Below are positions 1-64,000 of a stretch of 64,000 nt of DNA, piece after piece (the first letter of the stretch is position 1; every line of letters starts with the position of its first letter). Source of the stretch: Prochlorococcus sp. AG-347-E03 (GTDB lineage Bacteria; Cyanobacteriota; Cyanobacteriia; PCC-6307; Cyanobiaceae); NCBI GenBank assembly GCA_003279115.1, contig QCBG01000002.1, positions 62,001 to 126,000 on the forward strand, given 5' to 3'. Under the pieces are notes generated by a model that saw only the letters and a list, made by a program, of their open reading frames with translations, was not told the origin of the DNA and did not search any database. The translations under genes were made by a program, and so were the position numbers.

Positions 1-2
1 AG

Positions 3-788
3 GAAATAAGTCAAATTAATTACCTAATACATACTGCTACAGCTTGGGGAGATCCAAGAAGAGCCTATGAAGTAAACATTAAAGCCTTTGAAGAATTACT
101 TGAAATGCTTGATATTGACAAGTTAGAAAAGATTATTTATTTTTCAACAGCTAGTATTCTTGATAAGCAAACAGAATTAATGAGGGAATCTTTGATTTAT
201 GGAACAGAGTATATCCAAACTAAATATGAATGTTTCCAGAGACTTAGAGAAAGCTCATTTGCAGAAAAAACTTTCGCTGTTTTCCCTACCTTGGTTTTTG
301 GAGGAAATCTTGGAAAAAAAAGTAAATATCCCGTAAGTTATTTAACTAGTGGATTGAAAGAAATCGGCAAATGGCTTTGGTTAGCAAGATTTTTAAAACT
401 CGATTCTAAATTTCACTTTATACACGCAAATGATATCGCCCAGATTTGCGGGTTTCTTATTAAAAATCATAATGAAGAGCAATACAAAGGCTTTAGAAAA
501 TTTGTCCTAGGTCAAAAATTCATTTCAATTGATCATGCCATAATTACACTTTTAAACTGGAACAATATGAAGAGATATTTTGCGATACCCCTTACAAAAA
601 AAATTCTAAAAATATTATTAAGAATTCTTCCCATCCAAACCACTCCTTGGGATAGCTTCAGTATAAAAAAATATGACTTTAATCATGTCCCCATCACTAA
701 TCCTGAGACTTTCAAACTTAAAAGTTATGCCAAATCACTAAATGATATTTTAAGGTTATCAAAGTTACCAAGCTGTAATAACAATTAA
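3..788 (+). CDS. NAD-dependent epimerase/dehydratase-like (SDR) protein, 5' truncated by window edge
   Basis: Frame is open from base 3 (EISQINYLIHTATAWGDPRRAYEVNIKAFEELLEML...), so the track start at 105 is internal; Y-x-x-x-K-type segment and extended-SDR character. Confidence 0.7.
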   Translation, partial: EISQINYLIHTATAWGDPRRAYEVNIKAFEELLEMLDIDKLEKIIYFSTASILDKQTELMRESLIYGTEYIQTKYECFQRLRESSFAEKTFAVFPTLVFGGNLGKKSKYPVSYLTSGLKEIGKWLWLARFLKLDSKFHFIHANDIAQICGFLIKNHNEEQYKGFRKFVLGQKFISIDHAIITLLNWNNMKRYFAIPLTKKILKILLRILPIQTTPWDSFSIKKYDFNHVPITNPETFKLKSYAKSLNDILRLSKLPSCNNN

Positions 789-847
789 AATTCTCACAGT
801 TAGGCTCCCAAAGCCTTGTAATATATGTAAATAAGTAAATTTTCATT

Positions 848-1198
848 ATGTTACGTTCAATCTTTGCAGGGTTATTCGCAATAGTTTTAACTCTAGGTCT
901 AGGAATTTCATCAGTTTCAGCTAAAACTGTTGAAGTAAAACTTGGAACGGATGCTGGAATGCTTGCATTTGAACCAAGTACAGTAACCATTAGTGCTGGT
1001 GATACAGTTAAATTCGTCAATAATAAACTTGCCCCTCACAATGCTGTTTTTGATGGGCATGAAGAACTAAGTCATGCGGACCTAGCTTTTGCTCCAGGAG
1101 AGTCTTGGGAAGAAACATTTGATACTGCTGGAACTTATGATTACTATTGCGAGCCACACAGAGGCGCTGGAATGGTAGGTAAAGTTATTGTTGAATAG
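848..1198 (+). CDS. petE: Plastocyanin precursor
   Basis: Signal peptide (..[12 protein letters not shown]), copper ligands in PHNAVFD and [20 protein letters not shown]. Confidence 0.95.
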
Positions 1199-1206
1199 AT
1201 CCTTTT

Positions 1207-1224
1207 AGTACTTCAGTACTTTTT
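1207..1224 (+). terminator. Possible intrinsic terminator after petE
   Basis: AGTAC-TTCA-GTACT hairpin followed by TTTT, 9 nt after the petE stop. Stem is short. Confidence 0.4.
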
Positions 1225-1259
1225 ACTTAATACTTATTACAGTCATTATTGTATTTTGA

Positions 1260-3845
1260 TTGATGAAAATAGTTCCAAGCGAATTTTCTAATTCTGCTTG
1301 GAGCTGTTTTATTTTGGCTAAAGAAATTGCTTATAAAAATTATCAACAAAATGTAGACTCTGATAATTTATTATTAGCTCTTATAAAAGATGACAATATT
1401 ACAAAAAAGATTTTAAAAAAAAATAATTTAAATCTAAAAGATCTTGAGAGGGAAATAATTTCTTCATTAAATGCGAAGGCAAAAATGAAAAATAAACAAG
1501 ATAATTTATATATTGGTGATACTCTTCACAAAATATTTTTGAAGGCGAATGATATTAAAAATACTTTAAATGATGTAGTGATATCAACAGAACACTTAGT
1601 TTACGGTTTCACTTATGATGATAAATATGGATTTCAAATTTTAAATCAAAAAGGTATTCCAGAATTTCTTGAAATTATAAAAAAAATGAAGTCAGACCCT
1701 GCAGTAAAAAATGAATTTAATAGTTCTAATGAGTCTTTGGAAAAATATGGTATTGATCTAACTCAATCTGCACGAGATGGGATTTTAGATCCTGTTATTG
1801 GTAGGGATGAAGAGATTAGAAGAACAATTCAAATATTGAGTAGAAGAACAAAAAATAATCCAGTTCTTATTGGAGAACCTGGGGTTGGAAAAACAGCCAT
1901 TGTAGAAGGGTTAGCTCAAAGAATTATTAATGGCGATGTACCTTCTGCGCTACAAGATAGGAAACTAATTTCATTAGATATGGGTTCACTTTTAGCTGGC
2001 GCAAAATATCGTGGAGAATTTGAAGAAAGAATAAAAAATATTTTAAAGAAAGTGAAAGAATCAGATGGTAAGGTTATTCTTTTTATTGATGAAATTCATA
2101 CGGTAGTTGGTGCAGGCGCTAGTGGAGGATCTTTAGATGCAAGCAACCTATTAAAACCAATGCTTGCGAGAGGAGAACTTAGATGTATTGGTGCTACAAC
2201 TATTAATGAACATAAACAAAATATAGAAAAAGATCCTGCTTTAGAACGAAGATTTCAAAAGATAAAAGTTGATGCTCCTTCAATAGATGATACTGTATCA
2301 ATCTTAAGAGGATTGAGAGAAAGATATGAAGTTCATCATAGTGTGAGAATTTCTGATAATGCTTTAGTTGCTGCTGCAACCCTCAGCGAAAGATATATTA
2401 ACGATAGATTTCTTCCTGACAAAGCAATAGATCTAATCGATGAAGCAGCCTCAAGATTAAATATGGTCATAACTTCCAAACCTGAAGAAATTGATGAAAT
2501 TGATCGAAAAGTTCTACAGTTTGAGATGGAAAAATTATCTTTAAAAAGAGAAACGGATGATTTTTCTATAGAAAGATTAAAAAAAATCAATAATGAACTT
2601 ATATCCCTTAAAGATAAACAGGCAGAATTAGGCGCTCAATGGAAAAAAGAAAAAGATGAAATTGATGAGATTAGCACCATAAAAGAAGAAATTGAATCTG
2701 TTCAATTGCAAATAGATCAAGCTAAAAGGAGTTTTGACCTCAACAAAGCAGCAGAATTAGAATTTGGAACTTTAAATTCTTTGCAAAAAAAATTGAAAGA
2801 AAAAAGTGAGTCCCTAGTGAATTCTCAAAAAAATGGAGATACAAGTCTATTAAGACAAGAAGTAACTTTTGATGATATTGCAGAAGTTGTCTCAAAGTGG
2901 ACCTCTATTCCAGTACAGAACTTAAACCAGTCAGAAAAAGATAAACTCTTGAGCCTCGAGACAATCCTTAAAGAAAAAATTATCGGTCAAGATAGTGCAA
3001 TTAGGGCAGTTGCAGATTCCATTAAGAGATCAAGGACTGGTCTAAATGATCCAAGCAAGCCATTAGCCAGTTTTCTTTTTTTAGGTCCAACTGGTGTTGG
3101 GAAAACAGAGCTAAGTAAAGTAACAGCCAAAATAATATTCGATTCAAATTCTTCAATTACAAGACTGGATATGTCTGAATATATGGAAAAACATTCAGTG
3201 AGCAAAATTATAGGTGCGCCTCCTGGATATTTAGGTTTCGAATCAGGAGGTCAACTAACTGAAGCTGTACGCAAAAATCCTTATTCATTAATACTCCTAG
3301 ATGAAATAGAGAAAGCTCACAAAGATATTTTAGATATTCTCTTACAGGTTCTTGATGATGGAATCATTACTGATGGTCAAGGTCGTACAATCAATTTCAA
3401 AAATTCAATCATTGTTCTCACAAGTAATTTAGGAAGTCAATCAATAAATGATTTATCAGTTAGAAAAGAAGATACAAATGAAATTAAAAAAGTTGTAGAT
3501 AATGAAATTAAAAAATTTTTCAAGCCTGAGTTTTTAAATCGACTTGATGAAATAGTTATTTTTAATAATTTAGAATTAAATGACATAAAAGAAATCGCAA
3601 AAATCCAGCTTCAACATTTAGAAAAAAGACTTAACAAAAAAAACTTAAACTTCAAAATTACGGATGAAGCAATTAACCAACTTGTCGAAAATAGTTTCGA
3701 TCATGCCTACGGTGCAAGGCCTTTAAAAAGAATTATTCAAAAACAAATTGAGACAAAAATTTCAAATAATATATTGAATAATCATTACCTTAATAAAGAC
3801 GAGATTAGTATTTATCTGATTAATGGAGAGATAAATGTTGATTAA
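1260..3845 (+). CDS. clpB: ClpB-type AAA+ chaperone/disaggregase (probable ClpB2 paralog)
   Basis: Two Walker A motifs (GEPGVGKTAIVEGLAQR, GPTGVGKTELSK), ClpB-like coiled-coil middle domain, FKPEFLNRLDEIV near the C-terminus. Start may be the second Met. Confidence 0.88.
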   Translation: MMKIVPSEFSNSAWSCFILAKEIAYKNYQQNVDSDNLLLALIKDDNITKKILKKNNLNLKDLEREIISSLNAKAKMKNKQDNLYIGDTLHKIFLKANDIKNTLNDVVISTEHLVYGFTYDDKYGFQILNQKGIPEFLEIIKKMKSDPAVKNEFNSSNESLEKYGIDLTQSARDGILDPVIGRDEEIRRTIQILSRRTKNNPVLIGEPGVGKTAIVEGLAQRIINGDVPSALQDRKLISLDMGSLLAGAKYRGEFEERIKNILKKVKESDGKVILFIDEIHTVVGAGASGGSLDASNLLKPMLARGELRCIGATTINEHKQNIEKDPALERRFQKIKVDAPSIDDTVSILRGLRERYEVHHSVRISDNALVAAATLSERYINDRFLPDKAIDLIDEAASRLNMVITSKPEEIDEIDRKVLQFEMEKLSLKRETDDFSIERLKKINNELISLKDKQAELGAQWKKEKDEIDEISTIKEEIESVQLQIDQAKRSFDLNKAAELEFGTLNSLQKKLKEKSESLVNSQKNGDTSLLRQEVTFDDIAEVVSKWTSIPVQNLNQSEKDKLLSLETILKEKIIGQDSAIRAVADSIKRSRTGLNDPSKPLASFLFLGPTGVGKTELSKVTAKIIFDSNSSITRLDMSEYMEKHSVSKIIGAPPGYLGFESGGQLTEAVRKNPYSLILLDEIEKAHKDILDILLQVLDDGIITDGQGRTINFKNSIIVLTSNLGSQSINDLSVRKEDTNEIKKVVDNEIKKFFKPEFLNRLDEIVIFNNLELNDIKEIAKIQLQHLEKRLNKKNLNFKITDEAINQLVENSFDHAYGARPLKRIIQKQIETKISNNILNNHYLNKDEISIYLINGEINVD

Positions 3846-3893
3846 ATATCTAATTAAAGAATCCTATATTACTTTAAAATTAATAACTTTATT

Positions 3894-4367
3894 CTAAGAT
3901 TTGAACCAATCAGGAATTTCCTCATAACTTGCTTTATTCGATTTATTTTCTTTTGATTCTGTTTTCCAACAACATGTTCTGCCCTTATCCTTTTCCTGTA
4001 AGTATTCATTAGCCCATCTCCAAATTAATTCAGAGGTGAACTCCATACCCACATTATCCATAATTCTCAGATCTAAAGCATCTAAGTCATTTAATTTTTC
4101 CCAGTAATTCAGCAAAGGGTCATCTTTATTTATTAGAAAAGTATGGTCAAATTGCTCCTTTAGTCTATTTTCTAGGGGCTTTAGACTTGAAAAATCGACC
4201 ACAAAACCATTTAGGTCTAATTTTTTTGCAGTGAACCAAAAGGTGAATGATCTTGAATATCCATGCACAAATCTGCAGTGTCCTTCATGGCGCCATTGCC
4301 TATGTGAACAGGGAAAATCCTCGTAACTTTTGCTGCATGAAAATTTCAGAGAATGAATAAACATCAA
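3894..4367 (-). CDS. 6-carboxytetrahydropterin synthase/6-pyruvoyl tetrahydropterin synthase-like (QueD family)
   Basis: CSHRQWRHEGHCRFVHGYSRSFTFWF zinc-His pattern and FDHTFLI motif. Confidence 0.75.
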   Translation of the reverse strand: MMFIHSLKFSCSKSYEDFPCSHRQWRHEGHCRFVHGYSRSFTFWFTAKKLDLNGFVVDFSSLKPLENRLKEQFDHTFLINKDDPLLNYWEKLNDLDALDLRIMDNVGMEFTSELIWRWANEYLQEKDKGRTCCWKTESKENKSNKASYEEIPDWFKS

Positions 4368-4427
4368 TTAACTGTTAGGATAATTTTTAATAAAACACAT
4401 TGAGTAGGATTTAACATACAGAACATA

Positions 4428-5087
4428 ATGAATTATTCAAATAATTTTTCGATAGAGGATCTACGCTTTGATAATTATGGATTAATCCCTGCAATAGCAC
4501 AAGATTGGCTTGACGGATCAATTCTTATGCTTGCTTGGATGAACAAAGAATCTTTGACAATGACACTTGAAACCAAAAACGTTCATTATTGGAGTAGATC
4601 AAGATCCGAAATTTGGAGAAAAGGAGCTACAAGTGGAAGTACCCAAATACTTAAGGAGATAAGATTCGACTGCGATAATGATGCACTAATCCTTTTGATT
4701 GAACAAAATGGTTCAGGAGCATGTCACACTGGGGAAAAAAGTTGTTTTTTCAACGAAATCAAAATTAATCAAAGTGATAAAAAAGAGAAAAAAACAACTC
4801 CCTTCTCAAATATTTGCTCTGAATTATTCAATACAATTAAGGAAAGATCAATAAATCCATCAGAAAAAAGTTACACAAATTATTTATTAACAAAAGGTAG
4901 TAATACTATTTTGAAAAAAATAGGAGAGGAATCTGCAGAATTTATAATGGCTTGCAAAGATAATGATAAAAATTCAATCTCAAATGAAGCTGCTGATTTA
5001 ATTTATCATATGCAAGTAGCCCTTATGCATAAAGGCGTTGATTGGAGAGATGTACTTGCTGTTCTAGAATCAAGAAGAAAAAATTAA
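4428..5087 (+). CDS. hisI: Bifunctional phosphoribosyl-AMP cyclohydrolase/phosphoribosyl-ATP pyrophosphatase
   Basis: MLAWMNKESL, HYWSRSRSEIWRKGATSG, GSGACHTGEKSCF (HisI) followed by KKIGEESAEFIMACKD (HisE). Confidence 0.95.
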   Translation: MNYSNNFSIEDLRFDNYGLIPAIAQDWLDGSILMLAWMNKESLTMTLETKNVHYWSRSRSEIWRKGATSGSTQILKEIRFDCDNDALILLIEQNGSGACHTGEKSCFFNEIKINQSDKKEKKTTPFSNICSELFNTIKERSINPSEKSYTNYLLTKGSNTILKKIGEESAEFIMACKDNDKNSISNEAADLIYHMQVALMHKGVDWRDVLAVLESRRKN

Positions 5088-5160
5088 ATTATTAAAATTT
5101 AGAATTTATAATTTTTTTAACCTAAAAATTTGAATAAAAATGTTAATTAACTAATTAATA

Positions 5161-5189
5161 ATTATTAATTAATTATTAATTAATTATTA
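5161..5189. repeat. 11-bp AT-only tandem repeat (ATTATTAATTA, about 2.6 copies) upstream of the sigma factor
   Basis: attattaatta attattaatta attatta read directly. Confidence 0.8.
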
Positions 5190-5248
5190 CATGTATGGCT
5201 TATTACTGAATTGACTATAAGTTGAATATATCAACAATGAGGTAAATC

Positions 5249-6172
5249 GTGAGTTCATTAAGCGATTTTCTTGGTGAAATAGGTCGTCATCAACTTTTGA
5301 CTCCCGAAAGAGAACTCACTATGGGCAGAAAAGTCCAAGAGATGGTTGTACTTGTTAATAGATGTCAAGAGGCAGGTGGTAAAGGTCCTGCTTGTGAATA
5401 TTCCGAAGATGAAAGAAAAAAGATCAAAATTGGTGAAAAAGCTAAAAATGAGATGATAACGGCCAATCTAAGATTAGTTGTCAATCTTGCTAAAAGATAC
5501 CAAGGGAAAGGATTAGAATTACTCGACTTGATTCAGGAGGGAACGTTAGGACTTACAAGGGCCGTAGAAAAATATGATCCGTCTAGAGGACATAGATTTT
5601 CTACCTATGCTTATTGGTGGATTAGGCAAGGTTTAAATAGAGCATTATCAACTCAAAGTAGAACGATTAGGATCCCTGTAAACATTAATGAAAAGCTAAC
5701 AAAACTAAGATCAGCGAAATCAAAGCTTATGCAACTTAAGGGTATTCCACCCAGTAGTGATGAGCTAGCAGAAGAAATGAAAATAACCAAAGAGGAAATT
5801 GACGAACTCCTATCTTGTGAATTGAGAAGCATCACTGTTAGTCTCCAAGGTACTGTCAAATCAAAATCAGATCCTTCTGAGTTAGTTGATATCCTTCCGA
5901 GTGATCAGGTTGCTCCAATGGAGTTAGCTGAATTAGCCGAAAGGACAGCCTCGGCTTGGAAGTTATTAGATAAAGCGAATTTAACCGAAAAAGAAAGAAA
6001 GATAGTAAGCCTAAGATTTGGTTTAGACGGCTCAAATGAATGGAGGACTTTAGCTGAAGTTGCAAGACACATGAGTTGTAGCAGGGAATATTGCCGACAA
6101 GTTGTTCAACGTGCTTTAAGAAAACTTAGAAAAGCAGGAATACAGAATGGATTAGTTGATAGTATTAGCTGA
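5249..6172 (+). CDS. RNA polymerase sigma factor, RpoD/SigA family (group 2-like)
   Basis: ANLRLVVNLAKRYQGKGLELLDLIQEGTLGLTRAVEKYDPSRGHRFSTYAYWWIRQ plus C-terminal HTH region 4; GTG start. Confidence 0.93.
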   Translation: MSSLSDFLGEIGRHQLLTPERELTMGRKVQEMVVLVNRCQEAGGKGPACEYSEDERKKIKIGEKAKNEMITANLRLVVNLAKRYQGKGLELLDLIQEGTLGLTRAVEKYDPSRGHRFSTYAYWWIRQGLNRALSTQSRTIRIPVNINEKLTKLRSAKSKLMQLKGIPPSSDELAEEMKITKEEIDELLSCELRSITVSLQGTVKSKSDPSELVDILPSDQVAPMELAELAERTASAWKLLDKANLTEKERKIVSLRFGLDGSNEWRTLAEVARHMSCSREYCRQVVQRALRKLRKAGIQNGLVDSIS

Positions 6173-6209
6173 AAATTCCATTAAAAATATTTAAATTTGA
6201 TTTATAGGG

Positions 6210-6578
6210 ATGAAAGAGAATTACAAAACCCAAGAAAAAATCTATGATGCTGAAGTTTTAGAGAGTTCAACATTTGATGAAAATATCATTATTAAGATTC
6301 TTATTAAAGCAGGAAGAACAATTGCCAAGCCTGCCTTAGAAGTTCTGGAGATGGCTTTAGATCCTTATACTCCAGCACAAGCAAGAGTTTCATTAATGGC
6401 TGCGCTAGCCTATTTAATTATGCCATTTGATCTTTTCCCAGACTTCATGCCTTTAGTTGGTTTTAGTGATGATTTTGTAGCTCTCACAGCAGTACTTAGT
6501 ATATGGAGCAAATATATGACTCCTTCAATAAGAGCAAGAGCAGAGAGTAAGCTTAATAAATTATTTCCTTTCTATTGA
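6210..6578 (+). CDS. YkvA family / DUF1232 protein
   Basis: ALAYLIMPFDLFPDFMPLVGFSDDFVALTAVL matches the DUF1232 pattern. Confidence 0.85.
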   Translation: MKENYKTQEKIYDAEVLESSTFDENIIIKILIKAGRTIAKPALEVLEMALDPYTPAQARVSLMAALAYLIMPFDLFPDFMPLVGFSDDFVALTAVLSIWSKYMTPSIRARAESKLNKLFPFY

Positions 6579-6899
6579 ATGAGTAAATTATCTGTACAGG
6601 AAGAGAAAGAACTCATCTCCTTCATTAAAGATTGGTTAAAGTCTCATGGATTTACTCAAAAAGACTTAGCAAATGAATTAAATATTAAATCGAGTAGAAC
6701 CTCTGAGATTATTCTCAAAATTAAAGAGTTACATAAAAAAGGCGGCATGTTTAATATTGCAAAAAATCTTATAAAGATTGAGCAAAAATTGTTAAACAAT
6801 ATCAAGAATGATTATCAAGAAACAAAACAAACACCACCATATAATCAATTAGATATCGACTCATTAGTAAACCAGATTAATCAAGATACTTGTGAATAA
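6579..6899 (+). CDS. Small HTH (XRE-like) DNA-binding protein
   Basis: HGFTQKDLANELNIKSSRTSEIILKIKE helix-turn-helix; ATG directly abuts the TGA of the upstream DUF1232 gene. Confidence 0.65.
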   Translation: MSKLSVQEEKELISFIKDWLKSHGFTQKDLANELNIKSSRTSEIILKIKELHKKGGMFNIAKNLIKIEQKLLNNIKNDYQETKQTPPYNQLDIDSLVNQINQDTCE

Positions 6900-6945
6900 A
6901 TATTATTTAAAATATCATTATTTAGTTAAAAAATATATAACTCCC

Positions 6946-6976
6946 TAAAACGAAGCTATCAATAAATTTCGTTTTA
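6946..6976. terminator. Inverted repeat TAAAACGAA...TTCGTTTTA, candidate terminator
   Basis: 9-bp perfect arms with a 13-nt loop, about 47 nt after the HTH gene stop; AT-rich flank. Confidence 0.45.
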
Positions 6977-7094
6977 ATTCCTTTATATGATAAATAATTA
7001 AATTAATTAACTAGAAAAATTATGTATTTTTACTCAAATTAATTTTTTTCAATTAATAATTAATAATTAATAAAAATATTTTGTAAATTATTTT

Positions 7095-7364
7095 TTAAAA
7101 TGCTTGAATCCAGGGATAAATATCATAATTAATCCATATACCTTTTTCCCAATAAATATCCTCCTCAATAAGATCTTTCAACTCATTTACATCATTAGCA
7201 TTGAAAATTCCAAACAAATATTTGGTACATTTTGTTGGCCCTAATGTAACTAAAATATCGCTATCTTTTAAGTTTTTAAGTCTCTTAAGATGTTGTTCTC
7301 GAAATGGTTCCCTTTTAATAATTGCATCTTCACAGTACCTTCCAAAAACTACAAACTTTTCCAT
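7095..7364 (-). CDS. YciI family protein
   Basis: REPFREQHLKRLKNLKDSDILVTLGPT...IFNANDVNELKDLIEEDIYWEKGIW typical of the YciI fold. Confidence 0.8.
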   Translation of the reverse strand: MEKFVVFGRYCEDAIIKREPFREQHLKRLKNLKDSDILVTLGPTKCTKYLFGIFNANDVNELKDLIEEDIYWEKGIWINYDIYPWIQAF

Positions 7365-7460
7365 TTTAAATATAAATAATAGAATGAATAGATACTTAAT
7401 AATTGCATATATTACACGCAGATTGCTATGTTATTTAATACAACTTTCTTTTAATTAATT

Positions 7461-7817
7461 ATGCTAACTGGTAGCGATCTCCTTGCAAAAGTTAAAGAAC
7501 TTGGTGATGTTAGCAAATCTGACCTAGTTCGCGCATGTGGATATGTTTCCACTAAAAAAAACGGAGGTGAACGCTTAAACTTTACCGCATTTTATGAAGC
7601 ACTTTTAGAAGCAAAAGGAATTAATCTTGGGGATTCAGGAGTTGCAGGTATTGGAAAAGGTGGAAGAAAACTTAGTTATATTGCTACAGTTCAAGGCAAT
7701 GGAAATCTTCTTATTGGGAAAGCATATACAGCACTTCTTGATTTAAAAGCAGGTGATGAATTCGAAATTAAGCTTGGAAGAAAACAAATCAGATTATTAC
7801 CTACAGAAGAAACTTAA
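7461..7817 (+). CDS. Cyanobacterial AbrB-like transcriptional regulator
   Basis: GSDLLAKVKELGDVSKSDLVRACGYVS...GRKLSYIATVQGNGNLLIGKAYT...GDEFEIKLGRKQIRL. Confidence 0.85.
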   Translation: MLTGSDLLAKVKELGDVSKSDLVRACGYVSTKKNGGERLNFTAFYEALLEAKGINLGDSGVAGIGKGGRKLSYIATVQGNGNLLIGKAYTALLDLKAGDEFEIKLGRKQIRLLPTEET

Positions 7818-7899
7818 AGACAACAACAATAAATTGGCTATAACATTTTTAATTAATTTTCTATAAATAATTCTTTTAATTAACAAATTATCTTTGTAT

Positions 7900-8742
7900 T
7901 TATTTTTTTTGATCAGCAGCTAAACGCATTTCTTTACAAAACTCACCAACATTATCGACAACATCTTTTTCACTTGAGCTCGAGATTCGTTTTACAAATG
8001 CACTCCCAATAATTACTCCATCTGCTCCCCACTCACGAACTTTATTAACATGTTCTGGAGTTGATATTCCAAAACCAACAGCAATTGGATTGCTATTTAC
8101 ATCTTTTAATTTAGCAATAAGATTTTCTACTCTATTTTCCATTTTGTTTCTCTCACCAGTGACACCTGTAACACTTACTAAATAAGTAAAGCCTTTTGTA
8201 TGATTTGATATTTGTTTCATTCTTTCAAAAGGAGTAGTTGGCGCTACCAATAAAATTAAGTCCATAGAATGGTTACTAACTATTTTAGAAAATTTATAAG
8301 CTTCCTCCAAAGGGAGGTCAGGAACTATTAGTCCAGAAACTCCAGCATCAGATGCCATCTCACAAAACCTTTCAAAGCCAAAACATAGTAAAGGATTCAA
8401 GTAAGAAAAAAGGATGATGGGGATATTTAATTTACCTTTTAAAGACTTTAAAAGTTTAATTACTTTTCTTAAGCTAGTACCTGACTTTAAGGCGCGAGAG
8501 GCCGCCACTTGAATAACAGGTCCATCTGCAAGTGGGTCACTATACGGGATACCTAATTCAATAAGGTCAGCTCCATTTTCTTGTAACTTTAATAAGATCT
8601 CAGACGTTATTTCAATATTGGGATCCCCAGCCATTATAAAAGGCATTAAAGCAAATTTTTTTTCATTTTTTAACTCACAAAACATCTCATCTACCTTAGA
8701 TAAAGATTCATTTTTAGTAATTTGCATTTTGTTATCTTTCAT
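7900..8742 (-). CDS. trpA: Tryptophan synthase alpha chain
   Basis: LMPFIMAGDPN, ADLIELGIPYSDPLADGPVIQ, GVSGLIVPDLPLEE, GFGISTPEHV, GVIIGSAFV. Confidence 0.96.
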   Translation of the reverse strand: MKDNKMQITKNESLSKVDEMFCELKNEKKFALMPFIMAGDPNIEITSEILLKLQENGADLIELGIPYSDPLADGPVIQVAASRALKSGTSLRKVIKLLKSLKGKLNIPIILFSYLNPLLCFGFERFCEMASDAGVSGLIVPDLPLEEAYKFSKIVSNHSMDLILLVAPTTPFERMKQISNHTKGFTYLVSVTGVTGERNKMENRVENLIAKLKDVNSNPIAVGFGISTPEHVNKVREWGADGVIIGSAFVKRISSSSEKDVVDNVGEFCKEMRLAADQKK

Positions 8743-8770
8743 AATTTTTAGATATTTTTCTATGAAAAAT

Positions 8771-9091
8771 TTATGGATTTTTCTCTAAATCTTCCATAAT
8801 TTTTTGCTGCTCTTCTTTTGACAATGAGTTGAATTTGGTTTCTAGTTTATCATTAACAACTTTTTCATACTCTTTTCTATAACGCTTCCTTTGTTCCATA
8901 AAAGTCATTTTTCCATTTACAACTCTATAAACATAAGATGTTACCCAAGTAATAACAATCAAAATCAAGATACAACTTGATAGAGTAGTAGCTGTAAAAT
9001 TATCGATACCGATTTGCGGTGCAAATTTATAACTAATTAATCCAACACATGAAATAAATAACCCTATTTGTATAACTTTTCCTTTAGTCAA
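8771..9091 (-). CDS. DUF3007-like small membrane protein
   Basis: Two hydrophobic segments, then a charged tail (MTFMEQRKRYRKEYE); located next to ndhL. Confidence 0.6.
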   Translation of the reverse strand: MTKGKVIQIGLFISCVGLISYKFAPQIGIDNFTATTLSSCILILIVITWVTSYVYRVVNGKMTFMEQRKRYRKEYEKVVNDKLETKFNSLSKEEQQKIMEDLEKNP

Positions 9092-9095
9092 TTAT

Positions 9096-9329
9096 TTACC
9101 CTTTACCACTCCCTTTTAGTCTGAGATTTAAAAATGGAGAAAATAAAATTAAACCTGGGAAGAAAAGAAATACAAGGCCATAAATTCCTAATCTTTCAAA
9201 TTTGCCCATAATATTCCATCTATTATTCATCCAGTAAAAGAGAAATAATGGAATAACTAATAAATAGGCAGAAATAATTCCAATATAAGCAATTAAAGTA
9301 GCGAATGAATTATTGAAAAAACTTTCCAT
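9096..9329 (-). CDS. ndhL: NAD(P)H-quinone oxidoreductase subunit L
   Basis: Small two-TM protein with the NdhL pattern [49 protein letters not shown]. Confidence 0.85.
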
Positions 9330-9407
9330 TTTGATTTATGGTTTCTTAGTTAAAACATAACAACTATTGGAAGTTATCGTCAGAACTAAAAATAAATAAT
9401 TAAATAA

Positions 9408-9493
9408 TGGGAGTGGGGGGACTTGAACCCCCACGAGCTAAATCGCTCGACGGATTTTAAGTCCGGCGCGTCTACCAATTCCGCCACACTCCC
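9408..9493 (-). tRNA. trnL: tRNA-Leu(UAA), no intron
   Basis: Reverse complement GGGAGTG...CACTCCC acceptor, loop CTTAAAA with anticodon UAA, long variable arm CGAGCGATTTAGCTCG, T-loop GGTTCAAGTCC. Confidence 0.95.
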
Positions 9494-9593
9494 AAAAGGA
9501 ATTTGCGCTTTTTTATCGTAGCCGAAAGCAACCCATTTAACCAAGAAAAATTGGAATATTTACACTTTTAATTGTCAGATTAAATCTAATTTT

Positions 9594-10643
9594 TTAATTT
9601 GCTATCCCTTCTACTTGCCATTGTAAAATTTCACCTGCATGAAATGGTTTTATTTGTCCGACAATATTTTCTTCTTCAACAACATCAATAAATTCTTTAA
9701 TTTTATTAGGTCTAGACACTATTTTTAATTTTTCTTTATTTGGGGAAATATTATAAAAATTAGGGCCATTTAAACTCGCAAATTTTTCAAAATTACCTAA
9801 AGCATCTTCCTCTTCAAATACTGTCAAATAACTTTCTATTGCTACTGGCGAATTAAAAATACCAGCACATCCACAAAAAGCCTTCCACTTCCTAAGGTGT
9901 GGAGCAGAGTCAGTTCCCAAGAAAAAACATTTTTTTCCACTTGTTGCAGCTCTCCTTAAAGCGAGTCTATTATTCTCTCTCTTAGCAACTGGTAAGCAGT
10001 AAAAATCACTATTTAAGCCTCCAAAAAACATTGCATTTCTATTTATATGCAAATGATGCGGAGTGATAGTTGCTCCAATATTATTTTCTTGAACAAAATC
10101 CACTGCATAAGAGGTGGTTATATGTTCTAAAACAATTTTTAATTTTGGAAATCTTTTAGTTATTTGAGAGAGTTCTTTATCTATAAAAACTTCTTCTCTG
10201 TCGAATACATCTACTTCAGAATCAGTCACTTCCCCGTGAATTAAAAGAGGCATTCCGTTATCTTGCATTGATTCGAAAATCTTATATAGATTTTCTATTT
10301 TCCTTACTCCATGACTGGAATTTGTTGTCGCATTAGCAGGGTATAATTTTGCTGCGAAAAAGATATTATTTTTAAAACCATTTATTAGTTCTATTTTATC
10401 AGTCTCATCTGTAAGATACATTGTCATTAGTGGTTCAAACTTCGAACTTTCTGGTAACGCTTCAACAATAGATTTTTTGTAAGAGATAGCTCTTTCAACA
10501 GATGTAATGGGAATTTTAGTATTTGGCATAACGATGGCTCTTCCAAAAAATTCGGAAGTAAAATGGATGATATTTTTTAATACAAGACCTTCTCTTAAAT
10601 GTAAATGCCAATCATCAGGTTTTATTATGGTTAGAGTCTTCAA
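9594..10643 (-). CDS. pyrC: Dihydroorotase
   Basis: PDDWHLHLREG, MPNTKIPIT, LLIHGEVTD, LEHITTSYAVDFV, GTDSAPHLRKWK. Confidence 0.94.
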   Translation of the reverse strand: MKTLTIIKPDDWHLHLREGLVLKNIIHFTSEFFGRAIVMPNTKIPITSVERAISYKKSIVEALPESSKFEPLMTMYLTDETDKIELINGFKNNIFFAAKLYPANATTNSSHGVRKIENLYKIFESMQDNGMPLLIHGEVTDSEVDVFDREEVFIDKELSQITKRFPKLKIVLEHITTSYAVDFVQENNIGATITPHHLHINRNAMFFGGLNSDFYCLPVAKRENNRLALRRAATSGKKCFFLGTDSAPHLRKWKAFCGCAGIFNSPVAIESYLTVFEEEDALGNFEKFASLNGPNFYNISPNKEKLKIVSRPNKIKEFIDVVEEENIVGQIKPFHAGEILQWQVEGIAN

Positions 10644-10761
10644 AATTTTTTCTATTTAATCAATTTTAACAACAAATTAAAATTGACAATAATTTATAGA
10701 TATTCGAGGATAGTTATTAACCAATTATGAAAATTTTTATTAACTAAATAAAATCCTGAAT

Positions 10762-11841
10762 ATGAGTGATTTTTTATTTCCAATAATAGAAATAGTTTTA
10801 GGAGTAGTTTTACTTTTTACTGGAGGAGAGTTCTTTATTCAAGGGGCCATATTTTTATCTTTAATTTTAGGAATACCTCAAATAGTAATTGGATTAACAG
10901 TTGTTTCTCTTGGAACAAGCTCTCCTGAGTTGTTGGTAAGTTTAAGTTCAATTTTAAAAGGCAGTGATTCGCTTGCTGCAAGTAATGTAATTGGAAGCAA
11001 TATTTTCAATGTTCTCGTTGTTTTGGGTATAAGCTCATTGATAACGCCTCTTAAGGTAAAAAGCAGAATAGTTAGAAGAGATGTACCTCTATTGATGGCT
11101 ATCTCTTGTGCGGTTTGGGCCATGTCATCAACAGGCTTATTAACATTGCAAGCAGGGATTTTTCTAATATTTTGTTTAATCTTAAATACAATATGGGAAA
11201 TTAATACCAGTAATGAGAAAGGAGAAGAGACAAAAGATGCTGAACCAGAGATAGAAGAATTTAAAGACAACTATAAAGGGAAAATGAATATTTTGCTAAA
11301 GTTAATATTGGGAATATTTCTTTTAAGCTTTGGTTCAAATATTTTAGTAAATGGTTCTCAAGCGCTCGCTACTCTTTTGGGTGTTAATGAAATTGTTATT
11401 GGTTTAACTATCGTCGCAACTGGGACATCTTTACCAGAATTAGTAACTTCAATAATTGCTGCATTTAAAGGCAAAACAGATCTTGCGATTGGGAATGTAA
11501 TAGGAAGTAATTTACTCAATCAACTTTTAATCCTTGGAAGTTGCAGTATTTTTTCAGGATTTAAAGGTTTAGTAATTGAACAGAGTCTAATAAAAGTTGA
11601 CTTACCTTTTATGGTTTTAACTACCTTTGCATGTTTACCAATTTTCTGGAGCAAAGGGAAAATCACAAGAATTGAAGGATTTATTTTGCTTAATTTTTAT
11701 ATTTTCTACATTCTCGATAAGATACTTTTCCTGAATGAATTTAACTTCCTTTCTGAATTAAGGATAGGTTTATTTATTTACTTTGCATTACTTATAGTAT
11801 TTCTGATTGTTCAAGAAAAATTAAACTTTTCTAATTCATAA
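10762..11841 (+). CDS. Calcium/sodium antiporter-like membrane protein (CaCA family)
   Basis: Duplicated alpha repeats: GLTVVSLGTSSPELLVS...NVIGSNIFNVLVVLG and GLTIVATGTSLPELVTS...NVIGSNLLNQLLILG. Confidence 0.9.
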   Translation: MSDFLFPIIEIVLGVVLLFTGGEFFIQGAIFLSLILGIPQIVIGLTVVSLGTSSPELLVSLSSILKGSDSLAASNVIGSNIFNVLVVLGISSLITPLKVKSRIVRRDVPLLMAISCAVWAMSSTGLLTLQAGIFLIFCLILNTIWEINTSNEKGEETKDAEPEIEEFKDNYKGKMNILLKLILGIFLLSFGSNILVNGSQALATLLGVNEIVIGLTIVATGTSLPELVTSIIAAFKGKTDLAIGNVIGSNLLNQLLILGSCSIFSGFKGLVIEQSLIKVDLPFMVLTTFACLPIFWSKGKITRIEGFILLNFYIFYILDKILFLNEFNFLSELRIGLFIYFALLIVFLIVQEKLNFSNS

Positions 11842-11843
11842 TT

Positions 11844-13208
11844 TTATCCATACATAGTCACAAATTCTTCTGAGATAGTTGGGTGCAAAGCCATAGTAAT
11901 ATCAAAATCTTTTTTTGTTATCCCTGCATTTAATGAAATTGATACCATTTGAATAATCTCAGAAGATGTTTCTCCAAACATATGACATCCTAGGACTTTG
12001 TCAGTTAGCTTATGAACTACAATCTTCAACATACATTTTGATTTATTCTTTTTAAAGGTATTAGACATAGGGGTAAATTTGCATTTGAAAATTTTTATAT
12101 TTTTTTCAGAGTAAATCTCTTTAGCTCTTTTCTCACTTAAGCCAACTGTTGAAATTTCTGGAATAGTAAAAACGGCTTTAGGGATATATTCATAATTTAC
12201 TTTTCTTTTTTGGTCATTAAAAAAATTATCCGAAAAAACTCTCCCTTGTTCTATTGCTACTGGAGTTAAGTTTGGCTTATTTATGATATCGCCAACTGCA
12301 AAAATATTTGCGTTGCTTGTTTGATTTAGTTCATCGACATCTAAATATTGGCCATCCATCTTTAGATTTAAAACATCTAAATTTAAAGGGAAAAGATTTG
12401 GTTCTCTTCCTGTAGCAATAAGAATATTATTAGTTAGGAGTTTATCTCCCGAGTCTAGGGTAGATTCCAGATTTCCATTTACCCTCTTTATAGCCTTTAA
12501 TTCAGTATTAGGGATTATATTGATTTCAGCAAAAGTAGGTGATTCCTCTAGGCATGAAGAAAGATCCTCATCAAAACCATTAAGTAAATGTTGACCTCTA
12601 ATTAATTGAGTTACTTCAGTACCTAAATTTCTGAAAATAGAAGCAAATTCACAAGCAATATATCCACCTCCTACTATTAATATTGATTTAGGAAACTTTT
12701 CTAATTCAAAAACATCATCACTAGTCCATGCCAAATCTACCCCAGGAATATTTAATTTTTTAGGTTTACCTCCAACTGAAATAAGAATTTTTTTTGAACT
12801 TATTTTGTTTTTAATTTTCTTTTTATTTGAACAAATAATTTCTAATTCATTTTGAGTAATAAATCTTCCTAAGCCTTCAAAAATAGTTATATTCAACTTT
12901 TTTAAAGAATTTCTATGTAACTTACTTAATCTAGAAACCTCCTCTCTAACATTCTTCAACAAAATATTTGATTCAAAATTAATACCTTCATTTTTTAATC
13001 CATATCCTTCAGAAGAATCCATATTTTTTTTACTTTTAGCTGCATAAACCATTAATTTCTTAGGCACACATCCTCTTATCACACAAGTTCCTCCTATCTG
13101 ATTTGCTTCTATGATTGCGACTTTTGCTCCATAACTAGCCGCACGTTTAGCCGCTGCGAGTCCTCCAGATCCAGCGCCAACAACAATTAAATCAAATTCA
13201 AATTCCAA
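11844..13208 (-). CDS. gor: Glutathione-disulfide reductase
   Basis: GAGSGGLAAAKRAASYGAKVAIIE, GGTCVIRGCVPKKLM redox motif, GGGYIACEFASIFRNLG, C-terminal ALHPTISEEFVTM. Confidence 0.92.
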   Translation of the reverse strand: MEFEFDLIVVGAGSGGLAAAKRAASYGAKVAIIEANQIGGTCVIRGCVPKKLMVYAAKSKKNMDSSEGYGLKNEGINFESNILLKNVREEVSRLSKLHRNSLKKLNITIFEGLGRFITQNELEIICSNKKKIKNKISSKKILISVGGKPKKLNIPGVDLAWTSDDVFELEKFPKSILIVGGGYIACEFASIFRNLGTEVTQLIRGQHLLNGFDEDLSSCLEESPTFAEINIIPNTELKAIKRVNGNLESTLDSGDKLLTNNILIATGREPNLFPLNLDVLNLKMDGQYLDVDELNQTSNANIFAVGDIINKPNLTPVAIEQGRVFSDNFFNDQKRKVNYEYIPKAVFTIPEISTVGLSEKRAKEIYSEKNIKIFKCKFTPMSNTFKKNKSKCMLKIVVHKLTDKVLGCHMFGETSSEIIQMVSISLNAGITKKDFDITMALHPTISEEFVTMYG

Positions 13209-13260
13209 GACTTTTTTTAATCAATTATTATAACGTTAGTTTATAGCTTTAATTCAAAAA

Positions 13261-14490
13261 ATGAATGGGATTTTGACATGGGATGATTTAAATAAATTTG
13301 AAGTTGAAGATCTTGATAGAGTCCATGGTATAAATAATTCCTACGCAAATTTAAGATTATTTGGACATAGTGAAAATGATGTTTTAGTTACCCTCTATAG
13401 GGATAGGCATTCTTGGTGTCCCTACTGTCAGAAGATATGGTTATGGCTTGAATTTAAGAAAATTCCATACAGAGTCAAGAAAATAAATATGTTTTGCTAC
13501 GGCCAAAAAGAAAGTTGGTTCCTAGAAAAAGTCAGATCGGGGAAATTACCTGCAATTGAATTTAAAGAGCAAGTAATAACTGAAAGCGACGATATCATAG
13601 CTTTTTTAGAAAATGAATTTGGAGCACTTGGATCTTTTATTACATCTAGTCACCTTATCAAAATTCGAGAGTTAGAAAGAGAAATTTTCAGATCCTGGTG
13701 TAATTGGCTCTGCCGAGAAAGCTTTAATTTTATAGATAACTCTTTTAGAAAAAAAAGATTTAAAGAATCCATTTCTAAACTCGATGAAATCTTAAGTTGC
13801 TCAAAATCAGGGTTTGTTGATCCATCAGTTTCTAAGACGGGTGATATAGAGCCTGGTGTTGGAGATATAATTTTTATTCCCTATATGGAGAGAATGAATG
13901 CATCACTTATTTATTATAAAGGGTTTAATTTAAGATCTAATTATCCTCATGTAGATAATTGGCTTACCCTTTTTGAGGGGACAAGTGCTTATAGAGGCAC
14001 TCAAGGAGATTTTCATACTCATTCTCATGATTTACCCCCACAAATGGGAGGATGCTATAAAGAAAGTAATGAACAACAGATTACTTTCTCAAAGCTAATA
14101 GATACTGGGGAGGGTTTAGGTAATTATGAATTAAACCAAAATTATGAGTCAAAATATTATGCAACAATTGCTCTAAAAAGAGTGATAAAGCATAAAAACA
14201 ATTTACTAAAAGTAAACCCATATAATAAAGAATCCTTTGAGGAATCATTAAGATCAGCGTTGACTCATATGCTCACAGGTGAAGTAAAAGTCCCTGAGAA
14301 ACTATCAGGGGAATCTCTGAGATATTTAAAAAATAGAATTTCAGTTCCAAGAGATATGCCAATTATTTCAGCAAGGTTATTAAGACAATCATTAAATAAA
14401 ATTGAGTTACTCAGTGATATCAATGAAAGAGAGAAGATACCTATCAGTCACAGATATGATCAAGATCCTAGAAATTTTATTTCTAGTTAA
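13261..14490 (+). CDS. Glutathione S-transferase family protein with CPYC N-terminal motif
   Basis: DRHSWCPYCQKIWLWLEFKKIPYRVKKINMFCYGQK, LPAIEF...ITESDDIIAFLENEF; long C-terminal extension. Confidence 0.82.
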   Translation: MNGILTWDDLNKFEVEDLDRVHGINNSYANLRLFGHSENDVLVTLYRDRHSWCPYCQKIWLWLEFKKIPYRVKKINMFCYGQKESWFLEKVRSGKLPAIEFKEQVITESDDIIAFLENEFGALGSFITSSHLIKIRELEREIFRSWCNWLCRESFNFIDNSFRKKRFKESISKLDEILSCSKSGFVDPSVSKTGDIEPGVGDIIFIPYMERMNASLIYYKGFNLRSNYPHVDNWLTLFEGTSAYRGTQGDFHTHSHDLPPQMGGCYKESNEQQITFSKLIDTGEGLGNYELNQNYESKYYATIALKRVIKHKNNLLKVNPYNKESFEESLRSALTHMLTGEVKVPEKLSGESLRYLKNRISVPRDMPIISARLLRQSLNKIELLSDINEREKIPISHRYDQDPRNFISS

Positions 14491-14498
14491 AAGTAAAA

Positions 14499-15893
14499 TT
14501 ATAAATTTTTTCTTGAATCTATTTGAAGTAAATCTCTTATTTTTTGAACTTGACTTGCAGTATTAGGATCAGAAGATAATTTCTTCTCAACTTGTTCAAT
14601 AGCATACATAACCGTTGTATGGTCTTTACCCCCAAATTCATCTCCAATTCTTGGTAAACTCAGATCGGTACCTTGTCTCATAAGATACATCCCTATTTGC
14701 CTAGCTTGACTTACTGGCTTTCTTCTACTTGAACTAATCAATTCATCAGTAGAAACTTCAAAGAAATCGGACACTTTTTTAATAACTTGTTTTGGCGTTA
14801 CAACTACTCCAACACTGGTAGGATCAAGCATTGGAGCGATTGATTGAACTGTCATTGGCAAACCTGTTATTGAAGCAAAAGCAACAGCTCTAGTAAATGC
14901 TCCCTCTAATTCTCTAATATTAGAAGTAAATCTTCCTGCTATAAATTGAATTAAATCTCTGGGAAGACTCATCCTCTCTTGTTCTGCCTTTTTTTGAAGG
15001 ATGGCCGTCCTCGTCTCAAGATCAGGCGGTTGAATATCTGCAGTCATTCCCATTGAGAACCTAGAAATCAATCTCTCTTGAATTCCCGACAATTGATTTG
15101 GAGGCCTATCACTTGCAATAACTATTTGGCTTCCTGATTCATGAAGAGCATTAAAAGTATGAAAAAATTCTTCCTGTGTGTACTCTTTACCTTCTAAAAA
15201 CTGTATATCATCTATTAAAATCAAATCCACATTTCTATATTTATCTCTAATAGCTGTCATTCCATCCCTTCTAATTCCACTGATAACGTCGTTTGTAAAA
15301 GTCTCTGTAGATACATATTTAACTTTAGCCTCTGGATCTATTTCAACTCGATAATGACCTATTGCTTGCATTAAATGAGTTTTTCCAAGACCTACTCCGC
15401 CACAAATAAATAATGGATTAAATTCTCTACCAGGAGATTCTGCAACAGCTAAAGCTGCGGCATGAGCCAATCTACTATTAGGGCCTACAACAAATCTATT
15501 AAAAACGTAGCGTAAATTTAAACCATTAGAATTTTTAGAGCGATTTCTTGAAGAATTTTCTTGGCTATTATTAGAAAAAGATTTTGATTTATAATGAACG
15601 TTCTGTTCATTAATGATCTCTTTATTTGTTAAATCACTGCTGAGATTTGTTTCGGATTTAAAAACAACTTTTACATCATGTCCACAAATTTCTTTTGTGG
15701 CTTTTTCGATAGTTTCGCAATAATTCTTCCTTAACCAATCACTGGAAAATGTATTTGGGGCAATTAAGGTTAACAATCCATTCTCAAAACAATTAAATTT
15801 AGCAGGCCTTATCCATGTCTCAAAGGAAGGCTTACTTAAAGTTTTTTGAAGTAATTGTTGAACTTCCGCCCAAATAGGATTAGTTGCTTGCAA
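14499..15893 (-). CDS. dnaA: Chromosomal replication initiator DnaA
   Basis: [37 protein letters not shown]-terminal [21 protein letters not shown]. Predicted TTG start. Confidence 0.96.
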
Positions 15894-15904
15894 AATTTTA
15901 TTCT

Positions 15905-15921
15905 CTAGATTATTAATCTAG
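15905..15921. promoter_or_regulatory. Palindrome CTAGATT-ATT-AATCTAG just upstream of dnaA
   Basis: Perfect 7-bp inverted repeat with a 3-nt centre, 11 nt upstream of the dnaA start; operator role is inference. Confidence 0.35.
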
Positions 15922-16058
15922 TTGGAATTTAATAATTGGCCATTAACAAATCACAAGATCAGAACAAATTTAAAATTACTTAACAAAGCATCATCTTAAT
16001 TAAAAAAAAATTTTTATATTTTTTTTATGAGCATATAATTATTATAAATCTGTTTGAA

Positions 16059-16706
16059 GTGTTGGATAAAGCATTACTTATTATCATGGCAAAATGGCAT
16101 GGTTTTGGAAGATGCAAAACAAGATTAGCAAAAGATATTGGTAAATTTAATGCTACCAAAGTGCAAAGTGTGATGACCAACCACACTATTTCCGTAGCCA
16201 AATCTCTCAAGCAAATTAACCTATTAGATATTTCTATAGCAATATCTGGATTAGGGGGTAAAAATTGTAGAAAATGGTGTAAAGAATTAGGTATTAAAAA
16301 GTTTAATTTACAGGGTAAAGGCTGTTTAGGAGAGAAAATGAAAAGGCAAATAATTATCAACAAAAAATTTTGTACTCAAAATAAAATAAAAAATATTATT
16401 TTTATTGGAACTGACCTACCAGATTTATGTCATTTGGATTTATTAAATACTATTAGAGAGCTAAAACATAATGATCTTATCCTAGGGCCGTCTAATGATG
16501 GAGGTTATTGGCTTATGGGTTTATCAGCAAAAATAATATCAAAACACTTGAATTTACCTTTTATCAATATTATGTGGAGTAAAGAAAATGTTCTTCAAAA
16601 TACAATTGATAATTTTGCCCATACAAAATTGAAATATAAGTTTTTAGAAAAAAAAATAGATATAGATAAAATAACTGACATTGAGAATAGAAAGCAATTT
16701 GACTAA
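16059..16706 (+). CDS. TIGR04282-type (DUF2064) glycosyltransferase
   Basis: KWHGFGRCKTRLAKDIG, IFIGTDLPDL, LGPSNDGGYWLMGL, MWSKENVLQNT. Confidence 0.8.
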   Translation: MLDKALLIIMAKWHGFGRCKTRLAKDIGKFNATKVQSVMTNHTISVAKSLKQINLLDISIAISGLGGKNCRKWCKELGIKKFNLQGKGCLGEKMKRQIIINKKFCTQNKIKNIIFIGTDLPDLCHLDLLNTIRELKHNDLILGPSNDGGYWLMGLSAKIISKHLNLPFINIMWSKENVLQNTIDNFAHTKLKYKFLEKKIDIDKITDIENRKQFD

Positions 16707-17382
16707 AATCTCAATTGTTATTCCAACTATGAATGAAGCCAATAATTTGCCATTATTGCTTTCAGACTTGTCGATTATTCAAAAAGTAGGGGAGATCATA
16801 ATTGTTGATTGTGGTAGTAAAGATAAAACTATTGATATAGCAAATATTTACGGAGCAAAAGTATATAAATCTAAAGAAAGAAATCGAGGTTTACAATTAG
16901 ATTTGGGTGCTAAAAATTCAAAAGGAGAATGGCTCATATTTTTACATGCTGATACTAGATTAACTAACGATTGGTTTATAAAAATAAAATCAGTTTTTAA
17001 GAAAGACAAAAATTTTATTTACAATTTTAAATTCAAAATTAATAACAAAAAGAAAATTTACTGGGTTCTTGAGGTTCTTGTTAATTTCAGAAGCCGATAT
17101 TTAAAACAGCCATATGGAGACCAAGGTTTAATAATTCATAAATCAATTTACCTTAAGAATAATGGATTTAGAAAGATTCCTTTAATGGAAGACGTAGATT
17201 TTTTTAGAAGATTAAAAAATAAAGAAGATTTAAAGCAATTAAATTTACCTATTTTTACAAGTTCAAGGAAATGGGAAAGAACTAATATTTTTCTCCAAGC
17301 ACTAAAGAATTGGAACTTTAGAAGAAGATGGTTAAAAGGTGAATCGACAAAATCAATATATTCTGAATACTACAAAAAGTAA
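16681..17382 (+). CDS. TIGR04283-type family 2 glycosyltransferase
   Basis: ISIVIPTMNEANNLPLLL, VDCGSKDKTIDIA, GEWLIFLHADTRL, PYGDQGLII, PLMEDVDFFRRL. Overlaps the preceding gene (TTG start in track). Confidence 0.82.
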   Translation: MRIESNLTKISIVIPTMNEANNLPLLLSDLSIIQKVGEIIIVDCGSKDKTIDIANIYGAKVYKSKERNRGLQLDLGAKNSKGEWLIFLHADTRLTNDWFIKIKSVFKKDKNFIYNFKFKINNKKKIYWVLEVLVNFRSRYLKQPYGDQGLIIHKSIYLKNNGFRKIPLMEDVDFFRRLKNKEDLKQLNLPIFTSSRKWERTNIFLQALKNWNFRRRWLKGESTKSIYSEYYKK

Positions 17383-17913
17383 TTAATTTGCATACCAGAA
17401 AGCGCATTTAGACCCTTTAGGTTCTAATGTCCAACCTTGTCTTTTGTAAAATGAAACAACTTCCGCATCCGCAAAAAGGGTGACTTTTGTAATGCCGATA
17501 CTTTTTAATTCTTTTAAAATATATTGCATTAACTCTTTTCCCAAGCCTAGTCCTTGATAAACAGGATTAACAGCCACATCCCACACTGTCGCCTCTAGAA
17601 TTCCATCTCCAGTACATCTTGCAAAACCTACTAACCTAGGAAATTTAACATCATGACGCCACAACCCAACCACCAAAATACTAAAATCTAACGCTCTTTT
17701 AACTCTTCTTATTGGTCGTCTGCTCCAACCAACAGTTTGCAAAAGTTGGTCTAGCTCTATTAAATCTAACTCTTTACTTTTACTACATACAAAAATTTCT
17801 TCTTTATTTTTTTGAGTAAATTCATAAGAATTCAAACCATAGATATCTAAAAGTTTATCTTTGGATATATTGTTGGATTTTTTTATTGATGAGCTTTGGT
17901 TTCTAAAAATCAT
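17383..17913 (-). CDS. GNAT family N-acetyltransferase
   Basis: WDVAVNPVYQGLGLGKELMQYILKELKSIGITKVTLFADAEVVSFYKRQGW. Confidence 0.88.
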   Translation of the reverse strand: MIFRNQSSSIKKSNNISKDKLLDIYGLNSYEFTQKNKEEIFVCSKSKELDLIELDQLLQTVGWSRRPIRRVKRALDFSILVVGLWRHDVKFPRLVGFARCTGDGILEATVWDVAVNPVYQGLGLGKELMQYILKELKSIGITKVTLFADAEVVSFYKRQGWTLEPKGSKCAFWYAN

Positions 17914-19709
17914 TAAAAATTAGCAAATCCTTTTTGCTGAAGTTCAGAGAGCTGAAAATATAAGCCCTTTTTCATTCTTAATTGATTATGCGTTCCCTCT
18001 TCAACTAGTGATCCCCCTTTTAAAACTAAAATTTTATCAGAACTTTCAATCGTAGCTAGTCTATGAGCTATTACCAATGCTGTTCTTTTTGAAAGAATTC
18101 TCTCGAGATCTTTTTGTAACGTAGCCTCTGTAGATGGATCCATAAAAGCTGTTGCTTCGTCCATTATCAAAACAACAGGATTTCTAATTGCTACTCGAGC
18201 TACTGAAAGAAGTTGTCTTTCTCCAGAAGAGAGATTACCGCCTCTTTCTCTAAGAAAAGTGTTCAAGCCTTCTGGTAATTTTTTTAACAAACCGTTTAAT
18301 CCTAATTCTTTGCAAAGATTTTCTAATTCAAGATGATCTATCTTTGCATTTAGCTTCAAATTATCTGCGACATTTCCACTAAAGATAAAAGTATCTTGTA
18401 GCACTACTCCCAACATATTTCTAAGGGTTGCGATAGGAATATCTTTTATGTCAATATCATCAATTAAAATTTGACCTGATTGTGGTTCATATAATCTACA
18501 TAACAGTCTAATTATGGTTGTTTTACCTGAACCAGTTGGTCCTACAAAAGCCACATGCTCTCCTGGGTTAATCAAGAAAGATAGATCTTTTAGGATAATT
18601 TCTCCTTCATTGTAAAAGAAACTAACATTTTTGAATTCAATTTTACCCTTAAAGTGATTATTTACATTTTGAGCATCTTCTGAAAAATGCATTGAGGAAA
18701 CAGAGTCTTTAATCTGAATTTCTTCATCCAATAATTCGTTAATTCTCTCAACAGCTGTAAGACCTCCTTGAATCTGAGTAAATCTTTCTGCAAGCTGTCT
18801 TAAAGGTTCAAAGAGTCTTTGTGAATATAAAATAAAAGTTGTTAATGTACCTAATCCAATATTTCCAGAGGTAACAAGATACCCTCCAACTGCTAAAACC
18901 AAGGAAACTGCAGCAAGCGAAATCCACTCTATAAAAGCTGAAATGCTACTGTCGTAAAATATTGTTCCATTTACTGCTTTCTTGTAAGCTGATCCAGTAT
19001 TTGAAAATTTCTTACTATTAAAAGCTTCTCTCCTGAACATTTGAACGACTTCTAGACCTTGAAGATTCTCCTGAAAATCAGAATTGAGTTGAGACAATTC
19101 TTCTCTTACCTGATAATTGGCTTTTCTATAGCGTTTTTGAAGCCAAATAATAAAATATGAAACTGGAATCTGAGTTAATAGCAATAATATGGCTAGCCCT
19201 TGATCAATTGAGAGCATTGTCAAGGAGATAACTATCAGACTTACAAAGTCGGCAATTACTCCCACTGCGCCACTACCAAAAACCTCAGCTAAAGCATCAA
19301 CATCATTGGTTAATCTCGTCAATAATTTACCAACAGGCATTTTATCGTGATACTTAAGAGATAAAGATATTGAATGATCGAAAAGTGCTCTTCTTATCCT
19401 TGCAGTTAATCTCTGCCCTACGGCTTGGATATTATAGGTTTGGTATCCTTGCAAAGCTAACCTAAAAATAACTGTTACAAATAAAGTTAAAATAATGGCA
19501 TTTATTGATTGCCCAAAAAAAGTTTTACTTAGCCATACATCTGTAGTTTCATTTTTAAGGATAGTAATTGCTTGTCCTACTAATAGTGGTTGAATAGCTC
19601 CAGAAAAAGAAACAGGTAACAAAACTATCAAGATCAAAAAGATTGTTTTTTTATCTTTAGTTAAATATTTACCTAACTTTTTAATCCTTCTAAAATCTTT
19701 AAAAAACAT
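17913..19709 (-). CDS. ABC transporter, fused permease/ATPase (exporter type)
   Basis: Six-TM N-terminal domain; GPTGSGKTTIIRLL Walker A, LSSGERQLLSVARV signature, VLIMDEATAFMDP. Confidence 0.9.
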   Translation of the reverse strand: MFFKDFRRIKKLGKYLTKDKKTIFLILIVLLPVSFSGAIQPLLVGQAITILKNETTDVWLSKTFFGQSINAIILTLFVTVIFRLALQGYQTYNIQAVGQRLTARIRRALFDHSISLSLKYHDKMPVGKLLTRLTNDVDALAEVFGSGAVGVIADFVSLIVISLTMLSIDQGLAILLLLTQIPVSYFIIWLQKRYRKANYQVREELSQLNSDFQENLQGLEVVQMFRREAFNSKKFSNTGSAYKKAVNGTIFYDSSISAFIEWISLAAVSLVLAVGGYLVTSGNIGLGTLTTFILYSQRLFEPLRQLAERFTQIQGGLTAVERINELLDEEIQIKDSVSSMHFSEDAQNVNNHFKGKIEFKNVSFFYNEGEIILKDLSFLINPGEHVAFVGPTGSGKTTIIRLLCRLYEPQSGQILIDDIDIKDIPIATLRNMLGVVLQDTFIFSGNVADNLKLNAKIDHLELENLCKELGLNGLLKKLPEGLNTFLRERGGNLSSGERQLLSVARVAIRNPVVLIMDEATAFMDPSTEATLQKDLERILSKRTALVIAHRLATIESSDKILVLKGGSLVEEGTHNQLRMKKGLYFQLSELQQKGFANF

Positions 19710-19721
19710 TTAGCAAATCTT

Positions 19722-20360
19722 CTATAAAGCATTAGTTGATTCTATTGATAAAATCGTATCTCTGAGATGATTATCATCTAACCTCATAGATAAAGGATTT
19801 CCAATGAGTCTTGCAGTCGAGTAAAAAAGATCATCTATCTTAATTAAACCATTCTCTTTAAGAGTCTTTCCGGTTGCCACCAAATCAACTATTGCCTCTG
19901 CCATACCTGTAATTGGACCAAGCTCAACTGATCCTGTCAAATGAACTATTTCTACAGGAATATTTAATTCTTCAAAATAAGATCTTGCCGTTTTTATAAA
20001 TTTACTTGCTACTTTACAATTCGCTGGAAGATCAGTTGGTTTTAAATAATTGCTATTTTTCTTAACCGCCAAAGACATATGACAACCCCCAAATCCTAAA
20101 TCTAATAACTTTGCGACTTTTAATTTAGATTCCTGTAAAACGTCATACCCAACAATACCTAAGTCAGCCTGACCATAACTTACATAAACAGGAACATCTC
20201 CATTTCTTACTAATAATGCTTTAGCCCGTTTGCAATTTGATTCAAAGGTTAATGATCTATTATTTTCGTCCAACGCGTCAGAGAAATCTAACCCAGCTCT
20301 TTTAAAAGTTGAAATTGAATCTTTTAACAGAGCTCCTTTTGGTAAAGCTATAGTAAACAT
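19722..20360 (-). CDS. hisG: ATP phosphoribosyltransferase (short form)
   Basis: [60 protein letters not shown]. Confidence 0.94.
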
Positions 20361-20400
20361 AGATCAACTTCTTCCAAGGATCCTTCATTCTAAGTTAACA

Positions 20401-21141
20401 ATGGAATTTAATAAAGCTCTAAATATAATCGGACTAAGAGTTTTAAGTGATAACGTCATTTGGTTGTGGGTAAAAGATAAATCCGTTGTGGTTGTAGATC
20501 CATCTGTTCACGAACCAGTTATTAGATATATAAATGAAAACAATTTTCATTTAGAAGCTATTTTGCAAACTCATCATCATTCAGACCATATTGGAGGCAC
20601 GAAGTCTCTTATTGAGAAATGGCCAAATGTAAAGGTGATTGCTTCCTGCAAAGAAAAAAAGCGAATACCTTTTCAAAATATATCTGTAGAGGATGGAGAA
20701 ACTTTGAATATTTTAGGTGAAGAAGTAAAAATAATTGAAGTATTGGGACATACAAGCTCACATATTGCCTTTTTTTTGAATGGGGAAAATCCTGTTCTTT
20801 TTATTGGTGACACATTATTTTCTGGAGGCTGTGGAAGAATTTTTGAGGGAACTTATCAACAAATGTATTCTTCACTTGAAAGAATCAAATCTTTACCAAA
20901 AAATACTCTCATATATTGTGCACATGAATATACAAAGGCAAATATATTGTGGGCATTGAATCTCAAGCCAAAAGATCAAGATATAAAAAATAAACTTTCG
21001 GAAGTTGAAAAAAAACTTTCTCTTGATGAATTGACAATTCCATTTTTACTTGATGAAGAGATGAAAATAAACCTTTTCTTAAGAGCAAAAAATTTAGAAG
21101 AATTTACTTTTTTAAGAGCAAATAAAGATTTATGGGTTTAA
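20401..21141 (+). CDS. gloB: Hydroxyacylglutathione hydrolase-like MBL-fold protein (glyoxalase II)
   Basis: [67 protein letters not shown]. Track start 20230 lies within antisense hisG; ATG at 20401 is more likely. Confidence 0.9.
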
Positions 21142-21165
21142 ATAAATAGGTATCTTCTTAAACAA

Positions 21166-21558
21166 ATGTCCCCCAAACAAGTAATCAAAACATCAAATGC
21201 TCCAGATCCAGTAGGACCTTATAATCAAGCAATAAAAGCTGGGAATTTTATCTATTGTTCTGGTCAAATTGCTATAGACCCAGCTTTAAATGAAATAACA
21301 TGTTTAGGTAATATAGAGAAGGAAACTATTCAAGTTTTAAAAAATCTCGCAGAAGTTCTTAAAGCTGGTGGAGCCAAAATAGAGGATGTTATAAAAACAA
21401 CTATTTACTTAACTGACTTAAGTAATTTTCAAATTGTCAATAAAATATACAGTGATTTTTTTAATATTGAGAATCCTCCAGCAAGGGCCTGTGTGGAAGT
21501 TTCATCTTTACCAAAAGGAGTTTTAATTGAAATAGATTGCGTCGCATTTCTAGATTAA
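21166..21558 (+). CDS. RidA family (YjgF/YER057c) deaminase
   Basis: PDPVGPYNQAIKAGNFIYCSGQIAIDP, FFNIENPPARACVEVSSLPKGVLIEIDCVA. Confidence 0.92.
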   Translation: MSPKQVIKTSNAPDPVGPYNQAIKAGNFIYCSGQIAIDPALNEITCLGNIEKETIQVLKNLAEVLKAGGAKIEDVIKTTIYLTDLSNFQIVNKIYSDFFNIENPPARACVEVSSLPKGVLIEIDCVAFLD

Positions 21559-21643
21559 TTTCTAATTATTGAGAAATTTGAAATATGAACCAATTGTGCA
21601 CCATAGTTGTATAGATTATTAGTTGATAATTCATCTTTGATCT

Positions 21644-21871
21644 ATGTCAGCAGCAAAGCTTAATATAGATGAACTGGAAGCAGGTTATCCTTTATTTTGC
21701 AAAGCTCTTAGACTATTAATCTTAAAAGGAAACTCAGTTAAAGATATAGAAAAAACAGTGTGTTGGGGTCATCTTGAAACTTTAAATAGATGTCTACCTG
21801 GTAGGTATAAGGCACCAACATATTTAATGGCTTTAATCAAAAGAGATATTGCAAAGCCAAATAATTATTAA
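21644..21871 (+). CDS. Small conserved cyanobacterial protein (possibly DUF3136)
   Basis: 75-aa ORF, ELEAGYPLFCKALRLLILKGNSVKDIEKTVCWGHLETLNRCLPGRYKAP; family name from recall only. Confidence 0.55.
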   Translation: MSAAKLNIDELEAGYPLFCKALRLLILKGNSVKDIEKTVCWGHLETLNRCLPGRYKAPTYLMALIKRDIAKPNNY

Positions 21872-21877
21872 AAAGGA

Positions 21878-22117
21878 TTAGTCTTCTAAATAAAATTTAT
21901 CAATATCCATTGAAAAGTCTTTTTCCTTGTCTGATATTTCTTTATTATCTAAAAATATTGAAAGACTTACAAAATTCTTACCGAAACTAATATTTGGATA
22001 GACATCCCTTTCTTTACATAATTTCTCAATTTTCATCATGAATTTACTAATTTTTGAGTATTGCTCAAATTCAAATCTTTTTTCAATCCTTAAAGGTGAT
22101 TCTCTTTCATTCCACAT
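21878..22117 (-). CDS. Carboxysome-associated pterin-dehydratase-like protein (acRAF-like)
   Basis: 79-aa PCD-like ORF (PLRIEKRFEFEQYSKISKFMMKIEKLCKE...PNISFGKNFVSLSIF) at the 3' end of the cso operon. Confidence 0.75.
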   Translation of the reverse strand: MWNERESPLRIEKRFEFEQYSKISKFMMKIEKLCKERDVYPNISFGKNFVSLSIFLDNKEISDKEKDFSMDIDKFYLED

Positions 22118-22191
22118 TAAATTTTTTAAACAAAACTTATTACACTATACCTTCAACAAAGTTACTCAATAAATTTTTGAAGTTAAAATTT

Positions 22192-22440
22192 TTAGTCACT
22201 CTCCCAATAATCAATAATACCTCCAATAGTTAAATCGGTTTGAATTTCTGGATTAGGACAAGCAAATCTAGCGGCAGAGCCACTAGAAGTAAAAACCCAG
22301 TTACCTTCTCTGGCACCAACAGGATCAACAGCAACTAATTTCTTTCCTTTATTATTTTCTAAAATTCGTAAATTCATATAACCTAAGCCAGCGACTCTTT
22401 GAGTACAAACCATCCTTCCTAATACCTTCATAATTTCCAC
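22192..22440 (-). CDS. csoS4B: Carboxysome vertex (BMC-P) protein CsoS4B
   Basis: MKVLGRMVCTQRVAGLGYMNLRIL...AVDPVGAREGNWVFTSSGSAARFA...DLTIGGIIDYW. Confidence 0.92.
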   Translation of the reverse strand: MEIMKVLGRMVCTQRVAGLGYMNLRILENNKGKKLVAVDPVGAREGNWVFTSSGSAARFACPNPEIQTDLTIGGIIDYWESD

Positions 22441-22458
22441 AATTTCTATCCTCCTTTT

Positions 22459-22710
22459 TTATGACTTATCAGGATCCCAATGATCAATTATTCCAACAAT
22501 CGTCAAATCACTTGGATAAGATTTGCTTCCCGCAGCTTCCCTAGCAGCAGAACTTCCAACACAAATAACCCAATCTCCTGGCTTACAACCAACAGCATCT
22601 ACCGCAACCTTACTTGAAGAACCATCCAAAACAACCTGTAGATGTTTATGTTCAAAACCAGGAATCCTATTGGTAGAAACAAGTGGTTTTACAACCTTGC
22701 AAATTAACAT
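22459..22710 (-). CDS. csoS4A: Carboxysome vertex (BMC-P) protein CsoS4A
   Basis: MLICKVVKPLVSTNRIPGFEHKHLQVV...AVDAVGCKPGDWVICVGSSAAREAAGSKSYPSDLTIVGIIDHW. Confidence 0.93.
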   Translation of the reverse strand: MLICKVVKPLVSTNRIPGFEHKHLQVVLDGSSSKVAVDAVGCKPGDWVICVGSSAAREAAGSKSYPSDLTIVGIIDHWDPDKS

Positions 22711-22712
22711 AA

Positions 22713-24242
22713 TTAGTGAGCCTCCTCTGTTTTTTTATCTAAAGACATTCCAATAATTTGGGCGGAATGAATGTTGTCTCTATCTCTAATAGTAGAGCAA
22801 GTATGCAACAAACCTTGATCAACTAAATTTTTATACCTAATTGATATCGCATTATTAACCCTTTCACAATCTTTTATTGCCCTCTCTTTTGCGCCGGGTA
22901 CTTTGCCAGAGTAATCAAATCTTATTACTACTGGAATAGGTAGATCTTGAGACACATTTAGTCCAGTAAAAATCTTCACTCCTACATCTAAATCTGGAGC
23001 CCCTTCTTCGACTGTATCTAAATGAGCAAAATAAGTTAAATTTCTTAGATGTACTTCTTTAAAACCTATACCTACTCCAATAAACCTCTCTGCATGTCCA
23101 ATATCTTCATAAGAACCATTATGAAAACTCTTTACATAATCAATTTGAGAAATATTATTGACAATTAATTTATACATAAATTTTTCCAGTCCACTGAGTT
23201 TATCTTTTGAAAATTGCTTAGAAATTGTCTGACAAATTTCTTTTTCCGCATCCTCTTTTGAAAAGTTTATTGTTGAATTATAAATTTCTAAAGTAGAAAT
23301 AGTTTTTTCTAAATCAATCCCTCCATCACTAGTTGGCATATGTATTTTTAATGAATCAGTATCTGTATCAAGTCCAATTAACATTAAATCCACAGAAGCA
23401 CCACAGCAAAAGCTATTCTCTACAGCCTCTTTAAAAGCATATAGTTTACTTCTCCCTTCTTCCGCAGCTAACTCGTCATTACTCCCATGAGCTGCGCATC
23501 CCTGATGCAAAGGATCTACAGAACTAAAATGATAAGTTACAACCTTTAAGTACCTAGTATCTTTATGGGCTTCATTAGGGATATTCTCTCTATATCTTTT
23601 ATGTTCAGTTTTTACCCATCTATTTACTGTATTTTCAATATCAAAAAGTGCACCAGCATGAGATCTTCTTCTCACTGAACTAAAAGGTATTCTCATTACA
23701 TACGCTACTGAATGAGCTAATCGACCATCCGAACAAGGAGTTATATCAAGTAAATGTATTCCACAATCTAAAAGAAATTTTTCAAAATCTTCCGCACCTC
23801 TACTTCCTGAAGCCCCTTCAAGAGGATCATTTTTAAAAAAATTGTCACTAAGTTTCTCATGTTGTTGAAAAGCACACCATGCATATAAAGCTCTCATATC
23901 GAGAGGTTTAACCCAAGATTTATCTAATACATGAAGAGGTAGATCTATTCCCAAATTTTTTCTTGATATTACCTGAGCTTTACTTATAAAATCTTCATGA
24001 TGTTGTATTCTAGCAATTTCCTTTAAAGTAGGAACAATTTCATCAAAATCACTTTTTATTTTGCTTTCATAACTATATAAATTTTCATTCTGGATACTGT
24101 TAGTTAATTTATGAGATTTTCCAGAATTACCTAAATCGTTTGATTTTTTAGTTTGTGTATGAATATTTTCCGTAAAAGTTTTCATTGGAGCTGTAGGCCC
24201 CAATGTGAAGTTCTTGGCTTTTGCCAGTCCTCTTAAAGGCAT
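22713..24242 (-). CDS. csoS3: Carboxysomal carbonic anhydrase CsoSCA (CsoS3)
   Basis: CsoSCA-like DITPCSDGRLAHSVAYVMRIP, YHFSSVDPLHQGCAAHGSND, in cso operon position. Confidence 0.93.
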   Translation of the reverse strand: MPLRGLAKAKNFTLGPTAPMKTFTENIHTQTKKSNDLGNSGKSHKLTNSIQNENLYSYESKIKSDFDEIVPTLKEIARIQHHEDFISKAQVISRKNLGIDLPLHVLDKSWVKPLDMRALYAWCAFQQHEKLSDNFFKNDPLEGASGSRGAEDFEKFLLDCGIHLLDITPCSDGRLAHSVAYVMRIPFSSVRRRSHAGALFDIENTVNRWVKTEHKRYRENIPNEAHKDTRYLKVVTYHFSSVDPLHQGCAAHGSNDELAAEEGRSKLYAFKEAVENSFCCGASVDLMLIGLDTDTDSLKIHMPTSDGGIDLEKTISTLEIYNSTINFSKEDAEKEICQTISKQFSKDKLSGLEKFMYKLIVNNISQIDYVKSFHNGSYEDIGHAERFIGVGIGFKEVHLRNLTYFAHLDTVEEGAPDLDVGVKIFTGLNVSQDLPIPVVIRFDYSGKVPGAKERAIKDCERVNNAISIRYKNLVDQGLLHTCSTIRDRDNIHSAQIIGMSLDKKTEEAH

Positions 24243-24249
24243 TATTTAA

Positions 24250-26535
24250 TTACCCTCGTGCACCACCTGAAAAGGTAACAAGTTGTCCTTCACGAGTATT
24301 GCCACTTGATCCAGTTATCAAGAAATCTGGCTCTTTCATTTCATCATTCCTTTTTATATCCATCACTGGCATTGCACTCGTCATGCCTGGTCTTGTAGGA
24401 TTTCTTTTTCTTGCTGAAGCTCCTTCAGTACCTGTTACCCTGTTTCCTCTTGCCCAATCATCCCCTGTTATCTTCAACCCAGCAGATTGACCCTCGCCAG
24501 TAATTCTGGATTGTGCTCTCTCTTTTGAAGAATCAAATTCCTTTAAATCTTTTTTTGGGGTAAGTAGGGAATTTTTGTTTTTATCAAACCTAAATTGTTC
24601 TGTCCCTGTTACTGTGTCCTCAGCCATATCGAATGGGCCTGTAATCTTTGAGCCATTTTCATACTCATTGCCTGTTACACCATCTCTTTTTTTATCAGAG
24701 TATTTATCTCTTGAGGGAGAATTTACAGAAAATTCTTCCCATGAGCTTGAATTTTTTCTTTCACTATTGGCATAATTTTTTTCGGATGAATGATTGGAAC
24801 AATTATTACCTAACTGATCTCCTCCAACATATGGGGTTCCTGTTGGATTTAGACAAGCACCTTTGCCTGCTCCAGTCATACTTCCTCCGATACCCGGTTG
24901 TATACCCGTAAGGCGTGCATTTGAGCTACCTCCTAAATAAATTTTTCCTTTATCTTTTAATTCAGTTATTAAGTCAGAATTACAATTTTCCTCAACTTGA
25001 TCTAATCCAGCATATGGTGTCCCAGTTACATTTTTGCAAGTTCCAGGTTCATCGCCAGTAACTTTCTCAGATCTTCCAGTTAAGGTGCCACTAATCTCAT
25101 TAGCGTTATTTGAAAGACTAACTCCAACCTTCATTGCTTCAGGTTTTGGTTTGGATTTACAGAATGACTCGTATTGTTGGGAACCAATATATTCATCGCC
25201 AGTTACATTTTTACAGCTTCCTGGTTCATTACCAGTAACGAATTCAGACCTCCCTACTCCTGTACCAGTTAATGCATTGCCATTTAATGTATTATATTTC
25301 CCGACTTTTTCATGAGATCTCCCTTTAGGATTAGTTTCTGAACCAAGATATTGATCGCCTGTTAATTGATGACCAGATCCTGACTCATCTCCAGTTACAA
25401 GTGCAGATCTCCCAGGTAAAGAACCAGATACTTTTAATCCGTCAGCTGTGTTACTATGTTTAACCTTTGAAGGATTTTTGGGAACTTCTCCACAATATTC
25501 CTTTGACTGATTTGCAGAACTATATTCAGTACCAGTTACATTTTTGCAAGTTCCAGGTTCATCGCCAGTAACTTTCTCAGATCTTCCGACCTCATTACCT
25601 GTGACTTTATTACCAGCTGATGTTGAAGTTACTGAGGATCTAGTTGGCTGTTTATATTCAGGTTGATTTTGGCAAAATTGATTAAGTACTTCGGATCCTA
25701 AATATTGTGTACCTGTGACGCTTCTACATGTACTAGCTTCATTACCAGTAGTTTTTAACGATCTATTAGCCTGTGTTCCAGTTACTGTTTGTCCAGAATT
25801 AGTTTCACTTTTACCAACTTTCCAACTTGCATCAGCAATATTCATTTTTGATCCATTTTTATTTGGTCCACATGGTCTACATTTACCATTTCCTTTTTTT
25901 GAGGTTGCTCCAGTTTTACTTCTTAATTCCCTAACTCTTTGAGATATTTCTCTGCTTGATAAATCTGGATCTCCTCTTCTAGCTAAAGATGCTGCACTAC
26001 TATTTTGTTTAGAAGCTGATTTGCCATGTTTAGATTGAGCTTCTCTTCTTGCCAAAACAATATCTCTACTTGTATTGGTGATAGGTTTTCTTTTTTGAGT
26101 TACCCTTCTTTTAATTTTAGTATTTAGAACTTTATTCTCTGAATTACCAGAATTTGATAAGTCAGGGCTTTTATCTGAAGTTATTTTTATTTCATTTACT
26201 TGGATCTTTTTATTAGCTTCTGTACGAGTTCTATCAGATGAATTTATGGCTGATTTGCCATGAGTTGACATTGCTTTCCTTCTTTCAATTACAAGTTCTT
26301 TGCTGGATAAATTTTTAGAAAAGGATTTTTTATTCATTTTTGCTGTTGGAATATGTTTTTTCGCAGTATTTGTATCAATGGAAGATTTTATCCCAGAAAT
26401 TTGCATATCATCAGATGTACGAACCCTGTCTTTAGTAGTGGAAGAATTGGCAACAGCTTTTTTTCCGCTATCACTCATAGCTTTTCTTCTCTCTAATGCA
26501 ATTTCTCTACTAGTTTTCATTGACATAACCTTCAA
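24250..26535 (-). CDS. csoS2: Carboxysome assembly scaffold CsoS2
   Basis: Four N-terminal repeats (e.g. SREIALERRKAMSDSGKKAV), about six middle repeats with VTG[TND] and Cys, C-terminal repeats. Likely start MSMKTSREIAL. Confidence 0.95.
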   Translation of the reverse strand: MKVMSMKTSREIALERRKAMSDSGKKAVANSSTTKDRVRTSDDMQISGIKSSIDTNTAKKHIPTAKMNKKSFSKNLSSKELVIERRKAMSTHGKSAINSSDRTRTEANKKIQVNEIKITSDKSPDLSNSGNSENKVLNTKIKRRVTQKRKPITNTSRDIVLARREAQSKHGKSASKQNSSAASLARRGDPDLSSREISQRVRELRSKTGATSKKGNGKCRPCGPNKNGSKMNIADASWKVGKSETNSGQTVTGTQANRSLKTTGNEASTCRSVTGTQYLGSEVLNQFCQNQPEYKQPTRSSVTSTSAGNKVTGNEVGRSEKVTGDEPGTCKNVTGTEYSSANQSKEYCGEVPKNPSKVKHSNTADGLKVSGSLPGRSALVTGDESGSGHQLTGDQYLGSETNPKGRSHEKVGKYNTLNGNALTGTGVGRSEFVTGNEPGSCKNVTGDEYIGSQQYESFCKSKPKPEAMKVGVSLSNNANEISGTLTGRSEKVTGDEPGTCKNVTGTPYAGLDQVEENCNSDLITELKDKGKIYLGGSSNARLTGIQPGIGGSMTGAGKGACLNPTGTPYVGGDQLGNNCSNHSSEKNYANSERKNSSSWEEFSVNSPSRDKYSDKKRDGVTGNEYENGSKITGPFDMAEDTVTGTEQFRFDKNKNSLLTPKKDLKEFDSSKERAQSRITGEGQSAGLKITGDDWARGNRVTGTEGASARKRNPTRPGMTSAMPVMDIKRNDEMKEPDFLITGSSGNTREGQLVTFSGGARG
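25022..25077. repeat. Copy 1 of a 56-nt exact direct repeat within csoS2
   Basis: ccagttacatttttgcaagttccaggttcatcgccagtaactttctcagatcttcc; identical to 25532-25587. Confidence 0.95.
25532..25587. repeat. Copy 2 of a 56-nt exact direct repeat within csoS2
   Basis: Identical to 25022-25077; offset 510 bp (170 codons). Confidence 0.95.
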
Positions 26536-26612
26536 TTGTGAAACTTTTTAAAAAGACTTTCTCCAAAAAATTAAGTTCTTATGGAGAAAGTTATTTACTA
26601 CGAAAAGTAGCT

Positions 26613-26954
26613 TTAACGTCCTTGGAAAACTACAAAAGCTGTTCCTTGACTTTGAGTGTAAGCATCGTATCCGATGATTCTTACATGATGATCAGGGTAT
26701 GCTCTATGGCATGCCTCTAATTCGCTCACTATCAAGTTAAGATCTTTTTCCCCAAAGAATGGGAGTTTCCAATAAGACCAATAAGTTTGCATACATCCAC
26801 TTGGATGAACATGCTCAATAACTGGACTCCAACCTTGAGCAATTATGTAGGCAATTTGGTCATATATTTCTTCCTGGGTCATCGGTGGTAAGAAACCGAA
26901 TGTTTCCAGGGTTGCAACTGTTTGATAGTCGCTTACTGTGCTCTGGAAAGGCAT
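26613..26954 (-). CDS. rbcS: RuBisCO small subunit
   Basis: ETFGFLPPMTQEEIYDQIAYIIAQGW...YWSYWKLPFFGEKDLNLIVSELEACHRAYPDHHVRIIGYD. Confidence 0.97.
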   Translation of the reverse strand: MPFQSTVSDYQTVATLETFGFLPPMTQEEIYDQIAYIIAQGWSPVIEHVHPSGCMQTYWSYWKLPFFGEKDLNLIVSELEACHRAYPDHHVRIIGYDAYTQSQGTAFVVFQGR

Positions 26955-27043
26955 AATTAATCAAAATGTGAATGTAATTACTCGTAAAAACGAGATTTTA
27001 ATAAGTTTGAGGAGAATAAATCTACTCAATTTCGAAACTTGAG

Positions 27044-28459
27044 TTAACCCTGAACATCAAGCTTGTCGACAGTGTCAAACTCGAACTTAATTTCCTTCCA
27101 AGTTTCTAGAGCAATAGCTAATTCAGGACTATGCTTAGCAGCTTCCATAAGAATGTCTCTACTCTCTTTTTCGATTTCGCGACCAGCATTTCGTGCTTTT
27201 ACACAAGCTTCTAAAGCAACTCTGTTAGCTGCAGCTCCAGCAGCAGAACCCCATGGATGACCATGTGTTCCTCCACCGAACTGAAGGCAGGAGTCATCAC
27301 CAAAGATCGCTAGAAGTGCAGGCATATGCCAAACATGGATACCACCTGATGCGACTGCAAATACTCCAGGCATTGAACCCCAATCTTGATCAAAGAAGTT
27401 ACCTCTTGATCTATCTTCAGGAACAAATGACTCTCTTAAGTTGTCAATATAACCAAGAGTTGTTTGACGATCACCCTCTAGTTTTCCAACAACGGTTCCA
27501 GTATGTAATTGGTCTCCTCCAGATAGTCTCAAACATTTTGCAAGAACTCTGAAGTGAATACCATGCTTTGGATGTCTATCAATAACAGCATGCATAGCTC
27601 TATGAATATGCAAAAGCATGCCATTTTTACGACACCAATTAGCTAATCCAGTATTTGCAGTAAAACCACCAGTTATATAATCATGCATGATGATTGGCAT
27701 ATCTAGCTCTTTTGCAAATTCAGCTCTTTCATAGAGTTCTTCAGGAGTGTTAGCAGTACAATTTAGATAGTGACCTTTAACTTCTCCAGTTTCTCGCTGA
27801 GCAAGCTTAACTGCTTCTGCAACAAACTCAAATCTTTCTCTCCAACGTTGGAATGGTTGAGAATTAATATTCTCATCATCCTTCGTTAAATCAAGACCTC
27901 CTCTAAGACATTCATATACAACTCGACCATAGTTTTTACCAGATAATCCTAATTTAGGTTTGATGGTACAACCAAGTAGAGGTCTTCCGTATTTGTTAAG
28001 TCGATCTCTTTCAACTACGATTCCATTTGGTGGACCACCGCAAGTTTTAATGAAAGCAATTGGGAATCTAATATCTTCTAGACGTAGATGTCTAAGAGCT
28101 TTAAATCCAAAAACGTTTCCTACAAGAGATGTTAATACGTTTGTAATTGAGCCTTCTTCAAAAAGATCTAAAGGATATGCAATAAAAGCATAGAAAGCTT
28201 CAGGATCTCCAGGAACGTCTTCGATTCGATAACAACGTCCTTTATAAAATTCTAAGTCTGTAAGTAACTCGGACCAAACTGTTGACCAAGTACCTGTTGA
28301 AGATTCAGCGGCAACAGCTGCTGCAACTTCTTCTCTTGGAACACCTTCCTGACCTGTACATTTGAAACAGGCTAGTAAATCGGTGTCTAGGGGGACATAT
28401 TCTGGAGTCCAGTAGGTATCTCTGTACTCCTTTACCCCTGCGTCATACTTCTTACTCAT
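27044..28459 (-). CDS. rbcL: RuBisCO large subunit, form IA
   Basis: [65 protein letters not shown]. Confidence 0.98.
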
Positions 28460-28528
28460 AAGGATAAATTTAGGTCTGTGTAGGGAAAATAATTATTTTG
28501 CAAAATTTATAAATCTTGCTTTACTTAA

Positions 28529-28840
28529 TTAGTCCTTTTGACCAAGAAATTCACCGTTACCTAGAGCAGGTTCAACTTCTCTATGAGGACGAGCAATAAT
28601 GTGAGCTGCAACTAAACCGTCACCAACTCTTTCACAAGCATCAGCACCAGCTCTTACAGCTGCGTTAACTGCGCCTGTTTCGCCTCTAACTAATACTGTG
28701 ACATAACCGCCACCAACGAATTCACGACCAATAAGGCGAACTTCTGCTGCCTTTGTCATTGCGTCTGCTGCTTCGATTGCAGGTACAAGTCCGCGTGTCT
28801 CGATCATGCCGAGAGCGATACCCATTGTTTCTGTAGCCAT
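28529..28840 (-). CDS. csoS1: Carboxysome shell BMC-H protein CsoS1
   Basis: MGIALGMIETRGLVPAIEAADAMTKAAEVRLIGREFVGGGYVTVLVRGETGAVNAAVRAGADACERVGDGLVAAHIIARPH. Confidence 0.97.
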   Translation of the reverse strand: MATETMGIALGMIETRGLVPAIEAADAMTKAAEVRLIGREFVGGGYVTVLVRGETGAVNAAVRAGADACERVGDGLVAAHIIARPHREVEPALGNGEFLGQKD

Positions 28841-28858
28841 TGTCTACTAAATACTAAA

Positions 28859-28872
28859 TGTGGAATGTTCAA
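28859..28872. repeat. TGTGGAATGTTCAA copy 1, upstream of csoS1
   Basis: 14-nt exact match to 29090-29103. Confidence 0.85.
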
Positions 28873-29062
28873 TTCGAAGAATGCTTCATTAAGTACTTAT
28901 AAGTCAAGCGTTTTCGACAAAATCTCCATTAATGTTTTTTCTATGATTCATAAGTTAAACTTATCACCCTTGGTACTATTGATATGTCAATACTTATAGA
29001 AATTAGTTAGTGCATCAAAACATACTGTTGTGTTAAGAAAAAATTTACATTATGTTATTTCC

Positions 29063-29120
29063 GTACGAGACAGGCCCTGTCTATACAGGTGTGGAATGTT
29101 CAACCTTTCCTGTCTCCGTA
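29063..29120. promoter_or_regulatory. Dyad-rich region upstream of rdgB / csoS1, possible structured leader or operator
   Basis: GAGACAGG (29067-29074) pairs with CCTGTCTC (29109-29116), extended by flanking GTA; nested CCTGT-CTAT-ACAGG and GACAGG-C-CCTGTC. Confidence 0.5.
29090..29103. repeat. TGTGGAATGTTCAA copy 2, upstream of rdgB
   Basis: 14-nt exact match to 28859-28872. Confidence 0.85.
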
Positions 29121-29167
29121 TCAAGCTTTGAAGTAAGATAATATTCACAGTAAATTTATTTGTTATT

Positions 29168-29752
29168 TTGAACCTTCCAGTTCTAACGATTGCTAGTGGC
29201 AATCAAAGAAAAGTATCTGAAATTTCAGAGATGCTGGATGTTTTGTCTTTAAAGGTTCAGAAGCAACCAGAATATTTAAATGTCGAAGAGACTGGAAACA
29301 CATATTTTGAGAATGCACTTCTAAAAGCAAAAGCAGCTGCTTTAGAGACTAAAACTTGGGCATTAGCTGATGACTCGGGTCTTGAAGTAGATGTTTTAGA
29401 TGGTCGGCCAGGAATTTATTCTGCTCGATATGCCAAAACTAATGATGAGAAAATTAAAAAATTAATTAATGAACTTTCTGATAGTCCTTATAGGAGTGCA
29501 AGATTTATAAGTTGTATGGTTTTGTGCGATCCCTCAGGAAACTTAGTTAAAGATACAACAGGAATATGCTGGGGAGAAATTCTTAAGAACCCCAAATATC
29601 CAAACGGGGAATTCGAATCTATTTTTTGGGTAAAAGAGTCTAACTGTGTTTACGGTGAGCTCTCACAATCACAACTAAATAAATTAGGTAGTAGAGGTAA
29701 AGCTGCAAAAATTATGTCACCTTTTTTAAAAAAAGAGATAGGTTTAAGTTAA
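29168..29752 (+). CDS. rdgB: RdgB/HAM1 family non-canonical purine NTP pyrophosphatase
   Basis: IASGNQRKVSEISEML, EETGNTYFENALLKAKAA, ALADDSGLEVDVLDGRPGIYSARYA; TTG start. Confidence 0.93.
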   Translation: MNLPVLTIASGNQRKVSEISEMLDVLSLKVQKQPEYLNVEETGNTYFENALLKAKAAALETKTWALADDSGLEVDVLDGRPGIYSARYAKTNDEKIKKLINELSDSPYRSARFISCMVLCDPSGNLVKDTTGICWGEILKNPKYPNGEFESIFWVKESNCVYGELSQSQLNKLGSRGKAAKIMSPFLKKEIGLS

Positions 29753-29776
29753 AAAAAAGTTTAAATTAAAAAATTC

Positions 29777-30547
29777 TCAATAATTTGAAATTTCTTCAAT
29801 TGCTCTAATAGCAGCAGCTGCTGCTTCTTCTACATCTCCTTCTTTCCCGGCGAGAGTTAATCTACCAAAAGCTCCAACTGCCTTAACATCAACAACCGTT
29901 ATATTAGATGCCTTTTCAGCTTCATTTGCTGCTTTTAAAACATAACCAGCAGGTTCAGTTTCTAATATAAACATACTCATTCCAGATTGAATCATTGATC
30001 CACTTCTGTTTTGTCTATTTATTAAAACAGCATGATCTGGAGTAATCGCACGAATGACTTCAGTCCAACTTGTTGAAGGTTTTGTTCTTTTTCTAACTTC
30101 ACTTCCAATAGCATCTAGAACAACATCTCCAGAATGTAAAACAGTGCTTTGATCTTTATGATATAGAGCAAGTGAACCAAATGCTCTTTCTACAATCATC
30201 TGACCAAGTCTTACATTACTTGCTTTTAAGGCAATATCTGTGACTCTGTGAACGGCCATCCCAGGCGAAACTTCCATCCAAAGACATGAATCACCAGGAA
30301 TAGGTAAAAAACCTCTACTAACCGTACCCATATATGCAGCTAATTGAGGTTGAAGAGAATCTAAAAAAACATATGTTCTTAACTCAATTTGCTCAACTTG
30401 ACTTGCTTGTCTGGATACCAAAGACTTTTCTGAATCAGTTGTAATAAAACAGCTAGCACCACTGGCCTGAGATTGCACCTCAGATCCTGTGACAAGAGAA
30501 CTCCCTTTTTTTCGGTTCCCTCTGTTTAAACTAGAAGTTGGTTCCAT
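29777..30547 (-). CDS. csoS1D: Carboxysome shell BMC-T protein CsoS1D
   Basis: 256 aa, tandem BMC domains ([76 protein letters not shown]). Confidence 0.92.
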
Positions 30548-30644
30548 TCACGCGACTATAACTGATAAGGGTTCATTTTTTCTATTAAATTTACTTGCAT
30601 GCTTCCCACAAAACGATAACTTCAAGTAAAAGATATGCATTTTT

Positions 30645-31013
30645 ATGGGAACTTCTCAAAAAAAAGAACCAAATGGTTCTTGTACTGAAAAAGAATTAAC
30701 TCCTGATCAAACTCTTGGATTAGTTAGCCTAAGTTTGATGCAAAAACTATCTCAGAAAGACCCATCTTTTAGTTGGTTAGAAGATGATAAAATTGAAAAA
30801 GTAAATCTCAAAAACCTTAGAGATAGATTGGAGTTAACGCAATTAGCTTTAAATACAGGAGCACCATTAACTACTTCAGAAGTGACAGCTTTAATTGGAG
30901 CAAAACCCGGGAAATCTAAGTTAGAAAGAGCAGGATTATTAGCTACCAAAATAGCTAGAAATGTATGGAAGATTTCAAAAACAAGTCAAGCAAATTCCTT
31001 CTATAGAAATTAA
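30645..31013 (+). CDS. Hypothetical protein with possible HTH-like C-terminus
   Basis: 122-aa intact ORF between csoS1D and chlN; LTTSEVTALIGAKPGKSKLERAGLLATKIARNVWKI resembles a DNA-binding helix pair. Confidence 0.55.
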   Translation: MGTSQKKEPNGSCTEKELTPDQTLGLVSLSLMQKLSQKDPSFSWLEDDKIEKVNLKNLRDRLELTQLALNTGAPLTTSEVTALIGAKPGKSKLERAGLLATKIARNVWKISKTSQANSFYRN

Positions 31014-31162
31014 ATTACGTCCCAAATTTTTTTTTTTATAATTCCCATTTAAGTATTTAAACATTCATATAAGTTTTTTAAATGTGTACGTTTTGTAAGA
31101 GAACTTATTAATTACTTTCTTAAATTTAAAAGTTTATGCAAGCTTAAAATATAAGCTCTTGA

Positions 31163-32428
<1,266 letters not shown>

Positions 32429-32433
32429 AAACT

Positions 32434-34005
32434 ATGGAATTAACTCTTTGGACGTATGAAGGACCACCACATGTTGGTGCTATGAGAATTGCATCGTCCA
32501 TGAAAGATATTCATTATGTGCTTCATGCCCCCCAAGGAGATACATATGCAGATCTTCTCTTTACCATGATCGAGAGGAGGGGGCAAAGGCCTCCAGTAAC
32601 TTATACAACTTTTCAGGCTAGAGACCTTGGAGGCGATACAGCAGAATTAGTGAAGAAAAATATTAAGGAAGCGGTTGAACGATTCAAACCCAAAACTCTT
32701 TTAGTCGGAGAAAGTTGTACAGCAGAACTTATCCAAGACCAACCTGGAGCACTTGCGAAAGGTATGGGGTTTGATATGCCGATTGTTAATCTTGAATTAC
32801 CTGCTTATAGCAAGAAAGAAAATTGGGGGGCTTCAGAAACCTTTTATCAACTAACGAGAACCCTCTTAAAAGAAAAAGTAAGTTCTTCAGACAAAATAAA
32901 TCCCCTTAGGTGGAGGGAATTAGGTAGGAGACCAAAAGTTAATATACTTGGTCCTTCATTATTAGGATTTAGATGCAGAGATGATGTAATCGAAATCCAA
33001 CGCATACTTTCGGAACAAGGTATAGATACAAACGTAGTTGCTCCATTAGGTGCTAGTCCTGATGATATTGAGAGACTAATTGATGCTGAAATAAATATCT
33101 GTCTTTATCAAGAAATTGCTGAAGCTTCATGTGAGTGGCTTAAACGGAACTTTGGAATGGAATATACGAATACTATTCCTATTGGAATAAAAAATACAAT
33201 TAAATTTATAAATGAAGTTCATGAGAAATTAGATCTTCCTTTAACGAATAAAGAAGAATTAGAAAATAAATCAAAACTTCCTTGGTACTCAAAATCAGTT
33301 GACTCTAATTATCTTACTGGTAAAAGAGTTTTTATTTTTGGTGATGGAACACATGCAATTGCAGCAGCCAAAATTGCTAAGGAAGAATTGGGTTTTGAAG
33401 TAGTGGGTCTTGGAACATACAGCAGGGAGATGGCCAGGCAAGTAAGAGCTACTGCAAAAGATCTTAATGTAGAAGCTCTGATAACTAACAATTATCTAGA
33501 AGTGGAAGATGCCATGAAAAAGGCAGCCCCTGAACTAGTTTTAGGGACCCAAATGGAAAGGCATAGTGCAAAAAGGCTCGGTATTCCATGCTCAGTAATT
33601 AGTACACCAATGCATGTTCAAGATGTACCTGCAAGATACAGCCCTCAAATGGGATGGGAAGGAGCAAATGTGATTTTTGATGACTGGGTGCATCCCTTAA
33701 TGATGGGCTTAGAAGAGCATCTTATTGATATGTTCAAACATGACTTTGAGTTTGTTGATGGCCATCAAAGCCATTTAGGACATACAGCCACAAACACAAA
33801 TGATTTTTTAAATTCTGAGGACAAAAAAGAAAAAAATAGTAAAGAAGGAATTATCTGGACTGAATCTGGTAGAGCTGAATTAACAAAAGTTCCATTTTTT
33901 GTAAGAGGTAAAGTCAAAACAAATACTGAAAAATACGCAATCTTGAGAGGAATTCCAGAGATAAGCGATGAAACTCTTTACGATGCCAAAGCGTATTTTA
34001 GTTAA
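32434..34005 (+). CDS. chlB: Light-independent protochlorophyllide reductase subunit B
   Basis: [65 protein letters not shown]. Confidence 0.97.
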
Positions 34006-34196
34006 TTTACTTACTAATAAACTATAATTAAGTCATGAGTATTTTAACTCATAATTTAATAGAATTCATCCTAAAAATTAAGTTATAAGAACATCTTTCC
34101 CAACTTTAATACAATTAAATACATATTTGTTTAAAAACATAATTCATGTGTATTTACGCTGCAAGAATATAAATAATAATGTGTTTTAAGCTTTAA

Positions 34197-35084
<888 letters not shown>

Positions 35085-35090
35085 TCTTAA

Positions 35091-36101
35091 TCAATCTAAT
35101 CCAACCAATTGTTTTGTTAGATCATAAGTTTGTTGTGAGGTCTTTGTATTAACTATTCTTTTTGACAACTTTTGAGAAAAAGCTTTTCTACCAGTTTTCT
35201 GGCGATTTCCCCAGCTCCAATGGACTGATGGTTTAGCAAATTCTTTATAGGTTGCCACCTTAGCCACTCTCTCTCCTGCCAACCTTTGGGAAACATATCC
35301 TTTTGTTATAAATTTTTGAAAAATCGGGAATAAAAATCTAAATAACCAAGGAGTATCTCTAAAAAGTTTTGTATCAGCAACACATCCAGGATATAGAGAA
35401 TTTACAATAATTTTCTCTGCTGGATATCTTTTTGATAGTTCCTGAACGGTCACCATATTGCAAAGTTTACTATCCTTATAAGCTTTACCAGGTTTGAATT
35501 TCTTTCCATTCGCCATACTTATCGGAGGTAAAAATCCATTTTTAAATCCAGATAAGTCTCCTAGATCAGCTGGAGCAGGGATAGGGATCTTTCCTCCAAG
35601 TTCTGAATAATTAGCTGTAACAGTTCCTAATACTGTAATCCTTGGCTTAAATAAACTAGCTTTTCCATTTAGGAAAATTTCTCTTTCTGAAGATAAAATA
35701 TTCTTTAAAAGCAGATTTATCATTAGGAAATGCCCAAAATGATTAACTGCCATAGAGTTTTCAAAACCCTGAAGAGATCTTTCAGGTCTCTTCAGTCTAG
35801 GCTTATAAACTGCTGCATTACAAATAAGAGAATTTATTGGTTTTTTAAATCTATCCAATATTTCATTGCAACCTTTTCTTACATCATCCAAATTCGAGAG
35901 ATCTATTTCTACAAAGTGTATATTTTCAAATTCCTCTTTTGTTAAGAATTCCTCAGCTATTGATATAGCTCTTTTATTTGATCGATTAACAGCTATGACT
36001 TCCCATCCAAATCTTATAAGAGGTTTTAGAGTATTTAATCCGACTCCTGAAGTTGTGCCTGTTATTAGGGCTAATCCCTTAATGTCTTTACTCACTAGCA
36101 A
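35091..36101 (-). CDS. por: Light-dependent protochlorophyllide oxidoreductase
   Basis: ALITGTTSGVGLNTLKPLIRFGWEVIAVNRS, LICNAAVYKPRLKRPERSLQGFENSMAVNHFGHFLMINLLL, AYKDSKLCNMVTVQEL, HWSWGNRQK. Confidence 0.95.
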   Translation of the reverse strand: MLVSKDIKGLALITGTTSGVGLNTLKPLIRFGWEVIAVNRSNKRAISIAEEFLTKEEFENIHFVEIDLSNLDDVRKGCNEILDRFKKPINSLICNAAVYKPRLKRPERSLQGFENSMAVNHFGHFLMINLLLKNILSSEREIFLNGKASLFKPRITVLGTVTANYSELGGKIPIPAPADLGDLSGFKNGFLPPISMANGKKFKPGKAYKDSKLCNMVTVQELSKRYPAEKIIVNSLYPGCVADTKLFRDTPWLFRFLFPIFQKFITKGYVSQRLAGERVAKVATYKEFAKPSVHWSWGNRQKTGRKAFSQKLSKRIVNTKTSQQTYDLTKQLVGLD

Positions 36102-36149
36102 AAAATTTAATCGTAAAAAAATAAGTAAAAAGATTTTAGATCATACTTA

Positions 36150-36497
36150 TCAACGCCATATTACTCTGATAATGTCCCTAGAAATCATTTGATCCTGATC
36201 CTTCATAAATCTTTGCTCACCTTCAGCAGAAAATAAATCGTCAAACCTACTCGTCAAATTATTATATCGATAGTTTTCGTATGAAAATGAGTCTTGAATT
36301 TCCCTTAGCCTTGTTAATCTAACTTTGGAACTATATCCAAGCTTAATTAAGCTTATTAATGCTAAAAGGGAAAAGCAAATTTTTATGATCAAGAAAACAA
36401 AGGATACAAAATTTTCCTGTTTCTGTTGATCTTTTTTAAATACAGAACTTTGGTATTTTTTAATAAAATTTATATTTTTAAATGTAGATTCTGACAA
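36150..36497 (-). CDS. Hypothetical single-TM protein
   Basis: 115 aa with TM segment NFVSFVFLIIKICFSLLALISLI; intact ORF downstream of psaM on the same strand. Confidence 0.55.
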   Translation of the reverse strand: MSESTFKNINFIKKYQSSVFKKDQQKQENFVSFVFLIIKICFSLLALISLIKLGYSSKVRLTRLREIQDSFSYENYRYNNLTSRFDDLFSAEGEQRFMKDQDQMISRDIIRVIWR

Positions 36498-36581
36498 ATT
36501 TAGTTCTTAGAAAAATTACTGAACAAGTCAATTCAGCTTAACTACATTATTACCTTAAAAATATAAATTTTCTAATAGATT

Positions 36582-36686
36582 TTAGTTTCTGCCTAAGCTA
36601 ATTCCTAATCTAAGAGCAAGAACTCCTGCATGCATAACAACTATTAGGCTAAGTGCAATTAAATTTATTGTTTGAGTGGGCTCCAT
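36582..36686 (-). CDS. psaM: Photosystem I reaction centre subunit XII (PsaM), 34 aa
   Basis: Not in ORF track. Reverse complement encodes [34 protein letters not shown], a one-TM PsaM-like peptide. Confidence 0.9.
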
Positions 36687-36786
36687 AGTAAAAAAAGATT
36701 TCCTATATTCTCCACCCAAAAGAGGGGGTTTGACACACTATTACAAAATGATGTTACGTAATTAATAATTTGAAAGAAAAAATTTA

Positions 36787-37515
36787 TTGAAAATTATCAT
36801 AAATAAAACTACAGAGTTAATTTTGGGATTAGGAAATCAAGCTTTAATTTTTTCGACAACTAATCTACCTGGATTTGATCAAATGGCTTTAGATTTAAAT
36901 TCTCTAGATCAGACTATTTCCAATTCTGAAATAATTCTTACTTTAAGGTTCTACTATTGGGCGGGAGATTGGCTTTCAATTGGTTATCACCAAAAGGAAA
37001 TTCCTACTCATTGGGAAAAATTATTATCAAATGGAGAAATTAATATTGTAAGACGCCCCTCTGGAGGGGGGGCTGTTTTGCATTCAGGAGGCATAACCTA
37101 TGCATTAACATTTAAAAAAAATTATTATAAAATCCTTAGTTATGAAATGGTAAATAATTGGTTAATTAAGAGTTTTAAAGAATTAGGCCTCAAATTACAA
37201 TATGGTAATTTACAAAAATCAACAATAACATCTAATTGTTTTGGGACTTCATTAATTTCTGATTTAGTTGATCAGGATGGGTTTAAGAGAATAGGAAGTG
37301 CCCAATATCGTAAAAAAGGTGCCTTTCTTCAACATGGAGAGATTCAAACAAATCCTTCACAAGATTTATGGTTCAAATTATTTAGAGAAGAGGCTCCACC
37401 TAAAGTAAATCTAAACCTCACAAATGATGAAATAATTCAACATTTAAGTAATTCATTTCAAAAGAATAAATCAAATATAAAGTTCAAAAATATAATTATA
37501 GATAAAAAATTTTGA
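36787..37515 (+). CDS. Lipoate-protein ligase A family protein
   Basis: LRFYYWAGDWLSIGYHQ, NIVRRPSGGGAVLHSGGITYALTF, RIGSAQYRKKGAFLQHGEIQ. Confidence 0.85.
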   Translation: MKIIINKTTELILGLGNQALIFSTTNLPGFDQMALDLNSLDQTISNSEIILTLRFYYWAGDWLSIGYHQKEIPTHWEKLLSNGEINIVRRPSGGGAVLHSGGITYALTFKKNYYKILSYEMVNNWLIKSFKELGLKLQYGNLQKSTITSNCFGTSLISDLVDQDGFKRIGSAQYRKKGAFLQHGEIQTNPSQDLWFKLFREEAPPKVNLNLTNDEIIQHLSNSFQKNKSNIKFKNIIIDKKF

Positions 37516-37526
37516 TGACAAAATCC

Positions 37527-38750
37527 CTAAAGATCACCTTTCTGCTTCATTAAATTAATTATTCTTGGTAATTGAATTCCCAAGGGATACTGATTTTTAT
37601 AATTTAATTTATTGACAATTTCTGAAGGCAAATTAAGTCCTAATTTATTCAATATAAAGTTTCCAATTTTAGACCTATCAATTATCCCCAAAGGGATATC
37701 TGCAGCATTAAGAACCAATACAAAACCTTCATCTGTTTTTTCAAGTCTTTCTATAGTTTTCCATAATTTATCGCTACTATACACACTTTCAAAACTATCG
37801 ATTGGCTTCTTAAAATCTCCAACAAAGTTACGTTCCCATTTTTTTATGGAGACATTTTTTAAAATATTCTCATCAATAAAACCAGTCCATCTTCCATTAT
37901 TCGTAACAAAAAGATATTTATCTGATGCATCTTTTTTGTTTTTTATGAATGTATTTAATTTTGAAAAATTAGAATCAAATTCAATTTTTCTCAATGGCTT
38001 TAATTTAAGCTCAGAAACTTTACTAAATTTAAGTATATTTTCAATTTTAAAAAATTGACTTTCTGACTTTGAAGAATTAACTCCAAACAAACCTAAAAAA
38101 GAAAGAATTAAACCATAGTAAAAGTTAAATCTAAATAAACAAATTATCCCAAATACGAGACCTAAAAAAGATAAAAATAAATTTACTTTATTAAGAAAGC
38201 TTCTACCTTTGTGTTTACTCCCTGAGAAATGCCAAATAATACTTTTTAATAAATTTCCTCCATTTAAAGAACCAATTGGAATCAAATTTACGAAGCCTAA
38301 GAAAAAATTTAATATACCTAGCCTAGAAATTATATTAATTGATATGAGTTCTTGAGATGCACTGTAATTACTAATTAAAAGGAAGATGAATGCTGTAGCA
38401 AAACATAATAGTGGTCTAACAATCGCAATTTTTATATTACCTTTAGCAGTTTGACAGTACTTATCTATTTGTAAAATTGCACCGAGGAAATAAAAGGTAA
38501 TGTTTTTTATTTTTACACCCTGATTTAAGGAAACAAAAGTATGTAAAACTTCATGAGACATAATTGAAGTCATTAAGAAAAAAGAAGTTAAAAACCCTAT
38601 AATCCAAGCTTCTTTTGCATTGTAAATATCACCAGAAGATAAATTAACCTGATTACTTATGCTCCATGAGAATAAAAAGAGAATAACAAACCAATACGGG
38701 TGAATTTTGAAGGGAATTCCCCATATTTTAAAAATTTGCCAACTTCTCAA
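37527..38750 (-). CDS. Site-2 protease (M50) family membrane metalloprotease with C-terminal CBS-like region
   Basis: SHEVLHTFVSLNQG (HExxH), NLIPIGSLNGGNLL (NxxPxxxLDG-like), CBS-like FVLVLNAADIPLGIIDRSKIG. Confidence 0.82.
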   Translation of the reverse strand: MRSWQIFKIWGIPFKIHPYWFVILFLFSWSISNQVNLSSGDIYNAKEAWIIGFLTSFFLMTSIMSHEVLHTFVSLNQGVKIKNITFYFLGAILQIDKYCQTAKGNIKIAIVRPLLCFATAFIFLLISNYSASQELISINIISRLGILNFFLGFVNLIPIGSLNGGNLLKSIIWHFSGSKHKGRSFLNKVNLFLSFLGLVFGIICLFRFNFYYGLILSFLGLFGVNSSKSESQFFKIENILKFSKVSELKLKPLRKIEFDSNFSKLNTFIKNKKDASDKYLFVTNNGRWTGFIDENILKNVSIKKWERNFVGDFKKPIDSFESVYSSDKLWKTIERLEKTDEGFVLVLNAADIPLGIIDRSKIGNFILNKLGLNLPSEIVNKLNYKNQYPLGIQLPRIINLMKQKGDL

Positions 38751-38805
38751 AAATAATCTCCGCTATATTTAGCAATAATACTAATTTTACATACAAGATA
38801 ATGAT

Positions 38806-39462
38806 ATGCCCAAGACAAATACTTTAGTTAAAATTTGTGGATTAACATCAGAAGAACAAGCTCTTCAAGTGGCCAAATTAGGAGCGAATGCCATAGGCAT
38901 TATTTCGGTTAAAGAGTCCCCGAGGTATGTATCAGCTGAAATCAAGAAAAAAATATTTAAAACCTTAGAAAATTTTTTTCCAGAAATCGATAGAGTATCT
39001 GTTGTGCAAAATTGTCCAATAGATTTAATTATCAAAAATTTCTTGGGCAACCCAAGTGAAACTATCATTCAATTACATGGGGATGAGGATATTGATTATT
39101 GCAAAAAAATAAGGAACAAAATTCCAAACATTGGCCTATGGAAGGCTTTTAGGATAAAAACGGAAAAGGACCTTGATAAAATAAAACCTTTTGAAGATTT
39201 TGTTGATGCGATACTACTTGATTCTTGGAATAAAGAAACATATGGAGGTTCAGGAAAAAAAATTAATTCAATTTATCTTAGGAATCTGAAATTTAGCAAA
39301 CCTTGGTGGTTAGCAGGTGGAATATCAATTGAATGGATTGATGAAATCTTAGCTAACATCAAACCAGATGGGCTTGATATTTCAAGTAGTATTGAAATAT
39401 CACCAGGCTTAAAGGATATAAAAAAAACAGCGGATTTAATAAAAGCTTTAAAACAGAATTAG
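38806..39462 (+). CDS. trpF: Phosphoribosylanthranilate isomerase
   Basis: VKICGLTSEEQALQVAKLGANAIGIISVKESPRYVS, IIQLHGDEDIDYC, AILLDSWNKETYGGSGKKI, WWLAGGISIEWI. Confidence 0.94.
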   Translation: MPKTNTLVKICGLTSEEQALQVAKLGANAIGIISVKESPRYVSAEIKKKIFKTLENFFPEIDRVSVVQNCPIDLIIKNFLGNPSETIIQLHGDEDIDYCKKIRNKIPNIGLWKAFRIKTEKDLDKIKPFEDFVDAILLDSWNKETYGGSGKKINSIYLRNLKFSKPWWLAGGISIEWIDEILANIKPDGLDISSSIEISPGLKDIKKTADLIKALKQN

Positions 39463-40199
39463 TAATTATTAGTAGCAGATTGCTGTTTTACAAGCTCGAA
39501 AAATTCTTGTTTTAAACTTAAATCATGTCTAAAATCGCCCCTGACTACAGAATTTATCATGCTTGTATTTGGCTCTTTAACTCCCCTCCATTTCATACAA
39601 TAATGTTGGGCTTTTACAATAATTCCTAAACCTTTGGGTTCACACAATTTTTCAATTTCATCTGCAAGTATCATTACCGCCTCTTCCTGAATATGAGGTC
39701 TTGAGAAAACCCAATCAGCAACTCTGGCAAATTTTGAAAGTCCTATAACCTTATTCCCTGGTTTGATACCTATCCAACACTCACCTAAAATAGGGACTAA
39801 GTGATGTGAACATGCTGATCTGACAGAAATAGGGCCAACAGTATAAATTTCATCAAGATTCTTATCATTTGGGAAACTTGTTACTTTAGGTTGTTCGTGA
39901 TATCTACCTTTGAAGACTTCATTTAAATACATCTTTGAGACTCTTTCCGCAGTCTCTTGGGTATTATGATCATTTTCAACATCTATTACTAGGGACTTAA
40001 GCAGGTCTTTAACTCTTGAAGCAACTTCTTTTTCGAGAATTTCTAATTCTCCAGGATTTATATAATCTGCAATATTATCGTTTGCACTGAATCTTACACC
40101 AGCTTTCTTAATTCTATCTCTGATAATTTCAGAGATTAATTTATTAGTAATCTGATCGTCAAACTTTCTAATATTATCGTTAGGTAATGTAGAGGTCAT
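39459..40199 (-). CDS. folE: GTP cyclohydrolase I
   Basis: DVENDHNTQETAERVSKMY, VGPISVRSACSHHLVPILGECWIGIKPGNKVIGLSKFARV, QEEAVMILADEIEKL. Confidence 0.94.
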   Translation of the reverse strand: MTSTLPNDNIRKFDDQITNKLISEIIRDRIKKAGVRFSANDNIADYINPGELEILEKEVASRVKDLLKSLVIDVENDHNTQETAERVSKMYLNEVFKGRYHEQPKVTSFPNDKNLDEIYTVGPISVRSACSHHLVPILGECWIGIKPGNKVIGLSKFARVADWVFSRPHIQEEAVMILADEIEKLCEPKGLGIIVKAQHYCMKWRGVKEPNTSMINSVVRGDFRHDLSLKQEFFELVKQQSATNNY

Positions 40200-40352
40200 A
40201 AAATTTTAAACAGAAAATTGTATGCAACTTAATTTACTGTATCTTTTAAAAGCTTAATTGCTTATACACTATATCACATTCTCTTGTTCAATCGGGTTCA
40301 AAAAGTCCTAAAAAAAATCACCTTTTAAAGATTAAAAAGAGAAACAGAATTT

Positions 40353-41060
40353 TTAAAAAGCCCCTCCAGAAGGCATCAAAGTTAAGTCTTCAATTAATTG
40401 TGATTCTGGTTGTTGCGCCATATAAAGAATAGTATCTGATACCTTTTTTGGGGAAAGCATAGCAGTTCTATCAAAATCAGAATTAATTGATTCAGAGTCC
40501 CAAAGAGGCGTATTTACTGAACCTAGTGTTATTGTACATGCTCGAATCGAATTAGATCTCTCCTCTTCCCTCAAACATTTAGTAAACATGCTGAGTGCAG
40601 CTTTTGAAATACAATATGCTCCCCATTGAGGGAAGGCATTATAAGCAGCATGACTACTAACATTAATGACTAAACCACCATTTTTCCTCATTTGGGGAAT
40701 TATTGAGCTGCAAATTTGAAAAACACTTGTGAGGTTTGTTTGAATAGTTTGTTCCCAGTGCTCAAAATCCATTTCAACTAAGGACTCATTAAATGCACAA
40801 CCTGCATTATTTATCAAAACTGAAGGACACCCATATTTCTCGATTGCTTCTGCAACACACTTCTCTATTCCAAGAGGATTAGATAAATCACATTTAACTA
40901 GGCTAATTTTTGATTTAGTGTTCAATAATTCTCTCTTAAGTTTCTCCAATAAATCCATTTGTCTGGAAAGTAAAATTAGATCCCAGCCGGCATTTGCAAA
41001 AGTAATTGCGGTAGATTTACCAATACCTTTTGTAGCACCTGATATAAAAGCTAATTTCAA
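40353..41060 (-). CDS. SDR family oxidoreductase
   Basis: LAFISGATKGIGKSTAITFANAG, LINNAGCAF, NVSSHAAYNAFPQWGAYCISKAAL. TTG at 41060 starts just after the accA stop and avoids the >100-bp overlap of the track ORF. Confidence 0.85.
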   Translation of the reverse strand: MKLAFISGATKGIGKSTAITFANAGWDLILLSRQMDLLEKLKRELLNTKSKISLVKCDLSNPLGIEKCVAEAIEKYGCPSVLINNAGCAFNESLVEMDFEHWEQTIQTNLTSVFQICSSIIPQMRKNGGLVINVSSHAAYNAFPQWGAYCISKAALSMFTKCLREEERSNSIRACTITLGSVNTPLWDSESINSDFDRTAMLSPKKVSDTILYMAQQPESQLIEDLTLMPSGGAF

Positions 41061-41061
41061 T

Positions 41062-42069
41062 TTATTCAGTTTTTTGAGGAATTTCACTATAAATTTCTTC
41101 AATATTATTCGCTTCGATAAATTTACCCAAAACCCTAAATTTTTTATATCTTTCATCAATGAGTTCAATGTTAGTCATTTGAAGTAAAGCATTAAGGTGT
41201 TTCTCAATAGCATCCTTAAGTGTTTTGCCAGCTTCTAAAGGAGCCCAATTGTTTCCGCCTGATGGCTCTGGTAATACTTCGTCTATTATCCCCAATTTAA
41301 GTAAATCTTTACCTGTAATTTTAAGAGCTGATGCAGCTTCAGGAGCCTTTGCTGCATCTCTCCATAAAATTGATGCACATGCTTCTGGACTAGCAACTGT
41401 GTAAACACTGTGTTCAAACATTAGCAATCTATCAGCAACACCTATCCCAAGTGCACCTCCAGAACCACCTTCTCCAATAACAGTAGCCACTATAGGGACT
41501 TTTAAACCAAACATCTCCCTCAAGTTTCTTGCTATCGCTTCCCCTTGTCCCTGTTCTTCGGCGGTTAAACCTGCGTAGGCTCCAGGAGTATCAATAAATG
41601 TAAGAATTGGCAAAGAAAATCTATCAGCATGCTGCATTAATCTAAGCGCTTTTCTGTAACCTCCTGGCTTGGCCATTCCAAAGTTTCTTTTTACATTTTC
41701 TTTTGTGTCTCTTCCTTTCTGATGCCCCAGAATCAAAACTGGTCTATTATTTATCGAACCAATCCCTCCAATAAGTGCCATATCATCGCCTCCATTTCTA
41801 TCTCCATGCAATTCGATCCAGTCATCACAAAACATTTGAACAAAGTCCAAAGTACTAGGTCTTTGAGGATGTCTAGCTACCTGAATCTTTTGTGCAGGTG
41901 TGAGTGATTTAAATATCTCTTCTCTTCTTCTAGCAGCTAAGGTCTCAAGCTGAAGAAGCTGTTGACTAACATCCACTTCTGAATCTCGAGCTAATTCTTT
42001 AATTTGCTCTATCTGTTTCTCAAGTTCAACAAGAGGCTTTTCAAAATCAAGGAGATAACGTTTAGCCAT
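41062..42069 (-). CDS. accA: Acetyl-CoA carboxylase carboxyltransferase subunit alpha
   Basis: [89 protein letters not shown]. Confidence 0.97.
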
Positions 42070-42072
42070 ACT

Positions 42073-43113
42073 TTAGACAGTTAAGACCTTAGGATGCTTA
42101 TCAAGTCCAATCGCAGAAAATCCATGTTTCAAAGAAGCTGCTCCAATAAATTCCATCTTTTCAAGGGAAATATTATTTCTTCCCCAACTAAAGTTTGTAT
42201 GACACTTTTCAAATTCTAAAATCATAGCTTCTGCAAAGCAAGCAAACATCTCTCTCTGAGGGTTTTGCATTTCTGCAAGTTCCATCATATTCCAACCAAT
42301 ATCATTGAAGAACTCTACTATACCTCCTTTTAAAACATGAATATTTTCACCCTGAAATTTCTCATCAAGATTTTTGGGGTATCCACCATCAATCATTAAA
42401 CATGGTTTTTTTAATTTATCAGTATCAATTTCAATTGTTTTAGGCATACTTGCAACCCATACAACAATATCGGCCTGAGGTAACGCATCATCTAAAGTTG
42501 TTATTGTGCCACCATCTAATTCTTTTTGTAATAAAGCTAGTGGTTCTTGTTGTCTTGCCACCATAAGAAGTTCTGAAATCCCAGTTTTATTGATAAGCCA
42601 TCTACAAACAGCACTACCAATATCACCTGTAGCACCAATTACAGCAACAGTTGCTTTTTTAAGGTCTATCCCAATTCGAGGCGCGTTTATTTCTAGTTGC
42701 TTACAAATAACCCAGGCAGTATGAGTATTGCCAGTAGTAAACCTTTCCCACTCTAATGAAGTATTTCTAATTTGTTTATGTTGTAGAAGATTAAAATTCT
42801 CAAAAATAATAGAAGTAAATCCTCCTAAAGCGGTTATGTTAATCCCTTTTTTCTGTGCTAATTCCATAGCATTTAGTACTTTTCTTCTAGCAGTCTTGAA
42901 CCTAGAAAGCATTTCGGGAACAAAGCAAGAATCTATATAAGAACCTTCAATAGATATTCCAGTAGCACTCTTAACTTCTACATTTTCAACAAGCTGAGGA
43001 GGAGCAGTACACCAAACATCCAAGTCGCCATCTGCAATATGATCAAAGCCTAGCATCGAAGCTTTTCTTTTTGCATCTTCAAAACTTGTTGAGTGGCCTA
43101 TTAACCCAAACAT
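42073..43113 (-). CDS. aar: Long-chain acyl-ACP reductase (alkane biosynthesis)
   Basis: [61 protein letters not shown], paired with ado. Confidence 0.93.
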
Positions 43114-43221
43114 TTAAAATTTATAAATGGTTTCTATACGATGTTATGAACAATAGCACAGAGGTAACTACTTAAATAGGATTGATTAATTATTAAAATC
43201 CTTAATTAATTAGAAATGTAA

Positions 43222-43977
43222 TTAGACGATAGCGGCCATAGCCATTCTTGCAATTTCTCGATTATCTAGACCTATTTCCATCAATGTATCTTGATAAGCA
43301 ATCATAAATTCTTCCATTAATTCTTCTCTATCCATAGCTAAAACTGATGCGTCATCTGCAACTTCATCTAACATCTTCTTAATTAACGGCAGATTAACCT
43401 TATTAGCTTCCATTAATTCCTCTTTACAAGTAGATAGATTCTCTTTAAGCCACTCTTGACCGTAATTTAAATGAAGATATTCATCTTTAACAACTCCTTC
43501 TGTTATTTTTTTTGCAAAAGGATCGGCAACTCTGATGTAGACGTTATAAGCTGAGATCGCAAATGCTTCAATTAAGATAGCTTGAATTAAAAGGCACGTT
43601 GTTAAATTTCCTTTTTCAAGAGCAACTTGAAAATTTCCATGCAATTTAGAAAAGAATTTTTTAGCAAATTCCATATCAGCCACTACACCTAAATTTCTTC
43701 CACATGCAGTAAAGCCTTTTTTATGCTTCATTTCCATTCTCGCCAATTTTGTTAACTCCTCTAACTCATTTGGAATTAAAGTTGCAATTGATATGTAATT
43801 ATCGTGAGCCTCTTGCTCTCCCTCTATAACAATTGCATTTATTCTGCTGTATGCATCCTTATAAGAATCCGTAGTGAAGTCGGGCAAATCTAAAGAAATC
43901 GGATTAATCGATTCTTCAATAGTTTTTTTATTTGATTCTAGAGTTTGCATGACAGTAATCTTTAGCTCATTATGCAT
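43222..43977 (-). CDS. ado: Aldehyde-deformylating oxygenase
   Basis: Ferritin-like di-iron motifs: EGEQEAHDNYISIATLIP, LARMEMKHKKGF, DEYLHLNYGQEWL. True start probably MQTLESNKK (43950). Confidence 0.94.
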   Translation of the reverse strand: MHNELKITVMQTLESNKKTIEESINPISLDLPDFTTDSYKDAYSRINAIVIEGEQEAHDNYISIATLIPNELEELTKLARMEMKHKKGFTACGRNLGVVADMEFAKKFFSKLHGNFQVALEKGNLTTCLLIQAILIEAFAISAYNVYIRVADPFAKKITEGVVKDEYLHLNYGQEWLKENLSTCKEELMEANKVNLPLIKKMLDEVADDASVLAMDREELMEEFMIAYQDTLMEIGLDNREIARMAMAAIV

Positions 43978-44061
43978 GAATATTACACGATTATAGAGAG
44001 TTTATTTAAATATCATGAAAATATTTTTAATTGTTAAGTCACATTTTTAACTTAAGCTTAA

Positions 44062-44856
44062 TTAAGAATTGTTTGGCCAATCTGATTGCATCAGATTCAT
44101 AATTAATTTGAACCAATGATTAATCAATAATTCCTTTAAATTTTTCCCTAAAGACTCATTTGCTCCTCTACTATCTCCTATAACACCTGATTTACTGAAG
44201 TCGTCAGTAAGCCAAGCAGTAGGCGCATTGCCCTCTAGACTCCAACCTTCAGGGATCTCTACTTTATTCCCCTCATTTGGGCGTTCATCACCTACTAATT
44301 CTGGTTTTAAAGCCAGCATCAAACTTGTTTCAGCTAAAGAAGCATGGAGCCCATCCTCGATCTCAGTTTTTGTTAATAATTCACTTAATCCATTAACACC
44401 ACTCCATAAGAAACAAGGAAAAACTGCCATCTCCGGTGAGAAACTTCTTAGCTCTCTAGCAGCTGTATTTAATAGTGAAATTTGACCTCCATGTCCATTA
44501 ATCAATATCAATCTTTTAAAACCCATTTCAGATAATTGACTTCCGACTTCCTTAATCATTGAGGTTATTAAATTTGAGGAAAGTGAAATTGTCCCAGCAA
44601 AACCCTTATGCTCTGGAGAAAAACCGATATATTGAGTTGGAAGTTTTTTTAATGGAATATCGGCAGAGAATAATTTAAAAACTTCGCCAATAATTTCATC
44701 AACGAAAATACCATCTGTCGCAAGAGGCAAATGCGGTCCATGTTGCTCAACAGCACCGAATGGCCAAATCACTGTAGATCTTTTGTGTTTTGCAACACTC
44801 TCAATTTCTTGCCAATTTAAATGTTCAAATTTATTAGGTATTGGTTTAAAGTTCAT
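44062..44856 (-). CDS. Creatininase family protein
   Basis: VIWPFGAVEQHGPHLPLATDGIFVDEI, LILINGHGGQISLLNTAARELR, DGLHASLAETSLML. Confidence 0.88.
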   Translation of the reverse strand: MNFKPIPNKFEHLNWQEIESVAKHKRSTVIWPFGAVEQHGPHLPLATDGIFVDEIIGEVFKLFSADIPLKKLPTQYIGFSPEHKGFAGTISLSSNLITSMIKEVGSQLSEMGFKRLILINGHGGQISLLNTAARELRSFSPEMAVFPCFLWSGVNGLSELLTKTEIEDGLHASLAETSLMLALKPELVGDERPNEGNKVEIPEGWSLEGNAPTAWLTDDFSKSGVIGDSRGANESLGKNLKELLINHWFKLIMNLMQSDWPNNS

Positions 44857-44922
44857 TAATTTTAATTTTGAGTACTAACATTTAGAGTATGTTAATAATT
44901 AATTATTCTTATTTTACCTACG

Positions 44923-46128
44923 ATGGGAGTCAATAATAAAAACGCCCAAGATAATATCCAACTAAAGGGCAATAAAAAACCTCTTCAGGTACTTCACATA
45001 AGCAAGAAAGATACTCAAAAAAAATCTCAAGGCATAGATAATAAGCAAACCAATTCGCAAGAAGAAATTAAAAAAGAAAATATCGCAAACAAACCTCAAA
45101 TCGTTAAAGATGATTCATTAAAAGAAATTGATGAAAGTAATGAAAACACTAAAGACTTTGATATTTCTCAACAAGATTCAACTCAACAAGACTTAAGCAG
45201 ACCCCTTAATTTTTCTGAGCAAAACACAGATTTTCAATTAGAAAGAACTGTTGATGATTTCGATTTTGATGAAAGTGCTTTTTTGGAGGCTTTAAATGCA
45301 AATGAGCCAATTGGGGCTACAGGAGAAACAATCTCAGGTAAGGTTATAGCAATCGAAAGTGATGGACTATATGTTGACATTGGTGGGAAAGCACCTGGTT
45401 ATATGCCTAAAAAAGAATGTGGTTTGGGTGTCATAACTAACTTTAAAGAAAAATTTTCTATAGGCCTTGAAATGGAAGTTTTGGTTATCAAAGAACAAAA
45501 TGCTGATGGGATGGTAACAGTGAGCGCTCGGGCATTAATTCTTAGACAAAGTTGGGAAAAAGTATCAAGTTCCGCAAAAAATGGAGAATTAATTAACGTT
45601 TTAATTAATGGATTTAACAGAGGTGGTCTTACGTGTGATGTAGATGGATTGAGAGGATTCATCCCAAGATCCCAACTTGAAGATGGTCAAGACTATCAAT
45701 CTTTTGTTGGCAAAACTCTAAAAGTAGCGTTTCTTGAGGTGAATCCAGAATCCAGAAAATTAGTTCTCTCTGAAAAGAAAGCATCAATAGTCTCTAAAAT
45801 TGCAAGTTTAGAATTAGGTCAATTAATTGAAGGAGAAGTTTTAGCAGTAAAACCATATGGCTTCTTTATAGATTTAGGTGGAGCTAGTGGACTTCTTCAT
45901 CAATCCTCACTAACAAATGGATCGATTCGTTCTTTAAGAGAAGTTTTTAGAGAAGGGGAAATGATAAAAGCTTTAATATCTGAAATTGACCTCGAAAAAG
46001 GGCGCATTGGTCTCAATACAGCACTCCTAGAAAACTCTGCAGGAGAATTAATTATTGATAAGCAAAAAGTTATGCAAGAAGCCGCAGAGAGAGCGCTAAA
46101 AACTAAAGCACTCTTCGATAAAAAATAA
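44923..46128 (+). CDS. S1 RNA-binding domain protein (ribosomal protein S1-like)
   Basis: Repeated S1 domains: GETISGKVIAIESDGLYVDIGGKAPGYMPKKE; GQLIEGEVLAVKPYGFFIDLGGASGLLHQSSL. Confidence 0.88.
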   Translation: MGVNNKNAQDNIQLKGNKKPLQVLHISKKDTQKKSQGIDNKQTNSQEEIKKENIANKPQIVKDDSLKEIDESNENTKDFDISQQDSTQQDLSRPLNFSEQNTDFQLERTVDDFDFDESAFLEALNANEPIGATGETISGKVIAIESDGLYVDIGGKAPGYMPKKECGLGVITNFKEKFSIGLEMEVLVIKEQNADGMVTVSARALILRQSWEKVSSSAKNGELINVLINGFNRGGLTCDVDGLRGFIPRSQLEDGQDYQSFVGKTLKVAFLEVNPESRKLVLSEKKASIVSKIASLELGQLIEGEVLAVKPYGFFIDLGGASGLLHQSSLTNGSIRSLREVFREGEMIKALISEIDLEKGRIGLNTALLENSAGELIIDKQKVMQEAAERALKTKALFDKK

Positions 46129-46136
46129 CAAGATAA

Positions 46137-47042
46137 ATGAGCATTAATAAAACAATGGATTCAAGCCTTAAATTAAAAATTTCAGATTGGGAATTAGACT
46201 TCTACTCGAGACCAATCATTGAATCAAATGGAAAAAAAAGGTGGGAGTTAATTATTTGCTCTACAAGAATTTATGAGACAGAAGATATTTTTCTTTGGAA
46301 TAAAAAATGCCCTGCCAATGAAGTAAATTCAGTATGGCTTACAAAGGCACTAAATGAAGCAATTATTGAAGCAAAAAAACAGGGGTGGGAGAAACCTTCA
46401 ATAGTTCGATTCTGGAGGTCATCAATGAAATCGATCATTAAAAAATCCTTGGAGGCCGTAAGTATTGAAGCTCTTGTAAGTAGGAGAACTTACGATTTAT
46501 TAGATAGAATCGAATTTCTTGAGAAAGAGATTTATCCAAAGGAAAAAGGTTATGTAAGAGGTGTATTAGCTCCTACTTTTACTTCTAAAATGGAAAACCC
46601 TCCTACACCTTTACCAGAAGAAGTAAGGGGTGAAGCTTTAACTATCTCTGAAATATCAATTGGAGAATTGAAATCAGCAAAAAATTGGCCTATTGAATTT
46701 GGAGAAATTTTCCCAATTCAACAAGATTTAGACGATAATTATTTAGTTCCAGGATTAAGACTTTTTAGCAAAGATAGATCTTTAGCACTTTCTGCATGGT
46801 TCAGTTGTTTAGAACCTATTAAATTAGTCATCAATAAAAACCAACTCATACTTGAAGCTTCAGAAGACGATAAGTGGCTGGTAACAGATTTGCCAGAAAA
46901 AGATGCAAACATTTTGAGTACTAAGTTTTTAGAAAACAAAAAAAATTCTTTTGATTATCAATTTATTTCCATACAGTCAACGCCATACGTCGAAAAATTT
47001 GCAGGATTCTGGATCTTGAGAGATATTGAATTAATTTCATAA
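46137..47042 (+). CDS. Tab2/Atab2-like RNA-binding protein
   Basis: WELDFYSRPIIESNGKKRWELIICS, RFWRSSMKSIIKKSLEAVSIEALVSRRTYDLLDRI. Confidence 0.8.
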   Translation: MSINKTMDSSLKLKISDWELDFYSRPIIESNGKKRWELIICSTRIYETEDIFLWNKKCPANEVNSVWLTKALNEAIIEAKKQGWEKPSIVRFWRSSMKSIIKKSLEAVSIEALVSRRTYDLLDRIEFLEKEIYPKEKGYVRGVLAPTFTSKMENPPTPLPEEVRGEALTISEISIGELKSAKNWPIEFGEIFPIQQDLDDNYLVPGLRLFSKDRSLALSAWFSCLEPIKLVINKNQLILEASEDDKWLVTDLPEKDANILSTKFLENKKNSFDYQFISIQSTPYVEKFAGFWILRDIELIS

Positions 47043-47064
47043 ATTCAGCTTAGGAGCAGGAACT

Positions 47065-47847
47065 ATTCCATACAAAGAAATTTATTTTTCAAAAGCTGAA
47101 ATTTTTATTCAAAACAAAAAATTTGAGTATTATTCATCACCTATCCTTAGTCAAAATAATTTCAAACATGCATATTTTACGAAGTCAAGCTCTAAGAAAT
47201 ATCTTCAACTATTAGGGAATCACTTTAATGAGAATTACATAAATTGTGTTTCCAATCAAATTCACAGTAATGTAATAGTTTTTGGATCACATTCGGGAGA
47301 AGGCCTTGAGACTGATGCAGATGGTCTTGTTGGTAATAAATGGAATCAAAACTTATGGGTTTATACAGCTGATTGTATGCCAATATTTTTTGCAGATAAA
47401 AGGACAAGAAATGTAGCAACCTTGCATTGTGGAAGAAAAGGTTTAGAAAAAAAAATAATAAAAAATCTGGTTAAAATTTTCGATAATTTAGGGACATCTA
47501 GAGATAACTTACTTGTAGCAATAGGACCAGCGATTTCGAAGGAACATTATCTAGTTGATAAAATGACACTCAAAGAATTTTATGAAAAGACCGAAAACAA
47601 AAAAATAACCGTAAATTTGGCTAAAGCTGAAAAAGATCTTTGTTTTAGTGATTCAAATCACTTCAAAGAGAAAAACTTAAATCAACTTGATCTTAAAAGA
47701 TCTGCTTATAGACAACTTTTGAATGAGAACATTCCCTATACAAATATAGACATCTCAAATTTATGTACATACAAATTAAAAAATGAATTTAATTCCTGGA
47801 GAAGGAGCAAAACATTCTCGAGACAATGGAATTTTATCTGCTCATAG
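47065..47847 (+). CDS. pgeF: Peptidoglycan editing factor PgeF/DUF152 (laccase-domain) protein, putative AUU start
   Basis: Conserved frame open from 47035: NQIHSNVIV, ETDADGLVGN, VYTADCMPIFFAD, TLHCGRKGLEKKI. No ATG/GTG/TTG before 47377; AGGAG at 47052-47056 is 8 nt before ATT 47065. Confidence 0.75.
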   Translation: MPYKEIYFSKAEIFIQNKKFEYYSSPILSQNNFKHAYFTKSSSKKYLQLLGNHFNENYINCVSNQIHSNVIVFGSHSGEGLETDADGLVGNKWNQNLWVYTADCMPIFFADKRTRNVATLHCGRKGLEKKIIKNLVKIFDNLGTSRDNLLVAIGPAISKEHYLVDKMTLKEFYEKTENKKITVNLAKAEKDLCFSDSNHFKEKNLNQLDLKRSAYRQLLNENIPYTNIDISNLCTYKLKNEFNSWRRSKTFSRQWNFICS

Positions 47848-48204
47848 AGATTGTTCACTTTGACAAATTTCACTAGTTAAGTCTTTAGCGACTAATAATT
47901 CGGTCATCTCCTTAGTACCTTTAATATTAAAAACTTTGGCTAACAAAACATTCTCTTTGAAACCAAAAGGTTTTATTTTCACTTTGCTTCCCCTTGGGAA
48001 TTCACTCTTAAGTAAATTAGTTGCTTCAAGCTCATCATTTTCATTTACATCCACACAAAATAAACCAATCGTTAAATTCCTATTTTGATCCCCCACCAAA
48101 ATAGCATTTGAACTTTTAATTTGAAGAATTTCGGCCGAGTTAACTATTACAGGATTAAGAAAAATCAAGCAAATTATAATTAAAATTTTTGATAATTTTT
48201 TCAA
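47842..48204 (-). CDS. Secreted hypothetical protein, possible degenerate thermonuclease-like (SNase) fold
   Basis: Signal peptide (IIICLIFLNPVIVNSAE); AILVGD...LTIGLFCVD...ATNLLKSEFPRGSKVKIKP...NVLLAKVFNIKG...LLVAKDL follows SNase layout without its catalytic residues. Confidence 0.5.
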   Translation of the reverse strand: MKKLSKILIIICLIFLNPVIVNSAEILQIKSSNAILVGDQNRNLTIGLFCVDVNENDELEATNLLKSEFPRGSKVKIKPFGFKENVLLAKVFNIKGTKEMTELLVAKDLTSEICQSEQSL

Positions 48205-48271
48205 GTCAAAAATATCTAAGTTTTAGAATTATCTTAAAGTAAATTTTTTAAAATGACGAATTTCAAAAAAA

Positions 48272-50035
48272 TTAGTCTTCACAATTAACATATCCAACCA
48301 TTTGAGCATTACTTTTACCAGGAGGGACCATTGGATAACAATTTTCACCTCTTCTGACAAGGATATTAATCAAGGCAGGGCCGTCATGATCAATCGCATT
48401 TTTTAATTCATTTTGTAATTGTTTTCTATCAGAAATTAAGTATCCTTTAACTCCAAAAGACTCAGCAAGTTTTACAAAATCAGGTTCACCACAACTCATA
48501 TCAGATGAGGAATATCTTTCATCGTAAAAACTTTCCTGCCATTGTCTTACCATCCCTTGCCAGCGATTATTGATAATAATCAATTTCACTTTTAGACCAT
48601 ATTGAGATAAAGTTCCTAATTCTTGAATATTCATTAAGACACTTGCATCTCCTGCAATACAAATTACATCTGAATTAGGTAAGGCTGCTTTTACTCCAAT
48701 TGCCGCTGGCAATCCAAAACCCATAGTGCCTAAGCCTGCACTACTAATCCATTTTCTTGGAGAATTCCTAAGGTATTGAGCAGCCCACATTTGATGTTGT
48801 CCTACATCTGTAGTTACATAAGCTTCTGGTGAAAATTCTCTCACTTTTAAAAGAACTTCCTGTGGATAAATTTCTCCTTCTCTAGGGGGGTCATATAAAG
48901 GATGTTTATTTTTCCAAAAATCAATTTTTTCTAACCAGTTTTTTGTCTGACAAGTAAGTTTGTTTTTTAAAGATTGTTCATTAATTTTGAGAACAGCTTT
49001 TGAAACATCAGAAACAATTGCAACATCTACACGTCTATTTTTATTAACTTCTGCTGGATCGATATCTATATGAATTACTTTTGCATTAGGTGCAAAAGTA
49101 TCTAATTTTCCTGTCACCCTATCATCGAATCTAGCTCCAATAGCAATTAAAAGATCGCATTCTGTAACAGCGAAATTAGCGTAAGCAGTTCCATGCATTC
49201 CCAACATCCCTACTGATAACTTATCTTTTTCATCAAAAGCGCCCTTCCCCATTAAGGTTGTAGTAACTGGTATTTGATAATTCTTTGCCAAAGTTCTTAT
49301 TTCATCATGAGCCCCAGAAGATATTGCCCCACCTCCTACGTATAGAAGAGGTCTTTCAGAATTTTCTATTAATTTAATTGCTTTATTGATATCACAATCA
49401 TTAATATCTCCATTTCTTTTAAATCCTTTAGGAATAATCTCACCCGGCAAAACTCTTTGGTAATTAAAGAACTCTTGACCTACATCTTTGGGTATGTCGA
49501 TTAAAACAGGGCCAGGTCTTCCAGATGAGGCTATAAAAAAAGCTTCAGAAACTACTTTCGCGATATCTGAAGGATCTCTTATTACCCAAGAATGTTTCAC
49601 TATTGGAAGAGTTATACCAAAAATATCAGTTTCTTGAAAAGCGTCTGTCCCAATAGCAGCTCTTGGGACTTGACCTGTAACCACAACAAGTGGGACTGAA
49701 TCCATTTGCGCAGTGGCAATTCCAGTTACCAAATTTGTTGCACCTGGGCCTGAGGTCCCAAAACATACTCCTACTTCACCAGTAGATCTTGCATATCCAT
49801 CAGCAGCATGTGAACCACCTTGTTCATGCCTTACCATATAATGCTTCAACCAACCATCTTGTTCTGCCTTATGAACAGCGTCATATATTGGTAGTATGGC
49901 TCCTCCAGGATATCCAAATATAACTTTTACTCCATGAATTTTTAAAGAATCCATTAGTGCATCTGCACCAGTTATCCAAACTGGTTTTTTTTGTTTTGAA
50001 CTACCCTTTGAAAAGGATCTCGAAGTAAGGGTCAC
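48272..50035 (-). CDS. ilvB: Acetolactate synthase large subunit
   Basis: [79 protein letters not shown]. Confidence 0.95.
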
Positions 50036-50170
50036 TAAAGAAATTCAATATTTACTATAAATATTAAACTTAATTAAATACTTTTGCCTCATTTAGAAAT
50101 GTAATGTCAGAAATATATTCAAAAAAACTTTCAATAAATTTTAAATTTACTAATAAATATCAATTGTTCT

Positions 50171-51346
50171 TTATAAAATGCCTAGTTTATGTAAAGGTCC
50201 AGAGCCTGAAATAAGTTCAATGAAAAGCACAAGAAAAATAATCATAGCAACCCTTCCGTTCCAAACCTCTGAACTATTATTCCAGCCCCATTGCCACTTT
50301 TCTTGGGGATAAAGTTTAACTTTTTCAGGCAACTGAGAAGCCTCCTCCAAATTAACTAGAGGTCCTTCTAAGCAGGAAATGACTAGATCACTAAGACCTT
50401 CAATAAACGTAGGATGAGTATTTAAAGCCTTAACTCTCCGAAAGTTTTTAATACCAGCTTTTTCAGCAATTTCTTTATATTCAATATCAATTTCTTGCAA
50501 GGTTTCGATATGTTCTCCAACGAAACTTATAGGAACAACAATTAAGTCATTGACATTTGATCTTCCAAGATCAGCTAACACTTCTTCTGTATAAGGCTTC
50601 AACCATTCAACAGGGCCAACTCTACTTTGATAAGAAAGTGTATGAGGGTTACTATGCCCTAAACATTTTTCCAGCTCATTTATAATTAACAAAGAACAAT
50701 CTTCAATTTGTTGTTTGTAAGGGTCTCCAGCTTCTTCTACGTAACTCTTAGGAACTCCATGAGCAGTGAAAAATATATGGGCTTTAGAAGGTGATTCACA
50801 AAGTGAAATTTGTTCAGAAATTAATTCAACCATAGACTTTAAATATCCTGATTGACTGAACCAACTCCTTACACATCTCATTGGAACCTTCTTGAATTCA
50901 TCATCAGAATCTCGCAATTTTTTTAATTCCCTAAAGCTCGAACCACTAGTACTTATCGAAAAATGTGGATATAAGGGTATTACAACAACTTGATCAATGC
51001 CATCTGCTTTCATATCAGCAATTGCTGATTCGGTAAAAGGATGCCAATACCTCATAGCGATATAAGTAGTAGCATTAAATCCCTTGTCCCTTAATTTAGA
51101 TTGCAATTCTCTTGCTTGTTGTTCAGTTATCCTTCTGATAGGTGAACCTCCGCCTATAGAAAGGTAGGCCTGTTGTGAAGTAGTACTCCTAAGTGTGCTA
51201 ATTAACCAAGCTAGGGGCTTTTGAAAAACAGGGAAAGGTGTCCTGATAATTTCTGGATCAGAAAAAAGATTGTATAAGAATGGGCCTACATCAGTAATGC
51301 GTTCAGGCCCTCCTAAATTCATTAGTAAGACGCCTATTTTATTCAT
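50171..51346 (-). CDS. hemH: Ferrochelatase with C-terminal chlorophyll a/b-binding-like (CAB) helix
   Basis: [45 protein letters not shown]; tail [34 protein letters not shown]. Confidence 0.95.
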
Positions 51347-51411
51347 TTAAAATTTATGGAGATTGAAAATCAACATTAAAAACGTCATTATATGGTCAAT
51401 TATATAAATAA

Positions 51412-52581
51412 ATGAACGTAACTCAGGAAATTAATAATGTTAATGATAAATTTGCTACACAAGGCAGCAAGCTTAAAATTGAGAAAAGAGGAGAGAAATT
51501 AAATATTCGTGGTTCACTACCCTCCAAAGAAGATAAAAATAACTTTAAAATTCAAAGAATTTCTCTTGGTTTAAAGGCTGATATTTCTGGATTAGAGGAG
51601 GCAAAAAAAAAATTACAATTAATCAATTTGCAATTGGAATTGAATCAATTTGATTGGATTAATTGGATAGGCAGACCTTATAAAAAGGAAATAAAAGATG
51701 GTTTTGAATTCCCAAAAAGATTAAATCAATTCGAGGAATTTTTTTTTAAAGAAAATAAAAGTGATTTTCGAACCAGCACTAGAAAAACTACTTGGAGAAG
51801 TTCTTACAAACCATATATGAAAAGAATCCTAAATATTTACAAAGACTATGAGAATGAAGATTTAGAAAAAATATTTAAAAAAACACTTGAAAGTTACAAA
51901 GAAGGTACCAGAAGTAGGAAACAATGCGCTACTTCTTTAAGTGTTTTGGCTAAGTTTTTGGACATTAATCTACCAGAAGATTGGAAATTAAATGCTAGGG
52001 GATATGGTCTGAACAAAGCAGGATTTAGGGATCTTCCTAAGGACGAATTAATAGAGAAACTGTGGGAGACTATACCAAACAAGTCTTGGAAATTTGTTTT
52101 TGGTCTGATGGCTACATATGGATTAAGGAATCATGAAGTATTTTTTTGTGATTTGAGTTCTCTTACTAATTTTGGGGACAAAATTATTAGAGTTTTACCT
52201 ACGACTAAAACTGGGGAACATCAAGTTTGGCCATTTCATCCTGAATGGGTGGAAAAGTTCGAATTATCAAAACTTGGTGAGAATCCAGAACTTCTACCGA
52301 ATATTAATAGAGACCTTAAAATTACTACCCTTCAGAATATTGGAAAAAAAATAACAGATCAGTTTAAGCGTTACTCTTTACAAATAAAACCTTATGATCT
52401 AAGACATGCTTGGGCAGTTAGAACAATTTTTTATGATTTACCTGATACTGTCGCTGCCAGAATGATGGGACATTCGGTTAGTTTACATACTCAAACTTAT
52501 CACCACTGGATTACTAAAAGAGATCAACAACAGGCAGTGAATAATGCACTTTTAAAATTTAAAAGAGTTAAAAATATTTAA
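51412..52581 (+). CDS. Tyrosine recombinase/integrase-like protein
   Basis: ATYGLRNHEVFFCDLSSL (Arg I), PYDLRHAWAVR (box II, Tyr at usual first His), MMGHSVSLHTQTYHHW (His, catalytic Tyr). Confidence 0.82.
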   Translation: MNVTQEINNVNDKFATQGSKLKIEKRGEKLNIRGSLPSKEDKNNFKIQRISLGLKADISGLEEAKKKLQLINLQLELNQFDWINWIGRPYKKEIKDGFEFPKRLNQFEEFFFKENKSDFRTSTRKTTWRSSYKPYMKRILNIYKDYENEDLEKIFKKTLESYKEGTRSRKQCATSLSVLAKFLDINLPEDWKLNARGYGLNKAGFRDLPKDELIEKLWETIPNKSWKFVFGLMATYGLRNHEVFFCDLSSLTNFGDKIIRVLPTTKTGEHQVWPFHPEWVEKFELSKLGENPELLPNINRDLKITTLQNIGKKITDQFKRYSLQIKPYDLRHAWAVRTIFYDLPDTVAARMMGHSVSLHTQTYHHWITKRDQQQAVNNALLKFKRVKNI

Positions 52582-52615
52582 AGATTTATAATAATAAAAT
52601 AAAAATAAGGGTCAT

Positions 52616-53308
52616 ATGCAAGAAAAGCCTTCATCTTCAGAGAAAATATTTAACCTAGATAATCAAGCAAATAAACTTGGAATGGGAGGTAAGTTATCAC
52701 CGGAAAGCGATGAGAGCTCATATAAAAAGAGAATGCAGCAAAGAAAAGATATTCAAGCCGAAAGACTACAAATCAGAAAAACAAAAAAAGGATTATTGAT
52801 TGTTTTTACAGGAAATGGCAAGGGCAAAACAACTGCATCCTTAGGTATGGCTTTAAGGACGATAGGGCATGGCTATAAAGTAGCAATAATTCAATTTATT
52901 AAAGGAGGCTGGACCACTGGAGAAGAAAAAGCAATTAAAAACTTGTCTTCAAAAATATCTTGGCATTCATTAGGAGAGGGATTTACTTGGGAAACACAAG
53001 ATAGAATAAGAGATGAAAAATTAGTTCAAGAGGCTTGGCAACTTGCTAAAAAATACATACAAAACGAATCTTATAAACTTATTATTCTTGATGAAATTAA
53101 TATTGCGACAAAACTTGGTTATCTTGCACCTGAGGAAATAATCACTTTTTTAAAAAGCTTAAATAATAGAAAAAATCATATTGTTTTAACTGGAAGGGGA
53201 GCATCTGATTCAATTATCAATTACGCAGATCTAGTTACAGAAATGAAACTAATGAGACATCCATTTAAAGAACAAGGAATAAAAGCACAAAAGTGTGTTG
53301 AATTTTAG
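52616..53308 (+). CDS. cobO: Cob(I)yrinic acid a,c-diamide adenosyltransferase
   Basis: LLIVFTGNGKGKTTASLGMALRTIGHGYKVAIIQFIKGGWTTGEE, LIILDEINIATKLGYL. Confidence 0.94.
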   Translation: MQEKPSSSEKIFNLDNQANKLGMGGKLSPESDESSYKKRMQQRKDIQAERLQIRKTKKGLLIVFTGNGKGKTTASLGMALRTIGHGYKVAIIQFIKGGWTTGEEKAIKNLSSKISWHSLGEGFTWETQDRIRDEKLVQEAWQLAKKYIQNESYKLIILDEINIATKLGYLAPEEIITFLKSLNNRKNHIVLTGRGASDSIINYADLVTEMKLMRHPFKEQGIKAQKCVEF

Positions 53309-53436
53309 TTAAGGTAAGATATTATTTAAAATTTTCTTTAGGCAGGTTTAGAAATGTTTAAAGACGCAAGCAATATCTGAACAAAAAATAAATTTGGTGC
53401 TTTTACTTGCTAAGGTCTTAAAAGTACAATTATTGA

Positions 53437-54141
53437 ATGACTTACAAAAGAGTTCTCTTAAAACTTAGTGGTGAAGCACTAATGGGTGAAAAACCTTATG
53501 GTATTGATCCTGCTATAGTTCAGTCAATCGCAGAGGATGTTTCAAAAGTAGTCGAAAATAATGTAGAACTTGCAATAGTTGTTGGGGGCGGAAATATTTT
53601 TAGAGGGCTTAAAGGGTCTGCAGATGGCATGGATAGAGCGACAGCTGATTATGTTGGGATGCTTGCAACAGTAATGAATGCTATTTCACTTCAAGATGGT
53701 TTAGAAAGAGTAGGAGTTGCAACAAGAGTTCAAACCGCAATAGAAATGCAGGAAATTGCCGAACCCTACATAAGAAGAAGAGCCATGAGGCACCTAGAAA
53801 AAGGTAGAGTTGTAGTTTTCGGAGGTGGATGCGGAAATCCATTTTTTACAACTGACACTACGGCAGCTTTGAGAGCAGCAGAGATAAACGCAGAAGTTGT
53901 TATGAAGGCTACTAAAGTTGATGGAGTATACGATCGTGATCCTAATCAATTTAAAAATGCAAAAAAATATTCCTCTCTCAGTTATCAACAAGTTCTTAGT
54001 GATGAAATTGCAGTAATGGACAGTACTGCGATTGCACTTTGCAAAGATAATAATATCCCAATTATGGTTTTTGATATATTCAAAAAGGGGAACATTTCTA
54101 GAGCTGTTGCTGGTGAGCCAATAGGCTCTTTAATTAGTTAA
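53437..54141 (+). CDS. pyrH: UMP kinase
   Basis: [62 protein letters not shown]. Confidence 0.97.
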
Positions 54142-54162
54142 AGATCATTTAATTTTTTTATT

Positions 54163-54711
54163 ATGAAAGAAAAAGAAATTCAAGAAAATATGAATAAAAG
54201 TATTGAGGCCACTCAAAGAAATTTTAATACTATTAGAACTGGCAGAGCTAATGCTTCACTTTTAGACAGAATAAGTGTTGAGTACTACGGTGCAGAGACT
54301 CCAATCAAATCACTTGCCTCAATAAGCACTGTTGATTCACAAACGATTTCCATACAACCTTTCGATATTTCATGTTTACAAGCGATAGAGAAATCTATTT
54401 CGATGAGCGATTTAGGTATTACTCCAAATAATGATGGTAAAGTCATAAGAATAAATGTTCCTCCTCTCACAGAGGAAAGAAGAAAGGAATTTTGTAAATT
54501 AGCATCCAAATATGCAGAAGAAGGAAAAGTAGCTTTGAGGAATATCAGAAGAGATGCTGTTGATAAAGAAAAAAAAGACGAAAAAGATGGTCTTATTTCT
54601 ATCGACGAATCGCGAGATAATCAAGCTGAAATTCAAAAAATTACTGATAAGTTTATTGCTTTAATAGAAACTAAATTGTCTGAGAAAGAAAAGGAAATTC
54701 TAAAAGTTTGA
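54163..54711 (+). CDS. frr: Ribosome recycling factor
   Basis: [56 protein letters not shown]. Confidence 0.97.
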
Positions 54712-55841
54712 AAGGATTTGACGTTGTAATAGTTGGTGGAGGTTTATCAGGAACTTCCACCGCTCTTAACCTATCAAAAAAAGGTTATTCAGTTCTAATT
54801 ATTGAAAAAGAAAAATCCCAAAATTACAAACCATGTGCTGGGGGAATGGCATCTTCAATGCAAAAATTTCTCCCTCTGGATATAACAGATTCCATAGAAT
54901 CAAAAATTAAGAATGTTGAATTCAGATGGAAAGCTTCAGATAATGTAATTGCTGATCTTACTGGTGAATCCCCATTTTGGATTATTAAAAGAGAGAAACT
55001 TGATCAATTATTACTTGATGAGTCCTTGAGTAATGGAGTTCAAATAATAAGACCAGCATCAGTAGAAAAAATCATAAAAAAAAATGATAAATGGGAAATT
55101 ACTTGTGATAATAAATATAAGTATATATCTGAATTTCTTGTTATTGCAGACGGGTCTCAGTCTAAATGGGCAGGTTATTTTAATTTAGGTCCAAGAAAAC
55201 CAAAATTTGCAAACACAATCTCACTAAGATTAAAAGGTTTAGGTGAAATTCCTAAAGATGCAGTTAGATTTGAATTTGGATTTATAAAATATGGTTTTGC
55301 ATGGGCATTTCCTCTAAGAGAAAGCTTAAATATTGGTTTAGGTACTTTCATAAACAATGCTCTCTTGGAAAATCAGGCTGTAAATAAACAAGTGCTCAGA
55401 AGCTTCGGTTTTGATGATTTTCCTCATAAAACAATTAATAAGAAACTGAGAATATGGAATGGCTTCCACCCAATTAATGGTGACAAAGTTTTAGCGGTTG
55501 GAGATGCAGCATCTCTATGTGATCCATTTTTAGCTGAAGGAATTAGACCATCTTTAATTAGCAGTTTTTATGCTGCAGAGTTCATAGATCAGTGCCTAAG
55601 AGGGAAAGTAGATGATTTAAATCTTTATACGAAAAATATTAACAACATTTGGGGGAAATCAATGGCTTGGGGGAGGAGAATAGCGCAAGTCTTTTATAGA
55701 TTTCCCAGAACTGGATACCAACTAGGTGTCAAAAGGAAAACAGCACCTAAACGTATTGCTCAAATATTATCAGGAGAAATGAGTTATGAAGATATTGCAA
55801 AAAGAGTCATAAGGAGGCTTTTAACAAAAAGTGAGACTTAA
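54708..55841 (+). CDS. Geranylgeranyl reductase-like FAD-dependent oxidoreductase
   Basis: [62 protein letters not shown] start overlapping the frr stop. Confidence 0.85.
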
Positions 55842-55865
55842 TTCTTTTTCAATACAAAATTAATT

Positions 55866-56867
55866 TTAGTTAGTAGAAATTAATTTATGATTTTTAATCT
55901 CTGAATATCTCTTTATTAGCAGCTCTTCCAATTCTTCTATAGCCTTACTGAATCCAGTGATACCTTCACTAAGTTTTTCACTTGCCATTTGATCTTCTAA
56001 CATACTTAATCTGAAATCTTTTTCTTTAAATTCGTAGTCAATAGAATTATTTATTTTGGTACTTACATCTAATTTTCTAACTAACTCTCCTTTTTCTTTT
56101 TTCAGTTCCTCAAGAAATTTTGGTGCAATTGTTAAAAGATCGCAACCTGCTAATTCTTTTATTTCATCAAGATTTCTAAAACTCGCTCCCATTACTTCTG
56201 TCTTGAATCCCTTTTCTTTAAAGTAATTATATATTTGTGTAACCGAAATAACACCAGGATCTTCAGCACCAACAAAACTAGTTTTACCAGTTTTTGCCTT
56301 ATGCCAATCCAATATACGGCCAACGAACGGAGAAATTAGAGTTATCTTTGCATTGGCACAAGTTACCGCTTGGCAGAAGTTAAAAAGTAAAGTTAAGTTG
56401 CACTTAATACCCTCTTTTTCCAAAATTTCGGCTGCCTTGATTCCCTCCCAAGTTGCAGCAATCTTAATCAAAATTCTTTCCTTTTCAATCCCAAAATTTT
56501 TGTAAAGATTGATCAATTTTCTCGCTTTTTCTACCGTAGCTTCGATGTCAAAGCTCAGTCTTGCATCCACTTCTGTGGATACACGCCCTGAAATAATTTT
56601 CAATATTTCTTTCCCAAAAAATACTGAAACTTGGTCAACAGTTTCTTTGATTAATTCAATTTCGGAGAATCCTTTGGGCAATGCATTTTCTGAACTCTCT
56701 AAAGCTTTATCAATTAATTTCACATAATCAGGATTCTTGGCAGCAGCAAGTATTAGCGATGGATTGGTGGTAGCGTCCCTTGGTTGAAACTTTTTTATCG
56801 AATCTAAATCTCCGGTATCAGCAACAACAACGGTCATTGAGGACAATTGTTCTAAAATTGATTTCAT
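55866..56867 (-). CDS. tal: Transaldolase
   Basis: [71 protein letters not shown]. Confidence 0.96.
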
Positions 56868-56958
56868 ATTTAGATAATCTATATATACATATAAACTAGC
56901 TTTTATTCTTTATGAAATCATCAGATAATGAACTAAATATTTATAAAATTGGAAAATT

Positions 56959-58713
56959 TTAGGGTTTTTTAACAATCATTCCATGATCTTTAATTTGGGG
57001 AGGTATTTTTTCAATTACTATCAAACTCTCGATAATTTCTTTCGCAACTGGTACAGCAACAGTTGAACCATATGCATATGATTTGGATGGCTCATCAACG
57101 ACTATAAGGACAGCATATTTTGGATCATTAACTGGTAAGGTAGCTATAAAACTACAAACTTTTTTGCTTGTATACGAACCATTTAAAGCTTTTTGAGAAG
57201 TGCCCGTTTTCCCAGCAATCCTATAACCCTCGATTTTTACTCCAGATCCACTACCTTTATCAACTACGCTTTCCATCCATTCAAGAACAGTTTTAGAAAC
57301 CTCTTGTGAAAAAATTTGTCTTTTTGGATTTTCATTAAATCTTTCTTTGAAAGTTGCGGTTACATGAGGAGTTACTTCAAAACCCCCATTTGCCAGAGCC
57401 GCATGAAGTTGAAGCAATTTAAGTGGCGAGATTGAGAACCCTTTACCAAAAGAAGTTACGGCAGCCTCAATTGATTGATTTACGAATAAATCTTTTCTCT
57501 TAAGTTGGCCAGGAGTTGATTCAAATAAGTCAGTCTTTAAATTTTTATTTATACCTAAATTTATTAGCCAATCCCAATAAATTGCGGGGTCTAAATTTTG
57601 CATTATTTTTACCATCCCAACATTGCTTGAAACCTGCAAAACTTTTGGATAGTCAATGAATCCATTACCTTTTTTATCCCAATTAGAAAGTGTCCATCCT
57701 CCAACATTAATTTTTCCAATATCTTCAACTAATCCATCTTTCTGGATTACTTTTTCCTCTAAAGCTAAGGCAAGATTAATAGGTTTAAAAGTTGAACCAG
57801 GCTCAAATAAATCTTGAGAATACCAACCCCTAAAAAGTTCAGAATCATACTGCCAAAATTTATTTGGATCGTAAGACGGAACTGTAACCAAAGAGAGAAT
57901 CCGACCATTATTAACGTCCATAACTATGGCAAATCCCTTCTTTGCTTTCCATTTGCTTACTTGCTTTGATAATGCATCGAATGACGCTTTCTGTAATTTT
58001 GAATCAATAGTTAGGCCTAATTTTTTGTAATCAGAAATAAAATCACCTGGGGCTGAATTATCCGGTAGAGGTGTTCCATCGCCTCCTATTTTTATGAAAT
58101 TTCCTTTATTAAAAACTTTAATTTGATTATCTAAATGAAGCTCTAAACCTGCTGAAGCTATATTCTCATTATTAACAAAACCAACAAGATTAGAGAAAAT
58201 CTCCCCTTGTGGATAATGTCTCTGAGAATATTTAAACAAATCAAGTCCGCTTATTTGAAGGTTTTTAATCTTTTCTGCCTTTTCTTCGGAAATTTTATCC
58301 AAAAGCTTGATACCACTCATTTTATTATTAAATTTACTCAAAAGTATTTCGCCGTTTATATCCAAAATAGGTGACAATTTTTCTATAACTTCTTCAATAC
58401 TGCGAACTCTGTTAATTGAATCACCAGGAAAATTAAAATATTTTGGATGGGCCCATAATTTATAGAGTGGTTTATCGTAAGCAATTAGTCTATTATTTCT
58501 ATCAACAATCGACCTCCTTTTTTTTAAGGCGTTAGTTTTAGAAGATTGTATTAATCTAGCTTTCCTTTGCAAATCAGAGGCGTTAAAGACTTGCAATTTA
58601 ACTAACCTCCCAAACAAACAAAATATTAATAGTAAGCTAAAAAAATAGAGAAATTTAAATCTTTTTTGATCAAGGGGGACTAGACGAACTATCTTTTTGT
58701 ATTTTTCCATCAA
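56959..58713 (-). CDS. ftsI: Peptidoglycan D,D-transpeptidase FtsI/PBP2-like
   Basis: EPGSTFKPI (SxxK), VSSNVGM (SxN), AGKTGTSQKA (KTG), N-terminal TM. Confidence 0.93.
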   Translation of the reverse strand: MMEKYKKIVRLVPLDQKRFKFLYFFSLLLIFCLFGRLVKLQVFNASDLQRKARLIQSSKTNALKKRRSIVDRNNRLIAYDKPLYKLWAHPKYFNFPGDSINRVRSIEEVIEKLSPILDINGEILLSKFNNKMSGIKLLDKISEEKAEKIKNLQISGLDLFKYSQRHYPQGEIFSNLVGFVNNENIASAGLELHLDNQIKVFNKGNFIKIGGDGTPLPDNSAPGDFISDYKKLGLTIDSKLQKASFDALSKQVSKWKAKKGFAIVMDVNNGRILSLVTVPSYDPNKFWQYDSELFRGWYSQDLFEPGSTFKPINLALALEEKVIQKDGLVEDIGKINVGGWTLSNWDKKGNGFIDYPKVLQVSSNVGMVKIMQNLDPAIYWDWLINLGINKNLKTDLFESTPGQLKRKDLFVNQSIEAAVTSFGKGFSISPLKLLQLHAALANGGFEVTPHVTATFKERFNENPKRQIFSQEVSKTVLEWMESVVDKGSGSGVKIEGYRIAGKTGTSQKALNGSYTSKKVCSFIATLPVNDPKYAVLIVVDEPSKSYAYGSTVAVPVAKEIIESLIVIEKIPPQIKDHGMIVKKP

Positions 58714-59138
58714 TATCCCCTTTGATATTTGCTATCACTAAAACCTTCAAGGAAACTACTTAAATTTTTCTTCAATAAACTTTCCTTTTTTTCTGGAAGT
58801 TTATCTAGATAGATTAAATCTTTAGGTTTAGTTTTTTTATAAGTATTAATAGACTCAAGTTCACTAATATAAAATTCCTCAATTTTAGAAATAAAATCAA
58901 TCAGATTATTATTGATAGTTCTTGTTTTAGATAAGTTTTTATATGTATTTGACCATTTTCTTTGACTATTGAAAGACAATACAAAAAAGGTGAAAATTAA
59001 CAACAAAAGAGAGATATTGATGGTGTCGATAATTTGATGTATTAATTTGATATTAATTATGGATATTTTTTCAGATTTTTTTTTACTTGCATATGAAACT
59101 TTTTTTTTTAAATTTAGTTGATTCCCATAAGGTTTCAT
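58710..59138 (-). CDS. Hypothetical single-TM protein, FtsL-like in topology and position
   Basis: 142 aa: basic N-terminus, TM INISLLLLIFTFFVLSF, then charged helical region; overlaps ftsI start by 4 bp. Confidence 0.6.
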   Translation of the reverse strand: MKPYGNQLNLKKKVSYASKKKSEKISIINIKLIHQIIDTINISLLLLIFTFFVLSFNSQRKWSNTYKNLSKTRTINNNLIDFISKIEEFYISELESINTYKKTKPKDLIYLDKLPEKKESLLKKNLSSFLEGFSDSKYQRGY

Positions 59139-59223
59139 CTATGATTTATTTTTTGAATAAAAGAGGTGTTCTTAATTAAATAAACATCTTTTTGTTTAAT
59201 TCGCAAGTAAAAAATTAAATTCT

Positions 59224-60585
59224 TTATGTCCTCAATAAGAACAAATTTAAGAAAGTCAATCCATTCCATAAAGAATGCATAATCACTGAGGAAAACAAAC
59301 TCCCTGAAGCAATTCTTGTAATTGCCAATCCAATCCCTAGAACAAATAATGGAGGCATTTCTCCCAAGCTTAAATGGGCTAATGCAAAAATAAAAGCTGA
59401 AACAATTATGCCCGAAATTACTCCAAAATCTCTTGAAAGAGTTGGTAGTAAAATACCGCGAAATATGATCTCTTCAAATAGAGGAGCTAATAGAGTTGTT
59501 GTTACAAATAATAGAATAAATGATAAATAATTATTATTGTTAAGAACAATTTCCAGCAAAGGGTTACTACCATTCTGATTATCGATCAGACTATTCATAA
59601 TTAGAGAGATCAATAAAACAAAAGGTACAATTGTTAACCAACCTTTAATTCCCTGAATAATTGCATATTTTATTGGCAAGAAATTGAACTGTAAATAATC
59701 CTTTTTAAAAGTAAATTCACCATTCAAAGATTTAATTTGATAATAAACTATCCATAATGGCGGAATAGCCATAAAAAGATATCCAAAGAAAATTTTTAAA
59801 GATTGAGACAATTCATTAGGGATATTTTTAGAAAAAATTTCAACCAAACTGATAGAGAACAAAGGTGATACCACTTCTCCTAAAACAACAAATCCACCTG
59901 CAATTAATAAAACCATATCTATTAATTCTAAATCTAAGGATTTAATTTCTTTCCAACCAAACTTTTTCAAAGATATTGTTGTCCATAATATTTTTAAAGC
60001 CAGAATAGAGCCAATAAGTATTGTTAAAAGTGGTATTAGTCTTATGGCTAATAACTTAAAAAACATTTTGCTTGAAAATGATTTTGTTATTAATGAACTA
60101 TCGTCAAAATCAAATTTCCGGCTTAAAAGGTGATATAAAAATCTATCATCTTTGAATGAATCAAATTTATCAGAATTTATTTTATATAAATTATTATTAG
60201 ATTTTTTTTCTATTTCATCAATCAGAAATTTGAAGTTTTTATTTTCAAAATCTTTGGATCTATTTTTATAGATCTTAGGATCATTTGATTCTGAAGTAAT
60301 TATTCGAATTAATTTATTTCTTTCTGTTAGTTCTTCAAATGAGACACTAGAGAGTGATTTATTAATTTGATCAACGGGATCATTAATAATAAAAAATTTT
60401 TTAAGATTTACAGGTATTGATTGGACAGATAATTCAGCAATTTCTTGCTCTTTTTGACTAATATCAAATGAGACAGATGGTCTATTTAAACTATCTCTTA
60501 AGCCTTGTTGCCATACAAAAAAAGTTATGACGATAGAAATAAAAGCTAAAGTGAGTTTTGACTTAGAAATATTTTTAAAGATCAT
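59224..60585 (-). CDS. CPBP family intramembrane glutamic endopeptidase
   Basis: TTLLAPLFEEIIFRGILLPTL, VSAFIFALAHLSLG, SSVIMHSLWNGLTFL; multi-TM. Confidence 0.88.
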   Translation of the reverse strand: MIFKNISKSKLTLAFISIVITFFVWQQGLRDSLNRPSVSFDISQKEQEIAELSVQSIPVNLKKFFIINDPVDQINKSLSSVSFEELTERNKLIRIITSESNDPKIYKNRSKDFENKNFKFLIDEIEKKSNNNLYKINSDKFDSFKDDRFLYHLLSRKFDFDDSSLITKSFSSKMFFKLLAIRLIPLLTILIGSILALKILWTTISLKKFGWKEIKSLDLELIDMVLLIAGGFVVLGEVVSPLFSISLVEIFSKNIPNELSQSLKIFFGYLFMAIPPLWIVYYQIKSLNGEFTFKKDYLQFNFLPIKYAIIQGIKGWLTIVPFVLLISLIMNSLIDNQNGSNPLLEIVLNNNNYLSFILLFVTTTLLAPLFEEIIFRGILLPTLSRDFGVISGIIVSAFIFALAHLSLGEMPPLFVLGIGLAITRIASGSLFSSVIMHSLWNGLTFLNLFLLRT

Positions 60586-60701
60586 AACTTATTATATTGT
60601 TGAAAACTATAGTTAGTTATCATTGAATTTCCTTATATTTATGTATCTATTTTAATCACGCCATGAGATGATTAAATTATCTTAATTTTCAAATTTATAT
60701 A

Positions 60702-62030
60702 ATGGCTTTAAGATTAGTTTTAGTTAGGCATGGACTAAGCAGTTTCAATGCAAAAGGATTAATTCAAGGAAGAACAGACGAATCATTATTAACTGAAGAA
60801 GGATACGTACAAGCCCAAAAAGCAGGAAAAGCATTATCAAAAATAAACTTCGATAAAATCTATTCCTCCCCACTTGTGAGAGCGGCAGAGACTGCAAAAA
60901 CAATTAAAAAGACCTTCAATAAAGAACAAAATATTGTATTTGACGATAATTTGCTAGAGGTAGATCTTAGCGATTGGTCCGGTCTAAAAATTGATGAAAT
61001 AAAAAAGAAATTTCCAGAAATTTACCCTATATGGAAAAATGATCCTGAAAACCTTATCTTAAAAAGAAATGACAATAAAACTTATAAACCAATTCAAGAG
61101 TTATTTTTTCAAGCAACAAATTTTGTAGAAGAAATTTTAAAAATTTATCAAGATAAAGATGATGTAAATATTTTAGTTGTTGGACATAATGCAATTCTCA
61201 GATGTTTAATACTCTTGTTATTAGGAAAGCCTAAGCAAGGTTTTAGAAAAATAAGATTAGAAAATGCTTCTTTCTCGATAATCAATATTTCAAGGAAAGA
61301 TAACTCTTTTAAGACTCAAATTGAATGCTTAAATCAAACTTCCCATCTTAATAAAAATATTCCAAATAAAATTGGAGATTCCAGAATATTTCTTATAAGG
61401 CATGGTGAAACTAACTGGAACAAAGAAGGTAGATTTCAAGGCCAAATTGATGTCCCTTTAAATGAAAACGGAAAAGATCAAGCTAGAAAGACTTTTGAAT
61501 ATTTGAGAAATATTTCTTTCAATAAGGCATTTTCAAGTTCAATGCATAGGCCTTTTGAGACTGCACAAATAATCCTTCAAAATAGCAAAGATTTGAAAAT
61601 AGAAAGAATAGATTCACTTATAGAAATTAGTCACGGATTATGGGAGGGTAAACTGGAAGCAGAAATAAGAGAACAGTGGTCTGATTTACTAAAAAAATGG
61701 CATGATAAACCTGAAGAAGTAATAATGCCTGAAGGTGAATCTATAAAAGATGTATCAGAGAGATCCGTAGAAGCTTTTAACAATATTTGTTCATCTCAAA
61801 AGGATAATGATATAAGCCTATTAGTTGCTCATGATGCAGTCAACAAAACTCTAATTTGTAATATCCTTGGCATTAATTATTCAAATATTTGGATGATTAA
61901 ACAAGGTAATGGTGGCATAACGATAATCGACCTTTTTAATGATCCCAATAAGCCCCCCGTGATTAGCGCTCTAAACATTACAACCCACCTAGGGGGAATA
62001 ATTGATTCAACTGCTTCAGGAGCACTTTAA
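60702..62030 (+). CDS. Two-domain histidine phosphatase (phosphoglycerate mutase-like)
   Basis: Two catalytic motifs: LVRHGLSSFNAKGLIQGRTDESLLTEEG and LIRHGETNWNKEGRFQGQIDVPLNENG. Confidence 0.9.
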   Translation: MALRLVLVRHGLSSFNAKGLIQGRTDESLLTEEGYVQAQKAGKALSKINFDKIYSSPLVRAAETAKTIKKTFNKEQNIVFDDNLLEVDLSDWSGLKIDEIKKKFPEIYPIWKNDPENLILKRNDNKTYKPIQELFFQATNFVEEILKIYQDKDDVNILVVGHNAILRCLILLLLGKPKQGFRKIRLENASFSIINISRKDNSFKTQIECLNQTSHLNKNIPNKIGDSRIFLIRHGETNWNKEGRFQGQIDVPLNENGKDQARKTFEYLRNISFNKAFSSSMHRPFETAQIILQNSKDLKIERIDSLIEISHGLWEGKLEAEIREQWSDLLKKWHDKPEEVIMPEGESIKDVSERSVEAFNNICSSQKDNDISLLVAHDAVNKTLICNILGINYSNIWMIKQGNGGITIIDLFNDPNKPPVISALNITTHLGGIIDSTASGAL

Positions 62031-62083
62031 ATTAAAACCTTTTTTAAAATTTACTTGATGAAGTCAGATGTAGAAAAAGTGGG

Positions 62084-62743
62084 TTATTTATTGAAAAAGC
62101 TAACTTGATTAAGAGGCCAAAATCTGAAATATGCTTTACCAATTATCTCCTTTTTATGAAGAAATTTACTTCCAGGCCAATATCTGCCATCCCAGCTATT
62201 TGACCTATTATCACCTAAAACTAAAAAATGATCTTCAGGAACTTTTATATTTTCAAATTTACCACATTCATTAAAGAGGGATAATGAGCACTTATAAGAG
62301 ACATAAGGTTCAGGAATTAATTTATTATTTATTATTAATTCACCCTTCATATTTACACTCACAATTTCTCCTGGGAGTGCCACCACTCTTTTAATGTATG
62401 CATCGCAAGCTTGATCCCTCAACCCAGGAATAATGGATATCGGAGGGAAACTCATAAAAAAACAATATCTTTTTTTTGGTAGAGGCTTAGATCTTGATGA
62501 AATTAATTTTTCGTCAAATGAGAAGGGTGAGTTAAAAACAACAATATCACCTCTTTTTGGTAAAGAGTTTCTTAGAGAAAATTTTTCAATAATTAACCTA
62601 TCATTTATTTGTAATTCTGGAAGCATTGAACCAGAAGGGATATAACGAGGTTCTGCTAGAAAAGATCTACAAGAAGAAACAAAAAAAGTTAATAGAATTA
62701 GTAGACCCCATTCTTTTAAAAAACTTTTAATAGAAGCATGCAT
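62084..62743 (-). CDS. lepB: Signal peptidase I
   Basis: EPRYIPSGSMLPELQINDRLIIEK, RGDIVVF, YIKRVVALPGEIV, LVLGDNRSNSWDGRYWPG. Confidence 0.95.
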   Translation of the reverse strand: MHASIKSFLKEWGLLILLTFFVSSCRSFLAEPRYIPSGSMLPELQINDRLIIEKFSLRNSLPKRGDIVVFNSPFSFDEKLISSRSKPLPKKRYCFFMSFPPISIIPGLRDQACDAYIKRVVALPGEIVSVNMKGELIINNKLIPEPYVSYKCSLSLFNECGKFENIKVPEDHFLVLGDNRSNSWDGRYWPGSKFLHKKEIIGKAYFRFWPLNQVSFFNK

Positions 62744-62772
62744 AAAATTATTTAAGTTTTGATTTTTTAACC

Positions 62773-63129
62773 TTATATAATTTGTTTGGCATATTCAATT
62801 TCGTTAAAACCTAATATTACTTTTTTTTCCTCGTAAATCAAAAATGGTCTTTTTATCAATTTACCATCACCTAAAAGAAGTTGAATAATTTCTTCCCTTG
62901 ATAAGCCGTAAATATCAAGATTTAGAGTTTTAAAAGCTTTACCTCTTGTATTAAAAATCCTTTTCTTATCATCAGAGTATTGTTCTAAAGCAAGATTTAA
63001 ATAATCAACAAGTGGTGGTTCTTTTACAATATCAATTAATTTGAATTCGAAATCTTTGCTTTTAAGCCACTTTGCAGCTTTTATACAAGTGGAGCATTTT
63101 AAATAACTATAAAAAATTATTTTTTTCAA
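62773..63129 (-). CDS. ArsC/Spx/MgsR-like thioredoxin-fold protein
   Basis: FYSYLKCSTCIKAAKWLKSKDFEFKLIDIVKEPP, NTRGKAFKTLNL, LLLGDGKLIKRPFLI. Confidence 0.85.
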   Translation of the reverse strand: MKKIIFYSYLKCSTCIKAAKWLKSKDFEFKLIDIVKEPPLVDYLNLALEQYSDDKKRIFNTRGKAFKTLNLDIYGLSREEIIQLLLGDGKLIKRPFLIYEEKKVILGFNEIEYAKQII

Positions 63130-63680
63130 TTTAATTGACCACTTTTTGATTTCTTAAGTACCTTAAAGTTTTTCTTTTTTAGGGGTATACAACTTTTCAA
63201 TAAATTTTCAACCACATCAAAATCCCTCCAACCGTCAATTTGCACTGTTCTTCCATCAAGTCCTTTACTTGTTCTAAAAAATTCAGCAACATCCTCAAGC
63301 TGATTAGGAGCAATTTGATTAATACTAACTATGTTAGCCTGTCTAGGATTAGCCATAGGCACACATAAAAGTTTTCCATCATATGCGCCACAGTCATGCA
63401 TATCCAAAACTCCAATAGGTCTAGCTTTTATTAAACAACCCGCAAAAGTAGGTTCATCCATTATCACCATTGCATCAAGAGGAGCTCCATCATCAGCGAG
63501 AGTATTTGGGATAAAGCCATAATCAAAAGGGTACCTCACTGAAGAATGCAATACTCTATCTAAGGCCATTATTCCTGCATCAGAGCAATATTCATATTTA
63601 TTCCTACTACCTGCGGGTATTTCAACCACAATATTTACTATTCCCTTCATTGGAGATGGAGGTATTGAACTAAGGTCCAT
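63126..63680 (-). CDS. ppa: Inorganic pyrophosphatase
   Basis: VVEIPAGSRNKYEY, VRYPFDYGFIPNTLADDGAPLDAMVI, PIGVLDMHDCGAYDGKLLCVP. Confidence 0.96.
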   Translation of the reverse strand: MDLSSIPPSPMKGIVNIVVEIPAGSRNKYEYCSDAGIMALDRVLHSSVRYPFDYGFIPNTLADDGAPLDAMVIMDEPTFAGCLIKARPIGVLDMHDCGAYDGKLLCVPMANPRQANIVSINQIAPNQLEDVAEFFRTSKGLDGRTVQIDGWRDFDVVENLLKSCIPLKKKNFKVLKKSKSGQLN

Positions 63681-63924
63681 CTTTTTTAAAATCGTGATTA
63701 TGAATTATCTCGTTTCCTTGAGATAAAGGTCTTCCAATTAAAATGCTTATTGAAGGTAAAAAAATTGTCAAGAATGCAAAAATAATACCTAAAGATGTTA
63801 TTGATAAACTCCTTATACTTAAGGGGTCATCATCATCTCTATCAAAATCACTTCGAGCAGAATCATGGGAAGATTCTTCGCTTGATTTACTTTGAATAAA
63901 CTGCTTTGATTTCGTGTAACTCAA
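63670..63924 (-). CDS. Hypothetical small single-TM protein
   Basis: 84-aa ORF with acidic/Ser-rich N-terminus and TM SLGIIFAFLTIFLPSISILIG; overlaps ppa start by 11 bp. Confidence 0.5.
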   Translation of the reverse strand: MSYTKSKQFIQSKSSEESSHDSARSDFDRDDDDPLSIRSLSITSLGIIFAFLTIFLPSISILIGRPLSQGNEIIHNHDFKKDGP

Positions 63925-64000
63925 GAACTCTTAATTGGAAAAGATTAAGGAGATAATTTAATGCTTTTATCCTACATTCAAAATGTCAATAAATCAAAAC

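Follow-up and report, generated by a model that had tools for sequence, protein, structure and literature searches.

The window analysed here, a 64,000 nt stretch of the Prochlorococcus sp. AG-347-E03 contig QCBG01000002.1, includes three successive forward strand genes, encoding a probable 30S ribosomal protein S1, a Tab2-like protein and a predicted member of the PgeF (DUF152/YfiH) family (Table 1). The tab2 frame ends with a TAA codon at 47040-47042, while that of pgeF extends from 47035 to 47847 as an open frame of 270 codons; hence the two share a few bases (47035-47042) and differ in phase by one base. When the open reading frames of the window were read, the earliest ATG, GTG or TTG in the pgeF frame was found to be an ATG at 47377, in agreement with the original prediction that no such codon occurs between 47035 and this position. 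The same prediction assigned initiation to an ATT at 47065, preceded by an AGGAG motif at 47052-47056 with an 8 nt spacer, downstream of the end of tab2 at 47042, and envisaged a protein of about 260 aa. These coordinates are all correct, the frame from the ATT consisting of 260 codons plus a stop.

Table 1. Features of the pgeF locus, by position in the window, and of three further genes lacking an apparent canonical start, by position in the locus named
Feature	Position	Strand	Evidence
pgeF (DUF152/YfiH) CDS, from AUU	47065..47847	+	PF02578 and TIGR00726 matches; length equal to that of the sister clade's ATG-started PgeF
ATT, proposed AUU start codon	47065..47067	+	aligned in the same column as the sister clade's ATG/GTG/TTG; ATT/ATC/ATA in 152/153 clade members
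AGGAG Shine-Dalgarno sequence, 8 nt 5' of ATT	47052..47056	+	AGGAG <=25 nt upstream of codon 1 in 137/153 clade members
His67 codon (QIHS motif), 5' of first ATG	47263..47265	+	translation
Cys104 codon (TADC), directly 5' of first ATG	47374..47376	+	translation; by spacing, equivalent of catalytic Cys107 of YfiH (PMC8844914)
Tab2-like upstream gene (tab2), ending 22 nt before ATT	46137..47042	+	PF20429 and PF06485
S1-domain protein, probable 30S ribosomal protein S1, next gene upstream	44923..46128	+	PF00575, three stretches
comB (2-phosphosulfolactate phosphatase family)	L290 3869-4630 (G000:C2:23869-24630)	-	no canonical start; ATT at conserved N-terminus; relatives L301-L350 and L479-L507
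recF	L361 18824-19987	+	ATT/ATC at start column; relatives L371-L400, L431-L439, L449-L477
SpoU-type RNA methyltransferase	L283 6676-7542	-	ATA at apparent N-terminus; relatives L401-L430, L440-L448, L508-L536

PgeF is an enzyme that proofreads the precursors of the peptidoglycan cell wall. The family assignment made in the original prediction is borne out by matches of the product to Pfam PF02578 (E=3.5e-39) and to the PgeF model TIGR00726 (150.3 bits, above the curated cut-off of 141.15), and the protein is accordingly predicted to hydrolyse UDP-MurNAc-L-Ser. Numbering from the ATT as residue 1, Asp86 and Cys104 are separated by 18 residues, the same distance as Asp89 and Cys107, which form part of the catalytic triad of Escherichia coli YfiH (PMC8844914). 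Both lie upstream of the ATG at 47377, and would be removed by initiation there, much as had been anticipated for the active site.

Such an arrangement is exceptional in this genome. Among the 65 long frames in the window, pgeF alone has no canonical start within 30 codons, and in an 862 kb sample of the genome, which included 752 coding-like frames of >=100 aa, no other frame assignable to a family had so long a stretch without a start. The length of this gap, 114 codons, is partly a matter of chance, since a GTG occurs near codon 70-72 in the majority of relatives; what matters is the lack of a start at the conserved N-terminus, rather than the extent of the gap.

Copies of pgeF were gathered from genomes across the genus and the family and reduced to 203 unique complete loci. 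The copy in the window belongs to a group of 150 unique sequences that, together with three sister sequences (L145-L147), constitutes a monophyletic clade of 153 with a support of 1.0. This takes in the cultured isolates MIT 9107 and MIT 9314, both of which carry ATT at codon 1; the agreement of cultured isolates and some 150 distinct sequences rules out an error of sequencing or single-cell assembly. Across the 150 unique members codon 1 is ATT in 142, ATC in four, ATA in three and TTT in one, with the three sister sequences, all ATT, bringing the first of these totals to 145 of 153. ATG was found at this position in none of the 153 aligned sequences. By contrast, in the sister clade, one member of which is a closed 1,657,990 bp genome with a PgeF also 260 aa long, the same alignment column is occupied by ATG, once by GTG (L154) and once by TTG (L234). 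Nor is a canonical start conserved at any other place in the frame among the relatives: in 138 of the 153 clade members, none is present between the upstream stop and codon +28. The alignment proposed in the original prediction as a check therefore supports initiation at the ATT, and a start codon mutation of this strain, which had been raised as an alternative, is rejected, the state being found clade-wide in a gene under purifying selection.

The exceptions within the clade are few. In L117, TTT replaces ATT and a new ATG is found three codons upstream, while in L169 the ribosome-binding site is degraded and an ATG is present seven codons upstream; these putative relocations fit a history in which AUG was lost a single time and the start subsequently moved. 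L140 and L141, having a GTG three codons upstream of codon 1, are ambiguous. More generally, the few relatives with an in-frame TTG five codons, or GTG three codons, upstream of codon 1 could use these as the start in those strains.

The putative ribosome-binding site is conserved together with codon 1. AGGAG occurs within 25 nt of codon 1 in 137/153 clade members, with a spacing of exactly 8 nt in 124/153. This genome has few strong Shine-Dalgarno sequences: in a 464 kb sample, AGGAG was in range of only 4 of 477 first canonical starts. An RNA hairpin around the ribosome-binding site, with a z score of -2.5 in this strain, was also considered but not adopted, as one of its stem pairs forms in just 45% of the relatives, among which the candidate structure showed no covariation.

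The dN/dS of pgeF is 0.26 in the AUU clade, which indicates a working gene subject to purifying selection; the value for the AUG clade is 0.29. Constraint on codons 11-103 matches that on the remainder of the gene (0.22-0.23, against 0.28 elsewhere). Because of these two similarities, neither decay of the gene nor a downstream start fits the data. The latter alternative, under which translation begins at a GTG or TTG, in most relatives around codon 70-72, or at the ATG at 47377 and yields a shortened protein, has in its favour that these are the earliest canonical codons in the frame. However, the downstream GTG and TTG positions are not conserved, the strain in the window has none before 47377, codons 11-103 show the constraint described above and the product would lack the catalytic Asp and Cys; this alternative appears very improbable.

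Still less credible is that pgeF is a decaying gene, whose translation ended with the loss of its start. It was not found in 48 of 266 genomes of the genus (many of these being incomplete, and one 99% complete), and a few Prochlorococcus have broken or partial copies (L252-L254, L258-L260), such that the gene appears to be dispensable in some lineages. Yet besides its AUG-like dN/dS, the frame is intact in 150 distinct sequences, and both the ribosome-binding site and its spacing have been maintained. Equally slight is the likelihood that initiation occurs at another non-canonical codon nearby, such as the ATT/ATA at 47080. This is also an in-frame AUH codon, but it lies 23 nt from the AGGAG motif and several relatives have AAA, ACA, GTA or AAG in its place, which is not so at codon 1. 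Finally, the original prediction allowed for +1 recoding from tab2, and the N-terminus of PgeF might be reached by frameshifting or stop read-through from that gene, as a fused or coupled product, given that the frames overlap by those few bases and are offset by one; this can be practically discounted, however, since in 11 relatives an in-frame stop separates the end of tab2 from codon 1 (in one case just two codons ahead of the ATT), the distance from tab2 to the ATT varies out of frame among relatives and the sister clade carries an AUG of its own there.

Hence, from comparison of these sequences, it is very probable that pgeF is translated from the AUU at 47065, AUG having been lost once in the ancestor of the 153-sequence clade, and retained at the same position by the sister clade, with a strong Shine-Dalgarno sequence compensating for the change. 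The initiator tRNA can pair with AUU, AUC and AUA at their first two bases. Were it indeed to read the AUU of pgeF, pairing with only these two bases, the AGGAG located 8 nt upstream could hold the ribosome in place at this codon. The proposal gains further support from comB, which shows the same switch from ATG to ATT.

To our knowledge, very few bacterial genes are recognised as beginning with codons other than AUG, GUG and UUG. AUU starts are nevertheless already known, as in infC and pcnB of E. coli (PMC1780047, PMC5472188) and cvfC1 of Staphylococcus aureus, and pgeF would add a new and deeply conserved case. It resembles infC and pcnB in that AUU is the sole plausible start, from which low-efficiency initiation is expected, although these are different genes in a different phylum, and infC is autoregulated via IF3. 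The infC of the genome studied here starts with ATG, so an equivalent autoregulation through AUU was rejected. Closer parallels exist with cvfC1 (AUU) and ccpN (AUA) in S. aureus, which have conserved starts, extended Shine-Dalgarno sequences and around 10% of the output of AUG in poor medium (PMC13009471). Like these, pgeF combines a conserved start of the AUU/AUA kind with a Shine-Dalgarno sequence of unusual strength; their starts were established through ribosome profiling and reporters (PMC13009471), whereas that of pgeF is proposed from sequence comparison. Unlike cvfC1 and ccpN, pgeF has an AUG-bearing sister clade that has been preserved. Similarly, sigR of Streptomyces is a conserved gene with a start outside ATG, GTG and TTG, but in this case the codon is GTC and repression by IF3 has been demonstrated experimentally (PMC5472188). 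Weak start codons have been found to be offset by stronger Shine-Dalgarno sequences when switching occurs among AUG, GUG and UUG (PMC5622118), a pattern of compensation that pgeF follows, although here the switch leaves that set altogether. A literature search, incomplete in its coverage, returned no report of such starts in Prochlorococcus.

In vitro, Watson-Crick pairing at the first and second codon positions is the only kind that IF3 accepts, and weak pairs at the third are disfavoured (PMC10158994). Based on this and on the data for AUU and AUA starts in S. aureus, translation of pgeF would be expected to be low, dependent on the ribosome-binding site and perhaps sensitive to IF3, which may limit its initiation; control of pgeF by IF3 is plausible. 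A single T-to-G change would be sufficient to restore AUG, and as this was never seen at codon 1 in the 153 sequences, the weak start must be at least tolerated, or not costly. The AUU start may even be favoured; this stronger claim is weakened by the finding that, at its third base, the ATT is no better conserved than several internal Ile codons, with no special synonymous constraint detected.

A survey of other genes in the 862 kb genome sample found two identified genes resembling pgeF, these being comB and recF. The ATT of comB corresponds to position 1 of the NCBIfam model NF002053, and is present in 30/30 close relatives and in the closed 1,657,990 bp genome of the sister clade. The same column is ATG or GTG in all 27 loci from other genera and ATT in high-light Prochlorococcus. 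A TATAAT box is located approximately 30 nt upstream of comB, and an AAGGA-like motif is often present. In recF, ATT is found in 30/30 close relatives and 9/9 more distant Prochlorococcus, and 27 of 28 loci from other genera, GC-rich ones included, have ATT or ATC, and in several a stop lies one or two codons upstream. The recF of this strain contains A7 and T7 runs near an out-of-frame ATG, making slippage a local alternative.

Two further genes were observed in the course of this survey. In the SpoU-type RNA methyltransferase, ATA stands at the apparent N-terminus in 30/30 close relatives, most of which have no canonical start before codon 14-38; other genera also have an Ile codon there, which may be internal. 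A thioredoxin-like protein (L297 11504-11812, minus strand) is apparently split by an in-frame TAA, representing either a broken gene or a sequencing error.

Together, pgeF, comB and recF point to a set of non-canonical starts that would be missed by gene finders, suggesting that the problem is wider than pgeF; software recognising only three start codons would truncate, or fail to find, conserved genes in these genomes. This multi-gene pattern is a more interesting lead than pgeF alone. A more ambitious hypothesis, which we regard as rather unlikely, is that marine picocyanobacteria maintain genes with AUU, AUC or AUA starts, namely pgeF, comB, recF and perhaps more, as a low-output, IF3-sensitive class for which start codon fidelity would be the shared control. 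If true, such fidelity would jointly govern peptidoglycan proofreading, DNA repair and other functions. Prochlorococcus is the most abundant photosynthetic bacterium in the ocean, and with AUU apparently fixed at pgeF in a species-rich, globally abundant clade, and AUG at the same position in its sister, the cost, benefit and compensation of a weak start codon would be directly comparable between the two.
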